NCBI GenBank assembly: GCA_945875545.1 | Contig: CAMCKZ010000010.1 | Location: forward strand, 1 to 57,043 | Origin: Polyangium aurulentum | GTDB taxonomy: Bacteria; Myxococcota_A; Polyangia; Polyangiales; Polyangiaceae | Direction of reading: 5' to 3' | Length of the DNA stretch: 57,043 nucleotides | Shown here: positions 1 to 57,043 of the stretch, piece after piece | Numbering within the stretch: the first letter of the stretch is position 1 | Layout: the number at the start of each line of letters is the position of its first letter | Translations under genes and position numbers: made by a program | The notes under the pieces: model-generated | What the model saw: only the letters and a program-made list of their open reading frames with translations | Databases searched by the model: none | What the model was told of the DNA's origin: nothing

Positions 1-104
1 GCGGGCGGACGGCCCGTACGCATTTTGCGCGCGTAGGTCGCGACCAAACCTTTCATCGGCGGGAAAGTCCTCGCGCCCCCCCGAATACCGTGCGAATCTG
101 CTGG

Positions 105-124
105 GTTCCCGCCGCCGCGGGAAC
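105..124. repeat. Perfect 8-bp stem palindrome (dispersed-repeat type)
   Basis: The arms GTTCCCGC and GCGGGAAC pair perfectly around a four-base loop. The wider context (TGGGTTCCCGC ... GCGGGAACGACG) resembles the dispersed intergenic palindromes of many proteobacterial genomes, which carry a TTCCCGC/GCGGGAA core. It could also work as a terminator, but no T-run follows on either strand. Confidence 0.5.
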
Positions 125-174
125 GACGAATCGGGGCGCAGACGCGCGCCTACGTGCCGCGAGCGTTCGTCCAC

Positions 175-206
175 TTTTGATGAACGTTTTTCCTATTTTG
201 ATGAAC
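175..206. repeat. 11-bp direct repeat with 21-bp period
   Basis: TTTTGATGAAC occurs at 175-185 and again at 196-206. The start-to-start distance of 21 bp is two helical turns, as in tandem operator sites bound by dimeric regulators. No promoter or target gene can be assigned with confidence. Confidence 0.4.
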
Positions 207-286
207 ACCCGCGTTTCGAGCGCCGGGCGGGGCCGTGACGCGACTGGAACGCGCCGCGCTCTCCCGGCGTACAAAAGCGGAAGGGA

Positions 287-329
287 CCCATCCTCTCCCA
301 TTTTGCTCCGCAGAATGGGAGAGGATGGG
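287..329. repeat. Perfect 16-bp stem inverted repeat
   Basis: The 16-base arms at 287-302 (CCCATCCTCTCCCATT) and 314-329 are exact reverse complements with an 11-base loop. There is no T-run on either side, so a dispersed palindromic repeat seems likelier than a classical terminator. The CTCTCCC/GGGAGAG core is typical of repeat families scattered between proteobacterial genes. Confidence 0.6.
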
Positions 330-448
330 GTTACCTCCGCCTGCGAACCGCCGCCCACGGGGCGATAGCCCTCGCGCGGGGCCGGCCAGCCCGACGACCG
401 CGACCACCGCGACCACCGAGGCCACCTACCGACACCACGGAAAATGAG

Positions 449-521
449 AGCGGGACACGGGATTCGAACCCGTGACATTCAGCATGGGAAGCTGACACTC
501 TACCAACTGAGTTAGTCCCGC
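449..521 (-). tRNA. tRNA-Gly (anticodon CCC)
   Basis: On the minus strand the 73-nt sequence folds as a complete cloverleaf. The acceptor is GCGGGAC/GTCCCGC with discriminator T, the D stem ACTC/GAGT, the anticodon stem TCAGC/GCTGA with loop TTCCCAT (anticodon CCC), and the T stem ACGGG/CCCGT with loop TTCGAAT. The 3' CCA is not encoded. It decodes GGG glycine codons. Confidence 0.97.
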
Positions 522-646
522 AGAGTGCTGCTGGAATACGACGCCTGCGAAGCGGTGTCAATCGAGACCGGCGCAGCGCGCGTTGCTCATCGCGAAGAGC
601 TTCGACGACCGTGGGCGCTCGGTGCGAATCGGGTTAGATCGGAGCC

Positions 647-2536
647 GTGAGCTACCTCGTTCTTGCCCGAAAGTACCGGCCCCAAACCTTCGCGGACCTC
701 GTGGGTCAAGAGCACGTGGCGATGACCCTCGGCAACGCCCTTGAGAGTGGTCGCGTGGCCCATGCCTTTCTGTTCACAGGCGTTCGCGGCGTGGGAAAAA
801 CCACGAGCGCACGTCTTTTGGCGAAAGCGTTGAACTGCCTCGGCCCCGACGGAAAGGCCACGGGCCCGGCCCGCGAACCATGCAATCAATGTGCAGCATG
901 CACGGAGATTTCGCAAGGCTCGGACCTCGACGTGCAGGAGATCGACGGCGCCAGTTACAACGGTGTCGACGAGGTTCGTCGCCTGCAAGAGGGCCTCGCG
1001 TTTCGTCCTGCCCGCGACCGCTTCAAACTGTTCATCGTCGACGAAGTTCACATGCTCTCGAACGCGGCGTGGAACGCGTTTCTCAAGACCCTTGAAGAGC
1101 CTCCGCCGCACGTCAAATTCATCTTCGCCACCACCGAAGTTCACAAAGTTCCGATCACGATCTTGAGCCGGTGCCAGCGCTACGACTTCAAGCTTATTTC
1201 CGCGTCAATGGTGGGCAAGCGCCTCGGCGAAGTGCTCGCGGCCGAAGGCATTGAGGCCGAGGCTGGGGCCGTCGCGATTCTTTCGCGCGAGGCCTCCGGG
1301 TCCATGCGCGACGCGATGAGTTTGCTCGATCAAGTGGTCGCGTACGCGGGCACCAATCTCAAAGAGACCGACGTCGCGCGGGTGCTCGGCGTCGCCGACC
1401 GCACAGTGCTTCACGAACTTTCCGCGGCGGTCCTCGATGGCCACGCAGACACATGCCTCACCATCGTGCACAGTTTGGCGAACGAGGGTTACGACATCGC
1501 GCAGGTGTGCCGCGATTTTCTCCGGCAGCTGCGAAACCTCGTGATTGCGCGGGTCGCCGGGGCTGCTGCCAAGACCCTCCTCGACCTTCCGAGCGACGAA
1601 CTCGCGGACGTTCAAGCGAGTGCGGCGCGCCACGACACCGACGATCTCACGCGCTGTTACCAAGGCTTTTCAAAGTCCTTCGACGACATCGTTCGCTCCC
1701 CGTCGGCGCGCGCAGCCCTGGAAATCGCGCTCATTCGCCTGGCCCGCCGGCCCCCGCTTTTGCCCCTCGACGACCTCCTCCAACGGCTCGGAGACTTGGA
1801 ACGCAGGCTCGGGGGCGCGCCTTCGCGCGGGGGTCCACCTCGCGGCCCATCGCCATCATCCAGTGCGCATATTCGCAACGAAAACGCCGGTGCCGGCGCG
1901 TTCAACGACGGACCGCCGCGCTTCGAAATTGTGCCCGGAGGCCGCGCGTTGTCGCACTTCGACGGACCCCTCGCCGTGGCTGCGCCCTCCGTCCACGAGC
2001 GTCCGCACCTTCACGCGGTTCCGGGTCCCGAGGTAGCCGCGGTCGTCGCCGCGCCCGCTCCCGTCGTAGCCCCGCCGCCGCCCGCGCCAAGCCGCGCGCC
2101 CGTCTCCGCACAACCCGCCGCGCCCGTCTCCGCGCCCGCGCCGCGAAGCCGCTCCGAAGAGTGGCCCGCGGTGGTCGACGACCTGCGCCGCGAGGCCCCG
2201 GCGATCGCCGCTATTTACGAACACGCGCTTGACGTCAGCGAGGGAAAACCCGGTCTCACCGTGGCGATTTCACCAGGCGATTTCCTCGCTGAACGCGCGC
2301 TTCAAGCCTTGTCGGTTCAGGCTCTCGAGGCCGCGGTCAAGCGCGTTCTTGGCCCGTCCGCGACGGTGACTATTTTGCTCGAAACCCACGCGGGCGAGAC
2401 CCTCGCCGCAAGGGCCGAACGGGCCCGCGTCGACCGGGCGCAAGAGGCCCGCGACGCCATCACAAACGACCCGGCAGTGCGAGGCCTCGTCGAGAGATTT
2501 GGGGCCACCGTGCGCGACGTCAAGCCGCCCAGCTAG
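647..2536 (+). CDS. dnaX: DNA polymerase III subunit gamma/tau
   Basis: Clamp-loader ATPase of the replicative polymerase, 629 aa. The AAA+ domain has Walker A GVRGVGKT (45-52), a zinc-binding set C64/C79/C82/C85, Walker B ending DEVH (about 132-135), sensor-1 region ATTE (161-164) and the SRC arginine-finger motif (175-177). Residues from about 380 to 510 are a Pro/Ala-rich linker, followed by a tau-type C-terminal domain, so this is the full tau form. The start is GTG at 647, with GGAG four bases upstream. It heads a dnaX-ybaB-recR series, an order found in many bacteria. One TGYA-N3-TRCA site lies at 892 in the zinc module. Confidence 0.97.
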   Translation: MSYLVLARKYRPQTFADLVGQEHVAMTLGNALESGRVAHAFLFTGVRGVGKTTSARLLAKALNCLGPDGKATGPAREPCNQCAACTEISQGSDLDVQEIDGASYNGVDEVRRLQEGLAFRPARDRFKLFIVDEVHMLSNAAWNAFLKTLEEPPPHVKFIFATTEVHKVPITILSRCQRYDFKLISASMVGKRLGEVLAAEGIEAEAGAVAILSREASGSMRDAMSLLDQVVAYAGTNLKETDVARVLGVADRTVLHELSAAVLDGHADTCLTIVHSLANEGYDIAQVCRDFLRQLRNLVIARVAGAAAKTLLDLPSDELADVQASAARHDTDDLTRCYQGFSKSFDDIVRSPSARAALEIALIRLARRPPLLPLDDLLQRLGDLERRLGGAPSRGGPPRGPSPSSSAHIRNENAGAGAFNDGPPRFEIVPGGRALSHFDGPLAVAAPSVHERPHLHAVPGPEVAAVVAAPAPVVAPPPPAPSRAPVSAQPAAPVSAPAPRSRSEEWPAVVDDLRREAPAIAAIYEHALDVSEGKPGLTVAISPGDFLAERALQALSVQALEAAVKRVLGPSATVTILLETHAGETLAARAERARVDRAQEARDAITNDPAVRGLVERFGATVRDVKPPS

Positions 2537-2541
2537 GCGCA

Positions 2542-2566
2542 ACATACGCGGGACTCCGCTGTATGT
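2542..2566 (+). terminator. Hairpin just after dnaX
   Basis: ACATACGCGG pairs with CCGC-T-GTATGT: ten base pairs with one bulged T and a GACT loop, starting five bases after the dnaX stop. No T-run follows, so it may reduce read-through into ybaB or stabilise the dnaX mRNA end rather than end transcription fully. Confidence 0.4.
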
Positions 2567-2715
2567 GTGACGTCTGCCATCATCCACGCATCGCGCGCTT
2601 GCGAAAGCGTCCCCTCGCGATTGCCCAGGTGCTCTTCGTGTGGGTCCCTCTTTTTTTCGAGGAAACACCAAGCGAAAAGGTGCCCTGCCGTGCATTCACT
2701 GTTACCGATGAAGGC

Positions 2716-3036
2716 ATGATGGGCCGCTCCGGTGGAATGAACGAGGCGATGCGCCAGGCTGCAAGGCTTCAGCGCAAAATTGAGCAAGTGCGCGCGGAGG
2801 TCAAAACGGTCGAGGTCACTTTCTCCACCGTTGGAGATAAGGCGCGCGCCGTGGTCACCTGCGACGGCCGCATCAAGCACCTCGCCCTCGACGCGGAATT
2901 CGTCCAGGCCGAGGGTCTCGAATTCGCCCTCGACGCCCTCGTCGCGGCCATCAACGGTGCCCTCGACGAAGGTGAAAAAACCGTCGATGCGGAGGTCTCG
3001 AAGGCCACGGGCGGTCTCAAGCTGCCCGGCATGTAA
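2716..3036 (+). CDS. ybaB: YbaB/EbfC nucleoid-associated protein
   Basis: Small DNA-binding protein of the YbaB/EbfC family, 106 aa, the usual size. The N-terminus MMGRSGGMNEAMRQAARLQ matches the family (Gly-rich start then amphipathic helix), followed by the core strands and a C-terminal ATGGLKLPGM close to the family end. The frame is open upstream to 2563, but that extension has no family similarity. ATG at 2716 or 2719 follows GAAGG and is preferred. It sits between dnaX and recR, two bases before the recR GTG, suggesting translational coupling. Confidence 0.93.
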   Translation: MMGRSGGMNEAMRQAARLQRKIEQVRAEVKTVEVTFSTVGDKARAVVTCDGRIKHLALDAEFVQAEGLEFALDALVAAINGALDEGEKTVDAEVSKATGGLKLPGM

Positions 3037-3038
3037 CC

Positions 3039-3647
3039 GTGCGTATTGCCTCGCTCGAGAGACTCCAGCGGCTGCTAACGAAGCTGCCCGGGGTCGGCGA
3101 AAAAACGGCGCTTCGCTACATTCTCAAGGTCTTGGAACGCGACGCATCCCTCGCCCGCGACCTCGGCGCTGAGCTGTCGGCGTTGCCCGATCGCATCGGC
3201 GCGTGCGTTCGCTGCGGCCACCTGGCGGAGAAGACCGGCGGCGATTTGCAACTATGTGCAATCTGCAACGACACACGCCGAGACCCAACGATTCTATGTG
3301 TGGTGGCGCGCGTTCCCGACGTGCTCGCATTTGAACGGGCGGGTTCCTTTCGTGGCCGTTACCACGTGCTCGGGTGCCTGCTTTCGCCCCTCGACGGCAT
3401 TGGTCCCCATGAACTCGGAATCGATCGCATCCTCGCGCGCGCCCGCGACGAAGGCATTCGCGAGGTCGTCGTGGCCACGCCGCCGACGGTCGATGGTGAA
3501 GCCACAGCCCTGCTTCTTAAGCGCGAATTCGAAGCGTCCGGCGTGGCGGTCACGCGCATTGCGAGCGGCGTTCCCCACGGCGGCGATCTTGAATTCACCG
3601 ATCCCATCACCCTCGGCCGCGCCCTCGCTGGCCGCCGCGCCCTCTGA
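3039..3647 (+). CDS. recR: Recombination mediator protein RecR
   Basis: RecFOR-pathway protein for gap repair, 202 aa (family about 200). Visible parts are the N-terminal helix-hairpin-helix region with LPGVGEKTA (about 16-24), a four-cysteine zinc finger C56-x2-C59 / C73-x2-C76, and a Toprim domain from about residue 85. The start is GTG, two bases after the ybaB stop. A TGYA-N3-TRCA site at 3257 falls across the second CxxC of the zinc finger, using the rare GCA codon. Confidence 0.97.
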   Translation: MRIASLERLQRLLTKLPGVGEKTALRYILKVLERDASLARDLGAELSALPDRIGACVRCGHLAEKTGGDLQLCAICNDTRRDPTILCVVARVPDVLAFERAGSFRGRYHVLGCLLSPLDGIGPHELGIDRILARARDEGIREVVVATPPTVDGEATALLLKREFEASGVAVTRIASGVPHGGDLEFTDPITLGRALAGRRAL

Positions 3648-3702
3648 ATCCCCTTGCTCGCATTGCCCACGCCCGACACGCTCGACCCGAGAGACTGACC
3701 CC

Positions 3703-4089
3703 ATGAAACACGCGATCATTTCCACCACCGAAGCGCCCGCCGCCATCGGCCCTTACAACCAAGCGATTCGCGCCGGAAACCTCCTCTTCGTATCGGGGCA
3801 AATTCCTCTCGATCCCGCCACGGGTCAAATCGTCGCCGGCGACATCGTGGCGCAGACCGAGCGCGTTCTGGACAACCTCGGGGCCATCTTGCGGGCGGCC
3901 GGCACAAGCTACGCCAAGGTCGTGCGCACCACGGTTTTTCTCACGGACCTCGGAAACTTCGCCAAAGTAAACGAGTGCTACGCGCAGCGTTTCAGCGAAA
4001 TGGCGCCGGCCCGCGCCACCGTCGAAGTCAGCAAACTTCCTCGCGATTCGATGGTTGAAATCGACTGCGTCGCCATCATCGAAGACTGA
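3703..4089 (+). CDS. ridA: RidA family enamine/imine deaminase
   Basis: 128-aa protein of the RidA (YjgF/YER057c/UK114) family, which hydrolyses reactive 2-aminoacrylate-type imines. Family features are IGPYNQAI near residue 16, SGQIPLDPATG, the helix AGTSYAKVVRTTVFL, and the ARATVEVSKLP segment holding the conserved arginine. The open frame extends upstream through recR, but ATG 3703 gives the family length. It lies 55 bp after recR and faces the end of the giant gene. Confidence 0.95.
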   Translation: MKHAIISTTEAPAAIGPYNQAIRAGNLLFVSGQIPLDPATGQIVAGDIVAQTERVLDNLGAILRAAGTSYAKVVRTTVFLTDLGNFAKVNECYAQRFSEMAPARATVEVSKLPRDSMVEIDCVAIIED

Positions 4090-4120
4090 CGCGTACACGC
4101 AGTAATACTGCGTGTACGCG
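4090..4120. terminator. Perfect 15-bp palindrome between convergent genes
   Basis: The arms CGCGTACACGCAGTA and TACTGCGTGTACGCG are exact reverse complements around one A. It starts at the base after the ridA stop and lies 16 bp from the stop of the giant minus-strand gene. The position suggests a bidirectional terminator. There are no T-runs and the one-base loop is unfavourable for RNA, so a protein-binding palindrome is also possible. Confidence 0.5.
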
Positions 4121-4135
4121 ACGGCATACCCGACT

Positions 4136-7100
4136 CTACCCGGCCCGAGCGACCTCATCGGCGAGCCCTTGAAACTCGCTCGCCTTGTCGAACTCGCCCT
4201 GGTCTTCGAAGGCGCGCGCGAGGAGGCGCAGGGCTTCGCTTCGGCGAACGTCGGTCGTCTCTGTGAGAGGCAATTTGGCGAGAGCTTGAAGCATCGTCAA
4301 GCTCGCTTCAGCCTCGCCGAGTTCGCCGAGTGTGGTCGCCAGATCCCGCAGCACCGCCGCCGACGCGGGCTCGATGCGGTGGGCTTCCGTGAGGTGACGC
4401 TTCGCGCGCTCGACGTCCCATTGTTGGCGCGCGATGCCCGCAAGCTCCGTGTGAAGAAGAACCCGCTCCGCACCGGAACCCGCGAGATTGAGCGTCGCTT
4501 CCAAGCACTCGCGCGCCTCATCGCTGCGGCCATCGGCACCGAGCTGTTGCGCGAATTCCACCGCCAGCGCGACATTTTCGCCGTCCACGCGCAGCGCCAA
4601 CTCCAGCAAATCTACAGACCGTTCGTTGCCCGAGGCTGCGAGCACGCGCCCCACGACATTGCGTGCATCTTGCACCCTTCCCTGCCCGCGCAGGCGCTCG
4701 GTTCGCTCGCGAAGAAAGTTCAAGGCGTCGTCGGGACGAGCATCGCGAATGAGGGCCGCGTAGAGAAGCTCTTCGACCTCGGGCGCTTCGATGACGACGC
4801 GGCGCCAGACCTCGAGGGCACGATCGAGGAGCCACCCTTCGCCGGAACCTTCGGCGGCCCGGGCGAGCTCTGCGAACGCCGCGGGCGTCGGCGCGCGATC
4901 CACCTCGGCCTCAAGAACCTCGACGACGACCTCCCACCGGCCCAACGCCCGGCCTAGGCGCACGATAGACGGCCCGATACGGCCATCACCGGGGGCAGCA
5001 AGCGAGCGCGCGCGTTCGAGGCGCTCCAAGGCCCCGTAGGGGTCCGCCAAGCGCAGTTCGAGGGTGCCCGCGGTTTCCAGCAAAAGACCCACGGCATCGT
5101 CTACGTCGCCCGCGGAACACGCGGAATCCACGGCGATTTCCAGGGTTTCCGCAAGCCACGCGTCGTCCCCGGATGACGCGCCGAGTTCGCGCACCGCGGC
5201 CAGGGCCTCCGCGCGGCGTGCGCCGGTTTCAAGGGCGCGCCGGAGAGCATCTTTGGCGCGGGCAGCATCGTTGAGCTTCGCCGAAACCACCGCGGCCAGC
5301 TCCAAGAAAAGCCCTGCGCGCACTTCAGGAGAATCCATGTAGACTGCATGGGCTTCCAAAGCCGAGGCCACGCCGTCGAAGTCGCCGAGGGCTGCGAGGG
5401 CCCGCCGCTGCTTCGCCTGCACCCCGGTGTCCGAAGGCTCGATCAGGAGCAGTTGTTCGTAGGCTCGACCCGCCTCGGACCACGCGTCGACGGCTTCGGC
5501 GCGGGCCGCATGCGAACGCCAGAGCGCCAGTTGCACGGTGACGTCGAAGGAGGCTTCAGCCCCGCGCGCCGACCATTCAAGCACGCTGCGCACGTCGCCT
5601 GTGGACTCGGCAAACACCACGCGTGCCGCAAAATAGTCAGCAGTTTCATCCACTTGCGACCACGCTTGAAGCACCCGCTCGCACAACGCATGGTCGCGCA
5701 GGGCCTCGCCCGCGACCGCCAAGCATCGGTGAAAACAAGCGATGCGCGCGTCGTCGTCGGACTCGAGGCCCGCGCGCGTGAGCAGCACGTCGACGAGTTC
5801 GGCGCTTGGCCCTTGCGCGCGCAACGCATTTTCGAGCCCCCTGAGCCACGCGAATTCATGGGGCTGCGCCTTCGCCGCGGCCCGAAAAAGTTGAAGTCTC
5901 TCGGCGTCGTCGAGGCGCGAGCCATCGCTCGAAGCGAGGAGAAACGCGAACCGCGAAAGCCCAACTTCTTCCGCCTGCTCCGCGCGCATCATCGTGAGCA
6001 ATGTGCCCGTCGCTGCGCGGGCATCGGGCGTTCGCTTGAGCACGGACGCAAACAATTGAAAGGCCTCGTCGTGAAAAGCGTCGATCGCCGCCGCACCAAG
6101 GGCTGCCAGCAGAACGGCCTCGGGCGCCTCTTCGAGGTCGTCCATCAAGAGCGCGAGGTCCATCAGAGCCTCGACTTTTGAGCCGGCGTCGGTGGCCCTG
6201 TCTACGGCGCGATTTTTGAGCCCGATGCGTGCCGCGCGATCGCCACGAAGCCTGTAAATACCCTCCAATATGTCTCGCACGCGCTCGAATACCGAATCGG
6301 CCCCGAGGCATGCGAGGAGCACCGGCTCAAGCTCCGAAATCGTGCGTGGACAATCCTCAAGGGCGCCTTCGATGGCGTCGACAACGAGGGACGAATCTGC
6401 ACCCATTGCATGCCGCACGAGCGCCAGTCTCGCCGATCGCTCGCCGCGCGCCTCACCGCTCAAAACCGGCAGACTGCGGTCCATCGCCGCCGCCAACTCG
6501 AAAGGCTCACCGGCGGCCTCGAGGGCCTGCACCAAGAGCTCAAGAATCGACCCCGGGTCATCATCATCGCCCGCCCCGGCCTCAAGGCCCGCTTCATCGG
6601 CCCGGCGCAGGCAAGGGAGCGCCAACGCCGGGCGATGGAGGTTCACCAAAAGAAGACGACCACGCCTTGCGGAAGCACGCGCCGCCACCATTGGCTCCAA
6701 CGCCTCGGTTTCGACGCGGCCAAGAGCCGCCACGTAAGCCTCCAGAAATTCCTCTCCGAACATCGGAAGACGGTCTTCGAGAGTGCCTTGGAAGGGGTCG
6801 TTTTCCGGCTCGCCCTCAAGGGCCACAAGCCACGCCCGCCCGGCTTCTTCGCCGCGCTGCAAACCCCACGCAAGCTCAGCAAATTGCCTCGCGCTTTGAA
6901 CGCGCTCTGGGCCGTCCAAGTGCTCCGTAGCCCACGCCAAGAGCTGCCAATGGGCGTCGTCGCGGCCAGGCCCATCGGCGGACTCGACATGCGAAATGGC
7001 GTCGGCGATGAAGCGGCGATTGGCCGTCGCGAGCTGCACCACGCGGTCGTAGCGCACTGAGTTCGGCACCGCGCGGCAGGCGTCGATTGCGGCACCGAAT

Positions 7101-10100
7101 GCCCCATCGCTGTCGCTCAGCGGACCCTCGAGAACCCGTGATCGCTCATCGTGAAATGCCGCCGTCGCCGCCGGTTCGAACGACAATTCCGCCGCCGCCT
7201 CAAGCTCGCGGGCGAGGTCGTCGTGGCGTGTTCCGGCGCGAAGAACCTCCAACATAAGCGCCCCCAAACGCCCACGCGGCGCGCCTGCATCGATGGCCCG
7301 TTGAAGAATAGTGAAGCTCTCTTCAAGACCCGACTCGGTCTTCATCAAGAGCTGCGCGAGCTCCAAAGCATCGGCCTCAAGGTCATCGCCGGCCCAGGAC
7401 CGCGCATCGAGGAGGCGAGGCAAGAGCTGTCGCAAGCGATTGATATCATTACTGTTTCTTGCGAGGTCGACGGCCATCGCGAGGTCACTTTCGGCCTCGC
7501 CCTCTTCAAGAACCAACGACAGAAGCTCGAGAGCTCCCGCTGAATCTTCGAGTTCGTCGCGGGCAACGCCCACGGCGCGGCGCAGGCACGTGAGGCGAAG
7601 TTCCGTGTCGAGGGTGGAGTCTGCGCGACGGCGCAACGCGCGCACGTTGGCCGCCCAATCCGCCAAGATCATCGAGAGTTCTTCGGCCCGTTCGTGGAGC
7701 GCATCGTCGGCGTTGGCTTCGGCCGTGGCCGCCTCAAGAACGGAGAGAGCGCGCCGAGGATCGCCCGCGTCTTCGTCGAGAATCGTGACGAGAGCCAAGA
7801 CCGCGTCGCGGCGTTCCCACACTTCAAATTCGCGAAGCGTGTCCTCGAGACTGCCCGCGAGCACGCCCCAATCTTCACGCGAAGAGGCGAACTCGCCGAT
7901 GAGCGCGCGAAGCTCCGTGGACGTGGGATCTCCTGCAAATGCCCTCATGAGCGCCGTTCGACCCAGGGTTTCATTCGTCGGATGCGTGCGCTCGTGACGG
8001 GCGAGGGCCAGCCACCGGTGCGCCGCGTCGGCCTTCGTCGACTCGAGTTCCGCGCGAACCTGAAGGAGCCGCGCCCGGACCGCTCCGTCTTCGGCGACGA
8101 GAAGGCTGTCGCACTCTTCAACGACGCGCATGCGAACGCGATCGTCGTGAAGCAGGCGATCAAGAACCGCGAGCGCATCGGTGCGCGACGGACCTTGCTT
8201 GGCGTCGTCGCGAAGCCAATGGGTCAGCGGGTCGACGAGGTCTTCCGGCGCGTCGAGGTGGTCGAGAGCCACGCCCGCGAGGCGGCTTCGTACACGGTAC
8301 TTTTCGTCGCGATCCGTGGCAAGATCCAGGCGACGCGCGAGCAGATCAAACAGCGAGCGCCACTCTTTGAGGTCGGTGTAAACCCGTTCGAGGGCCGCCA
8401 CCGCACCGAGGTCGAAGTCGCTCACATCGAGAGCTTCTTCGTACGTCACCCGGGCTCGGAGAACGTTTCCGTCGAGCTGTTCTTCGAGGTCGGCCAAGGC
8501 GAGAAGTCGCTCCAGGCGAGGGCCCGCCTCGAGGGCTGTCTCCATGCGTTCGCGGTGCATGCCGACGCGAACCGCGAGGAGGCCTTGGCCCGCGAGAAGG
8601 TCGTCGATTTTCTGGAAGTGGTGGTCCTTCAGCGCGGGATTGGACCGAAAGGCGCGCAGGAGAAATTCCAAGGCATCTGCATGCCGTGCATTCTCGAGAA
8701 ACGTTAGGCCCGCGCGCTCGCAAAGCTTGGCCGTTGCCTCGTCATCGAAGCTTTGCGTTCGAAGCCACACGGCCAGCGCGTCGGCGGCTGCAAGCTTCGC
8801 GTCGTCGCCGGTGAGCCCCATGACGCTCGCGAGCGAGGAGGCGTTAGAAGGATCGACAGCGAGGATCGACACCCAGAGCGCGACCATCGATGCGGGCGCA
8901 TCTCCGCGCGCAATCCTCGCGACCGCGAGGGCCTCAAGAATGTCGAGTTCGGGCTCGTCGCTTCCCTTGCGTTGAAGGTCGAGGGCCGCCACGAGCGCGT
9001 CTGCGTTTTCGCGGGCGCGGGCCGAGACTTCCAGGTGCCTCGCGAGCACAAGAAACTCGGATTTCGTGCAGAGCGTGCTGTCAAGCAAATTCGTTACCGC
9101 GGCGGGAATACGCTCGTCGGACGCGGCAATTTGCACGACTTCGTCGAGGTACCCGAGGGCCGTATTTCGGTCCCCGAGCCAGTCGGCCGCCGCGTGCATC
9201 GACAACAGCAGAGACGCAACCCGCGCATCGGTAGAAAGCTCCGCACCGCGAATCATCTCTTCGAGGCGCAAGAAATCAGCGCCCCTCTTCTGAAGCGAAA
9301 GGCGCGAACGAAGGTCTTCAAGAAGAGCCCCGTCGGCGCTCAGTTCGAGGGCCCGAAAGAGGCACGACACGGCATCTTCTTCGCGCCCCGCAAGGCCATC
9401 AAGAACCCGCAACCGTTGCGTTTCAAGGCGAAAAGTCTGCGCCCGAACTTGTTGGGAAGGCTGCGCAGAATTTGGCGTGAAATCCTGCAAACGGTCGAGC
9501 GCGGCGAGAATTATTTCGGGCTGGCGCGAAGCGTGCGCGTGCTCCAAACGGGTCTCGAGCAACGCCTGCGACGGCCCGTCGACCTCGAGCAAAACGTCGT
9601 TCCACGCGAGCAGGCTTTCCGCATCTACGGTATCGCCCTCGCCGAGCGAACTTCCCAAGCGGGCCACGAGCCGTTTGACCCGGGCGTTGGCGTTCACGAG
9701 GCGCGCCGAGACGGCTTCGACAACACGCGGAATCGATTCCAACGACCGCGCGAGCCTCACAATTTCCTGAAAATCTTCAGGCAAATCCAACACGCCTGCA
9801 TTCGCAAAGGCACCGAGGCGCAGCGACAACCCACGCGGTGCATCGCCCATCGTGTCTTCGGCCACAAGGGCCGCACGTCGAAGAAATTCGGCGGACTTCT
9901 CTGAGCTCAACGCCGACGCCGCACTGGCCTCGAGCACGGCCACGAGAAGGCCCGGGTCGTCGCTGGTCTGCCCAAAACGCTCGAGCAAAAGTGCGGCAGC
10001 CTGGGGTCTGCTTTGCGGAAACTCGAGGAGCTTTTGCATCAACGAGACGGCGTCGCGATTCGTGCCGTCGTCCCCGATCGCGAGTTCCCCGGCCTCGAAC

Positions 10101-13100
10101 GCAGCCAGCGAATCTTCGTCGGCGACGAGCCAATGCAGCCCCAACCGAACGCGCAAAGATGAGCGTTTTTCCGCGTTTTCTTCGTGGCCAACGAGCCATT
10201 GGAGGGCCGTGCGAAACGACTCTTTGTCCCCAGCCTTTTCAGAAATCTCGACCCGCAGCTCGTGCACGACGAGCTGATGCTGCGTCGAAGTGGGCGCGTC
10301 GCTCAACACCGCCAGTGCGCCGGCCGCATCGCCGAGGTGGTCGTGAATCGCCCTCGCCCGCCGCACCAGGAGGAGCGTGCGCGCGTCGTCGTCGTCCGTA
10401 AGGGTTGCGAGCGCCGCAAGGTTCGTCGAGACGTCTTCCCAGCGACCAAGCTCTTCGGCGAGGGCCACGAGGCGCCCGAGAACCCGCGCGTCCGGCGTCT
10501 GTTGCGCCGCAACGGCCAACCAACGCGCGAAGGCGTCATCGGGCCCGACGCCGTTGGCGTCTCCGAGGCGGGCCGTTTCGTCAAGGGCCAAGAAGCGCTG
10601 TGCGTTGTCAAGGGGCAACAGCAAATGGCACCGAAGGGCCTCGGCGACGGCGTGAGAATCGCCGCTACGCCGATGAATCGCGAGGGCGCTTTCCGACGCA
10701 TGCACGCGCACGCCGCCGCCTGCCGCGAGGTCGTCGCGGAGCTGTTCCAGCAGGTTTTTTGCACGTGGCCCGTCGTCCAACAGTTCCGCGCAAACCCCCG
10801 CACCTTGCAGCACGCCCGCCCGCGTGGCCTCGGTGGACTCGGCGGCATAGGCCTCACTCATCGCCTTGACAAACTCACCGGTTCGGCCGAGCGGACGAAG
10901 GATCGTCAGCCAGCGATCCCGCAGTTCGGCGTCGGCGCTCGCCAGCATCACGAGCCTTGCCAAAAGCGGTTCTTGCGCACTCTCTGCGCCGGCAAACGGT
11001 GCCATCGCGAGGGCACGCCGCAACGCGCTTTCTTCTTCATCGCGCACCGGCGTGAGCCGCGCCAGCACGACCAAACGAGTGGCCAGCAACTCTTCGCCCT
11101 CCGTTCGTTCGGCGCTCAACACGAGGGACCGCTGCGCGTCGAGGGCCCTCGCGGGCAACGCCACGGCCAACGCCGCGATCCGCTCTTCGACGGGCTCCAT
11201 GCCCGGTTGCGCATCGAGGATCTCAAGCAATTCGCTCATCGCGCGATCACTCTCCGCGAGGCGGGCCACGAGAACTTCAGCGCGACGCAGGGCGAGCGAC
11301 GTTGCGGTCGGCACATCGACGACGGCTTTGACGTGCTCCGCAAGAATCTCCGCGAGCCGTGCATACTGCAAGCTTTTTTCGAGGCAGTCTTCGAGGGCCG
11401 CAAACGCATCGGCAGGTGAACCCAGCAGCCGCAGGCGCGCCTCGTAGCGACCCGAAGCCTCGACCCACGCTTCTTGCGCGACCAGCGCCGCACCCCACTG
11501 CCCGAGGGCCTGAGCATCCGGCTCCGCACCAAATGCCACGTGATAAAAACGCTCGATGACCTTCGTGTCGCATCCTGATTGCATGCAGAATACACGACCG
11601 TGCTCGCGCGCAACCGCGTGCGTGGGCTCCGCCTCAAGGGCCAAAAGCCAATACCGCATAGCCTGAGTGTCGTCGCCGGCCGCGTGCAAAAAGGCAGCGA
11701 TTTCGGCGGAAAGCGATGCGCGGAGGGCGGAGCTAAGTTCATCCGACGCAGCGCCGTCGAGCACCTGGCGAATGGCCAATGCGTAGACGCCCGAGATGCT
11801 CTGCGGGTCCTGGGCAAAGCGGCGCAGCGCGCCCCAAGACGACTCCATCTGGGGATACTCGGCCACGAGAAGCTCGGCCACCGCGCACGCGGAAACGGCG
11901 TCCGAGAGGCGCGCAGAAAAGACGTCGGCGCAGCGCAGCAGCGTAGCATGACGGTCATCGGGCGACGCTTGGACCTGCGCGAGACAGCCGAGCACCGCGG
12001 CCAAGTCTGTCCAGCGTTCGAGCTGTTCGAGGGCCGCGGCGTGCACCGGAAGCACGCGCAGGCGCAGCGACGGGTTCTGTGCGAGCGTCTCGAAACACGG
12101 CACAATCGCCGCGCCATCGGCACCGGCGGCCACCGCGAGTTCCACCTCGACCCACGCATCTTCGTGGGTAAATTCCTGGCGTTCAAGCATGCGGGCGCGG
12201 CGCAAGTGCAGAGGCCCGCGCTCTCCTGCGGGCGCAATGGCGATGAGCCGTTGCAAGCGTTCGGCTGCTTCCGCGTCGTCGCCGCGCGCCTCGGCAAAAC
12301 GAATGAGGGCGCGCAGCGAAGACCCGTGCGCGGGGTCGCGGCGAAGAATTTCTTCGTGCACACCTGTGGCCCGCGCCGCATCGGCGAAAGAGTCTTCTTC
12401 GAGAATTGCCCAGGTCGCGAGAAGCTGCATCGCGTCGGGCGCGGAGAGTTCCGTCAGTCGCTTTTCGTAGGCAATACGCAGGGCATCCGCACGCGTGTGC
12501 GAACGCAGAAGCGACTCCAGATCACCAAAAACATCGTGCCCGTCTGCCCACATAGCCTCGAGCGTGGCGACCGCGTCGTCCACGCAGCCCAGCTCGCTCG
12601 CTTGAATCTTGGCAAGTTTTGCACGCAGGGCGGGCGCGTCTTCGACCGCGACGCGATTCCGTGCATCATGCAAGCATTCCGCGAAACAAGCCCACTTGCT
12701 AAAGCGTCGCGCCACAGCCTCGAGGGCCGCTACGGTGCTCGGACTGACCGACGTCTGCTCAAAATGTTCGACCGCCAAACGCCAGCCGCGCACGGGATCG
12801 ACGACTTTTTCCGTGTAAAGATCCACGAGACGGCAACGCCACAAGGACTTCTCGTCCGCATCGCCCGCAGCCTCCAGCAGTCTCTCGTAGAGGCCACCGA
12901 GGCGCCCATAACGCCTTTCGGTTTCGTGCATGACGACGAGTTTTCGGGCGGGCTCGAGGCGCGTTCCGTCGAGGCTCAGGAGTCGCTCCAGCAAGCGAAT
13001 GACGGCCTCACCCGTGGGGTGCTTCGCCGCAAGAACACGGGCTGCGCGCTCGAGGAGGTCGTACTTGCGAACCGGGTCCTGGTCCTTCTCGGCGGCACCC

Positions 13101-15463
13101 ACGAGCACCGCCACAAAGCCGTCCCAGTCGGCGGTCGCCTCGTAAGTTCGCTCCAGTTCGTCGAAGTCTCCGGTGCTCACAAGCGTTTCACGAACCGCGC
13201 GAACCGCACGCGTGTGATTGGGCGAAAGTGTGAGCAGACGTCGCCACGTCGCGAGGGAACGCACGGGGTCTTGAAGACGCTCGGAATAGAGCGCCGCGAG
13301 CCGTTGCAGGCCCGTGACTTGGAGGCCCTCGTCCTGCAAAATCGCTAGCCGACCCTCCATCACCTCCGCGAGCAGCGTGTAGTCTCGACGCGCGTCAGCG
13401 ATGCGTTCGAGGGTCTCGAGAGCACCGAGATGCGCCGGGTGCTCGGCGAGAATTCGGCGCAGTTGCGCGATGGCAACTTCGGGCCGCGCCAAGCGTTCCG
13501 ACGCCAGTTTTGCGGCCTCCAAAAGAAGCGCGTGGCGCGCATTGGCATCGGCGGTCAGCGACGCGCGGGCCTCCAACAGAGACGCGAGCGGCCCATGCGC
13601 GTGACGCTTGAAAAGAATTTCGCGGAGCGCGCCGAAGGCCTCGTGGTCGGCCGGTGAAAGTTCAAGAACCCGATCCCAGGCCTCGGCAGCTTGCGGCGCT
13701 TGCGCCATCTGGGCAGACCATCGACGGGCCAGCGACCGGGTGGCTTCAAGTTTTTCTTCCGGCGTATTCTTGCACTCTGCAAGCTTCGCGAGAACGAGGA
13801 GCGAGTCGCGCCATCGCCCGTGTTTTTCGAGGAGATTTGCAAGCTCCGCGGCCCGCGCCGCGTCGAGAGGCTCGAGGGCGACAAGCTGCGAAAGCGTGCC
13901 CATGAGAGCGGCGTCGTTGGGTGCCACGGAGCGATGAACGGTCGACAAATCGTCAAGCGCGCGGCGCCGCTCCGCTGCTCCGTCGGCGTGGGCAAGCTCG
14001 TAGCGAAGGAGTTCAACGAGGGCCGCGGCAGGGCCCGACGCGAGGTAGTGGGCCTTCAACCGCGTGCGTGCGTCGCCGTCGGCGGGGTCGCGGCGAAGGC
14101 GAGCGCGGAGTGACTCAAATTCCCGCGCGTCGAGCGGCGACACCGGGGCGCTGGCAATTCTCTCGGCGACCTTCATGGGCATAGGCTCCGTATGACGGTG
14201 TATGTATTCGCTTTTACCGGAGGGCGAAGCCTCATCGTTCGCCGCGTTCTCGTTTGCCGCGTTCTCGTTTGCCGCGTTCTCGCTCGCCGCGTTCTCGCTC
14301 GCCGCGTTCTCGCTCGCCTCAAACGGGGCGCCAAGGGGTTCCGTTCGATCGGTGCGGTCAGTGCGGTCGGTGCGGTCACTGCTTGACGCGTTGGCTCTAA
14401 AAGCAAGGGCTGCGTGGTTGCCATCCATGTCGAAAAGTCTTTGGGCGTAGGGCTCTGCGAGATCGCCGCGCCCGCGCTTCACGGCGAGCAATTCGACAAG
14501 AGCCGCAAGGCCGTCGATCAACGCGCGCTTCGGTATTTGCCTCGTGACCAGCACCTCGAGAGCCTCGCCTGCACCCTCAAAATCGCCCACCACGACGGAG
14601 CTCTCGGCCAAGCGATCGACCGCCAAGTTGTCTTCGTGTTCAAGAACCCGGGCCGCGCGCAGAGCCTCTACGACGCCCGCGTGGTTGCCCTCCCTGAGTG
14701 TCGCATACGCTACACGTACCATCGACATACGATACGCGGACGTATCCATGACAGCAGACGCATGCCGCCGCAGGACACGGGTGCGATCCGCATACTGCCT
14801 GTGCCCATCGAAGGAGTTCGCGACAAGTCGCGCCAACGACTCGTCGGCGGGTGCCAAATCGAAAGCTTTCTCAAGCTCCGACTCCGCCTTTGCCTCGACG
14901 AGGCCTTGACTTTTTCTGCGACCGGCGACCCTTCCAAAGCGGAGAACTTCTTCCGCAGCCTCGGCCAACGCCCGCGCCTGCTCAGCGCCGGTGGTCGTAT
15001 TTGCCTTGTGGCGAAGGTTCGCGACGCGATTCTGCCACGCGGTTTTTCGGGCCTTGCGTTCGTCGAGGAACATTTCGGCTTTGGCCAAAAACGACGCGTC
15101 GCCGGCCTTTTTCGCCATGACGGCCACCGCCTGCCACGCTTCCACGACGCGCGTTTCATCGAGGCTTGCCTCGGTCGTCACGAGGGCGCGATCCATGAGC
15201 AGCGCGAGTCGCGCCGCAACTTCGGCTTCGCGAAGGAGCCATTCGTCGATGACGCGAACGGCCAGCGCCGCGTCCCAGCGAATGAGTGCACTGTTCACGT
15301 ATTCCCGAAGCGTCGTCCGCAGGATCTCGGCCTCCGCCCGCGGCATCGCGTCGATACTCCGCTCGGATCGCAGGTCGAGGGCGGCACCAAATGCGCGGGC
15401 GCGAGCCTCGTCACGGGGGTCGAGTTCAAGGGCGCGGAAAGCGAGAACAACAGGGTCAGCCAT
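4136..15463 (-). CDS. Giant TPR-like alpha-helical repeat protein (3775 aa)
   Basis: A single uninterrupted frame encodes 3775 aa (about 410 kDa). Almost all of it is paired helices of TPR/HAT style. Typical stretches are AAEAWDRVLELSPADHEAFG and PEVAIAQLRRILAEHPAHLG, repeating the A-(x)6-L-(x)n-P-x-(x)-A spacing. No signal peptide, membrane segment or enzymatic motif is seen, so it is probably a cytosolic scaffold. A low-complexity linker (about residues 363-409; DRT and ASENA repeats) separates an N-terminal part from the main array. Start ATG 15463 faces plsC across 94 bp, and the stop faces ridA. Very large TPR proteins are known in Myxococcota, but the function here cannot be named. Six TGYA-N3-TRCA sites lie inside. 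Confidence 0.85.
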   Translation of the reverse strand: MADPVVLAFRALELDPRDEARARAFGAALDLRSERSIDAMPRAEAEILRTTLREYVNSALIRWDAALAVRVIDEWLLREAEVAARLALLMDRALVTTEASLDETRVVEAWQAVAVMAKKAGDASFLAKAEMFLDERKARKTAWQNRVANLRHKANTTTGAEQARALAEAAEEVLRFGRVAGRRKSQGLVEAKAESELEKAFDLAPADESLARLVANSFDGHRQYADRTRVLRRHASAVMDTSAYRMSMVRVAYATLREGNHAGVVEALRAARVLEHEDNLAVDRLAESSVVVGDFEGAGEALEVLVTRQIPKRALIDGLAALVELLAVKRGRGDLAEPYAQRLFDMDGNHAALAFRANASSSDRTDRTDRTDRTEPLGAPFEASENAASENAASENAANENAANENAANDEASPSGKSEYIHRHTEPMPMKVAERIASAPVSPLDAREFESLRARLRRDPADGDARTRLKAHYLASGPAAALVELLRYELAHADGAAERRRALDDLSTVHRSVAPNDAALMGTLSQLVALEPLDAARAAELANLLEKHGRWRDSLLVLAKLAECKNTPEEKLEATRSLARRWSAQMAQAPQAAEAWDRVLELSPADHEAFGALREILFKRHAHGPLASLLEARASLTADANARHALLLEAAKLASERLARPEVAIAQLRRILAEHPAHLGALETLERIADARRDYTLLAEVMEGRLAILQDEGLQVTGLQRLAALYSERLQDPVRSLATWRRLLTLSPNHTRAVRAVRETLVSTGDFDELERTYEATADWDGFVAVLVGAAEKDQDPVRKYDLLERAARVLAAKHPTGEAVIRLLERLLSLDGTRLEPARKLVVMHETERRYGRLGGLYERLLEAAGDADEKSLWRCRLVDLYTEKVVDPVRGWRLAVEHFEQTSVSPSTVAALEAVARRFSKWACFAECLHDARNRVAVEDAPALRAKLAKIQASELGCVDDAVATLEAMWADGHDVFGDLESLLRSHTRADALRIAYEKRLTELSAPDAMQLLATWAILEEDSFADAARATGVHEEILRRDPAHGSSLRALIRFAEARGDDAEAAERLQRLIAIAPAGERGPLHLRRARMLERQEFTHEDAWVEVELAVAAGADGAAIVPCFETLAQNPSLRLRVLPVHAAALEQLERWTDLAAVLGCLAQVQASPDDRHATLLRCADVFSARLSDAVSACAVAELLVAEYPQMESSWGALRRFAQDPQSISGVYALAIRQVLDGAASDELSSALRASLSAEIAAFLHAAGDDTQAMRYWLLALEAEPTHAVAREHGRVFCMQSGCDTKVIERFYHVAFGAEPDAQALGQWGAALVAQEAWVEASGRYEARLRLLGSPADAFAALEDCLEKSLQYARLAEILAEHVKAVVDVPTATSLALRRAEVLVARLAESDRAMSELLEILDAQPGMEPVEERIAALAVALPARALDAQRSLVLSAERTEGEELLATRLVVLARLTPVRDEEESALRRALAMAPFAGAESAQEPLLARLVMLASADAELRDRWLTILRPLGRTGEFVKAMSEAYAAESTEATRAGVLQGAGVCAELLDDGPRAKNLLEQLRDDLAAGGGVRVHASESALAIHRRSGDSHAVAEALRCHLLLPLDNAQRFLALDETARLGDANGVGPDDAFARWLAVAAQQTPDARVLGRLVALAEELGRWEDVSTNLAALATLTDDDDARTLLLVRRARAIHDHLGDAAGALAVLSDAPTSTQHQLVVHELRVEISEKAGDKESFRTALQWLVGHEENAEKRSSLRVRLGLHWLVADEDSLAAFEAGELAIGDDGTNRDAVSLMQKLLEFPQSRPQAAALLLERFGQTSDDPGLLVAVLEASAASALSSEKSAEFLRRAALVAEDTMGDAPRGLSLRLGAFANAGVLDLPEDFQEIVRLARSLESIPRVVEAVSARLVNANARVKRLVARLGSSLGEGDTVDAESLLAWNDVLLEVDGPSQALLETRLEHAHASRQPEIILAALDRLQDFTPNSAQPSQQVRAQTFRLETQRLRVLDGLAGREEDAVSCLFRALELSADGALLEDLRSRLSLQKRGADFLRLEEMIRGAELSTDARVASLLLSMHAAADWLGDRNTALGYLDEVVQIAASDERIPAAVTNLLDSTLCTKSEFLVLARHLEVSARARENADALVAALDLQRKGSDEPELDILEALAVARIARGDAPASMVALWVSILAVDPSNASSLASVMGLTGDDAKLAAADALAVWLRTQSFDDEATAKLCERAGLTFLENARHADALEFLLRAFRSNPALKDHHFQKIDDLLAGQGLLAVRVGMHRERMETALEAGPRLERLLALADLEEQLDGNVLRARVTYEEALDVSDFDLGAVAALERVYTDLKEWRSLFDLLARRLDLATDRDEKYRVRSRLAGVALDHLDAPEDLVDPLTHWLRDDAKQGPSRTDALAVLDRLLHDDRVRMRVVEECDSLLVAEDGAVRARLLQVRAELESTKADAAHRWLALARHERTHPTNETLGRTALMRAFAGDPTSTELRALIGEFASSREDWGVLAGSLEDTLREFEVWERRDAVLALVTILDEDAGDPRRALSVLEAATAEANADDALHERAEELSMILADWAANVRALRRRADSTLDTELRLTCLRRAVGVARDELEDSAGALELLSLVLEEGEAESDLAMAVDLARNSNDINRLRQLLPRLLDARSWAGDDLEADALELAQLLMKTESGLEESFTILQRAIDAGAPRGRLGALMLEVLRAGTRHDDLARELEAAAELSFEPAATAAFHDERSRVLEGPLSDSDGAFGAAIDACRAVPNSVRYDRVVQLATANRRFIADAISHVESADGPGRDDAHWQLLAWATEHLDGPERVQSARQFAELAWGLQRGEEAGRAWLVALEGEPENDPFQGTLEDRLPMFGEEFLEAYVAALGRVETEALEPMVAARASARRGRLLLVNLHRPALALPCLRRADEAGLEAGAGDDDDPGSILELLVQALEAAGEPFELAAAMDRSLPVLSGEARGERSARLALVRHAMGADSSLVVDAIEGALEDCPRTISELEPVLLACLGADSVFERVRDILEGIYRLRGDRAARIGLKNRAVDRATDAGSKVEALMDLALLMDDLEEAPEAVLLAALGAAAIDAFHDEAFQLFASVLKRTPDARAATGTLLTMMRAEQAEEVGLSRFAFLLASSDGSRLDDAERLQLFRAAAKAQPHEFAWLRGLENALRAQGPSAELVDVLLTRAGLESDDDARIACFHRCLAVAGEALRDHALCERVLQAWSQVDETADYFAARVVFAESTGDVRSVLEWSARGAEASFDVTVQLALWRSHAARAEAVDAWSEAGRAYEQLLLIEPSDTGVQAKQRRALAALGDFDGVASALEAHAVYMDSPEVRAGLFLELAAVVSAKLNDAARAKDALRRALETGARRAEALAAVRELGASSGDDAWLAETLEIAVDSACSAGDVDDAVGLLLETAGTLELRLADPYGALERLERARSLAAPGDGRIGPSIVRLGRALGRWEVVVEVLEAEVDRAPTPAAFAELARAAEGSGEGWLLDRALEVWRRVVIEAPEVEELLYAALIRDARPDDALNFLRERTERLRGQGRVQDARNVVGRVLAASGNERSVDLLELALRVDGENVALAVEFAQQLGADGRSDEARECLEATLNLAGSGAERVLLHTELAGIARQQWDVERAKRHLTEAHRIEPASAAVLRDLATTLGELGEAEASLTMLQALAKLPLTETTDVRRSEALRLLARAFEDQGEFDKASEFQGLADEVARAG
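11360..13781. repeat. TGYA-N3-TRCA sites, cluster A (4 copies)
   Basis: Copies start at 11360 (spacer TAC), 11584 (GAA), 12662 (TCA) and 13771 (CTC), all inside the giant repeat-protein gene. Each is an 11-bp interrupted palindrome with a fixed 3-bp spacer. Two further copies in the same gene start at 4664 and 5338. Confidence 0.75.
14241..14377 (-). repeat. In-frame 15-bp and 9-bp tandem repeats in the giant gene
   Basis: On the plus strand five 15-bp units, GCCGCGTTCTCG followed by TTT or CTC, run from 14241 to 14315. They encode repeated ASENA/ANENA pentapeptides. A second tract of 9-bp units (about GGTGCGGTC, 14342-14377) encodes DRT repeats. Both are multiples of three, so length change keeps the frame; this is a likely length-variable linker. 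Confidence 0.85.
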
Positions 15464-15557
15464 GGAAGCGTTTCGTCCGAGTAAATGCGCGCGATTCGAG
15501 AAGGAGCGAGAAGTAAAGAGACTCTACTCCCAACCCTCCAAACTTTGTTAACGACAC

Positions 15558-16325
15558 ATGGGCACCATGAACGATCCGTCACTCACACTGTCGCTGATCA
15601 ACTGTGGCGAAACTCTTCGCATCTCGGTGCCCACCGTGCTGGACGCGAGCCTCGGGAGACTCACGCGCCTCGCTTGCGACGAACGGCTAAGCCAATGGAG
15701 CCGGCGCATCGTCAACCATTCGGCCGTCGCTTTGAACATCCAGGGGCGCGAAAATTTCGACACGAGCAAGGCCTACATCGTGATGAGCAACCACCAGTCG
15801 CTCTACGATATTCCCCTGCTTTTTCATGTACTTGGGTCCAACCTTCGCATGCTGACGAAGAAAGAACTTTTCGCCATTCCGATTTGGGGTGCGGCCCTTC
15901 GCGAGTCAGGCTTTGTGGCCATCGATCGCAGCGACAAAGACAAGGCGCGCACAAGTTTTCTCCGCGCCCGTGAGCTGCTTGCCTCGGGCACCAGCGTGTG
16001 GATTGCGCCGGAGGGAACGCGAAGTCGCGACGGGGAATTGCTGCCGTTCAAAATGGGCGGTTTCCACCTCGCGCTCGAAACCGGATGGCCCATCCTCCCG
16101 GTATGCATACGCGGCAGCAGGCATATTTTGGCCGCCAAGGCAATCAAAAGCGTCGCAGGTGTCGCCGTCTCGATGACCATTCATCGGCCCATCGTCGCCG
16201 CTGCTTTTGGCTTAAATTCCAGGCCTTCACGCCATGCACTGGCGGCGTCGGTGCGCGCGGCCTTGGCGTCGGGCCTGGCGTCGGGCATGGCGTCGGGCCT
16301 GGCGTCGGGCCTGGCGTCCGCATGA
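15558..16325 (+). CDS. plsC: 1-acyl-sn-glycerol-3-phosphate acyltransferase (PlsC family)
   Basis: Phospholipid-synthesis acyltransferase, 255 aa. The HX4D catalytic motif is NHQSLYD (H79, D84) and the substrate-binding motif is PEGTRSRDG (151-159). The C-terminus ends in an unusual Ala-Ser-Gly-Leu repeat (from about 236) made by a 12-bp tandem repeat that runs up to the stop. The stop overlaps the start of the next gene (ATGA, 16322-16325), so the two are probably translated together. An alternative start is ATG 15567. Confidence 0.9.
   Translation: MGTMNDPSLTLSLINCGETLRISVPTVLDASLGRLTRLACDERLSQWSRRIVNHSAVALNIQGRENFDTSKAYIVMSNHQSLYDIPLLFHVLGSNLRMLTKKELFAIPIWGAALRESGFVAIDRSDKDKARTSFLRARELLASGTSVWIAPEGTRSRDGELLPFKMGGFHLALETGWPILPVCIRGSRHILAAKAIKSVAGVAVSMTIHRPIVAAAFGLNSRPSRHALAASVRAALASGLASGMASGLASGLASA
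16263..16321 (+). repeat. 12-bp tandem repeat at the plsC 3' end
   Basis: Four full units and one partial unit of CTGGCGTCGGGC (first base variable) encode the (L/M)ASG tail of the acyltransferase. The array ends directly at the start codon of the following kinase-family gene. Confidence 0.9.
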
Positions 16326-17338
16326 CGACTGAATCCAATCTCGCGCCACTCATCGTGGTCAACGCGAACGCCAAACGCGGGGGTCGGCGCATTGCCGCAG
16401 AGCTCGCGAAGCGCTTGCCGCACATGCGCGTGCGGCTCACGCGATCGGCCGATGAACTCGATGCCCTTCTGCGTGAAAGCAGCCTCGACACGCCCGTATT
16501 TGCCGCGGGCGGAGACGGCACCGCGATCGCCGTCGTCAACGCCCTTGACCGCATCTGGCCCAAGCCTTCGCCGCTGCCGCACGTGGGAATTCTTCCGCTC
16601 GGCACGGGAAATGCCTGGGCGCGCGTGAGCGGCGTCAGCACGCTGGACGACGCCGTTTCACGCCTCGCGCACCACCGCGGGCCGTTGCCCACGCGCCTCT
16701 TTTCGCTCGCGCGTTGCGAAGGCCAGCTCACGCATTTTTGCGGTTCCGGGCTCGACGCCGAACTCCTCGACGCCTACAAACGCCAGCTCGAGTCGGCGCG
16801 CGGCCCCATGAAACGCGTCGTAAAAACCGTGGGCGGCTACCTGATCGCGGTCGTCACCGATTTGGTCCCCCGGTCTCTTTTCAAGAAGGTTCCGCTCCTT
16901 CGCGTCGAAACCCTCGACGCAGAAGTTTACGCGCCAGACCATACGGGGCACGTACGTCTTATAGACGGGGTCGTACCTGGCCAAGTCATGTACGAGGGTC
17001 CGGCGTCGATGGCTGGGGCTGGAACCTGCCCGGAATTTGGCTACCGATTTCGGGCATTTCCCTTTGCCGAACGGATGCCGCACTTTTTGCACGTGCGCGT
17101 TTACGGAGCAAATGCGCTGACGGGAGCCATCTCCATCGGCGATCTTTGGACGGGCGAGCCCAACATGCCCGGCATGCACGACTGGCTCATGAAACGCGTG
17201 CGCCTGACCTTCAACCGGCCGGTGGCCTTTCAGTCTGCGGGCGACGCCTGGGGAATGCGCGAAACCTCGGTCATCGAAGCGGACGACCGGCTGGCGGAGG
17301 TCGTCGATTGGCGGCAGGTCGATAACCGCGGCGACTGA
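16322..17338 (+). CDS. Diacylglycerol kinase family lipid kinase
   Basis: 338-aa protein with the DAGK catalytic fold: IVVNANAKRGG at the N-terminus, GGDGT (63-67) for nucleotide binding, and PLGTGN (92-97). The family phosphorylates diacylglycerol or related lipid alcohols at the membrane. It overlaps plsC by ATGA, so both probably act in glycerolipid or lipid-A-like metabolism. The C-terminal half (about 150-300) fits the usual beta-rich second domain. The exact substrate cannot be told. The frame continues upstream of 16322 in plsC, but the overlap start gives the family length. Confidence 0.9.
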   Translation: MTTESNLAPLIVVNANAKRGGRRIAAELAKRLPHMRVRLTRSADELDALLRESSLDTPVFAAGGDGTAIAVVNALDRIWPKPSPLPHVGILPLGTGNAWARVSGVSTLDDAVSRLAHHRGPLPTRLFSLARCEGQLTHFCGSGLDAELLDAYKRQLESARGPMKRVVKTVGGYLIAVVTDLVPRSLFKKVPLLRVETLDAEVYAPDHTGHVRLIDGVVPGQVMYEGPASMAGAGTCPEFGYRFRAFPFAERMPHFLHVRVYGANALTGAISIGDLWTGEPNMPGMHDWLMKRVRLTFNRPVAFQSAGDAWGMRETSVIEADDRLAEVVDWRQVDNRGD

Positions 17339-17417
17339 CTCTAGCCCTGAAAATAGCCCAGCCGATAGCCGATCCGCTCGGAACCGCAACCGCTCGCGTT
17401 CTCCAACCTGGCCGCCC

Positions 17418-18155
17418 TCACGACTCGCCGTGGTCGAAGTCAAACGCGCGAACGTGATGGGCCATCAGCACGACGGTTTCGTCGATCGTGAGCGCGGAGG
17501 AGTCGATGATGGCTGCGTCTCTGGCGCGGCGAAGTGGGGCCACGAGTCGCATGCTGTCGAGGTGATCGCGGCGCTGAACTTGGTGCAGTGTGTCGTCGAG
17601 AGAAACCTTTTCTCCCTTGGTTTGCAGCTCAGTAACGCGGCGTTCGGCGCGAACTTGCGGGCTCGCGGTTAGAAAAAATTTGACATCGGCGTTGGGAAAA
17701 ACCACGGTTCCGATGTCACGCCCCTCAAAAACGGTGCCGCCCAAACTTCCGAGTTCGCGCTGCAGATCCAAAAACGCGTCGCGAACCTCGGAGTGCGCCG
17801 AGACGAGACTCGCCGCAATGCCGATGTGAGACAGGCGAAGAAACGAGGTAATCTCGTCACCGAGGTGGAACACGCGCGTGCCGCCCGCGCCGAAGTCAAA
17901 GCGCAACGCGCCCTCGCGCACGAGATCGCTCGCGAGGCCGCCGAGGGTCGTGGGGTCGTCGGTGGCGACGCCGCTCTGGCGCGCCACATAGGCAAAAGCC
18001 CTGTAAATCGCGCCGGTATCGACGAACGTGAAGCCCAGCTCCGCGGCCAATCGGCGCGCGACGATGCTCTTGCCCGCACCGGCGGGGCCATCGATAGCAA
18101 TTATGGGTCGCAAACGTTCGGTTTCCAAAAAGCCCCCGCGGCGAGCTCGAGACAC
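17418..18155 (-). CDS. cmk: Cytidylate kinase
   Basis: (d)CMP kinase, 245 aa. P-loop GPAGAGKS (23-30), substrate motif DTGAIYR (about 46-52), EGRDIGTVVFP with the conserved arginine/aspartate, and a lid region with RRDHLDSMR. Start GTG 18155; a TATACT sequence on the minus strand about 20 bases upstream could be a -10 element. It lies 116 bp downstream of aroA on the same strand, a pairing seen in many bacteria (aroA-cmk). Confidence 0.95.
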   Translation of the reverse strand: MSRARRGGFLETERLRPIIAIDGPAGAGKSIVARRLAAELGFTFVDTGAIYRAFAYVARQSGVATDDPTTLGGLASDLVREGALRFDFGAGGTRVFHLGDEITSFLRLSHIGIAASLVSAHSEVRDAFLDLQRELGSLGGTVFEGRDIGTVVFPNADVKFFLTASPQVRAERRVTELQTKGEKVSLDDTLHQVQRRDHLDSMRLVAPLRRARDAAIIDSSALTIDETVVLMAHHVRAFDFDHGES

Positions 18156-18271
18156 GAGCCGAGCGCCTTCGTTAGTATACGGTTGAATAGGCCTGGACCG
18201 TCAGAAGAAAGCGACAGCTGCGCATCGTATTTTCTTCCGTTTCCGCTGGCGTACTGGGTTCGCCGCCGGGC

Positions 18272-19621
18272 TCAATCTTCGACGTCGACGCGTTGGCCCA
18301 AGGCACGCAGCGTGGCCACAAACTTCGGAAAGCTCGTGGCGATGACTTCCGCGCCGTCAATCACCGACGGACCATCGGCGAGCAGCGCCAGCACCGCGGC
18401 GCTCATCGCAATGCGGTGATCGTGTTCGCAATCGACGCGGCACGCGGTCAACGGTCCCTCCCTTCCCTCAATCACGAGCCCGTCTTCACGCTCTTCGCAC
18501 GACACCCCGAAGGCACGCAGCACCTTGGCCATCGTGGCAAGGCGATCGCTCTCTTTGACGCGCAATTCCCGCGCATCGCAGATGGTCGTCGTGCCCTTGG
18601 CGCGCGCTGCAAGGGCGCACAGAATTGGCACTTCGTCGATCGCGCGAGCGACCATTTCGCCCCCGAACAGGCGCCCGACCAATGGCCCGTGGGAGACGGC
18701 GAGATTGGCAATGGGCTCCCCGGCGCGCTCGCCGAGCGGCTCAACGTGGGCGCCCGCACCCATGTCGCGGAGCATGTCGAGGATTCCGGTGCGCGTGGGA
18801 TTCGTTCCCACGAAGCGCACCGTGACCTGACTGCCCTCGACGATCGTTCCTGCCGCGAGCAAAAATGCAGCCGCTGAGATGTCTCCCGGGAGATCGAGAT
18901 CAAGGACGCCGAGCTTGCCGTCCCAGCCCGCGGGCTCGATTTCGACGATCGTTCCCATGGTGCGAATGGGTGCGCCCATCGCTTGGAGCATACGCTCGCT
19001 GTGATCACGCGACACATACGGTTCTCGTACGTGTGTTGTACCATGCGCATACAGCCCACTGAGCAAGATGGCGCTCTTGACTTGGGCGCTGGAGACCGGG
19101 CTTTCGAACTCGAGGCCTGTCAAGGACATTCCGTCGGGGAGCCCCTGAATGTGCAAAGGTGCTGTAATTTCCCCTGCTTTCTTCGGGTGCGGCGCCCCCT
19201 GAATGAGGGCACCGCGGCGACGCAATGGCTCGGCGATGCGGTTCATGGGGCGCTTCGTCAGCGAAGCGTCGCCCACGAGAACGCTGGAGAAGGGTTGCGC
19301 CGCGAGGACGCCGCAAATGAGGCGCATCGTGGTGCCCGAATTTCCGCAATCAAGAGACGCGGTCGGTGCCTCGAGGCCAAAAATTCCCTTGCCGTATACA
19401 CGCACTTCTGAGGGCGAGATGTCGTCGATGCGAATGCCCAAGGCCCGCAGTGCGGCGGCGGTCGAGAGGTTGTCTTCGCCCCGAGAAAAGTCGCGAATAT
19501 GCGACACGCCATTGCCGAGAGCGCCAAAGAGAAGGGCGCGATGGCCGATGCTTTTATCGCTCGGAACAGGAACAGAACCACGGAGAGGGCTTTGGGCGGG
19601 GTGAACAACAATGCGGGTCAT
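18272..19621 (-). CDS. aroA: 3-phosphoshikimate 1-carboxyvinyltransferase (EPSP synthase)
   Basis: Sixth step of the shikimate pathway, joining PEP to shikimate-3-phosphate; 449 aa. Motifs: VPSDKSIGHRALL (18-31, the S3P/PEP-binding Lys-Ser), GNSGTTMR (93-100), KRPMNRI, and the late RVKESDRL and DHRIAMS segments. The frame opens at 19675, but ATG 19621 follows a clear GAGGAG and gives the usual N-terminus. An AT-rich rare-codon patch lies at about 19010-19060. Downstream of a pheA-like gene and upstream of cmk. Confidence 0.96.
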   Translation of the reverse strand: MTRIVVHPAQSPLRGSVPVPSDKSIGHRALLFGALGNGVSHIRDFSRGEDNLSTAAALRALGIRIDDISPSEVRVYGKGIFGLEAPTASLDCGNSGTTMRLICGVLAAQPFSSVLVGDASLTKRPMNRIAEPLRRRGALIQGAPHPKKAGEITAPLHIQGLPDGMSLTGLEFESPVSSAQVKSAILLSGLYAHGTTHVREPYVSRDHSERMLQAMGAPIRTMGTIVEIEPAGWDGKLGVLDLDLPGDISAAAFLLAAGTIVEGSQVTVRFVGTNPTRTGILDMLRDMGAGAHVEPLGERAGEPIANLAVSHGPLVGRLFGGEMVARAIDEVPILCALAARAKGTTTICDARELRVKESDRLATMAKVLRAFGVSCEEREDGLVIEGREGPLTACRVDCEHDHRIAMSAAVLALLADGPSVIDGAEVIATSFPKFVATLRALGQRVDVED

Positions 19622-19661
19622 GAACGAACGCTCCTCGAAAAGTGCCTGGGCTTGCGGTGCT

Positions 19662-20591
19662 TCAGCGCGGAACAAGCGCGGCGGCGGTACCGGCGACGGC
19701 CTCGAGTTTGCCCACCTCGATGGTCTCTGAAATCGTGACCGTGGAACCCGCCACGCTCACGGCCGCAGCAGGCATCGCGCCCCGCGTCCACGTGGGAATT
19801 AGCTTGGCAAACGGCACGGCAAATGCGTGCGCGCGCTTGGCTGTTTCGTCGTCGGCGAAGACCGCGACGAGGGTTGCGACGAGGTCGTTTGCACGGGCGT
19901 CGACGGTGCCCGAGGCCTCGCGTAGGCCGAGGGCCATGGGCTGCTGGCGGAGCATCGCCGGGAGTTCTTCCGGAGTGCGCGGCCCAGCGGCGCGAAAGAC
20001 CGCGACGCCCTCCGCACCCATCGTGAGAGGAAAGGCCGTAAGCTGCCCGGCGGTCGTGAAGCGCCTCAAAAATCGCTCCATGCCGAAGCGCGACCCGACG
20101 ACGAGAAGCTCATCAGAGAGAACGTAAAGATCGCCCTGCCCCACCCGATAAAACACCTCGCCGTTGACCGACGGTGCAGTCCTTACCGTGCCATTTGCCT
20201 TGGCAGCCTCTTCGGAAAGCGCTTGGCGCAAGGCCACATCCCTAAAATGCCCTTGGAGCAGCCCAACCGCGTCTGGCTTATCGTATGAGTATGCCGCAAA
20301 ATATACGTCGTCTACGTCTCGTGATACGTCGACCGGAAGACGAAACTGCTTCGACAAAATGCGCTCGCCAACTTCGTCGAGCCGCTCGGGAGAGAGCGAG
20401 GCCCGAAGGGCTTGCAAACGCAAACGGCCTAGCGCGCGCGCATCTTCTGCCAGGAGAAACAGAGCCCGCTCGCTTGGGCTTTTTGGCGCCTGGACAGGCG
20501 GCGGAACCTCGGCCCCCTTGCAGCCAGCGATGGTCACTGCGCTCACCGTGCACGCCAAAAAAGCTCCGGCGAAGGCCCAACGAATCTTCAT
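19662..20591 (-). CDS. Predicted lipoprotein of unknown function
   Basis: 309 aa. The N-terminus MKIRWAFAGAFLACTVSAV is a signal peptide ending in the lipobox IAGC, so the mature protein should be lipid-anchored at about Cys24. No family is recognised for the mostly alpha/beta soluble part. It lies 40 bp upstream of aroA and downstream of the pheA-like gene on the same strand, though envelope location argues against a direct role in aromatic synthesis. An AT-rich rare-codon patch (GTA, TAT, TCA) lies at about 20275-20335. The frame continues upstream, but ATG 20591 starts the signal peptide. Confidence 0.75.
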   Translation of the reverse strand: MKIRWAFAGAFLACTVSAVTIAGCKGAEVPPPVQAPKSPSERALFLLAEDARALGRLRLQALRASLSPERLDEVGERILSKQFRLPVDVSRDVDDVYFAAYSYDKPDAVGLLQGHFRDVALRQALSEEAAKANGTVRTAPSVNGEVFYRVGQGDLYVLSDELLVVGSRFGMERFLRRFTTAGQLTAFPLTMGAEGVAVFRAAGPRTPEELPAMLRQQPMALGLREASGTVDARANDLVATLVAVFADDETAKRAHAFAVPFAKLIPTWTRGAMPAAAVSVAGSTVTISETIEVGKLEAVAGTAAALVPR

Positions 20592-20716
20592 GGGGCCGAG
20601 GCTACCAGCGCGCGCGGCATCGCGAAATGACTTTAGACGCAGCGCGTTGACATCGTGCAATCCCGGGATATTTGCGGGCATTTGTGCTTCACCGCCGCAA
20701 CCCGCAGCCCGGGCCG

Positions 20717-21775
20717 CTACGGCGCGGTGGGCGCGTATCCGCCGACGACCTTGAGCACGCGGACGAGTTTTCGCAAGCGCTCGAAGGCCAGCACGATCGG
20801 CCGGTCTGTGAGGTGCCCATCGACGACAATGAAGACGTGGGCGTCGCTCGACTCTTGGCCGAGCGACATCGACTGAATGGCCGCGACGTTGAGGCGCTGT
20901 TCGGCGAGTTCGCGAAGCACCTCGGCGAGGGCACCGGGGCCGTCGTGGGGAGACAGCACCACGGCGACCCGATCGTGACCGGTGCGCGACGGGGGCCGCC
21001 CGCCGACAAGGGCAAGAACCACGTGGCGAGCGGCATCGTCGGCCAGAAAAGATTCGCGCGTCGTGAGGCCAAATGCGTGGCCCGTGGCCGCGGGCGCAAT
21101 CGCCCAGGTTCCTGGGTCGCGAGCCGCCAGCGAACAGGCCTCGCTGGTACTCCCCACTTCAACCACACGGGCCTCGGAGGCTGCCAGCCACGTGGTGACG
21201 CACGGGCGACACCCGCGCCCTACAAAGACCGTGTGGGGGCGTTCCGTCGACCCCGCGAGGCCCATCGCATCGCGGCCCGCGGGGGCGACGAGGCAGTCGG
21301 TCATGCGCGACTCGGTGGCTGCCAGCGCACGCAAAGTGGCCCGATGAAAACCATCGCCGGCGACCACATACGGGACGAGCGCGTAGTCGGCTTGGCCCCG
21401 CTGCGTGGCCGAAATGGAACTCTCCAAAGTTGGGCATTCCACGAGCGTTGCGCGGGTGCCCCATCGGCTCACCGCGGCGGCCGCGGCGTCGTTTTCCCAC
21501 GCGCTCGGAAAGGCAATTCGCAGGGGATCTCCTGCCTCGGCGCACGCCCGGCGCACGTCGCTCAAAATGGCGTCGAGGGTGGCGGCCCGCACGTATTTTG
21601 GGAGCGGCCGGTCTTCGTCGTGAACCGCCGCAGTGGGATCGCGCGGAGGCAGACTTGACCCGGGCGGCGGCGGTTTCAAAATCAGCGCCGCACGGTCGTC
21701 GACAAGCTTCGCGATTTGACGATCGATGCGCGTGAGGGCCGCTCGAAGTTCCTCGCTATCGCTCTCGTGGCTCAT
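20717..21775 (-). CDS. pheA: PheA-like protein: chorismate-mutase-like region, divergent prephenate dehydratase domain, ACT domain
   Basis: 352 aa with the layout of a P-protein. A short N-terminal segment (ELRAALTRIDRQIAKLVDDRAAL) resembles the first chorismate-mutase helix. A periplasmic-binding-like dehydratase region starts IAFPSAWENDAAAAAV. A C-terminal ACT domain (about 255-330, with GPGALAEVLRELAEQRLNVA) binds an amino acid regulator. The dehydratase signature is weak: the usual GPxGTFS start is missing and the TRF motif reads LTTRESF. Phenylalanine branch function is likely from layout and from aroA nearby, but activity is uncertain. Confidence 0.75.
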   Translation of the reverse strand: MSHESDSEELRAALTRIDRQIAKLVDDRAALILKPPPPGSSLPPRDPTAAVHDEDRPLPKYVRAATLDAILSDVRRACAEAGDPLRIAFPSAWENDAAAAAVSRWGTRATLVECPTLESSISATQRGQADYALVPYVVAGDGFHRATLRALAATESRMTDCLVAPAGRDAMGLAGSTERPHTVFVGRGCRPCVTTWLAASEARVVEVGSTSEACSLAARDPGTWAIAPAATGHAFGLTTRESFLADDAARHVVLALVGGRPPSRTGHDRVAVVLSPHDGPGALAEVLRELAEQRLNVAAIQSMSLGQESSDAHVFIVVDGHLTDRPIVLAFERLRKLVRVLKVVGGYAPTAP

Positions 21776-21797
21776 GCCTTTATGTTACCGTCCCAGC

Positions 21798-22238
21798 GTG
21801 ACCACGGCCACCACACCGCTCATTTGCGCCGATAATTTCGTCGTCCGCCGCGACCTTTCGCGCAAGTTATCGTGGCTTGTTCGCCTGCGCGAAGACGCAG
21901 AATCCGGCGTGAAACCGTTGCGCAGCGAACTTCAGCAGCTCGCCCAAGAATTCCCTGGCGCGTTGCGCGAAGTCGATGAGACCCCGCTCGACGACTTGCG
22001 CGCGCGCCTCGCCGCGCTCGAAGAGGGAACGGGTGCCGACGATCTGCCCCCATGGGCCCAGGCCTCGTGGCTCTATCATCATGCGCTGCGCACGCTTTTG
22101 ACCGCCGCTCAAGACGGAAAAAGACCCCTCGGTGGTCTCGTGGAATTCGCCATTCGCCACGTGGCTTCGTCGCTGAACAAAAGCGAAGCCGAGGTTACGC
22201 TCCTCGTCCTGCCGTCGGCGCGGCGCCGCAAGCGGTAA
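21798..22238 (+). CDS. Hypothetical protein
   Basis: 146 aa from GTG 21798. It is mostly helical and charged (RRDLSRKLSWLVRLREDAESG) with a basic C-terminus SARRRKR. No signal peptide, membrane segment or known motif is seen. It is divergent from the pheA-like gene, with starts only 22 bp apart, so the two share a promoter region. The frame opens at 21726 inside pheA, but that extension would overlap the divergent gene. No function can be proposed. Confidence 0.65.
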   Translation: MTTATTPLICADNFVVRRDLSRKLSWLVRLREDAESGVKPLRSELQQLAQEFPGALREVDETPLDDLRARLAALEEGTGADDLPPWAQASWLYHHALRTLLTAAQDGKRPLGGLVEFAIRHVASSLNKSEAEVTLLVLPSARRRKR

Positions 22239-22359
22239 CCCCCGCACGGTCAACGAAGGCCGAGGCACCAGGGTCGATGCATAAAAAGAGCCGCGTGTCA
22301 AGGCTCTCCAGCGCGTGAGCCATTTTCACCAGTGATGACGCGGAGTTGCGTCGGCCGTT

Positions 22360-22743
22360 TTAGCCCGAAGAACTGCCGGAGCTGCCGCCCGAGGAGCCAC
22401 CGGAGCCACCGGAGCCACCGGAAGGAGCGGGCGAACTCGGCGAACTGGGCGAACTGGAGGCCGTGGAGGTGCCCGCGCCAGGCGAAGCCCCCGTCGAAGG
22501 AGTCGAAGCAGTCGAAGGAGTGGAACCCCCGCCGGCCTCGGCCTTGGGCGATGCGCTCTTGGGCGATGAGTAAAGGTCCGCGTACCAGCCGCCGCCCTTC
22601 AAGATGAACGAGCCACCGGAAAGCAGCCGTTGCGCGGTTTTCTCGTTGCACTTGGGGCAAGTGTCGAGGGCATTTTCGGTGATGCGCTGAACGGTTTCCC
22701 ACGCGTGGGCACAGGATTTACAGGCGTATTCGTAGGTCGGCAT
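22360..22743 (-). CDS. FmdB/CxxC_CxxC_SSSS family zinc-ribbon protein
   Basis: 127 aa. The N-terminal 45 residues are a classical FmdB-type zinc ribbon: MPTYEYACKSCAHAWE ... CPKCNEKTAQRLLSGGSF, with two CxxC pairs (C8/C11 and C29/C32). A Gly/Trp patch (KGGGWYADLY) follows, then about 70 residues of low-complexity Ser/Thr/Pro/Gly ending in repeated GGSGGS, partly from a 9-bp tandem repeat (22394-22420). Role unknown in the family; possibly regulatory. Divergent from smc. Confidence 0.88.
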   Translation of the reverse strand: MPTYEYACKSCAHAWETVQRITENALDTCPKCNEKTAQRLLSGGSFILKGGGWYADLYSSPKSASPKAEAGGGSTPSTASTPSTGASPGAGTSTASSSPSSPSSPAPSGGSGGSGGSSGGSSGSSSG

Positions 22744-22953
22744 GGCGTCATTCAGCACGGGCCCAAAAAACCATTGGGCGTCAGGCGCGCAGTTAGGGGC
22801 CGCGCGCAAGCCGTGTCAAGGGCAGCGATCCGCGTGGGCCATCCTCGTGAGGCGCGAAACGCGACGGGTCCGTCCATCTTATTGCCAACGCGGAGCGAAG
22901 GGCTTGCGGGCCATGGGCAGTCGGCCTAATCGAACGGGAGTCGGATCAAAAAA

Positions 22954-23001
22954 GGCCCTCACCCATTTTTGGGGTGGGCCCCAAGTTTTGGGTGGGCCCC
23001 A
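22954..23001. promoter_or_regulatory. Direct repeats and hairpin upstream of smc
   Basis: GGGTGGGCCCCA occurs twice (22972-22983 and 22990-23001), 18 bp start to start. The first copy also pairs with GGCCC..ACCC at 22954-22964, giving an imperfect hairpin with a T-rich loop. It lies 74 bp before the smc start in the 331-bp gap between fmdB and smc, the likely control region of smc. The rest of the gap shows no gene. Confidence 0.4.
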
Positions 23002-23074
23002 GGCTGCCGGCATTGGTCATTGCCACCTCAACTGGCAAAAGAACAGCGAGCGGGTCTCGCTTTTCGAGGCTCAC

Positions 23075-26000
23075 GTGAAGATAAAAAGACTCGAAATCGG
23101 GGGTTTTAAGTCCTTCGTCGAACGAACCGTCATCCAGTTCGACCACGACGTAACGGGCATTGTGGGCCCGAACGGTTGCGGCAAATCCAACATCGTCGAC
23201 GCCATTCGGTGGTGCATGGGCGAGCAGTCTGCGCGGCATCTGCGCGGCCGCGCCATGAGCGACGTCATCTTCAGTGGCTCCGACACCCGACCAGGCCACG
23301 ATTTCGCCGAAGTCACCATCGTCTTCGATACCGCCGACGGCGACGTTCCCCCGGCGTATTCCTCGTTTCCCGAGATCGCCGTCACGCGTCGCCTGCACCG
23401 AAACGGCGACAGCGAATACCTTATCAATAAGACACAAGTACGCCTTCAAGACGTGACCGATCTCTTCCTCGGCACCGGGGCTGGCACCAAGGCTTACTCG
23501 ATCATCGAGCAGGGAAAAGTCGGCCTCATCGTCAGCGCCAAACCCGAAGAGCGGCGGCTGCTTATCGAAGAGGCGGCGGGCATCACCAAGTTTCGGTCCA
23601 AGCGAAAACAGGCCGAAAAAAAGATCGAACTGACGCTGCAGAACCTCGCGCGCGTTGGCGACATCGTGGCCGAAGTGGAACGCAATCTCTCGAACCTCAA
23701 ACGCCAAGCGGCAAAAGCCGAGCGCTACCTCGCGTACCGCAAAGAGCTCGAAGACCTGCATTTGCACGAGGCGGCTCACCGTTGGCTCGAACTCGCCATT
23801 GGCCTTCGCGCCACCAACGTGGGCCTCGCGAGCTCGCGCCTCGCCTACGATGGAGCGCGCGCGGAACTCGCTGCGGGTGAGGCTCGCGGCGAAGCTTTGC
23901 GCCTCGATGCCGCGCTCGCCGAAACGACTCTCGAGAGCGCGCAGAGCGCCCACTGGTCGGCGGAAAACAAGCTTCGCGCCGAAGAATCGGCGATGATGCG
24001 CGCGCGCGATCGGCTGCTCGCCCTCGAAGAACGGGCGCGCACCGCGGGCCTTGAGCACCGCGAAGTTGCCGCGCGTATTCAGCGCGTGGAGGCCGAAGAC
24101 GCGGGGCTTCGCGAACAAGTCGAGATGCTCGACGACGAAGAGGCCGTCGAATTTGATCGTCTCGAGCTCGAAGAAGATGCCCTCGCAACCCTGCGCGAAG
24201 GCCTTGCGAAAAACGAAGCTGCCGCCAAGATTGTGCGCGACGCCCGCTCGGCCACCGAGGCGGCTCACGCCGGCGCACGCGCGAAACTCGAGGCCGTGGA
24301 GCGACGCCGACAAGACCTCCTCGTGCGCTACGAAAAGTCGCGCCTCGAGCGCGAAAGTCTTGCGTATGCGCTGCGAGAAGCAGGGGATTCCCTCGTCGAT
24401 GCGCGCGCAAAACTTGAAGAAGCGCGCGTTCGCAAAGACGCCGCCGCCCTCGGCCTCGGGCAGATTCAAGGGCAAATCGCGGATGCAAAAACGGCCGTCA
24501 GCGACGCCGAACGCGACGCCGACGAGACCAAGCACGAGCTCGCAAAGAAGCGTTCGCGCCTCCAGGCCCTTGTCGAGATCCACGCGCGATTTGAGGGCGT
24601 GGGTACGGGCGCGCGGGCCCTGCTTCAAACCAAGTCAACGGCCCTGCGCGGACTTCTCGCCGACCGCGTGTCGGTGCCCTCCGATTGCACCGCGGCCCTT
24701 GCGGCGCTCTTGGCCGCGCGGGTTGAAACCGTGGTCGTCGCGAGTGAGGCCGATGGCCTCGCGCTGCTTCACGAACTCGCGGGAAAAAAGAGTGGGCGCG
24801 CCACCATCGTGGCCGAGTCGCTTGCTTCATCCAGCGTTCCCGGGCCCGTTCCCGAGGGCGCCAGACTGTTTTGCGAACTGGTTACCCACGAGGAAAAAGA
24901 TGGGCCGCTCGTTCGCGCTTTTCTCGGCGACTCGCTCTTGGTCGAGACCGACGCGGCGGCGACGCACTTGCGCGCAAACGGGGAAAAACGCACGATAGTC
25001 ACGCGCGGCGGTTTTGTTTTCGACGCCGATCAAACCATTCGCGGTGGGCGCGGCGAAGACGTTGCCGCGGGCCTTCTTGAGGGAAAGCGCGAGCGCAAAG
25101 AGCTCGAAATTGTCGTCCCCGAACTCGAAGCGCGGGCCCTTGATGCGGAGCGCAGAAGGCAAACCGCGAAGACCGATCTGGCGGCGGCGACCTCGGCCCT
25201 CGACGCCATCCGAGGGAGCGTTCACGAAGCCGAAATCGATCTTCTCACGGCTTCAAAAGATGCGAAGCAGGCCGACAGTCTTGGGCACCATGCGCGAGCT
25301 CGCCTTGAAACTCTCGCGTCGGACGAAGACGATCTTCGCGAGCGTCTCGCCGACGTGGAAGACGAGCGAGTCACGCTACGCGAATCCGTAAGCCGCGACG
25401 ATGACCTGCGAATATCCAGGGACAGCGCCGTGCGTGAGGCCGAGCAACGGGTCGACGAGGCCCGAGAACTGGTGGCCGCAAGGCAGTCGGCCCTCGTCGA
25501 TCGCAAGATGCGTTTGGCCACCATCGGGCATCGAAAGAGGAGCGCCGCCGAGGCCCTTGCGGGGCTCAATCGCCAACGCCAAGAGCTCACGGAAAACAGC
25601 AACCGTCTCGCCGCTGAAGAGGCGGATTCGGCCCGCACCCGCGAGGAGCTTGTGCTCGTGCGCGACGGCGGCGAAGACCGCTCCCGTGAACTCTTGGACG
25701 CAATGCGTTTGAGAGAGGGAGAACTCGCGGGCGCACGCGACGTTTACGAGCAAAAAAAATCCGAGCTTGGCTCTCTCGACGGCCATTTGAAGGGCCTTCG
25801 CCACCAAGAGAGCGAGGTCCGCGACAGCGTAAATCGCCTGGAAATGCAGCTCCGCGAGCTCACCCTTGCGCGCGAGCACCTCATCGAATCGGTGCGCGGT
25901 CGCTTTCGCGGCTTGGAGCTGAACGGGGTCGTCGGCGAGTACCACATGCGGCCACCGCCAACCGCCGAGTCGCGGGCGCGGGTTCAAGAACTCACACTGC

Positions 26001-26653
26001 TTCTCGAACGAATGGGGAGCGTGAATCTCGATGCCGTGCGCGAAGCGAAAGAGGCCGACGAGCGTCTGAGTTTCTACTCAAAACAGAAGGCCGATTTGGA
26101 CGACGCGCTCTCGGATTTGCAGCGCGCCATCGCCCAGATGAATCGCGAGTCGCGGCGCCTTTTCAAAGAAACATTTGAAGCGGTGAACCTGAAGTTCCAG
26201 GCTCTCTTTCCCAAACTCTTTCGCGGTGGCGAGGCGTCGCTTCGCCTCACAAACCCTGAAGATATGCTGGAAACAGGCATTGAGATCCTCGCCCAGCCTC
26301 CGGGCAAAAAGCTCTCGAGCATCGAGTTGATGAGCGGCGGCGAGAAGGCCCTCACGGCGGTGTCGCTCATCTTCGCCATGTTCCAAGTGAAGCCTTCGCC
26401 CTTCTGCATTCTCGACGAAGTCGATGCCCCTCTCGATGAAGCGAACGTGGCCCGCTACAACGAGGCCGTGCGAACGATGACCGATCGCAGCCAGTTTATT
26501 TTGATCACGCACATCAAAAAGACGATGCAAATGGTCGACGTTCTTTACGGAGTCACCATGCCTGAACCGGGCGTTTCAAAAATCGTGAGCGTCCAAGTGA
26601 ACGACTCCGCGCAGAGGCGGATGAACGCCGCCCTTTCGGCGCGGGTAGCGTGA
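23075..26653 (+). CDS. smc: Chromosome segregation protein SMC
   Basis: 1192-aa SMC ATPase for chromosome compaction and segregation. N-terminal head MKIKRLEIGGFKSF with Walker A GPNGCGKS (31-38); long coiled coils; hinge about 506-650; C-terminal head with the signature SGGEK (1087-1091) and Walker B ILDEVDAP (Asp1114). The frame opens at 22742, but the first 111 residues match nothing; GTG 23075, preceded by GAGG, gives the canonical N-terminus. No scpA or scpB is in the window. It is unusually free of the TGYA-N3-TRCA motif. Confidence 0.96.
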   Translation: MKIKRLEIGGFKSFVERTVIQFDHDVTGIVGPNGCGKSNIVDAIRWCMGEQSARHLRGRAMSDVIFSGSDTRPGHDFAEVTIVFDTADGDVPPAYSSFPEIAVTRRLHRNGDSEYLINKTQVRLQDVTDLFLGTGAGTKAYSIIEQGKVGLIVSAKPEERRLLIEEAAGITKFRSKRKQAEKKIELTLQNLARVGDIVAEVERNLSNLKRQAAKAERYLAYRKELEDLHLHEAAHRWLELAIGLRATNVGLASSRLAYDGARAELAAGEARGEALRLDAALAETTLESAQSAHWSAENKLRAEESAMMRARDRLLALEERARTAGLEHREVAARIQRVEAEDAGLREQVEMLDDEEAVEFDRLELEEDALATLREGLAKNEAAAKIVRDARSATEAAHAGARAKLEAVERRRQDLLVRYEKSRLERESLAYALREAGDSLVDARAKLEEARVRKDAAALGLGQIQGQIADAKTAVSDAERDADETKHELAKKRSRLQALVEIHARFEGVGTGARALLQTKSTALRGLLADRVSVPSDCTAALAALLAARVETVVVASEADGLALLHELAGKKSGRATIVAESLASSSVPGPVPEGARLFCELVTHEEKDGPLVRAFLGDSLLVETDAAATHLRANGEKRTIVTRGGFVFDADQTIRGGRGEDVAAGLLEGKRERKELEIVVPELEARALDAERRRQTAKTDLAAATSALDAIRGSVHEAEIDLLTASKDAKQADSLGHHARARLETLASDEDDLRERLADVEDERVTLRESVSRDDDLRISRDSAVREAEQRVDEARELVAARQSALVDRKMRLATIGHRKRSAAEALAGLNRQRQELTENSNRLAAEEADSARTREELVLVRDGGEDRSRELLDAMRLREGELAGARDVYEQKKSELGSLDGHLKGLRHQESEVRDSVNRLEMQLRELTLAREHLIESVRGRFRGLELNGVVGEYHMRPPPTAESRARVQELTLLLERMGSVNLDAVREAKEADERLSFYSKQKADLDDALSDLQRAIAQMNRESRRLFKETFEAVNLKFQALFPKLFRGGEASLRLTNPEDMLETGIEILAQPPGKKLSSIELMSGGEKALTAVSLIFAMFQVKPSPFCILDEVDAPLDEANVARYNEAVRTMTDRSQFILITHIKKTMQMVDVLYGVTMPEPGVSKIVSVQVNDSAQRRMNAALSARVA

Positions 26654-26678
26654 GTCGCGTGAGTCGGGGGAACACCGC

Positions 26679-27752
26679 ATGAAAAACGAACTCGACGAAC
26701 TCTCCGCAGAACTCGAACAAAAGTGCGTCCGCGCCATCGCCCAAGAATGGTACGGAATCAACCTACTGTTCTTTAAGGGAAGGCTCAAACGCCCTGTATT
26801 TACCCTGGTAAATGAAGCGTCCAAGCTTGGCCACTGGGAGAGCGCAACGCGCACCTTGGCCGTCAGCCGCGCCTGCGTTCTTGGTCATTCATGGCCCGTC
26901 GTCATGGACGTGCTGAAGCACGAGATGGCGCACCAATACATCGACGAGGTGGAGTGTATTTTCGGTGAGACCGCGCACGGCCCTCGGTTTCGTGAGCTGT
27001 GTGGCACGCTCGGCATCGACGCAAGCGCGTCGGGCGTTCGCCCCCACTCCGGCACCGGCGACGAACGCGTGATCGAAAAAGTGGCGCGCCTTTTGGCCCT
27101 CGCGACCAGCAGTTCGCCTCACGAGGCCGAGGCCGCGATGGCCGCCGCACGGCGCCTGATGTTGAAGCACAACGTGGAAGCGCCCGCCGCCGAGCGCAAC
27201 TACGGCGCGCGCGTGCTCGGCACTCCCAAGGGGCGCACCGGCGAACACGACAGGCGCGTGGGCACCCTGCTGGGCGAGCAGTTCTTCGTCGAAGTCCTGT
27301 GGATTTCGGTGTATGTTGCAGCTACCGGAAAACGGATGCAAGTACTGGAAATAGCCGGCACAGAGGCCAATCTTGCGATGGCCGAATACGCCTTTGCGTT
27401 CATTCACCGCGCCGCCGAGGAGGCCTGGCGCGAACACAAAAAGGAGCGCGCGCTGCGAGGCAACGCGGACCGTCGCGCATTCTTGGCGGGCGTCGTGGCG
27501 GGGTTCCATCGGCGCCTCGAGGCCGAGGCCGTGAAGACCACCGGCGAGGGCCTCGTGTGGGTTGGCGACCCGAACCTGCACCGCTTTTTTCGAGACCGTT
27601 ACCCGCGCATCAAGACCGTGCACCGGGGCTCCAAATCGCGAACCGAGGCGTTCGGCGATGGTCATTCCAAGGGGCAAGAACTCGTCTTGCGCCGGCCCAT
27701 CTCGGGCGGAACACGCAGCCAGGGCCTCGCGCTGCCTGCGGCGCGCCGCTAA
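26679..27752 (+). CDS. SprT-like metalloprotease domain fused to DUF2786
   Basis: 357 aa. Residues about 15-110 form an SprT-like zinc protease domain with HEMAH (81-85) and a third ligand in HGPRF (His100). Residues about 130-170 (VIEKVARLLALATSSSPHEAEAAMAAARR) match the DUF2786 pattern, followed by an unassigned C-terminal part. SprT/Spartan-type proteases act on DNA-bound proteins in several organisms, and DUF2786 has no settled role. It lies 25 bp after smc on the same strand, so the two are probably co-transcribed. Rare-codon patches lie at 26790-26815 and 27305-27360. Confidence 0.8.
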   Translation: MKNELDELSAELEQKCVRAIAQEWYGINLLFFKGRLKRPVFTLVNEASKLGHWESATRTLAVSRACVLGHSWPVVMDVLKHEMAHQYIDEVECIFGETAHGPRFRELCGTLGIDASASGVRPHSGTGDERVIEKVARLLALATSSSPHEAEAAMAAARRLMLKHNVEAPAAERNYGARVLGTPKGRTGEHDRRVGTLLGEQFFVEVLWISVYVAATGKRMQVLEIAGTEANLAMAEYAFAFIHRAAEEAWREHKKERALRGNADRRAFLAGVVAGFHRRLEAEAVKTTGEGLVWVGDPNLHRFFRDRYPRIKTVHRGSKSRTEAFGDGHSKGQELVLRRPISGGTRSQGLALPAARR

Positions 27753-27822
27753 GCCGGAAAAACCATTTGGCAAATCGTGCGCATGATGCGAACATCCAGT
27801 AATTCACAGGGGATTTCGGAGA

Positions 27823-28965
27823 ATGAAAATGCGCATTGCGTTCGTGTCCGCGGCACTGCTTGTCGCCGCCTGTACGGGGGATCTTGCCCCCGACGCCAAA
27901 ACCGGTACCGCACCCTCAACAGGCCAGTCGGGTCGCGCATTTTCTGCCGACGCTTCGGGCTTCGCCGATGGTCCCGTTCCCTGGTTGGGCACGTCAAATT
28001 TGGCGGTGCAAGGCGGTGCCATCACCCTCGCCCCCACGGCAACCATCGGGCAGGCAATCGTTCCCTACGCCATTCGTCCGCGCATGCTTGAGGGCTACGG
28101 CTTCGACACCACGATCACAGTCGATGCAGAAGTCCCCGTTGGCGCGCAGCTCATCGTGGGTCGCGGGCGCCTCCGCGACAACGCGAATCAAGCCGGGGTC
28201 GGCGTCATCGTTGCCCCATCGGCGAGCACCACGGCACCGACAAGTTTTTTGGTCGCACTCGGCCTCGGTACCTTCGCGGGATCGACCGCGCCGCTGGCAT
28301 GCGCTGGAACGCCGCTTGGTCGCTCTACCCTGCTAATTCCCACGCCTGCGGGCACGAGCGCCGTCACCGGAATCACCTCTCCGGACCTCGGACGACAGAC
28401 CGTGATGATGCCCGAGGCTCCGCAACTCGCGCTCCTTTCAAACACGCTCACGGGCGGTCACGGCTCGTCAGCGCTGGTGCCCACGCGCCAGCTGCTCTCG
28501 TTTACTTTTAAGAAAACCGGCGACGGCATCGGCACTGTCGCCGCCGCCCAGGGCACGACGACGATGTTCGCACCCACGGCCATCGATGCGGCAACGATGA
28601 ACGGGCACTCGCTCGCGTGCAAACTTTCGTGGGCAACGTGCGAGGGCATCTGCGCGAGCGACCTCAACGCCCTTTTCGTCTTCGGCGAAGCGTGTGCACC
28701 GCAGGCCTGCCGCGACGGCCTCACTGCCCGGGCAGACGGCCGTTTGAACCCGGAACCCGGCGATTTTTCCGGTGCCGAAACCTGCCGCCAAAGCTCCCCG
28801 TGCAACACAGAAGCCGCCGCGGGTTCTGCCGTGTCGCTCACCGCCAAAACCGCGATCCGCGAGGTTTTTCGCAACGCCGCCGTGTCGAACGAGATTCTGT
28901 TTCAGTTCGTTCGAAGCCGCTCCGGTCTGGCCCCACGTATCTACAGCATCTCGATCGATCGATGA
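27823..28965 (+). CDS. Predicted lipoprotein of unknown function
   Basis: 380 aa. MKMRIAFVSAALLVAAC is a lipoprotein signal with lipobox VAAC (Cys17). The rest is Ala/Thr/Gly-rich, predicted beta-rich, with several cysteine pairs (for example CEGICASD, ACAPQACRD) consistent with an oxidising compartment. No family is recognised. A GGAG lies just before ATG 27823. The stop overlaps the ATG of the following barrel gene (ATGA at 28962-28965), so both products probably act together at the outer membrane. Confidence 0.8.
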   Translation: MKMRIAFVSAALLVAACTGDLAPDAKTGTAPSTGQSGRAFSADASGFADGPVPWLGTSNLAVQGGAITLAPTATIGQAIVPYAIRPRMLEGYGFDTTITVDAEVPVGAQLIVGRGRLRDNANQAGVGVIVAPSASTTAPTSFLVALGLGTFAGSTAPLACAGTPLGRSTLLIPTPAGTSAVTGITSPDLGRQTVMMPEAPQLALLSNTLTGGHGSSALVPTRQLLSFTFKKTGDGIGTVAAAQGTTTMFAPTAIDAATMNGHSLACKLSWATCEGICASDLNALFVFGEACAPQACRDGLTARADGRLNPEPGDFSGAETCRQSSPCNTEAAAGSAVSLTAKTAIREVFRNAAVSNEILFQFVRSRSGLAPRIYSISIDR

Positions 28966-30233
28966 GGTTTTCCATGTACTCTACAACCACCGTCGTTCGC
29001 CTCCTGTCCCGATGCGTTGCCACCTGCATCGCCACCTGCATCGTCACCGCAGCGACCGCGTTCGCCGACGACGCTCCGACCCCGCCCGCCACACCGCCCG
29101 CTCCCAACGGCAACGCAGCGCCCGCTCCCAACGGCAACGCCGCGCCGGAGGCCCCGCCCGCGCCCGTCGCACCGCCCGCAGTCGAGCTCGTCGTCGCCCC
29201 AACGCCAGTGCCCGTTCCAGCCGCGGCGTTGACCGAAGTGCCGGTTCATTGCGGAGACTGCTCGGAGGGCCGCAAAGAGATGCTTTCCTTCGGTATTTCG
29301 ACGGGTCTGCGAACGAACATGGCCCAGCTCGGCGACACCATTGCCAAAGATGGAACGATTGAGCTCGGAACGAACACCGCGCTCCGCGCCCTCGGCGGCA
29401 CGAAGAACCTTTTTCAAAGCGACAAAGACGACGCGGTCCTCGTCCACAATTCCGCCAGCACGAACTCGGCGTACAAATTTCTGAGCAGCTCGAAAAGCGG
29501 CGGCCCGCTGATGGGCATGACCATCGGAGGCGACGTCAAGCTCGAGCTCGCGAAACTTCTCCACCTTCCGCTCTTCGTCCGAACCGGTGTAGAATACACT
29601 TTTCGCGTTTCCGGCGGTCATCACGAGCGCGTACTTGGGAGCGCCATCGAGACCACGACACCTCTCGGCGGCGCTGTGCGCGATGCCACGGGAGGAGTCA
29701 CCGGAGGCAGCATGTCGTATCAATTTGATGCGAAATGGCTGGAGATTCCGCTGACCGTGGGGCTCAGCATTCCCCTCGAAGGCGGGCACCACGTCTACGG
29801 CGGCTTCGGTCCGAGTTACTACCGCGGCGGCTTCTCCGTGAAGGCCGACCTCGACGAGCGCTACGTGCGCGCCGCCACGACGCTCGTCGACGGCAACACG
29901 GTTTACGGGCCCCTCGTGACCGACGCGATTCACGAAAAGATCAACTTTGCGTGGGCGGGTCTCGGCTTCAATTACGTTCTCGGCATTGAGGCTCGCCTCG
30001 ACGACCGCAACGCCATCTTTTTTGAGTACGCAGCCACGGGCGGCGCCGACACGCGGTTTTCCAGCGAACCGAGCGCGCAGGTTCAGAAGCTGCTCACGGC
30101 GGTCAACAGCAGCGTCGCCGGCGGGGTCGTGCTCCCGGCCACGCCCGACGATCGCTTCTTGAAGCGCATCGCTTTTCCGGTCGTCCTCGGCGGTGGGTTT
30201 TTCCGCATCGGCTACCGGTTCTACGCGCTCTAA
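28962..30233 (+). CDS. Predicted outer-membrane beta-barrel protein
   Basis: 423 aa. A signal peptide (MRFSMYSTTTVVRLLSRCVA ... ending about AFA-DD) is followed by a Pro/Ala/Asn-rich linker with a duplicated 24-bp unit (29097-29144). From about residue 110 there is an alternating beta-strand pattern with Gly/aromatic turns, ending in ...FFRIGYRFYAL, the aromatic terminal strand expected of barrels. Start ATG 28962 overlaps the lipoprotein stop; ATG 28974 is an alternative and sits in a TGYA-N3-TRCA site. Specific function unknown. Confidence 0.75.
   Translation: MRFSMYSTTTVVRLLSRCVATCIATCIVTAATAFADDAPTPPATPPAPNGNAAPAPNGNAAPEAPPAPVAPPAVELVVAPTPVPVPAAALTEVPVHCGDCSEGRKEMLSFGISTGLRTNMAQLGDTIAKDGTIELGTNTALRALGGTKNLFQSDKDDAVLVHNSASTNSAYKFLSSSKSGGPLMGMTIGGDVKLELAKLLHLPLFVRTGVEYTFRVSGGHHERVLGSAIETTTPLGGAVRDATGGVTGGSMSYQFDAKWLEIPLTVGLSIPLEGGHHVYGGFGPSYYRGGFSVKADLDERYVRAATTLVDGNTVYGPLVTDAIHEKINFAWAGLGFNYVLGIEARLDDRNAIFFEYAATGGADTRFSSEPSAQVQKLLTAVNSSVAGGVVLPATPDDRFLKRIAFPVVLGGGFFRIGYRFYAL
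29097..29144 (+). repeat. Duplicated 24-bp unit in barrel-protein linker
   Basis: Two adjacent 24-bp units, differing by one base, encode PAPNGNAA twice in the Pro-rich linker after the signal peptide. Confidence 0.9.
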
Positions 30234-30266
30234 AAAACGGACCAAAAAACGGACCAAAAAACGGAA
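30232..30266 (+). repeat. 12-bp tandem repeat starting in the barrel-gene stop
   Basis: AAAAAACGGACC is repeated nearly three times (30232, 30244, 30256), beginning inside the TAA stop codon of the barrel gene. Confidence 0.9.
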
Positions 30267-30269
30267 CTG

Positions 30270-30298
30270 CCTGTAAGCAACTGCAATTACAGGGGTTT
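30270..30298 (+). terminator. Probable terminator after the barrel gene
   Basis: CCTGTAA (30270-30276) pairs with TTACAGG (30287-30293) around a ten-base loop and is followed by GGTTTTC. A modest rho-independent terminator placed between this gene and the convergent GH25 gene. Confidence 0.5.
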
Positions 30299-30327
30299 TC
30301 TTGTGCCGACCGCCCTACCGCGTGGCC

Positions 30328-32625
30328 TCATCGGGCTGCGCGGCGGCGAAGCCTCGCGACCGCAAGGGCCACGCCAAGGGCCGCCAAGGGGCCTAGGGCG
30401 CCTCGCCGACGAACGGGGGCTGTGATGGTGCATGCGCATCCAGAAGGCTCGCCTGTGGCCCCTTGGGGCTCGGTGCTGGCGTCGCCCGCGTGCCCATCGG
30501 TTGCCGCATCGGTTGCGGCATCCGAGGGAAGGCCCCCATCGGTTCCCCCCAAGGCGCGTTGCTTGGACGGCCCGCCCAAACGCAAACTTGCATAGTACAC
30601 AGACTTATCCCAGCCCAGGGTATCTGTGTATTCTGCAACTTTTTCCGCCGGGCCCGTTCCGCTGCCCGCTGTGGTGGTGGGCCAACAGGTGTAGCCGTCG
30701 AGGTCGCGTGCGCACACGTCCGAGCGCCCGTCTCCATTGACGTCTCCGAACGCCATTGTGTCGTAGCGCGCGGGCACGTTCCATCCTTCAGAATCGCTCA
30801 GCGCCGTCGTCGTCAGTACTTGAGCAAAGGCCCCGCTCTTGTAGCCGTAACAGCGCACGCCCACAGACCCGCGCGCGCACAGTTCCGCGCGCCCATCTCC
30901 GTTGACGTCTGCCACGCGAAGGGTCGCGTAATATTTTTCCGCGTTCCACCCGTCGGCGTCTTTCATCCAGTTCGCGAGAATTTCGTCGCCAAAGCCGTTT
31001 CCGCGCGAGAGAGCGCAGCGGAGTCCGCCGGCACCGCGCCCGCACACATCGGCCTTGCCGTCGCCGTCGACGTCCGCGAAACGAATCGTGGAAAAATATT
31101 TTACGTCGCCCCAGCCGCCGTCGTCGTTCCAGCCTGGGCCCAAAATGGGGGCGGCGAACGCGGCGCCGTCGAACAGCGAGCAGCGAATGCCCTCGGTACT
31201 GCGAATGCACGCGTCGCGGCGGCCATCGCCGTTGACGTCGGCGAACGACAGCGTCGCCCAGGTGCGCGGGCGGTCAAACCCCGCGGCGTCGGACCACGCG
31301 GGGCCAGCGATTTCAGCCCCGAAACCGCCACCCGTCGACCGATGGCAAACGACGCCCTTCGCTGCGCGCGCGCAAATGTCGTCGCGCCCGTCGCCGTCGA
31401 GGTCGACCAAGCGAATCGTGTTTCCGTACTTCGGATCACGCCAGCCCGAGGCATTGGACCACGCGGGCCCGCCAACGCTCGCGAACGCGCCGGTGGCCGT
31501 GGACACTTGGCAGAGAACGCCCTCAGGTCCGCGAATGCAGAAGTCCGCGCGGCCGTCGCCATTTACGTCTCCGGAGCGCAGCGTTTGGTGCACCCCGTCG
31601 GCGGCAAATCCCGCCGCGTCGGTCCACGGGATCGCGACGGGCCCGGCGACAAAACCCGTGGCTGTACGAAGCTTGCAAACTACACCCAATGGGCCACGTC
31701 CGCACACGTCGGCGGTGCCATCGCCGTCGGCATCGGTGGTCGATGGCGGGGCGAACACCGAAGCGTAGCGTGCAGCAAATTCGCTCTCGCACACGTCGTC
31801 TTCGTCGCTTTGGCCGTCGCAATCGTCGTCTTGGCCGTTGCACACTTCGGCGCCAGGAACGCACACCGTGACACCGGCCAGTTCTTCCAGTTGGGCGAGG
31901 GTTCCGTCAAAAACGTTGACGTCCACATTTCCAGAAATGCCGCTGACCGACCCGGTGCTCGCGTATTGCCAAAAAGTCCACTTCGTCCATGGCCGCGGAG
32001 TGTCGGGGCAACCCGTGGTGTAGGCTGCGAGCCACAGGGGATTGTTTAGGTACGCCGACGACTGCACGTTGTCGTTCCAAAAATATTTCCCGGTATACAC
32101 AATGGGCTTCTTGCCCGTGCCGCGCTCCACGATGTCGATCCACTCGCCGACCTTCTGCGCATATGTGGCAGGTGAGATGCCGTTGGGCGTTTGTTCCACA
32201 TCGATGACCGCGGGAAGATCGCCAGCGCCGAGACGCCCCAATTCATTTACCAGCAAATTTGCTTGCGCCGTCGCATCTTGGGCCGGAAGAAAATACTGGT
32301 ACGCCCCGCGCAGAACGCCGTTTGCTTTCGCCTCGGACCAGTTGCGGCGAAAGGTGCTGTCGAGACCAACCTGCGCCCCGTAGCTCAAACGAAGGAACGC
32401 GAACCGCTTTCCGGCCGCACGCACGCGGGCCCAATCGACGCTGGCCCCCTGCCAATAGGAGATGTCGATGCCTTCAACTTTGTTCGGACCCACGCAGTAG
32501 GTGACGGCTTGGTCGGCGCTTTCAAACGCATCGACGTCGTCGCCCACAGGCGCCGAAGCGCACCCGAAAACGGCGCACGAAGACGCGAGAAAAACGAGCG
32601 CGGCGCGAACGAACGAAAGACGCAT
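30328..32625 (-). CDS. GH25 lysozyme-like lipoprotein with MopE motif, FG-GAP repeats and MYXO-CTERM-like tail
   Basis: 765 aa from ATG 32625. A signal with lipobox VFGC (Cys22) is followed by a glycosyl hydrolase 25 domain: GIDISYWQG (52-60), catalytic-type Asp142/Glu144 in AVIDVEQT, and FWQYAS (218-223). Then comes a MopE-type motif CNGQDDDCDGQSDED (262-276). Six or more FG-GAP/VCBS-like repeats with calcium-binding DVNGDGRAD sequences follow. The end is GCACTITAP, a hydrophobic stretch and RLRRRAAR, resembling MYXO-CTERM sorting tails. A surface muramidase is likely. Having both a lipobox and a sorting tail is odd. Three TGYA-N3-TRCA sites lie inside (30589, 30627, 31674). Confidence 0.88.
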   Translation of the reverse strand: MRLSFVRAALVFLASSCAVFGCASAPVGDDVDAFESADQAVTYCVGPNKVEGIDISYWQGASVDWARVRAAGKRFAFLRLSYGAQVGLDSTFRRNWSEAKANGVLRGAYQYFLPAQDATAQANLLVNELGRLGAGDLPAVIDVEQTPNGISPATYAQKVGEWIDIVERGTGKKPIVYTGKYFWNDNVQSSAYLNNPLWLAAYTTGCPDTPRPWTKWTFWQYASTGSVSGISGNVDVNVFDGTLAQLEELAGVTVCVPGAEVCNGQDDDCDGQSDEDDVCESEFAARYASVFAPPSTTDADGDGTADVCGRGPLGVVCKLRTATGFVAGPVAIPWTDAAGFAADGVHQTLRSGDVNGDGRADFCIRGPEGVLCQVSTATGAFASVGGPAWSNASGWRDPKYGNTIRLVDLDGDGRDDICARAAKGVVCHRSTGGGFGAEIAGPAWSDAAGFDRPRTWATLSFADVNGDGRRDACIRSTEGIRCSLFDGAAFAAPILGPGWNDDGGWGDVKYFSTIRFADVDGDGKADVCGRGAGGLRCALSRGNGFGDEILANWMKDADGWNAEKYYATLRVADVNGDGRAELCARGSVGVRCYGYKSGAFAQVLTTTALSDSEGWNVPARYDTMAFGDVNGDGRSDVCARDLDGYTCWPTTTAGSGTGPAEKVAEYTDTLGWDKSVYYASLRLGGPSKQRALGGTDGGLPSDAATDAATDGHAGDASTEPQGATGEPSGCACTITAPVRRRGALGPLAALGVALAVARLRRRAAR

Positions 32626-32743
32626 GACCAGTCTTCTAGCCCGATCCACGAGATCGATCCGCTAGAAAAGATCCAGGCTTGTCCTCGACCTCGCCCTGGC
32701 GCTTCCACCGAAAACACACGCTCACACAAGGAGCAAAACGGTT

Positions 32744-33847
32744 TCAGTTTTCGTCAGCTTTTGGCGTCGTCTTGGTGCTCTTCGGAAGCTGCGGCGGCGA
32801 TGCGAGATCCGCCGCAAGGTCACCGGTCAGCGCGCCAAGGAACGCCACAATGGACGTCACTTCGCCGTCGCTGAGGGCCAGCCCAAGTTGATGTTTGCCC
32901 ATGAGGCGCACGGCTTCGCCGAGCGTGGCAATGCTTCCGTCGTGAAAATACGGGGCCGTTTTTGCGATGTTGCGAAGGCTCGGAACCTTGAAGACGAACC
33001 TGTCGGCTTCGTTCTTGGTGACCTGAAATCGACCCAAGTCGGTCGTGGGATAAGCCTCTTTAGCGCCCAGTTTTTGGAAGGACGCGCCGCCCACAGTTGC
33101 CCCGTTATGGCAGGAAAAACAGCCTTTTTCGTAAAACGTATCGAAGCCGCGCTTCTCGTCTTCGGTCAGGGCGGCGTCGTCGCCGGCGATGAATTTATCC
33201 CAGCGCCCGGGTGTGACGAGCTTGCGCTCAAAGGCCGCAATGGCATTCGCCGCGTTGTCAAAAGTGACCGGTGAGGTCTCGCCCGGAAAGGCTGCCGCGA
33301 AGGCCTTCACGTACTCGGGAACCGAGCGCAGCACCTTCTCGACGGCCTCGCCGTTTGCCATCGCCATCTCACCGGGGTTCGTGACGGGCCCGTGGGCCTG
33401 CGCCTCCACGTCCTTCATGCGGCCGTCCCAAAACTGCGCCACATGCGCCGCTGCATTTAGCGTTGTGGGCGAGTTGCGTCCGCCGCGTTGACCCTTGTGC
33501 CCGGGGCTCGTGGCCTCACCGTCTTGCCCAAATTTCGCCAGATCGTGGCAACTATTGCAGGAAATCTTCTGACTTTTGGACAGCCGCGCGTCGAAGTAAA
33601 GTTGCTTTCCGAGCGCCACGCGATCCGGGGAACCTGCATTCGCCGCGCTGTCGTAGTTCGGCGGAAGTGGTGAGAAAAGCGCGAAGCGAGTCTTGTCGCT
33701 CGCGGGCTTCGCAGGCACGGGCGCCGGCTGTTTCGCAGTCTCCACAACCGGCGCAACGTTCACCGTTTCGGTCTTTTTCTCACAGCCCACCGTCGCCACC
33801 ATCGTTGCCAAAATCGCAAGCCCGCAGCCAAGGTCGTTTCGTCGCAT
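32744..33847 (-). CDS. Di-haem cytochrome c peroxidase family lipoprotein
   Basis: 367 aa. Lipobox TVGC (Cys22), then a CcpA/MauG-type two-haem fold with CNSCH (97-101) and CFSCH (243-247), plus conserved stretches NSPTTLNAA, FWDGRM and VPSLRNIAKTAPYFHDG. These enzymes reduce hydrogen peroxide with electrons from small cytochromes, or oxidise other substrates. The frame extends to 33907, but ATG 33847 starts the signal. It is the last gene of a serC-globin-peroxidase series, with 81 bp to the globin gene. Confidence 0.93.
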   Translation of the reverse strand: MRRNDLGCGLAILATMVATVGCEKKTETVNVAPVVETAKQPAPVPAKPASDKTRFALFSPLPPNYDSAANAGSPDRVALGKQLYFDARLSKSQKISCNSCHDLAKFGQDGEATSPGHKGQRGGRNSPTTLNAAAHVAQFWDGRMKDVEAQAHGPVTNPGEMAMANGEAVEKVLRSVPEYVKAFAAAFPGETSPVTFDNAANAIAAFERKLVTPGRWDKFIAGDDAALTEDEKRGFDTFYEKGCFSCHNGATVGGASFQKLGAKEAYPTTDLGRFQVTKNEADRFVFKVPSLRNIAKTAPYFHDGSIATLGEAVRLMGKHQLGLALSDGEVTSIVAFLGALTGDLAADLASPPQLPKSTKTTPKADEN

Positions 33848-33928
33848 ACATCTTCGTAAAAGGCACCGAGTTACATGTAAAGGGCACCGACTGCGCGCCG
33901 CAGACACTTCGCGCTTTCGCGAAAAAGG

Positions 33929-34354
33929 TCACCCCTCGCGGTTCACCATCCACGCGCTAAATTCCGAGAGAAATCCACGAAATGCGGCCAAATGTGCGGG
34001 CGGAAATCCGTACGTCACATCGGCACCTTCGAGCGTGTCTTCAAAACACTGAAGCCACACCCGACGCGCCCTCTGATCGATGGCAAACGGCAGATGCCGC
34101 GCGCGCAAGGCCGGTGGCCCGTAGCGCGATTGAAACAGCGGAGGCCCGCCAAAAAGACCCACGAGCAGGCACGCGAGTTTCTGCGAAGCGGCCTCCAAAT
34201 CCGCGGGGAACATGTGGCCGATCTCGGAAGCCCCGAGCCTCACGTAGAAGTCTCGGCACATGCGAAATACCGCCTCTTCACCCATGATGGCGAAAATATC
34301 GCGGCTCGGCGGCGGGCCTTTCGGCGGCCCAGAAGGCGGCGTCCACGCTTCCAT
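33929..34354 (-). CDS. Truncated (group II-like) haemoglobin
   Basis: 141 aa with truncated-globin features: B10-type Tyr37 in CRDFYVRLG, a proximal His87 in LRARHLPFAI, and a Trp100 in the G8 position (RVWLQC) typical of group II. Such globins bind oxygen or nitric oxide. ATG 34354 follows GAGCGAGG and lies eight bases after the serC stop; the longer frame from 34390 would overlap serC. A di-haem peroxidase follows, suggesting a shared role in oxidative or nitrosative stress (inference). Confidence 0.88.
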   Translation of the reverse strand: MEAWTPPSGPPKGPPPSRDIFAIMGEEAVFRMCRDFYVRLGASEIGHMFPADLEAASQKLACLLVGLFGGPPLFQSRYGPPALRARHLPFAIDQRARRVWLQCFEDTLEGADVTYGFPPAHLAAFRGFLSEFSAWMVNREG

Positions 34355-34361
34355 GCCTCGC

Positions 34362-35486
34362 TCAGTGCCCCTGCTTCGCGCGAAAGTCATTCATGTACTC
34401 TACAAGTTCTTGAACCCACCCTTCCTCGACCGCGTTGTAGAGGCTGGCGCGAATGCCGCCAACGACACGGTGGCCCTTGAGGCCCAGCATGCCCAAGGTC
34501 TCGCCGCCCGTGAGAAACGCCGTCTCCAGCTCTTCGTTCGGCAGACGAAATACGACGTTCATACGTGACCTAGCAGCCTCACTTACAGGGCACGTATAGA
34601 ACCCATGAGACTGCGCGACGGCGTCGTAGAGGCGCGCCGCTTTGCGCTCCGCGAGCTGTTCCATCGCTGGGAGACCGCCTGCATCGGCCACCCACCGAAG
34701 AACCTCGCGCACCAGGTAAATACCTAGGGTTGGCGGCGTGTTGTAAAGGGAGCGGTGCTCAATCGCGGTGCGAAATTGAAAGATGATCGGGATGTCTTTG
34801 CGGCAAGCTTCGGCCCAGGCCTTCTCGACAACGACGAGCGTAACGCCGCTCGGCCCGGCGTTCTTTTGGGCCCCCGCATACGCGCACGCGTAGGCACCAA
34901 GCGGCACGGGGCGCGACAAAAAGTCGCTCGACATGTCGGCGACGAGGGGCGCATGCACGGGCGGCAGCGACGAGGCACCGTTAGATGCATACTGCACGCC
35001 ATCGACGGTTTCGTTCGTGGTCACGTGGACGTACGCCGCGCCTTCGACGCCCTCAAACGCGCCATGCGACGGCACCCGGTCATAGGCCCAACCCGTAGCT
35101 TGCTTGGTCGTCGCGACGATCGGAGCGGGTTCGTGGAGCAGTTTGGCGACAATGGCCGCTTCTTTTGCTGCCTTTTCACCCCACGTGCCTGTGACGATGT
35201 ACCGCGCCGCCCTCCCGCCGCCCAAGGCGTTCAACGGCAACGTGGCAAACATCGACGACGCGCCGCCTTGGAGAAAGAGCACCGTGTGCGAGGCCGGAAG
35301 GTTGTACAATGCACCAATACGGGCGGCGGCATCTTCTTGCAGCGCCTCGTAAGCCTTGTGGCGGTGGCTTGTTTCGAGAACGCTGATGCCGCTGCCCGCG
35401 AAGTCGAACCACTCGGTGTGGGCGCGCTCCAGCACCACACGAGGAAGGGCCGCGGGGCCCGCATTGAAATTTTTGACGCGCTGCAT
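34362..35486 (-). CDS. serC: Phosphoserine aminotransferase
   Basis: 374-aa PLP enzyme of serine synthesis (3-phosphohydroxypyruvate to phosphoserine) and possibly pyridoxine synthesis. N-terminus NFNAGPAALP, TWGEKA with PLP-stacking Trp102, and the PLP lysine in GAQKNAGPSG (Lys208). C-terminal FRLPNEELE and GHRVVGGIRASLYNA are typical. Three TGYA-N3-TRCA sites lie in this gene (34394, 34986, 35303), the densest for a gene of this size. Upstream is an 11-bp tandem repeat. Confidence 0.97.
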   Translation of the reverse strand: MQRVKNFNAGPAALPRVVLERAHTEWFDFAGSGISVLETSHRHKAYEALQEDAAARIGALYNLPASHTVLFLQGGASSMFATLPLNALGGGRAARYIVTGTWGEKAAKEAAIVAKLLHEPAPIVATTKQATGWAYDRVPSHGAFEGVEGAAYVHVTTNETVDGVQYASNGASSLPPVHAPLVADMSSDFLSRPVPLGAYACAYAGAQKNAGPSGVTLVVVEKAWAEACRKDIPIIFQFRTAIEHRSLYNTPPTLGIYLVREVLRWVADAGGLPAMEQLAERKAARLYDAVAQSHGFYTCPVSEAARSRMNVVFRLPNEELETAFLTGGETLGMLGLKGHRVVGGIRASLYNAVEEGWVQELVEYMNDFRAKQGH

Positions 35487-35554
35487 GAAAGGGCTAACTA
35501 GCCCTTCGCCCGCCCCCGCACAAACGCGAAGTTTGCTGGGCTAGCCCGCTCCGA

Positions 35555-35598
35555 AGTCGCGCCCTAGTCGCGCCCGAGTCGCACCCTAGTCGCGCCGT
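35555..35598. repeat. Four-copy 11-bp tandem repeat
   Basis: AGTCGCGCCCT-like units are repeated four times with single-base changes in the 137-bp gap between the STAS gene and serC. Confidence 0.85.
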
Positions 35599-35623
35599 AG
35601 CCCCGGGATTCGGGGCCCACGAT

Positions 35624-35992
35624 CTAGAAGCGCCTGCGCTGCAGATCCATCACGGCGGCGGTGGGGTCTGCGTGAAACTCGAAGACCTTATCGAGGCTCG
35701 TGACCTTAAACACCGGCAAAAGTGCGGGTTTCAGCCCGGCGACAATCATGGTGCCGCTTCCCTCTTTCACCTTCTTGTAGACTGCAACCAGTTTTCCAAG
35801 CGCCGACGACGAAAGGTACGTCACCGAGCTGACGTCGAGGACGAGGCGAATCTTTGGTCGAGCAGAAACCTGGGCGAAAAGTTGATCACGAAACTCGTCG
35901 AGGATGGGGAGATCGACAAGGCGCTCGGCCACGACGCGGGCCAAGAGCACCCCGTCTCGTTCTTCAAAACGCAACACATCTATACCCGCCAT
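35624..35992 (-). CDS. STAS-domain anti-sigma factor antagonist
   Basis: 122-aa single STAS domain of the SpoIIAA/RsbV type. Residues 51-66 contain DVSSVTYLSSSALGKL, with the likely phosphorylated serine at 62 or 63. It probably binds or is phosphorylated by the RsbW-like kinase encoded 21 bp upstream. One TGYA-N3-TRCA site at 35776. No sigma factor or phosphatase is adjacent, so the output is unknown. Confidence 0.9.
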   Translation of the reverse strand: MAGIDVLRFEERDGVLLARVVAERLVDLPILDEFRDQLFAQVSARPKIRLVLDVSSVTYLSSSALGKLVAVYKKVKEGSGTMIVAGLKPALLPVFKVTSLDKVFEFHADPTAAVMDLQRRRF

Positions 35993-36013
35993 GGATTTCT
36001 TTCGTATCAGCCG

Positions 36014-36436
36014 TTAGCCGCCCGCGAGCGGACTGTATCGATCCGCCCGACGCCGCGCCATGACGATGGTGCGGCCTTCACGATAATAAATAAGTTGGTC
36101 AAGCCACGCGTTCATGATCCGTATGCCGCGCCCGCTTTCAGCCAGGAGACCATGTTCCGTTGTGGGATCGGGAACATTATTGGGGTCAAATCCTTCGCCC
36201 TCATCGCCAACGGCGACGCACCATCGATCTTGGTCGACGCCCACGAGCACCTCGACAACCTTGGAAAAGACCTGCTGATTGCCGTGCCGGATGGCGTTGG
36301 CCACCGCCTCATCGAGGCATATGCACAGCATTGGTTCGTCGTCGGCGTGGAGGTAACCGCCCTCAAGCAGCAACGAAGCCACCGCGTCGATAACCTCTTG
36401 CTTCACCGCCAAATCGCTCGCCCACCGCCGCGACAT
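36014..36436 (-). CDS. RsbW-like ATP-binding anti-sigma regulatory kinase
   Basis: 140 aa with the HATPase fold of serine-protein kinases: N-box EAVANAIRHG (Glu43, Asn47), G1 DEGEGFD (78-84), and G2 SGRGI (101-105). The frame opens at 36661, but ATG 36436 lies just after a strong GGAGGA and gives the normal length. It pairs with the STAS gene downstream, forming a partner-switching module. Confidence 0.9.
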   Translation of the reverse strand: MSRRWASDLAVKQEVIDAVASLLLEGGYLHADDEPMLCICLDEAVANAIRHGNQQVFSKVVEVLVGVDQDRWCVAVGDEGEGFDPNNVPDPTTEHGLLAESGRGIRIMNAWLDQLIYYREGRTIVMARRRADRYSPLAGG

Positions 36437-36624
36437 CAGAACTTCCTCCGGAAGCGGAGGAGCCCAAGGAAAAACGGAAACGCAGCGCGGAGGGCGAAGG
36501 GATGCCACGGACCGATAGTCGGTGCCCTGCGCGAGAAATGCAAGCGCCGCGAGCCGGCCCGCCGATGCCTTGCTTTCTTGGAAGGACCATTGCAACCGCC
36601 GCGCGGCCATGGGACGCTTGGAAA

Positions 36625-37014
36625 ATGCCTTCATGGACCGACGTAAAACTCCTGGCGGCATCCCGCTACAAAATGCTCCACGACGACGGCGAGAGCTTCG
36701 AGGTTTTGTTCGATTACAAGACCGGGCGTCATCAGAAAATCATGGTGACTCACCTCCACGCTTTCAACGTGCCGTGGATTCGCTTTCGGAGTTTTGTGTG
36801 CCACCGAAACGACATGGACCCACTGGTTGCCCTCGCGTGGAATGCGGAGTTGAGCTTGGGTGCTCTCGCCCTAATCGATGACCATTACGCGGTTTTGCAC
36901 ACCACCGCCCTCGACACTCTGGATCCGGAAGAATTTGACCGGCCCCTGCGAATCATCTCGATTGTCGCGGATAAACTTGAGAAAGATTATACCCGCGGCA
37001 AAGATATTTTCTGA
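36625..37014 (+). CDS. Small protein, possibly YbjN-like
   Basis: 129 aa from ATG 36625, with MPSWTDVKLLAASRYKMLHD at the N-terminus. The alternating strand and helix pattern (FEVLFDYKTGRHQKIMV, then WNAELSLGALALIDDHYAVL, then a long C-terminal helix) recalls the YbjN/type III chaperone fold, but identification is by pattern only. It is divergent from the RsbW-like gene across 188 bp. The frame continues upstream to 36502 without family sense. Confidence 0.55.
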   Translation: MPSWTDVKLLAASRYKMLHDDGESFEVLFDYKTGRHQKIMVTHLHAFNVPWIRFRSFVCHRNDMDPLVALAWNAELSLGALALIDDHYAVLHTTALDTLDPEEFDRPLRIISIVADKLEKDYTRGKDIF

Positions 37015-37094
37015 CGCCCGGCCCGGGCTCCTGCTCCCAAGATTGAAGCGCGTTCCGGCCCCTGTTTTCGGGCACCGTGGAGTACACAGCGCGG

Positions 37095-38135
37095 ATGCGC
37101 ATCGTCGTCGTCGGGGGGGGCATCATCGGAACGTGCTTCGCCCTCGAAGCGCGGGCCCGCGGCGTCGAGGTTCTGGTGGTCGAAACCACGGGGCTTCACG
37201 CCGAAGCGAGCACCGCGGCGGCAGGCATTCTAGGGGCCGAGGCCGAGGCCATGACGAGCGGCCACGACGCGGCGGCGGGCGTGCGGGCACGGGAGGCTCT
37301 CATTCACTGGCTTCCGAGCCTTGAGGCTCGCACGGGCGTCTCGGTGCGCTTCGCTCGCCGCGGAACGTTGGTGCTGCCGGCGAGCGCGAATGAACATGCA
37401 GAGTACACACAATGGCTTGCGGGCCATGGGCCATCCTCGCGGGCCCTCGATGCGGCTGAAGTGGAGTCGCTCCAGCCCGCTCTCGCGCGACCTGCGCACG
37501 GCGCGTTTCTCTTCGACAACGACGGTTCGCTCGAACCGGCGCGCCTCGGAACCGCGGTGACGTCGGCTCTGCGTATCGAGCACATTCCCGTGTATTGTGG
37601 CGATTCCGTCCGCGACTTCGTGCGCTCCGGTGACACCGTTTGCGGCGTGCGTCTCGAGAGCGGGAAAACCCTCGAGAGCGACCTCGTGGTCGTTGCGGCA
37701 GGGGCTTGGGGCGCAAAACTTTTGCAGCGTGCCGGCGTCCGAGACTCCGCCAAACCCCTTCGCGGGCAACTCATCGAGCTTCGGCCTCGCGGCGGCGAAT
37801 TGCGCCCGGTGGTCTTCGAGGGAAAGCGCTACGTCGTGCCGCGCGGCGACGGTCGGTACGTGGTCGGCTCCACGATGGAAGACGCAGGCTTTGATCGCTC
37901 CACGACGCCCGATGCCCGGGCCGAACTCGTGGCCTTCGCGCGGCGCATTTCGCCGATTTTTCACGAGGCAGAAGAGGGTGCCCATTGGGCAGGTTTGCGC
38001 CCCTACCGCGACGGCGGCCCGCGCATCGGTGCCACGCCTATTCCCGGTCTTTTTTCAAGCTTTGGCCACGGGCGCAACGGCATTTTGCACTGCCGCCAGT
38101 CCGCGTTGCAGCTCGCCGACGCCATCGGTATTTAG
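37095..38135 (+). CDS. FAD-dependent amine oxidoreductase (ThiO/DAO-like)
   Basis: 346 aa. Rossmann FAD motif VVVGGGIIGTCFALEARARG at the N-terminus, a DAO-family body, and a C-terminal HWAGLRPYRDGGPRIGATP with GHGRNGILHC, as in glycine oxidase ThiO. It likely oxidises glycine or another small amine to an imine and peroxide. Start ATG 37095 is preferred over 37077. It precedes an amidase by 37 bp. One TGYA-N3-TRCA site at 37397. Confidence 0.82.
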   Translation: MRIVVVGGGIIGTCFALEARARGVEVLVVETTGLHAEASTAAAGILGAEAEAMTSGHDAAAGVRAREALIHWLPSLEARTGVSVRFARRGTLVLPASANEHAEYTQWLAGHGPSSRALDAAEVESLQPALARPAHGAFLFDNDGSLEPARLGTAVTSALRIEHIPVYCGDSVRDFVRSGDTVCGVRLESGKTLESDLVVVAAGAWGAKLLQRAGVRDSAKPLRGQLIELRPRGGELRPVVFEGKRYVVPRGDGRYVVGSTMEDAGFDRSTTPDARAELVAFARRISPIFHEAEEGAHWAGLRPYRDGGPRIGATPIPGLFSSFGHGRNGILHCRQSALQLADAIGI

Positions 38136-38172
38136 TCCACATTCGCGCGCCGACCGGCATTAGGAAGGCCGT

Positions 38173-39642
38173 GTGAATCACCTTTTGGAGCTTTCCGCCA
38201 CGCAGCTCGCGCGCCTCATTCGCGAACGCCAAGTGTCGTCGGCCGAGGTCGTCGAGGCGCACTTGCGGCGCGTGCGCGCTGTGAATCCGGTGCTTCGTGC
38301 GGTCGTCGAGTCGCGCGAAACCCTTGCGCGCGAGGAGGCAAAAACCTGCGACAAAGAGCTCGCAAAGGGCGCGAAAGCTCGCCCTCTCCCGCCGCTCTTT
38401 GGCGTGCCCATCACGGTCAAAGAAAATTTTGCCCTCGCCGGCTTCAAGCAAACGAGCGGTCTGCCGTCGCGTCGCAGTTACGTCTCCGAGACCGATGCGC
38501 CGGTCGTCGCCCGACTTCGCGCCGCCGGTGCCGTGGTCCTCGGAAAGACCAATGTGTCCGAGCTCTGCATGTGGATGGAATCCGACAACCGCGTCTACGG
38601 TCGCACGGGAAATCCCTATGATCCGGAGCGCATCGTCGGCGGAAGCTCCGGCGGCGAAGGCTCGATTGTGGGTGCCGGCGCCTCTCCGCTCGGCATCGGC
38701 AGCGACGTCGGCGGCTCCATTCGGATGCCTGCGTTTTTCAACGGCGTCTTCGGCCACAAACCGAGCCCCGGGCTCATTCCCAACACCGGCCAATTTCCCC
38801 TCGCCGATGGCCCCGTGTTGCGCATGCTCGGAACTGGCCCCATTGCCCGACGCGCCGAAGATCTCATCGTCGCCATTGAGGTGCTGAAAGGCCCCGATGG
38901 CCACGATCCCATCTGCACTGCGCAGGTCTTCCAAGACCCGCGAAAGGTGGATATTTCCTCGCTGCGCGTCACGAGCGTTCCGAGCGACGGCATGCACGCA
39001 GTCGAGGGCGCACTGGTGCTCGCGCAAGAGCGCGCCGCGGAAGCCCTTGGCCGATGCGGGGCACGCGTCGAAACGCGCTTGTTTCCCGCCTTCAAAGAAG
39101 CCATCACCCTGTGGGCTTCGGTCATGGAACTCGGCGAAGGCCCATCGTTTCGTGAGCTCATGGAAGACGGGGTCAAGATGTCGCTTCCCCTCGAACTCGC
39201 TCGCACCCTCATGGGCGGCGGCGACCACACGTTGCCCGCGTTGGCCCTCGGCATTCTCGAGTCTGTTTCCGCCTATTTGCCAGGAAAAGCAAAGGTTTTG
39301 AAGCGCGTCGAAGAGGTGCGGCGCGAGGTGCACGAGCACCTTGGCGCAAACGGCGTGATCCTCTACCCGTCGTACACGCGCATCGCGCCACGGCATGGTC
39401 GCCCGCTGTTGGCGCCCACGGCATGGGTGTATACTGCACTCTTTAATGTGCTCGAGTGCGCCGTCACCCAGGTGCCTCTCGGCCTCGACGAACGGGGCCT
39501 GCCCCTCGGCATTCAAGTCGTCGCCGCGCCGGGCAACGACCACCTGTCTATCGCGGTTGCCCTGGAGCTCGAAAAGCGCTTCGGCGGGTGGGTTCCGCCG
39601 TGGAAATCGCCTAGCTGGAAGACCCTTCACACCCCTGCTTGA
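38173..39642 (+). CDS. Amidase signature family hydrolase (FAAH-like)
   Basis: 489 aa. Amidase catalytic triad elements: Lys83 in GVPITVKENF, cis-Ser in GGSSGG (158-159) and nucleophile Ser182 in GSDVGGSIRMPA. The GGEGSIVGAGASPLGIGSD context is closest to fatty-acid amide hydrolases. The substrate is not known. GTG start with AGGAAGG upstream. It lies between an FAD amine oxidase and an FAD hydroxyacid dehydrogenase, suggesting a catabolic set. Confidence 0.92.
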   Translation: MNHLLELSATQLARLIRERQVSSAEVVEAHLRRVRAVNPVLRAVVESRETLAREEAKTCDKELAKGAKARPLPPLFGVPITVKENFALAGFKQTSGLPSRRSYVSETDAPVVARLRAAGAVVLGKTNVSELCMWMESDNRVYGRTGNPYDPERIVGGSSGGEGSIVGAGASPLGIGSDVGGSIRMPAFFNGVFGHKPSPGLIPNTGQFPLADGPVLRMLGTGPIARRAEDLIVAIEVLKGPDGHDPICTAQVFQDPRKVDISSLRVTSVPSDGMHAVEGALVLAQERAAEALGRCGARVETRLFPAFKEAITLWASVMELGEGPSFRELMEDGVKMSLPLELARTLMGGGDHTLPALALGILESVSAYLPGKAKVLKRVEEVRREVHEHLGANGVILYPSYTRIAPRHGRPLLAPTAWVYTALFNVLECAVTQVPLGLDERGLPLGIQVVAAPGNDHLSIAVALELEKRFGGWVPPWKSPSWKTLHTPA

Positions 39643-39650
39643 ATGCTCCC

Positions 39651-41042
39651 ATGACCGACGCCCTCGCCCGCGCTCTCGCCGAACGTATTCCGTCTTTGCT
39701 CACCACCTGCGAGCCCGGCGAACTCGCCGAATTTGGGCGCGACTGGACAAAAGTTTACGCGCCCTCCCCCTGCCTCATTGCGTTCCCGCGAACCCGCGAA
39801 GAGGTGCAGGCACTCCTTGCACTCTGCAACGAACTCGGAGTCCCGGTTGTCCCTTCGGGCGGGCGCACGGGCCTGGCCGGTGGGGCGGTCGCCGCCAACG
39901 GCGAAGTTGTGCTTTCCTTCGACAAAATGCGGGCTATCGGCGAGATCGATGGCCTTGGCGGCACTGTGCGAGTGGAGGCCGGAGCCATCACCGCGGCCGT
40001 TCACGAACACTGCGAAAAACAGGGCCTCACGTGGCCCGTCGACTTTGCGTCCAAGGGTTCATCGTCGGTCGGCGGCAACATCGCGACGAACGCCGGCGGG
40101 GTGAAAGTGATTCGCTACGGCCTCACGCGCCAGTGGGTTCTCGGCCTTGAAGTGGTACTTGCCGACGGCACGTTTCTTGAGCTGAACGGCGCTCTTGAAA
40201 AGAACAACACGGGCGTCGACCTTCGCCAGCTGTTTATCGGAAGCGAGGGCATTTTGGGGGTCGTCACCGCCGCCACGCTGAAGCTCGCACCCGTGCCCAA
40301 AAAGCTTGAGGTTTTTCTGTTCGGCGTGCGCGACCTCGCCGCTGTTCTGGCCCTTTTTCGCGAGGCAAAAGCGGGCCCATTTACGTTGGCGGCCTTTGAA
40401 TTTTTCACCCAAGGTTGCCTCGAGCGCGTGCGCCGGCACCGAACGTTGCGCCCGCCCTTCGATGAGCCCACGAGTCACTACGTTCTCGTCGAGGTCGAGC
40501 ATGGTGAGGCCGACGCCGTCGAGGGGTGGCTAACGTCGCTCTTTACGCGCGAGCTCGTTCTTGCGGGCACCATGGCCCAGCACGACCGAGAAGCTCGCGA
40601 CCTCTGGCAACTCCGCGAGGGCATCAGCGAATCGCTCTCCGCCACCGGCCTTCCGCACAAGAACGACATCGCCCTGCCCATCGCCGCGCTGGAAGCGTTT
40701 TGCGCCGAACTCGACGCACTATTTGCAGCAAATTACCCGGGTTTTGAGGTGCTGCTCTTTGGGCACATTGGCGACGGAAATCTGCACGTCAACGTCATGA
40801 AGCCCGAGGGTCTCGAGAAGGCCGAGTTTTTGGCCCACGCCAAAAAGAGCGATGTGCACATGTTTGAACTCGTCAAAAAGCACAAGGGTTCCATCAGCGC
40901 CGAACACGGGGTGGGGCTTCTCAAGCGCGACTCCCTTCACTTCTCGCGCACGCCCGCGGAGCTTGCCCTGCTGCGGCTCCTCAAGACTTCGCTCGATCCA
41001 AAAAACACGCTGAACCCGGGCAAGGTCATCGCCCAGCTGTAG
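39651..41042 (+). CDS. FAD-linked 2-hydroxyacid dehydrogenase (GlcD/D-lactate type)
   Basis: 463 aa. FAD-binding PCMH domain with VPSGGRTGLAGGAV (about 69-82) and KGSSSVGGNIATNAGG. A C-terminal FAD-oxidase domain has GHIGDGNLHVNV and SAEHGVGLLKRD. The family oxidises glycolate, D-lactate or D-2-hydroxyglutarate. No iron-sulphur GlcF partner is adjacent. ATG 39651 lies eight bases after the amidase stop. One TGYA-N3-TRCA site at 39818. Confidence 0.93.
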   Translation: MTDALARALAERIPSLLTTCEPGELAEFGRDWTKVYAPSPCLIAFPRTREEVQALLALCNELGVPVVPSGGRTGLAGGAVAANGEVVLSFDKMRAIGEIDGLGGTVRVEAGAITAAVHEHCEKQGLTWPVDFASKGSSSVGGNIATNAGGVKVIRYGLTRQWVLGLEVVLADGTFLELNGALEKNNTGVDLRQLFIGSEGILGVVTAATLKLAPVPKKLEVFLFGVRDLAAVLALFREAKAGPFTLAAFEFFTQGCLERVRRHRTLRPPFDEPTSHYVLVEVEHGEADAVEGWLTSLFTRELVLAGTMAQHDREARDLWQLREGISESLSATGLPHKNDIALPIAALEAFCAELDALFAANYPGFEVLLFGHIGDGNLHVNVMKPEGLEKAEFLAHAKKSDVHMFELVKKHKGSISAEHGVGLLKRDSLHFSRTPAELALLRLLKTSLDPKNTLNPGKVIAQL

Positions 41043-41128
41043 CCCTGGCGCAGCCCTGGCGCAGCCCTGGCGCAGCCCTGGCGCAGCCCAGCTGTAGCCC
41101 TGGCGCAGCCCAGCCACAGCCCAGCCGC
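41043..41128. repeat. 11-bp tandem repeats after the dehydrogenase gene
   Basis: AGCCCTGGCGC is repeated four times and then once more after a partial duplicate of the gene end (CCCAGCTGTAGCCC). The tract ends in CAGCC-rich degenerate units. The array begins inside the stop codon, as if it grew from the gene end. Confidence 0.9.
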
Positions 41129-41186
41129 ACACCTGCCCAACGCCCAGCCCGATGCCTTTTAACGCCTTGTCAAGGCCTAAGCGAGG

Positions 41187-42206
41187 TCAGTCTTTCCAGA
41201 GAAATTTCCAGGGATTTCGCTTGAGATCGCGCACGAGCGTTTGAATGTCGTCGTAGAGCGCGTCGTCCATCAAAACCGCTCCGACCGTGCCCTGCCCCTT
41301 CTTGACCTTGGCAAGAATGACGGCACCATCGGTGGCCATCGCGTTGCCCTTCGCAAGCAGTTCTTCTCCGTCGCGTATCGCCTTCTTGATTTTTTCGCGG
41401 TCGGTCTCGGTGCCCGCCGTCGCGTCGAGAAGCACCTTGATCGTGGCGAGCGTTGAGCGAGCGTCGGCGATGAGCGCGGGGGTTTCTTTCTGGAGATTGG
41501 CGGTCAGCGCGTCGGTGCGATCGAGCACGCGATCAATGCGCGCATCGTTGAGGCGACGGCGCGCATCTTGGGCGAGGAGAACCCCTTCGCCCGTCAGTTT
41601 ATCGACGTTGTCGATGGTGCGAGAAAACCGCTCCCGATTCTCTTCAGCAAGTTCGCGAACGACGTGCATGACCGCCGCCGAGTCGTCGGCGAGCTGGCCC
41701 AAAACGCCCTTTTTTGTGCGCAGCGTATCGACGATGCTGTCGAGAAGTTCATAGGCTTTTGCCAGGAAAAGATCGATGCGCGGTGGGTCGAGTCCGCGCA
41801 CAACGGCCCCCTCCGCGATCGACGGCCGGCCGGGAGTTCCCGGATCAACCGCGAGAAATGGCTCGCCAAGAACGGCCTGCGTCGTCACGTAAAATGTGGC
41901 GTCGTCGTGAAGGTTCGGCAGCACTTTCGCCGACACGTCGACCTTGGCGCGGATCATCAAGTCGCCGGTTTTTCGCTCCGGGGCGTGGCCGCGAAATTCG
42001 AGGTCTGTAACCTTGCCGATTTTCGCTCCGCCAATGCGCACCGCAGCACCTGCTTGAAGCGCGCCGGGATTATCGAATTCCACGAAGAAGGTCTTGGTCT
42101 TTTCGAGCCGCATTCCGCCAAGAACCAGCACAAATCCTGACAAAACAACCAGAGCTGCAACCACCAGCATTCCAACTTTAAGTTCGAGCGAGCTCTCTTT
42201 TGACAT
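41187..42206 (-). CDS. mlaD: MlaD-like MCE family lipid-binding protein
   Basis: 339 aa. One N-terminal membrane anchor (about 11-31), then one MCE domain (about 38-120: VEFDNPGALQAGAAVRIGGAKIGKV), then a long helical C-terminal part (about 150-330). In Mla-type systems MCE proteins form hexameric rings in the periplasm that carry lipids between membranes. It is the last gene of an operon with two ATPases and two permeases and is the only MCE protein. Confidence 0.93.
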   Translation of the reverse strand: MSKESSLELKVGMLVVAALVVLSGFVLVLGGMRLEKTKTFFVEFDNPGALQAGAAVRIGGAKIGKVTDLEFRGHAPERKTGDLMIRAKVDVSAKVLPNLHDDATFYVTTQAVLGEPFLAVDPGTPGRPSIAEGAVVRGLDPPRIDLFLAKAYELLDSIVDTLRTKKGVLGQLADDSAAVMHVVRELAEENRERFSRTIDNVDKLTGEGVLLAQDARRRLNDARIDRVLDRTDALTANLQKETPALIADARSTLATIKVLLDATAGTETDREKIKKAIRDGEELLAKGNAMATDGAVILAKVKKGQGTVGAVLMDDALYDDIQTLVRDLKRNPWKFLWKD

Positions 42207-42253
42207 GCTGTCGCCTCTAAAAATGCGCGGCCGAGATCGCGCTCAATTGCTGT

Positions 42254-43045
42254 TCAACCAAACTCCATGGGCCCATCGGCGAACCCACCCACAAACTGCC
42301 GCACGACTTCGTCTTTGGTCTCGCGAAAGTGCGCCCGGTCTCCCACGGCTCGAACCCCGCCGCGGTAAAGCATGACGATGCGGTCGGCGATGCCGAAAAT
42401 GCTCGTGAGATCGTGACTCACGACAATGGCCGTCACGCCGAGAGTGTCCGACAATTCGCGGATCAAGGTATCGACGCGGCGCGCGCTCACGGGGTCGAGG
42501 GAGGTCGTGGGTTCGTCGAAGAGAATTACCTCGGGATTCAACGTGAGGGCGCGGGCAATGGCCACGCGTTTCTTCATGCCGTCGCCGAGTTCACCGGGAA
42601 AACGCTCGCCATAACGGCCAAGGTGCACCCGCTCCAAAAGGCGCTGAGCTTCCACAAGGGCTGCTCCGCGGGAAAGGCCCCGATGCTTTTCCAAAGGCAA
42701 CGCAATGTTTTCGAGGCAGTTCATGGAGTCAAAAAGTGTCGCGTACTGAAACACCATCGCCACGCGTTTTCGCACCGGAAAGAACTCCTCTTCCGTCAGG
42801 CGACTGACCTCCACGCCGTCGAACCACACGTCTCCCGCGTCCGGGCGAAGAAGACCCACGAGGTGCTTGATGGTCACGCTCTTGCCTACGCCCGACCCGC
42901 CGATCACGAAGAAAACCTCGCCTTTTCGCACGTCAAATGACACGCCGTCCAAAATCGTTTTGTCGCCGAAGCTTTTGCGAATGCGGTCGAAGCGCACAAT
43001 GACGTCACCTTCGCCCGGGTGCTTTGAAAGGGGCGCGATCATCAT
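42254..43045 (-). CDS. mlaF: MlaF-like ABC ATPase with altered signature motif
   Basis: 264 aa from ATG 43045, which overlaps the stop of the upstream permease (ATGA). Walker A GGSGVGKS (49-56), Walker B FDEPT (176-180) and the H-switch in VVSHDLTS are normal. The signature is not: GELGDGMKKR (LGDGM at 153-157) replaces LSGGM/Q. The other ATPase in the operon has the opposite defect. This supports a heterodimer with one canonical and one degenerate site. The frame extends upstream but overlaps the permease. Confidence 0.9.
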   Translation of the reverse strand: MMIAPLSKHPGEGDVIVRFDRIRKSFGDKTILDGVSFDVRKGEVFFVIGGSGVGKSVTIKHLVGLLRPDAGDVWFDGVEVSRLTEEEFFPVRKRVAMVFQYATLFDSMNCLENIALPLEKHRGLSRGAALVEAQRLLERVHLGRYGERFPGELGDGMKKRVAIARALTLNPEVILFDEPTTSLDPVSARRVDTLIRELSDTLGVTAIVVSHDLTSIFGIADRIVMLYRGGVRAVGDRAHFRETKDEVVRQFVGGFADGPMEFG

Positions 43046-43860
43046 AGGCCGACCAAAAATGCGCTCGCACTGATGAAGAAATTGATGACGATGATCGCGA
43101 GGGACGACAGCACCACGGCCGCGGTGGTGGCACGCCCCACGCCCGCCGAACCACCCTCGGCCGCGAGGCCGCAATGGCACGAACAAATTGGAATGGCGGC
43201 TCCGTAGGCGAGGCTCTTCGTGAGGCCCGTCGCCACGTCTCCGAAGTCGACGAGGGACAGATTCACGAAGACGTCGAGGCGCACATCGAAGGCCACAAGG
43301 GCCGTGAGCGCGCCTGTGGCGTAGGCAAGCCCTGAGCACAAAACGATGACCACAACGGTCATTACGAGCGACGCCAAAAATCGCGGAACGACGAGAAAAT
43401 CCACCGGATCAGCGGCGCATAGGCGCAGCGCATCGACCTGCTCGGTGACGACCATGGAGGCTGTCTCGGCGGCCATTCCGGCGCCCACGCGGGTGGCCAG
43501 CATCAGTCCACCAATCGTGGGGCCGAGTTCGCGCACGAGCAGCTCGGCGTAGTTCGCGCCAACCATGGAGTAGTCGGGCACGATGCGCCCAAGCTGCACG
43601 GCGGACTGGTAGACGAGAATCATGCCGATGAAGGCCATGGTGAGCGCCAAAAAAGGTGCCGACCGGTTGCCGATCTCGAACGCCTGAAGGGCCGTGGCAC
43701 CCTTGGGGCGCGAGCCGCGAAACGTGAACCAGAGGGTGCGCAGAAACAGACTCACGAGCGCGCGCACGCCGCTCACGGCATCGAGGGCCACGCGGCCAAG
43801 CTTGACGAGGGGCCGCTCGTGAAGAACGAGGGGCTGGGGCGTCTCAAGAGGACTTCCCAT
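43042..43860 (-). CDS. mlaE: MlaE-like permease (second copy)
   Basis: 272-aa permease of the MlaE/YrbE family with about five to six membrane segments and the conserved ELGPTIGGLMLATRVGAGMAAETASMVVTEQVDAL segment (cut short here by the display limit: EL-GP-T and VTEQVDAL are the key parts). It shares the A of its start with the stop of the other permease (TAATG) and overlaps the ATPase start by ATGA. Differences from the sister protein suggest specialised halves of one transporter. Confidence 0.9.
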   Translation of the reverse strand: MGSPLETPQPLVLHERPLVKLGRVALDAVSGVRALVSLFLRTLWFTFRGSRPKGATALQAFEIGNRSAPFLALTMAFIGMILVYQSAVQLGRIVPDYSMVGANYAELLVRELGPTIGGLMLATRVGAGMAAETASMVVTEQVDALRLCAADPVDFLVVPRFLASLVMTVVVIVLCSGLAYATGALTALVAFDVRLDVFVNLSLVDFGDVATGLTKSLAYGAAIPICSCHCGLAAEGGSAGVGRATTAAVVLSSLAIIVINFFISASAFLVGL

Positions 43861-44687
43861 TACGGCACCACAAAACTGAGGAAATAATCAAGCGCGAAGA
43901 TGCCTGTCGCGCTCGCCACGACACTTGCTTTCACCGACCGCCCGACGCCCGGCGCGCCGCCCGTGGTGGCGAGGCCAAAGTGGCAACTCGAAAGTGCGAC
44001 AATGAAGCCGAAGGCGACGCTCTTGATCAGGCCATGGGCCACATCTTTGAACTCGATGAGGCCGCTCGTGAAACCGTTGTAGAATCCATGCATCGTGAGA
44101 CCCACGAGAACCTCGCCGGCCAACGCCGCACCGACGAGAGCCAGCACGTCGCTGAAGATCGTCATGAGTGCGAGAGTCGCGATGAGCGCAAAAAATCGTG
44201 GAACGATGAGGTACGCGATGGGGTCGATCGCGAGGGCGCGAAGGCCGTCGACCTGCTCGGTTACGACCATGGTGCCGAGGTCGGCGGTGTTGTTCGCACC
44301 GACCCGCCCGCTGATCATGAGAGCGGTCAAAAGTGGGCCGATTTCCCGCAAAACGCCGAAGCCCGCGCCCCAACCCAAAAGCCCCTCGGCGCCAAAACGT
44401 TGAACAACGGGCGCCGCCTGGATGATGACGATGGCACCGGTGAAGAGCGCCGTGACTCCGACGATGGGCAGCGACTCAATCGCCATAAATTCCATGTGGC
44501 GCACAAGTTCGCGTCGATCGAGCCGCGCGGGGGTGCTTCGCGCGGCAATGCGCGACAGCAGGACGCCCATCTGCCCGACGGTGGCGGCTTGCAGCAGCAC
44601 ACCGCCCCCGAGGCTCGCGACGAAGCCGCGAAGGTCACCCCATACACGGTATGGAAGGCGGCTAGAGAGGGCCATCAGGAAGCCCAT
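43860..44687 (-). CDS. mlaE: MlaE-like permease (first copy)
   Basis: About 275 aa from ATG 44687 (ATG 44675 is possible), overlapping the end of the upstream ATPase. It has the MlaE membrane pattern and the conserved FGVLREIGPLLTALMISGRV and VTEQVDGLRAL segments. The start region holds a perfect gapped palindrome, CCATAC-ACG-GTATGG (44640-44654). A longer start at 44744 would lie deep inside the upstream gene. Confidence 0.9.
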   Translation of the reverse strand: MGFLMALSSRLPYRVWGDLRGFVASLGGGVLLQAATVGQMGVLLSRIAARSTPARLDRRELVRHMEFMAIESLPIVGVTALFTGAIVIIQAAPVVQRFGAEGLLGWGAGFGVLREIGPLLTALMISGRVGANNTADLGTMVVTEQVDGLRALAIDPIAYLIVPRFFALIATLALMTIFSDVLALVGAALAGEVLVGLTMHGFYNGFTSGLIEFKDVAHGLIKSVAFGFIVALSSCHFGLATTGGAPGVGRSVKASVVASATGIFALDYFLSFVVP

Positions 44688-45417
44688 TGATAAATTGATA
44701 CACGCGCGGATCTGCTGCATTTCTGGCTTCGGCGACGGTGCCATCGAAGAGCAGTTGCCCGTTGACGAGCACCCCGACGCGATCGCAAATCGGGAGCAGG
44801 CGATCGAGGTCGCTTGAGACCGCGAGGCATGTGGACCCAGACGCGGTGACGTCGCGTTTGATGAGGTCGAAGAGGCGCTGAGACGACACGGGATCGAGGC
44901 CCGCCGCGGGCTCGTCGAGAATCAAAAAGGGTGGACGCGTGATGGTGGCGCGCGCGAAGGCCACGCGCTTTTTCTGTCCGCCGGAAAGCCCCGCGGGCAT
45001 GCGGTCTTGAAAGCCGGAAAGAGTCACGCAATCCAAGCGTTCTTTCACCTTTTCGCGAACTTCGTCGTCACTCGGACTGAAGAGCCGACGAAGGGGAAAT
45101 GCGATGTTGTCGGCGACGGTGAGGTCGTCAAAAAGGGCGTTGTTTTGAAAGGCCATGCCGATGCGCCGGCGTAGCAGCTCGAGCTCCAACGGTGCCGCTT
45201 GACCGACGTCGATGGCATCGAGGGCCACGAGCCCCTCTTCTACCTCCAGCAGCCCGACAACCGTTTTGAGAAGCACACTCTTGCCCGCCGCACCGGGCCC
45301 CACAAGGCCGTAAATGCAGCCCGTGGGAACGCACAGACTCACGTCTTTCAAGACCCAACGGCGGTCGCCGCGGCGCCTATCGACCAGCCGAACACCCAGC
45401 GAATCCAAGCGGATCAA
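44662..45417 (-). CDS. mlaF: MlaF-like ABC ATPase without H-switch histidine
   Basis: 251 aa from a TTG at 45417, which follows GGGAGACG; no better ATG or GTG is present. Walker A GPGAAGKS (40-47), canonical signature LSGGQ (144-148) and Walker B LILDEPAAG are intact. The H-switch histidine is replaced by serine: LAVSSDLDRL, where VSHDL or VTHDL is usual. It is the first gene of the Mla-like operon and pairs logically with the downstream ATPase that has an altered signature. Confidence 0.85.
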   Translation of the reverse strand: MIRLDSLGVRLVDRRRGDRRWVLKDVSLCVPTGCIYGLVGPGAAGKSVLLKTVVGLLEVEEGLVALDAIDVGQAAPLELELLRRRIGMAFQNNALFDDLTVADNIAFPLRRLFSPSDDEVREKVKERLDCVTLSGFQDRMPAGLSGGQKKRVAFARATITRPPFLILDEPAAGLDPVSSQRLFDLIKRDVTASGSTCLAVSSDLDRLLPICDRVGVLVNGQLLFDGTVAEARNAADPRVYQFINGLPDGPL

Positions 45418-45701
45418 GAACGAACGTCTCCCTAAAAAAGGCCGGCGCGGCCCGCCGGCATGTGGTCCGCATCGTCGCCTTCGCGCGCGCCTCGCGCAAG
45501 CCTCATCACAAACCTCACCGCCGATTACACGAACGCGACTGCGTGCACAATACATGCGCACAAAAAGAAGCGCGTCCACTGTTGCGGTGCGCGTCTTACT
45601 TCGCTATGCGACGGCCAAGTCAAGACTGCGGGCTCCTCTGCGTCGGCCTCTGCCACTGCCTCTGCCATCGCCGCTGCGAATGGCCTGGGGCTTTGAGAGC
45701 G
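45418..45701. other. Divergent intergenic region, Mla operon / SNF2
   Basis: This 284-bp gap should hold promoters for both directions. It contains a TGYA-N3-TRCA site (45544-45554), the only copy outside a gene, and an imperfect CTCTGCC repeat (about 45635-45672) shortly before the SNF2 start. A clear -35/-10 pair was not seen. Confidence 0.6.
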
Positions 45702-48653
45702 ATGCCGGGCCCGCGTCGGAAGAGAGAGGCAACGTTGTCCTCGCGTCGGTCCAAGGGTAAGTACAAACACGGTCGCATCGGGTTCGTCATTGAGGCTGCG
45801 CCGAGCGCGCTCGCGCGGCCCGGGCTGAAGGGCGGCGGCGTCGACGACTGGGCACCTGAAACCGTGCCGAACCCGGGCCTTGACCTGGAATTTCGCGTGC
45901 AAGCGCGCGGCCGCGCCATGGCCGTGCACATCATTGATCCGACGACGCGGCAGCCTTTTTTGCCCTCCGAAGCGCTTGCAACCCTCGACGAACACCCCAC
46001 CGGTGACCGCGACGCCGTTCGTCATTTGACGAGGTTTGAAAAGCCCGGGCAGAAGAGGCCCACGGTGGAACTTGAGGGTGGCGAGGCCGCCGAGTTGATG
46101 CCGTACTTGCGCGGACGCAAGGTTGTTCTCGAGCCGCAGATGCTCATTTTGAAGTGGTCCGATGACTTCCTTCGCCCTGCATTTGACCTGGAAATGGACC
46201 CTACGGGCGAAACAGTCAGGGTGCGCGCGAGCTTCACGCGCCAGGGCGATTCGCGGCGGATCCCCATCGCCGCGGGGGCATCTTTTGAAGGGCAGCCCGG
46301 TTGGCACATCGACGCCGAGGGCGTGGCTCACCCCATCGATCGGCGCGTGTCTCCCGCGGCCCTTCGCCGCCTCGTCAAGCAGCCCATGATTTCAGAACCG
46401 GTGGGCGAACTCACCGCACTTATTTCGCAAGGGCTGCCCAAGGTTGCACTGGCTCTTGGAGCGGATCTACCTGAACTTTCCCAGGTCGCAGACGTCGTTG
46501 ACATGACGCCAGGTTTTCGCGTCGTGGCCGACGGCTCCCTCGCCGAAGTGTTTGTTTCTCTCTTCGCCGATTACGACGGCCACGAGCTCTCCGTGAGCAC
46601 GGTGGGCATGAGCAAGCCGGTCCTCGTGCTGCCGCCGGGGCAAGGCTCTCGGAGGGCGCGGTGCATCCGCGCTGACATCGCCGCGCAACAAGGTGCTGCC
46701 AACATTTTGCGCGACCTCGGCCTCGTCAGCGAAGAGGGCGGAAATCGATTTATGGGGCGCGGCGACGACGCCATTCAGTTTTGGACCGAAGGCCTTGGCG
46801 CCCTGCCCGAAGACTGGGATCTCTACACGCCCGAAGACCTCGTCGACGTCCAACTTCGCGACGAACACCTCGGGGCGCAGGCCCGCGTCGCAAGCGGCAT
46901 GGACTGGCTGTCGCTGCGCCTTAGCTTTCAAAGCGAGGGCATCGCAGTGGCCCCCGATGTGCTCGCCCGCGCCTTGGCCGATGGTCGCCGATTTGTTCGA
47001 CTGACCGACGGCTCGTTCGCTCGCATCGACGGCGAAAAGGTTCGCGAGGTTCTCTCGCGCCAAGCCGAAATTCTCGCAACCAGCGGAAATACCGGCAAAT
47101 TCGGCCTCTCGCAAGCAGGCCGGCTGCAAGAACTTCTGGACCACGTGGGCCGCTCGCAAGTTTCTGACGAGACCAAACAGCTCTTCGCCAAGCTTCGCAG
47201 CATCGACGAAATCAAGGGAGCGAAGAAGCCTCGCACGGTGAAGGCCCAGCTGCGGCCGTACCAAGAGCAGGGGTTTCAGTGGCTCTCGTTCCTCCACGAA
47301 ATCGGCTCCGGCGGCGTGCTCGCCGACGACATGGGGCTAGGAAAAACCCTGCAAGCCATTTGCCTTCTCGCGGCCGTCAAATCCGCCGACGACAAGAGCG
47401 GCACGCCGTTTCGCATTCTCATTATCGCGCCCACGAGCGTGACGACCAACTGGGTGCGCGAGTTTGAAAAGTTCGCGCCGTCGATGAAAGTACACCTGTG
47501 GCACGGCTCCGATCGGCACTCGGACAAAGAGGCGATGGAGAAGGCTGAAATCGTCATTACGTCGTATGCGCTCATGCGCCGCGACGAGGGCGTGCTCGGC
47601 CAAGCGCAATGGCGCTACGCGATTTTGGACGAAGCGCAGGCCATCAAAAATCCCCATTCGGCCACGGCAAAAGCAGCAAAAAAGCTTAACGCCCAGCGTC
47701 GCTTGGCCCTCAGCGGTACACCCATCGAGAATCGTTTGTCGGAGATCTGGAGCATCTTTGACTTCGTGTGTCCTGGGCTCCTCGGCCCCCTCGACAGGTT
47801 CGAAGAGCGCTACTCGCGCCCCATCGACAACGGCGATCGCAAGGCCGCAGCCCGCCTGCGCGCGACGATTCATCCGTTTATTCTGCGACGCACCAAACCC
47901 GAAGTGGCCAAAGATCTTCCCGAGAAAATCGAGATCGATCACGTGTGCGAACTCACCGGTGAACAACATGCACTCTACCAGCAAGTGCTGAAAGAGGTTC
48001 GCACGCAGATCATGGGCGAGGTCGAGAAGAACGGCGTCGGAAAGAGCCAAATTCAAATACTCGCCGCCCTCACAAAACTGAGGCAAGCGGCTTGCGATCC
48101 GCGTCTTCTCGGCCTGCCACGCACCTTCGAAGACGACGACTCGGGCAAGCTCATGGCCCTGCGCGATCTTCTTCAAACGAGCATCGCGGGCGGTCACCGC
48201 GTGCTGGTCTTCAGCCAGTTTGTCACCATGCTCCAGCTCGTGAAGCAGGCCCTCGACGAAGACCAAATCGCGTACGAATACCTCGACGGCTCGACCAAAG
48301 ATCGCCAATCCGTCGTCGACCGCTTTCAAAAAGATGGCGGGTGCCCGGTCTTTTTGATCTCCCTCAAGGCCGGCGGCTCGGGTCTCAATCTCACCGCCGC
48401 CGACACGGTCATTCACTTCGACCCATGGTGGAATCCCGCCGTCGAAGACCAGGCCACCGACCGCGCGCACCGCATTGGTCAAACGAAGGTCGTCACCATG
48501 TACCGGCTCATCGCCAAGGGCACGATCGAAGAGAAAATGCTCGAACTCGGAGCAAAAAAGCGCGATCTGGTGTCGAGCGTTCTGACGGAAGATGAAGGCG
48601 GCGCAAAGAAGCTCACGAAGGCCGACATCGAAGACCTTTTCCGGCTCGATTAG
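45702..48653 (+). CDS. SNF2-family DEAD/DEAH-box helicase-like ATPase
   Basis: 983 aa from ATG 45702 (preceded by GAGAGC). The C-terminal half is a SWI2/SNF2 motor: DDMGLGKT (about 542-549), DEAQAIKNP (643-651), LSGTPIENRLSE, and RAHRIGQTK (about 921-929). The N-terminal half (1-480) is the poorly defined region common to bacterial SNF2 proteins (RapA/HepA-like relatives), possibly contacting nucleic acid or RNA polymerase. The open frame upstream of 45702 has no family sense. Its stop overlaps the stop of the convergent permease gene. Confidence 0.94.
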   Translation: MPGPRRKREATLSSRRSKGKYKHGRIGFVIEAAPSALARPGLKGGGVDDWAPETVPNPGLDLEFRVQARGRAMAVHIIDPTTRQPFLPSEALATLDEHPTGDRDAVRHLTRFEKPGQKRPTVELEGGEAAELMPYLRGRKVVLEPQMLILKWSDDFLRPAFDLEMDPTGETVRVRASFTRQGDSRRIPIAAGASFEGQPGWHIDAEGVAHPIDRRVSPAALRRLVKQPMISEPVGELTALISQGLPKVALALGADLPELSQVADVVDMTPGFRVVADGSLAEVFVSLFADYDGHELSVSTVGMSKPVLVLPPGQGSRRARCIRADIAAQQGAANILRDLGLVSEEGGNRFMGRGDDAIQFWTEGLGALPEDWDLYTPEDLVDVQLRDEHLGAQARVASGMDWLSLRLSFQSEGIAVAPDVLARALADGRRFVRLTDGSFARIDGEKVREVLSRQAEILATSGNTGKFGLSQAGRLQELLDHVGRSQVSDETKQLFAKLRSIDEIKGAKKPRTVKAQLRPYQEQGFQWLSFLHEIGSGGVLADDMGLGKTLQAICLLAAVKSADDKSGTPFRILIIAPTSVTTNWVREFEKFAPSMKVHLWHGSDRHSDKEAMEKAEIVITSYALMRRDEGVLGQAQWRYAILDEAQAIKNPHSATAKAAKKLNAQRRLALSGTPIENRLSEIWSIFDFVCPGLLGPLDRFEERYSRPIDNGDRKAAARLRATIHPFILRRTKPEVAKDLPEKIEIDHVCELTGEQHALYQQVLKEVRTQIMGEVEKNGVGKSQIQILAALTKLRQAACDPRLLGLPRTFEDDDSGKLMALRDLLQTSIAGGHRVLVFSQFVTMLQLVKQALDEDQIAYEYLDGSTKDRQSVVDRFQKDGGCPVFLISLKAGGSGLNLTAADTVIHFDPWWNPAVEDQATDRAHRIGQTKVVTMYRLIAKGTIEEKMLELGAKKRDLVSSVLTEDEGGAKKLTKADIEDLFRLD

Positions 48654-49495
48654 CGTCCCTCACGCCCCTCACGCCTGCCGTAACGAAGAGCCCCGAGGGC
48701 CACCAAACTAACCGCGGCGGTCAACCCCGCGGCGCCCGCCCCGAGAGTTTTTGCCGCGGTGCCGCAGGCCATCACGAGGACCAGATTCGCGAAGGCCGAG
48801 CGAAGGGTCGAAACCGCGATTCGTGACGACAAAGAGAATCCGATCGCGGTGCCCCAAAGCGACGCCAGCACGAGGGGCAACGCAAGTTCCACAGGAATAA
48901 GCCGAAGCGCGGGACTCGCCAGCGCCCCGGCGGTCGACTGAAGGGCCAAGACCGCGAGGGAGGTTCCGATGGCGCGCCGAAGCTCCAAACCGCCAAGCAT
49001 CGTGAGCGCGGGAACCACGAGGAAACCCCCGCCCGCGCCCACAAGCCCGCTCATGGTTCCAATCACCGCCGCCGCACCGAGCAGCCTCGCGGTGGCACCC
49101 TTCGAACGCGCAGGAGGCGACCCCGGTGAGGCGTCTGCGCCAGCCGCGCGCCCGCGTTTCATGGCGATCGCGGTCGTGACCATGAGGGCAATGAAGGCCG
49201 CGAGCAGGGCGCGGATCGGAACGTGCGGCGAGACGCGCCCGCCGAACACCGCGCCGCTCATTCCCACCGCGCCAAAGGCCGCTGCGAGGCCCATGTCGAC
49301 GTTCCGCCGGGTTGCGTGGAGGACCGCGCCAACGAGCGCTCCAAGGCCCACCAGGGCCAAGGAAAAGGCCATGGCGACCCGGGGCTCCAGGTCGAGGAGC
49401 TGCACGAGCAGGGGCATGGCCAAGATCGAGCCCCCGCCCCCGAGCAGCCCCACAACGAGGCCCACGGCGAACATGGCGATGACCGCGAGCTGCAT
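48650..49495 (-). CDS. TauE/SafE family sulfite exporter-like permease
   Basis: 281 aa, hydrophobic throughout, with two homologous halves, each with a Gly-rich start (VGLVVGLLGGGGSILAMPLL and GTMSGLVGAGGGFLVVPAL). Seven to eight membrane helices are expected. The family exports organic or sulfur anions. Its TAA stop overlaps the SNF2 TAG stop by two to three bases. A perfect palindrome lies 18 bp upstream of its start. Confidence 0.92.
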   Translation of the reverse strand: MQLAVIAMFAVGLVVGLLGGGGSILAMPLLVQLLDLEPRVAMAFSLALVGLGALVGAVLHATRRNVDMGLAAAFGAVGMSGAVFGGRVSPHVPIRALLAAFIALMVTTAIAMKRGRAAGADASPGSPPARSKGATARLLGAAAVIGTMSGLVGAGGGFLVVPALTMLGGLELRRAIGTSLAVLALQSTAGALASPALRLIPVELALPLVLASLWGTAIGFSLSSRIAVSTLRSAFANLVLVMACGTAAKTLGAGAAGLTAAVSLVALGALRYGRREGREGR

Positions 49496-49512
49496 GCAAT
49501 CCGCCCTAGCGC

Positions 49513-49536
49513 GCTTTTTCGGATTGCGGAAAAAGC
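49513..49536. promoter_or_regulatory. Palindrome upstream of the TauE-type gene
   Basis: GCTTTTTC (49513-49520) and GAAAAAGC (49529-49536) are perfect inverted repeats with an eight-base spacer, 18 bp from the permease ATG. The size fits an operator for a dimeric regulator. A terminator from the other side is possible but no gene ends there. Confidence 0.45.
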
Positions 49537-49589
49537 CTACTGATTCATGGATATGACGCGGGATCGACCCATTTGATTGGCGAATTACC

Positions 49590-49662
49590 TTGACATTTCA
49601 GTAGGGCACGCCGGGTTTGCCGGCATGAATCTAGCGCGGTGACCTCTATGGAATCGCGCTAG
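49590..49662 (+). promoter_or_regulatory. kup upstream region: TTGACA and two hairpins
   Basis: TTGACA at 49590-49595 looks like a -35 element, but no good -10 box follows. Two perfect hairpins come next: GCCGG/CCGGC (49610-49624) and CTAGCGCG/CGCGCTAG (49631-49662, 16-base loop), the second ending 15 bp before the kup ATG. They could form a leader-RNA control structure. No known riboswitch consensus was recognised. Confidence 0.4.
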
Positions 49663-49677
49663 CCTGGGCGGCCGCCA

Positions 49678-51627
49678 ATGGATTCATTGCCAAAACACGG
49701 GCCCATCAATTCGCTTGTCCCTGCAGCGCCCACGGCCCATGGCCCACCCCCGCCGGAGGGCATCAGCGCCCAAGTGCCCCTCGCTCTCGGCGCCTTGGGC
49801 GTGGTCTACGGCGACATCGGAACGTCACCGCTCTACACATTGTCGGCGTGCTTTAACGAAGAGTCGGGCCTCCACCGCGACCCGGCGAGTGTTCTAGGCG
49901 TGCTTTCGCTCGTGTTTTGGTCGCTGACCTTCGTCGTCGTGGTCAAATATTTGAGCTTCATCATGCGCGCCGACAACCGCGGTGAAGGCGGCATTCTCGC
50001 CCTCCTCGCGCTGACCTCCCGCACAACCAGTCGCTCGCCGCGCGCCGCCACCGTGCTCACGGTCTTTGGGCTTTTCGGGGCAGCGCTTCTCTACGGCGAC
50101 GGCGTGATCACTCCTGCCATTTCGGTGCTCTCGGCGATGGAGGGTTTGCGCATCGTCACCCATTCCTTCGATCCGTTCATTGTGCCCCTCACGGCCCTCG
50201 TTCTTGTGGGCCTTTTTATGGTTCAAAAACACGGCACCGAACGCATGGGATCGATCTTCGGTCCTGCCATGCTCGTGTGGTTCATCATGCTGGCAGCCCT
50301 GGGAATTCCGGCGATTGCGCGCGTTCCGAGCGTGCTCTTGGCCGTCGATCCCCGCTACGGCGCGAGCCTCATTCTGCACCACGGCACCGCGGGATTTCTC
50401 GTCCTCGGGTCGGTGGTTCTCTGCATCACCGGAGGCGAGGCTCTCTACGCGGACATGGGGCATTTCGGCAAAGGCCCCATCCGGCTTGCCTGGTATTCCG
50501 TTGTATTTCCGTGCCTACTCTTGAACTACTTCGGTCAAGGCGCGCTTCTCATTGAGGGCGGCTCGGCGGTCAAAAATCCCTTTTTCGAACTGGTACCCGG
50601 GGTGCTCCTCGTGCCTGCCATTTGCATCGCGACGCTCGCCACGATCATCGCGTCGCAGGCGCTGATCAGCGGGGCGTACTCGCTCACCCAGCAGGCGGTG
50701 CAGCTCGGGTTTTGTCCCCGGGTCACCATCGTTCACACGTCGGGCAAGGCCGAGGGCCAAATCTACATTCCCGAGGTCAACACGCTGCTCATGGTTTCCT
50801 GCGTTTTGCTGGTATTTAGCTTCAAAGCGTCGTCGGCGCTCGAGGCCGCCTACGGCATTGCGGTGACGGGAACCATGGCCATCACGTCGGTACTTTTCTT
50901 CGTCGTGGCCCGGGAGCGATGGGGCTGGCCCTTCATGAAGGCGTTCGGGTTGGTCGCCCTTTTCTTGCTCTTCGACGTGGCGTTCTTTGCCGCCAACCTC
51001 ACCAAGTTTTCGCACGGCGGCTGGTTTCCAATCGCGGTGGCCATCGCCGTGTTCACCGTGATGGCTACGTGGAAGCAGGGCCGGTCGCTCCTCGCCAAAC
51101 ATTTGGCCCAGACCGTGCTCGAACTCCCCCTCTTTCTTGCGGAACTCGAGACCACAAGTCCCCATCGCGTCAAGGGTGCAGCGGTCTTTCTGACGTCGAG
51201 CCCGAACGGCGTTCCGCCAGTACTTTTGCACCACTACAAGCACAACAAGGTGCTCCATCAACAGGTGGTCCTGCTGTCGATTTCGACGCTCCACGTGCCC
51301 GAAGTTCGCAACCCCCGCGAACGCATCGAGAGCGAAGAACTGGGCCACGGTTTCTACCGCGTGCAGGCCTGCTTCGGCTTCGCCCAGACCCCAAACGTTC
51401 CCGAAATTCTCGACCAGTGCCGGGCCTTCAAACTCCTGCCCACGCTCTCGCGCGACGTCAGCTATTTTCTCGGCCGCGAAACCCTCGTGCTCACCGGCAA
51501 GAGCCCGATGGCACCGTGGCGAAAACGGCTCTTTTCATTCCTCTCGCGCAACGCCCAATCCGCCACCGCGTTCTTCGGAATTCCGCCGAACCGCGTCGTC
51601 GAACTGGGCACCCAAGTCGAGCTTTGA
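49678..51627 (+). CDS. kup: Kup-family potassium transporter
   Basis: 649 aa, about twelve membrane helices, with the family signature LGVVYGDIGTSPLYTL near residue 40, then ADNRGEGGILALLAL and YGDGVITPAISVLSA. The soluble C-terminal domain (about 470-649) is present, so it is full length. It takes up potassium, usually with protons. It is preceded by two hairpins in its leader and convergent with the FIST gene. Confidence 0.96.
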   Translation: MDSLPKHGPINSLVPAAPTAHGPPPPEGISAQVPLALGALGVVYGDIGTSPLYTLSACFNEESGLHRDPASVLGVLSLVFWSLTFVVVVKYLSFIMRADNRGEGGILALLALTSRTTSRSPRAATVLTVFGLFGAALLYGDGVITPAISVLSAMEGLRIVTHSFDPFIVPLTALVLVGLFMVQKHGTERMGSIFGPAMLVWFIMLAALGIPAIARVPSVLLAVDPRYGASLILHHGTAGFLVLGSVVLCITGGEALYADMGHFGKGPIRLAWYSVVFPCLLLNYFGQGALLIEGGSAVKNPFFELVPGVLLVPAICIATLATIIASQALISGAYSLTQQAVQLGFCPRVTIVHTSGKAEGQIYIPEVNTLLMVSCVLLVFSFKASSALEAAYGIAVTGTMAITSVLFFVVARERWGWPFMKAFGLVALFLLFDVAFFAANLTKFSHGGWFPIAVAIAVFTVMATWKQGRSLLAKHLAQTVLELPLFLAELETTSPHRVKGAAVFLTSSPNGVPPVLLHHYKHNKVLHQQVVLLSISTLHVPEVRNPRERIESEELGHGFYRVQACFGFAQTPNVPEILDQCRAFKLLPTLSRDVSYFLGRETLVLTGKSPMAPWRKRLFSFLSRNAQSATAFFGIPPNRVVELGTQVEL

Positions 51628-51629
51628 AC

Positions 51630-51646
51630 CGCGGGCGAGCCCCGCG
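51630..51646. terminator. Short GC hairpin between convergent kup and FIST genes
   Basis: CGCGGG (51630-51635) and CCCGCG (51641-51646) pair around a five-base loop, three bases after the kup stop. No T-run follows, so it is a weak candidate terminator. Confidence 0.35.
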
Positions 51647-51688
51647 CTGGCAGCAAACTGAACGCCGTTCACCAGCGTATTTGCACCG

Positions 51689-52930
51689 TCACCCGAATGC
51701 GAGTGCCACAACACTGTAGTTGTTGCATCGGAGCCCGATGCCCGCGGCCTCGCCCTGTTCGCCGTGGCAATAGAAGCCCGCAAGGGCCGCCTTCGCGCGA
51801 AGGTTGACGAAGGTGTCGGCCAGTCGGCGGTCGAGGACCATCTTGCGGCCCGCACACTCGAGCAACAGGCAACCCTGGGCCGGTGCGCCGAGCTTCTCGA
51901 TCGCGGTGCCCATCGCTCGCTCGGTGGCGGCGACGTAGGCCGCTTCGTCGCGCTTCATGAACTCAAGTTCCGTGCCCACGGGCATGGGCGTGAAAAACTC
52001 GATCGAGCCGTCGTCGTGGATAAGTTTCGGAATGATGATGGGCGGCGTGCCCTTGGAACTCGGTTCGCCGAAGGGATTGCGCAGCGTGTGCTGGTAGAAC
52101 GGAAGCTCCTCGAGCATCTTCTTTGGGGTCATGCCGAGCGACTGACCAAACGACGCGAATTTCTTGGGAAGAAAGCTCCCGACCTTCAGGACCGAGATGC
52201 CTTTCGTCAGTTCTTTTTCCGTCGTGCCGAGGAGCTCCGCGTAACGCCGCACGGCCTTCTGCCCGTCGAGTTCGTGCACGTGGTTGCCCTTCGATGCGGT
52301 CACGCGCAGCTTGGTGCCCGCGGTGCGGTAGCCGTGTTCGAGGCTCGAGGCGATGGGACGATCCGTCGTGATGATCATCGCGCCGATGGCGTCGTTCGAG
52401 GCGCGGCCATCGGCGAGAACCTGGCTTGAAAGAAATTTCAGCCCGTCGCCGGCAGACCCGCCGACGATGATGGCATTGGGAAATGCCTGCTGAATCACAG
52501 GAAATGCGCGGTGCTCAAACCCGCTTTCTTGAACCGTGAAGCCCACGGTGTGCACGACGATCAGCGTGTATTTGCCCGGGCCCTTTTTGGCCTCAAGTTG
52601 CCGTGCGAGATCGCGGGCGGCGGCCTCGGGCTCCTTCATGACCCCGCGCGCGAGGGCTGTGCCCGCGTGAAAGCCCTCGGCCATCGCCGCCAAAACAACG
52701 ATGGAACCTTCGTGCGGGCCCTCCGCATTGATCTCTCCGCTCGTGGAACAGCCGAGCACGGGCACAGCGCCCCAGGCCCCGCGCAGCACGCCTTCGACAA
52801 CACCGAGATCGTGCTTTTGGTCCGCATAAACCAGGGCAAAAGCTACTTTGTTGCCAATCGCGCTCGCGACCTCGCGGGCCGCCTGCTGCGTGTCGTTGCG
52901 CGAAGAAATGGCCGATGTGAACTCGCTCAT
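51689..52930 (-). CDS. FIST domain sensor protein
   Basis: 413 aa. The N-terminal FIST region (about 30-225) has VPVLGCSTSGEINAEG and AIIVGGSAGDGLKF. The FIST_C region (about 245-400) ends near CLLLECAGRKMVLDRR. FIST proteins are thought to sense small molecules and are often linked to signalling partners. Here it is the last gene after an HD-GYP regulator and a histidine kinase (64 bp gap), so it probably feeds into that pathway. Confidence 0.88.
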   Translation of the reverse strand: MSEFTSAISSRNDTQQAAREVASAIGNKVAFALVYADQKHDLGVVEGVLRGAWGAVPVLGCSTSGEINAEGPHEGSIVVLAAMAEGFHAGTALARGVMKEPEAAARDLARQLEAKKGPGKYTLIVVHTVGFTVQESGFEHRAFPVIQQAFPNAIIVGGSAGDGLKFLSSQVLADGRASNDAIGAMIITTDRPIASSLEHGYRTAGTKLRVTASKGNHVHELDGQKAVRRYAELLGTTEKELTKGISVLKVGSFLPKKFASFGQSLGMTPKKMLEELPFYQHTLRNPFGEPSSKGTPPIIIPKLIHDDGSIEFFTPMPVGTELEFMKRDEAAYVAATERAMGTAIEKLGAPAQGCLLLECAGRKMVLDRRLADTFVNLRAKAALAGFYCHGEQGEAAGIGLRCNNYSVVALAFG

Positions 52931-52994
52931 GGGGCGAGGTTACCGCGCCCCTCCGTCACGCGTCATCACCTGCGATGCGCCCATGGCATTTTCG

Positions 52995-54614
52995 TCACGC
53001 GGGAGGAGCGAGAAGCACGGAGCGTCGCCGGTGTTCCCGCGCCGCCACTTGCAAAAATACGCGACCGTCCATTTCGGGCTCGAGCCAGGCTTCGACACCC
53101 GCCGAGGCCCAGCTGCCTGAACCCGGAAATGCGGGCTGGGCCCCAAAGGCCAAAACGGCGACGCGCGAACCGTACCCATGGGTGCGCACCGTCAAGACGA
53201 CGCGAGCCAAATCTTCAGGCGAAACGCTGGCCGCAAGCACGACGATGTCGATGGGACCGGCGGCCGCAAGTCGCTCCAGCGAACTCTCAACGGACAGCAC
53301 GTGGGCGTCGGCGCCGCGCAGTTCCATGAGGTCTCGGTAGGCATCGAGCTCCGCGTGTTTACCCGTGAGGACTACACGCAATCCGGCCAAGTTCGACGGG
53401 GTCGAGAGCGCCCGAAGGGACGGCGAAAGTATCGACGTGCTCGCGGGCTGCGACGAAATCGGCACGCGTATGGAGAACCGGCTACCGCTGCCCACCGTGG
53501 AGGTGCACTCAATGCGGGCCCCGTGGAGGGCTACCACCCGGGCGACCAGCGCAAGCCCCAGGCCGAGCCCATTTTTTGCCCGCGAGACACTGCCGTCTAC
53601 TTGCATAAATGGCTGAAAAATCCCTTGGCGATCGCGTTCATCGATGCCCACTCCCGTGTCTTCCACCGCGAAGACCAAGGTGCCTTCTTGGGGCATGGCA
53701 GACACGCGCACCTGCCCTCCCGCGGGCGTGTACTTGATGGCGTTATCAATCAGTTCGAAAAGGGCGCGCGTAAATCGACGGCGGTCAACGTCAATGGTGC
53801 AGTCTGCACCTACCGTGATCGAGAGCTCGACCTGTGCGCATTGCGCCTTGGCCTTCACCAGCTCCACGGCGTCAAGAGCCACCCTTGAAGCGAGGCACAG
53901 CTCGCGGCGAAGCTCAGAAGAACCCCCTTCGAGCTTGGTGAGATCGAGGATGCCGTTGATGCAACCGAGCTGCTGGTGCGCGGCCTCAAGGGCGGCGCGC
54001 AGCGGCCTTTGCACACCCTCGGAAACCGCACCAAACGCGCCTTCCAGCACGGTTTCCACGAGGCCGAGAATGGTGTGCAGCGGAGTTCTGAGCTCGTGAC
54101 TTGTCGATGCCAAAAACTCATCGCGGAGCTTAAGCGCCTGCGCCAGATCGCGGTTGGACTCACGCAATTCAGCCTCGAGTTTGGCGCGTTCGTCGTCGCC
54201 CGCGCGTTGCTTGGCAACCGTGTCGCCTAGGCGGCGACCATTCAGGTAGCTCTCGGTGCCCTCGTCGGTCACGTCGCGCAAGACGAGAATCGCGCGTTCA
54301 CCGAAACGATACGCGGCAACCCGCGAGGTGCGCAGACCGGCCACATGCCTCACCGCGTGCAGCGTTTCGAGGGACGATGAGCCGAGTTCGAGAAACCATT
54401 TTTCCCAGGAAATAGCCCCGTCAAATGCGGGAAGCAGCCGGGCCACGGGCGCCCCAATCAGCGCCGCGTAACCGACGCCGCACAGGCTCTCCATCGCTGC
54501 ACTCGCGGCGATCACGTGGCCATCGTGGCCGACAATAAGAACGGGGGTTGGCCATGCGCCAATCAGCAACCGCGCCGTGTCCGCATCGAGCTCGCCCCAT
54601 GGACCGCCGCTCAT
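52995..54614 (-). CDS. PAS-domain histidine kinase with degenerate receiver
   Basis: 539 aa, starting at ATG 54614, which overlaps the HD-GYP stop (ATGA). PAS-like domain about 15-115; coiled linker; HisKA with phospho-His173 in STSHELRTPL; HATPase with N-box Asn291, G1 DTGVGID (319-325) and GLGLGLA (349-355). Residues about 410-535 look like a receiver, but the phospho-acceptor aspartate is absent (DIVVLAASVS). No membrane segment is seen, so it is cytosolic. One TGYA-N3-TRCA site at 53798. Confidence 0.93.
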   Translation of the reverse strand: MSGGPWGELDADTARLLIGAWPTPVLIVGHDGHVIAASAAMESLCGVGYAALIGAPVARLLPAFDGAISWEKWFLELGSSSLETLHAVRHVAGLRTSRVAAYRFGERAILVLRDVTDEGTESYLNGRRLGDTVAKQRAGDDERAKLEAELRESNRDLAQALKLRDEFLASTSHELRTPLHTILGLVETVLEGAFGAVSEGVQRPLRAALEAAHQQLGCINGILDLTKLEGGSSELRRELCLASRVALDAVELVKAKAQCAQVELSITVGADCTIDVDRRRFTRALFELIDNAIKYTPAGGQVRVSAMPQEGTLVFAVEDTGVGIDERDRQGIFQPFMQVDGSVSRAKNGLGLGLALVARVVALHGARIECTSTVGSGSRFSIRVPISSQPASTSILSPSLRALSTPSNLAGLRVVLTGKHAELDAYRDLMELRGADAHVLSVESSLERLAAAGPIDIVVLAASVSPEDLARVVLTVRTHGYGSRVAVLAFGAQPAFPGSGSWASAGVEAWLEPEMDGRVFLQVAAREHRRRSVLLAPPA

Positions 54615-55597
54615 GACTTCGTGAGATCGGCCATGTGAAATCGGAGGAATGCATCCATCATGGCCGGGTCCCATTTGCCTTCGCCGGTTTCTTCGAGGAG
54701 CACATTGATGGCCTCAAGTTCGCTCATTGCCGCCTTGTAAGGGCGCACGCTGCGCAGGGCGTCGAAGGCGTCGAGGATTTGAAAAACGCGCGCAAGCAAG
54801 GGAATTTGCTCGGCGCGGAGGCCATCGGGGTACCCGGCGCCGTCCCATCGTTCGTGGTGGTGGCGCACAATCGGAATCACGCGATCCATTGTGCGAAGCG
54901 GCGCCAAGAGTTCCGCGCCGATCACCGGATGGCGACGCATGATGTCCCACTCGTCGCGCGTAAGGCGCGTGGGCTTGAGCAGCACGGCGTCGGGAATGCC
55001 CACCTTGCCGATGTCGTGAAGAACGCCCGCGCGGCCGAGGGCTTGAATGTCTGGGCGATTGAGACCGAGGAAACTACCAAAGGCGATGCCGTTGCGCGTG
55101 AGGCGATCGCAGTGGTCGCCGGTGGTGCCATCTTTGGCTTCCACGGCCCTGGCCAAAGTGGCCAAAACGGTCTCGGCGTGATCGAGATTTTCGTTCAGGC
55201 GTTTGGTACGAGCGAGGGAACGAACGCGGGCCCGGAGCTCGATGCGATCAAACGGCTTTGAGAGAAAATCGTCGCAATCTACCTCAAAACCTTGCAGCCG
55301 ATGGTCGCGAGAATCGAGGGCTGTTAGTAGTAACACCGGAATCATACGGGTCACTTCGTTGGCCTTGATCGCGCGGCAAACTTCGTAGCCGGAAACCTGC
55401 GGCATCATCACGTCCAAAAGGACGACATCGGGCATGTGCTGAAGCACCAAATCGACGGCCTGCCGCGGGTTCGATGTGCCATAAAAAATGTGGCCCTCGC
55501 CGAGACAGAGACCTTCAAGGACCATCAACGAATTCGGCTCGTCATCGACCCCAAGGACGATGAACGGATGCGAATCGAGGGCGTCGGTGGAACTCAT
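54611..55597 (-). CDS. Response regulator with HD-GYP domain
   Basis: 328 aa from ATG 55597. Receiver domain (12-130) with phospho-acceptor Asp62 in LLDVMMPQ and Lys114 in SKPF. HD-GYP domain (about 140-328) with HDIGK (194-198) and HHERWDGAGYPDG (247-259, GYP 255-257). HD-GYP enzymes hydrolyse cyclic di-GMP. It overlaps the histidine kinase gene, which is its likely partner. The frame opens at 55657 without added family sequence. Confidence 0.94.
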   Translation of the reverse strand: MSSTDALDSHPFIVLGVDDEPNSLMVLEGLCLGEGHIFYGTSNPRQAVDLVLQHMPDVVLLDVMMPQVSGYEVCRAIKANEVTRMIPVLLLTALDSRDHRLQGFEVDCDDFLSKPFDRIELRARVRSLARTKRLNENLDHAETVLATLARAVEAKDGTTGDHCDRLTRNGIAFGSFLGLNRPDIQALGRAGVLHDIGKVGIPDAVLLKPTRLTRDEWDIMRRHPVIGAELLAPLRTMDRVIPIVRHHHERWDGAGYPDGLRAEQIPLLARVFQILDAFDALRSVRPYKAAMSELEAINVLLEETGEGKWDPAMMDAFLRFHMADLTKS

Positions 55598-55658
55598 GGC
55601 GCGGTGTTCGACAGAGTAGACCGTCAATCGGCGCAACAAGGCAAGAACGACCGGCAAT

Positions 55659-56906
55659 TCAATGGCTGTCCGCGTAGAGGGCTCTAACGCCCCTTAAGAT
55701 AGCACGAGTCACGGCAATTTTTACCCGTAATGTACGGGGGTCCACCAACAGAGAATCCGCCGACGGCGGACTGAAAACCGCGAGGGCGTCCGCGAGGCAC
55801 CGGCCCATGCTGCGTTCGAGGGCGATGAAATCTGCGAGCAGTTCCGCGCCGGGCCGAAGGAGCGAGCCGGCACCGGAACGCGGTTGGCCGAGGCCAAGAA
55901 CGAATAGCCCGCGCTGGCGCGGCACCATGGAACCGAGGACCAATCGGGGCAGGTTGCGCTCAAAGGAAACCATGCCGTCCGGCAAGAACGGGAACGCGAC
56001 TTCGTAGCCCGTGGCCGCAAGAACGAGGTCAGCTTCGAAGGACCGGCCATCGGCGAAAAAGATGGTTTTTCCCTCGGCGCGCACCGGGCCTGGGTAGGCT
56101 GTGGCGAGGCCGCGCCGCACCACCGGAAGCACGTCATCGCTCAAGGTCGGGTGCCGCGAAAAAGGCCGGTGGACGGGCAACCGAAGGCCGTGGTCTTCGA
56201 GGGATCCGAAGCGCCGTTCGGACTCGCGCACGAGCATCCATTCTTGCAGCCGCGTCGGCACCGGACGCTGCAACCAATCGACCGTGGACCGCGAACCGAT
56301 GGTCTTTGGAAGAATCCACGTGGGCTCGCGAACGGACCATGCAAGGGCCTTCGCGCGCGTCGAAGCGGCCACAACCGCGTCGACTCCGGCGTTTCCAGCG
56401 CCCACAACACACACACGTTTCGCATTATATAGTTCTAAATCGCGAAATGACTTCGCGTGAATAAGCGTGCCCCCATAATTGCCCAATTCCGCCGGGTACT
56501 TGCAATTCCAGTGGTGACCGTTGGCCACCACCACCTCGGAGGCCTCAACAACGCCGCGCGCATGGTGAAGAAGAAAACCGCCGGGGCACGGAGCGATGGA
56601 GGTCACGCGCGATTCGGTCTGGATCGAGGACCTCAGATCACAGGCATCCGCATACGCGTTAAGGTATGTAAGCATATCATCCCCAGACGGAAAATAGCCC
56701 ACGTCATTTGGAAACGGGAACTCTGGAAACTGGGTCGATTCTTTCGACGTAACGAGGCGCAATTCTTCGTGCACGCCGTCGTACCAATTTCCGCCGAGGC
56801 CCGCGGACGCCTCGAGGACAACGTAGGATTGCCCGCGTTTTTGCAGGGCACGGGCCATCGCGAGACCGGAGAAGCCGGCCCCGATCACCGCAACGAGCGG
56901 GGTCAC
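55659..56906 (-). CDS. Flavin-containing monooxygenase-like protein
   Basis: 415 aa, GTG start. FAD motif GAGFSG (9-14), an FMO-like YGGTLIHAKSF segment (about 144-154), and an NADPH motif GAGNAG (169-174). Such enzymes oxygenate N, S or carbonyl groups. The GTG overlaps the stop of the upstream short-chain dehydrogenase (GTGA), so the two are co-translated and may act in sequence. An AT-rich rare-codon C-terminus holds the palindrome CCCGTA-ATG-TACGGG (55724-55738). Confidence 0.9.
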   Translation of the reverse strand: MTPLVAVIGAGFSGLAMARALQKRGQSYVVLEASAGLGGNWYDGVHEELRLVTSKESTQFPEFPFPNDVGYFPSGDDMLTYLNAYADACDLRSSIQTESRVTSIAPCPGGFLLHHARGVVEASEVVVANGHHWNCKYPAELGNYGGTLIHAKSFRDLELYNAKRVCVVGAGNAGVDAVVAASTRAKALAWSVREPTWILPKTIGSRSTVDWLQRPVPTRLQEWMLVRESERRFGSLEDHGLRLPVHRPFSRHPTLSDDVLPVVRRGLATAYPGPVRAEGKTIFFADGRSFEADLVLAATGYEVAFPFLPDGMVSFERNLPRLVLGSMVPRQRGLFVLGLGQPRSGAGSLLRPGAELLADFIALERSMGRCLADALAVFSPPSADSLLVDPRTLRVKIAVTRAILRGVRALYADSH

Positions 56907-57043
56907 TTTCCCTGAGCACCACGCGATGAAAGCCGCGAGAGCACGGGCACCGCGAAGGGAATCCAGCGGGTCACGTAACGCATGGCCCAGGCCTCCGGCG
57001 ACACGGGCAAGACCGCGACGTCTCCGTTGATGGCGTCGATGAT
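56903..57043 (-). CDS. Short-chain dehydrogenase/reductase, C-terminal end (partial)
   Basis: The last 46 residues of a minus-strand gene that runs off the right edge, reading IIDAINGDVAVLPVSPEAWA and ending SRGAQGK. The pattern (AI ... G ... V.P ... A) is that of the C-terminal tail of fatty-acyl or ketone-type SDRs. The TGA stop overlaps the FMO start. Too short for a firm family call. Confidence 0.6.
   Translation of the reverse strand: MIDAINGDVAVLPVSPEAWAMRYVTRWIPFAVPVLSRLSSRGAQGK

Follow-up and report, generated by a model that had tools for sequence, protein, structure and literature searches.

Organization of the locus

The analyzed DNA (the window) is a stretch of 57,043 nucleotides from Polyangium aurulentum, and contains a five-gene operon encoding homologs of the Mla lipid transport system, which we refer to as F', E', E, F and D (Table 1). 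All five open reading frames are open and tightly packed on the minus strand: F' and E' overlap, E' and E share a single base, E and F overlap by 4 bases (ATGA), and a gap of 47 bases separates F from D. Pfam assigns ABC_tran domains to F and F', MlaE domains to E and E', and an MlaD domain to D, in agreement with the initial annotation of two distinct MlaE permeases and one MCE protein within one operon.

Table 1. Features of the operon in the window.
Feature	Positions	Strand	Description and evidence
Operon F'-E'-E-F-D	45417-41187	minus	Two MlaF-like ATPases, two MlaE permeases, one long MCE protein
F'	44662..45417	minus	MlaF-like ABC ATPase, 251 aa, TTG start; signature intact, H-switch His absent; predicted degenerate-site ATPase
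F' signature	44974..44988	minus	LSGGQ, intact; predicted to complete the consensus site with F
F' H-switch position	44812..44814	minus	Codon AGC, Ser for His (sequence)
E'	43860..44744	minus	MlaE-family permease; PF02405 E=3e-64; PDB matches MlaE and YrbE1A/B
E	43042..43860	minus	Second MlaE-family permease, distinct clade; PF02405 E=4e-53; SH-aLRT 100
F	42254..43045	minus	MlaF-like ABC ATPase; Walker A/B, Q and H intact, signature degenerate; predicted consensus-site ATPase
F signature	42575..42589	minus	LGDGM, degenerate (for LSGGM) (sequence)
F H-switch His	42413..42415	minus	Intact (sequence)
D	41187..42206	minus	Long MCE protein; PF02470 E=3e-10

The host genome is a draft of 3.5 Mb in 188 contigs, with a completeness of 97.5%. 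The downstream open reading frame, which we take by eye from its sequence to be FAD-linked oxidase-like, and the divergent upstream one, presumably an SNF2-like helicase, look unrelated to the transporter operon. No gene for MlaB (STAS) lies within the operon and no MlaA was found in the host genome, which encodes one MlaC-family protein, on a contig other than that of the operon. A second MCE operon, of the type E-F-D, is present on contig C12 of the same genome (L077:4886-7922). Its sole ATPase itself looks degenerate: Walker A is kept (GLPGAGKTS), and the Q-loop Gln (VVFDRGG), the signature (SLDESEKRR) and the H-switch His (VYTDAD) are lost.

As most orthologs of E' align only from approximately residue 36–45 onward, the real start of this gene is probably an internal ATG, at position 44687 or 44675. 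D consists of a transmembrane helix (residues 2–29), an MCE domain (approximately residues 37–139) and a subsequent helical stretch of approximately 160 residues. The AlphaFold2 (AF2) model of D is confident only for approximately residues 1–160 and gives the long helical stretch low confidence; no C-terminal barrel is predicted in this low-confidence part. D is similar to the long type of MlaD, which is reported to be the one found most often outside Proteobacteria (PMC10665443). Between E and F, at L162:7735-8535 and at six loci related to it, lies a gene for a small protein with the look of an outer-membrane β-barrel (weak Porin_4 match), a possible outer-membrane partner. In one genome an FHA-GGDEF (diguanylate cyclase) gene occupies the position between E and F (L053:7319-8257).

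Complementary lesions in the two ATPases

Within F we identified the motifs GGSGVGKS, VFQYATLF, LGDGM, FDEPTTSLDP and VSHDL, and within F' the corresponding GPGAAGKS, AFQNNALF, LSGGQ, LDEPAAGLDP and VSSDL. F thus has a normal H-switch but LGDGM in place of LSGGM, and F' a normal LSGGQ but a serine at the position of the H-switch histidine, both as noted in the initial annotation. The LSGG motif of an ABC ATPase serves the ATP site of the partner subunit. The defect of F' lies in its own H-switch and that of F in its signature, and therefore both fall in the same composite site of an F-F' dimer. Drawn from one genome alone this is a weak inference, because random single lesions (in Walker A, Walker B, Q, H or signature) would by our arithmetic share a site in about one of three cases.

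The AF2 model of F' comprises a complete nucleotide-binding domain (NBD) with a pLDDT of 95 and a pTM of 0.90. Its best Foldseek matches in the PDB are chains of E. coli MlaF, with mycobacterial MceG also among the best, and it superposes on MlaF 6xbd with a TM-score of 0.94 at 33% identity. Judged by this model, F' is a well-folded NBD and no relic. A sequencing error or a pseudogene was rejected as the source of the substitutions, as the same changes recur in independent genomes throughout the phylum and the F' model has the high pLDDT given above. In a phmmer search of F against the PDB the Opp/Dpp ATPases rank at the top owing to the summed contribution of two NBD repeats; MlaF provides the best single-domain matches. 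MlaF is also the best NCBIfam model for F and F', yet both score below its equivalog cut-off.

Conservation of the lesions among Myxococcota

We surveyed the motifs in relatives including Sorangium cellulosum So0157-2, Polyangiaceae, Sandaracinaceae and Lujinxingiaceae (all Myxococcota), counting distinct sequences: 109 of F', 97 of F (95–97 scorable, depending on the motif) and, as controls, 38 of MlaF from single-ATPase systems. The controls comprise Myxococcota paralogs and proteins from Omnitrophota, Krumholzibacteria, Desulfobacterota, Veillonellaceae and others. In all 38 the catalytic glutamate, the histidine, the signature serine and the second signature glycine are present, and the first glycine is present in 36.

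In F', the pair of catalytic glutamate and H-switch histidine occurs as Glu/Ser (63 of 109), Glu/Thr (2), Asp/His (40) and Asp/Ser (4), and never as Glu/His. The H-switch is thus Ser or Thr in 69 sequences and His in 40, and every one of the latter carries an aspartate for the catalytic glutamate. Walker A, the Q-loop and the D-loop of F' are retained, and its signature reads LSGG[QM] in 107 of the 109, the exceptions being LAGGL and ISGGQ (one each). F shows the reverse: the Walker A lysine, the Q-loop glutamine, the catalytic glutamate and the histidine are present in every scorable sequence (His in 96/96), and an intact LSGG in none of 96. The first signature glycine of F is never a glycine; the motif is spelled LGDGM in 50 sequences and FGDGM in 12, next to other GDG forms, SDG, GPS and rarer forms including SSG and PAG. 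Among the order-level relatives the pattern is uniform, with LSGGQ and Ser/Thr at the H-switch in 42/42 F', and His and a degenerate signature in 42/42 scorable F.

The aromatic residue of the A-loop is present in 95/95 F versus 68/102 F', where the alignment column is gappy; read from this alignment, its loss in F' is a third decay at the same composite site. Over its whole length F is better conserved than F', with a mean column entropy of 1.22 versus 1.68, yet its signature varies more than that of F'.

Every sequence read across Myxococcota follows the complementary pattern. A relative in which neither ATPase has lost either motif would have spoken against the initial annotation, and none was present among the 109 F' and 97 F sequences. 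The annotation's placement of both defects in one site, with the other site canonical, extends from the window to the phylum: the lesions of the 109 F' and the 96 scorable F all map to one F-F' composite site. The serine at the H-switch is typical of the order and class of the window; F' proteins from other classes of the phylum retain the histidine and have aspartate for the catalytic glutamate. To judge from these sequences, the conserved property is the loss of catalysis in the F'-side site and not the serine as such; Asp for Glu, like Ser for His, would be expected to abolish turnover here. The survey thus indicates that one composite site is held intact while the other decays, via two alternative routes in F'.

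Co-occurrence, linkage and phylogeny

Of 59 relatives, 42 carry an ortholog of E'; the set of E', F' and F is complete in 40, wholly missing in 15 and partial in 4 (fragmented drafts). Fisher tests on these 59 relatives, with presence sets drawn by hand from score gaps and relatedness ignored, gave p-values of 2.6e-12 (E'/F') and 4.2e-10 (F/F'). Across the phylum, E' was detected at E<=1e-50 in 153 of 379 sampled genomes; at this level F' cannot be told from other MlaF-like ATPases by profile scores alone, and the co-occurrence counts therefore refer to the 59 relatives.

The operon is split in several genomes that nevertheless keep every one of its genes. In L079 and L081, F', F and D lie together without E', which points to F-F' as a unit. 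In L080 the genes F'-E-F-D are together with E' elsewhere, and both L080 and G009 demonstrate that E' and E can be unlinked. Many genomes carry F' apart from E', E, F and D (e.g., L087 and L090-L095). Two further genes were observed near F' in other genomes. A YscJ/FliF-family gene (PF01514, E=1.3e-21) at L065:7523-8314 and at 12 other loci of the window's order usually adjoins F', and is not found at the operon of the window. The gene directly upstream of F' at L168:7537-9090 and at 33 other class- or phylum-level loci encodes a TPR-repeat protein whose signal peptide is lipoprotein-like.

Trees of the ATPases and the permeases were constructed by quick searches, with SH-aLRT as support. F forms one clade (support 99), and F' occupies one side of a branch with weak support (67). 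F' splits into two subclades. One is the Asp/His type, with sequences from the wider phylum and from L218, a draft genome of Oligoflexales; the other is the Glu/Ser type, with those from the order and class of the window. Further decay, to Asp/Ser, is seen occasionally. In the permease tree E forms its own clade (100), and E' is not strictly resolved in a set that contains a very long paralog branch. The Oligoflexales genome encodes the same five-gene system (L218:2117-6114), which may extend beyond Myxococcota or may have been transferred.

Comparison with known systems

By its permeases, MCE protein and ATPase family the operon, as read from sequence, belongs to the Mla/Mce (type VIII ABC) transporters. 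It falls outside the classical MlaFEDCB and Mce1 systems, which have one ATPase gene whose product forms a homodimer with two canonical sites; the operon has two ATPase genes, neither of them fully canonical. MlaFEDB of E. coli, a type VIII ABC transporter with homologous MlaF, MlaE and MlaD, consists of one MlaF (a homodimer, PMC7367683), one MlaE, MlaB and a short MlaD, whereas the operon encodes two ATPases and two permeases, has no MlaB, and has a long D. Moreover, E. coli MlaF has a 25-residue C-terminal handshake extension (PMC7367683), which is lacking in F and F', as these stop at or just after QFxxGxxxGP. Like the operon, the mycobacterial Mce1 system has two different permeases of the MlaE family, which form a heterodimer there (YrbE1A/YrbE1B), and MCE proteins of the long helical kind (PMC9882608), but it has six different MCE proteins instead of one, and its permease heterodimer sits on a homodimer of MceG instead of two different ATPases (PMC9882608; PMC10517005). 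The long-MlaD EFD system of Veillonella parvula resembles the operon in its long MCE protein with a helical extension and in the lack of MlaA and MlaB (PMC10665443), but has a single E and a single F, and its D ends in a β-barrel, which is not predicted for D here. Of the heteromeric complex proposed in the initial annotation, the novelty lies in the ATPase pair; two different permeases are already known from Mce1. A literature search of openly licensed papers yielded no MCE system with two ATPases or with a degenerate ATP site.

The logic of the lesions is that of TAP1/2, TM287/288, BmrCD, ABCG5/G8 and Pdr5, in which one NBD has a lesion in Walker B or the H-switch, in several cases joined by a signature lesion in the other NBD, affecting one site (PMC7756269, PMC4046567). 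As in transporters with such degenerate nucleotide-binding sites, one composite site takes the lesions of both NBDs and the other is fully consensus, here over 200 sequences. These exporters have other permease classes, and export, whereas import is the direction mostly assumed for Mla/Mce systems.

A probable asymmetric lipid transporter

Together, these results make it highly probable that the operon encodes an asymmetric type VIII ABC (Mla/Mce) lipid transporter of the inner membrane, in which an F-F' ATPase heterodimer with one consensus and one degenerate site is combined with an E-E' permease heterodimer. We infer the formation of these heteromers from the way the sequences have evolved and from the joint presence of the genes; homodimers of F and of F' are in principle conceivable as well.

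The gene order, F'-E' followed by E-F-D, resembles two modules, and E' and E are separable (L080; G009), as would be the case if two transporters, E'2F'2 and E2F2D, each with a homodimeric ATPase, were encoded in one operon. We consider this improbable: an F2 dimer would carry the broken signature in each of its sites, and an F'2 dimer would lack the histidine or the glutamate in each, leaving no reason for the other motifs to stay perfect. In addition, the window has a single MCE gene for two transporters, and F', F and D travel together apart from E' in L079 and L081. Even less likely is a regulatory or structural role for F', as an ATP-binding subunit outside any standard composite site with F. 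Although F' is without a key catalytic residue in every genome, it keeps a complete NBD fold with Walker A, Q-loop, D-loop and a near-invariant LSGG, the last of which would be superfluous in a non-dimerizing subunit. We attach an equally small probability to an F-F' heterodimer that still hydrolyzes ATP at both sites, the substitutions being neutral. Slow turnover is indeed kept at some degenerate sites of known transporters (PMC4046567), but the lesions are limited to one site, arise by two routes in F' and by many spellings of the F signature, and include the change of Glu to Asp that is also found in the degenerate site of BmrCD (PMC4046567).

In the asymmetric transporter that we favor, F and F' would form an obligate ATPase heterodimer beneath the E-E' permease heterodimer, and a ring of D, presumably a hexamer like those of known MCE proteins, would lead into the periplasm. 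The E-E' pair would correspond to YrbE1A/B of Mce1. The gene order, with F' next to E' and E next to F, suggests F'-E' and F-E contacts. The canonical site, composed of Walker A/B, Q and H of F and the LSGGQ of F', would hydrolyze ATP, and the site composed of F' and the broken signature of F would bind ATP with slow hydrolysis or none. If it behaves like TM287/288 and BmrCD (PMC4046567; degenerate sites reviewed in PMC7756269), ATP is expected to stay at the F'-side site while the F-side turns over, so that one ATP would be hydrolyzed per cycle, as in ABCB, ABCC and ABCG heterodimers. The substrate could be a phospholipid or a fatty acid/sterol, going by the family only. A further-reaching proposal is speculative and on balance doubtful: that these operons represent a distinct, phylum-wide class of MCE transporters in which, unlike in the homodimeric Mla/Mce systems, transport takes its direction from an asymmetric one-stroke ATPase and may be lipid export towards the outer membrane.

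With such a transporter the asymmetry of degenerate sites, long debated in exporters (TAP, CFTR, ABCG5/G8), would enter a class of bacterial lipid transporters whose solved members have homodimeric ATPases, and would bear on the disputed coupling of ATP to the direction of lipid transport in Mla/Mce systems. The replacement of Glu by Asp versus that of His by Ser at the same site would constitute a natural experiment on the losses that a degenerate site requires. With the canonical MlaF paralogs, nature may also provide a comparison of a one-site and a two-site version of the same machine, often within the same genome.
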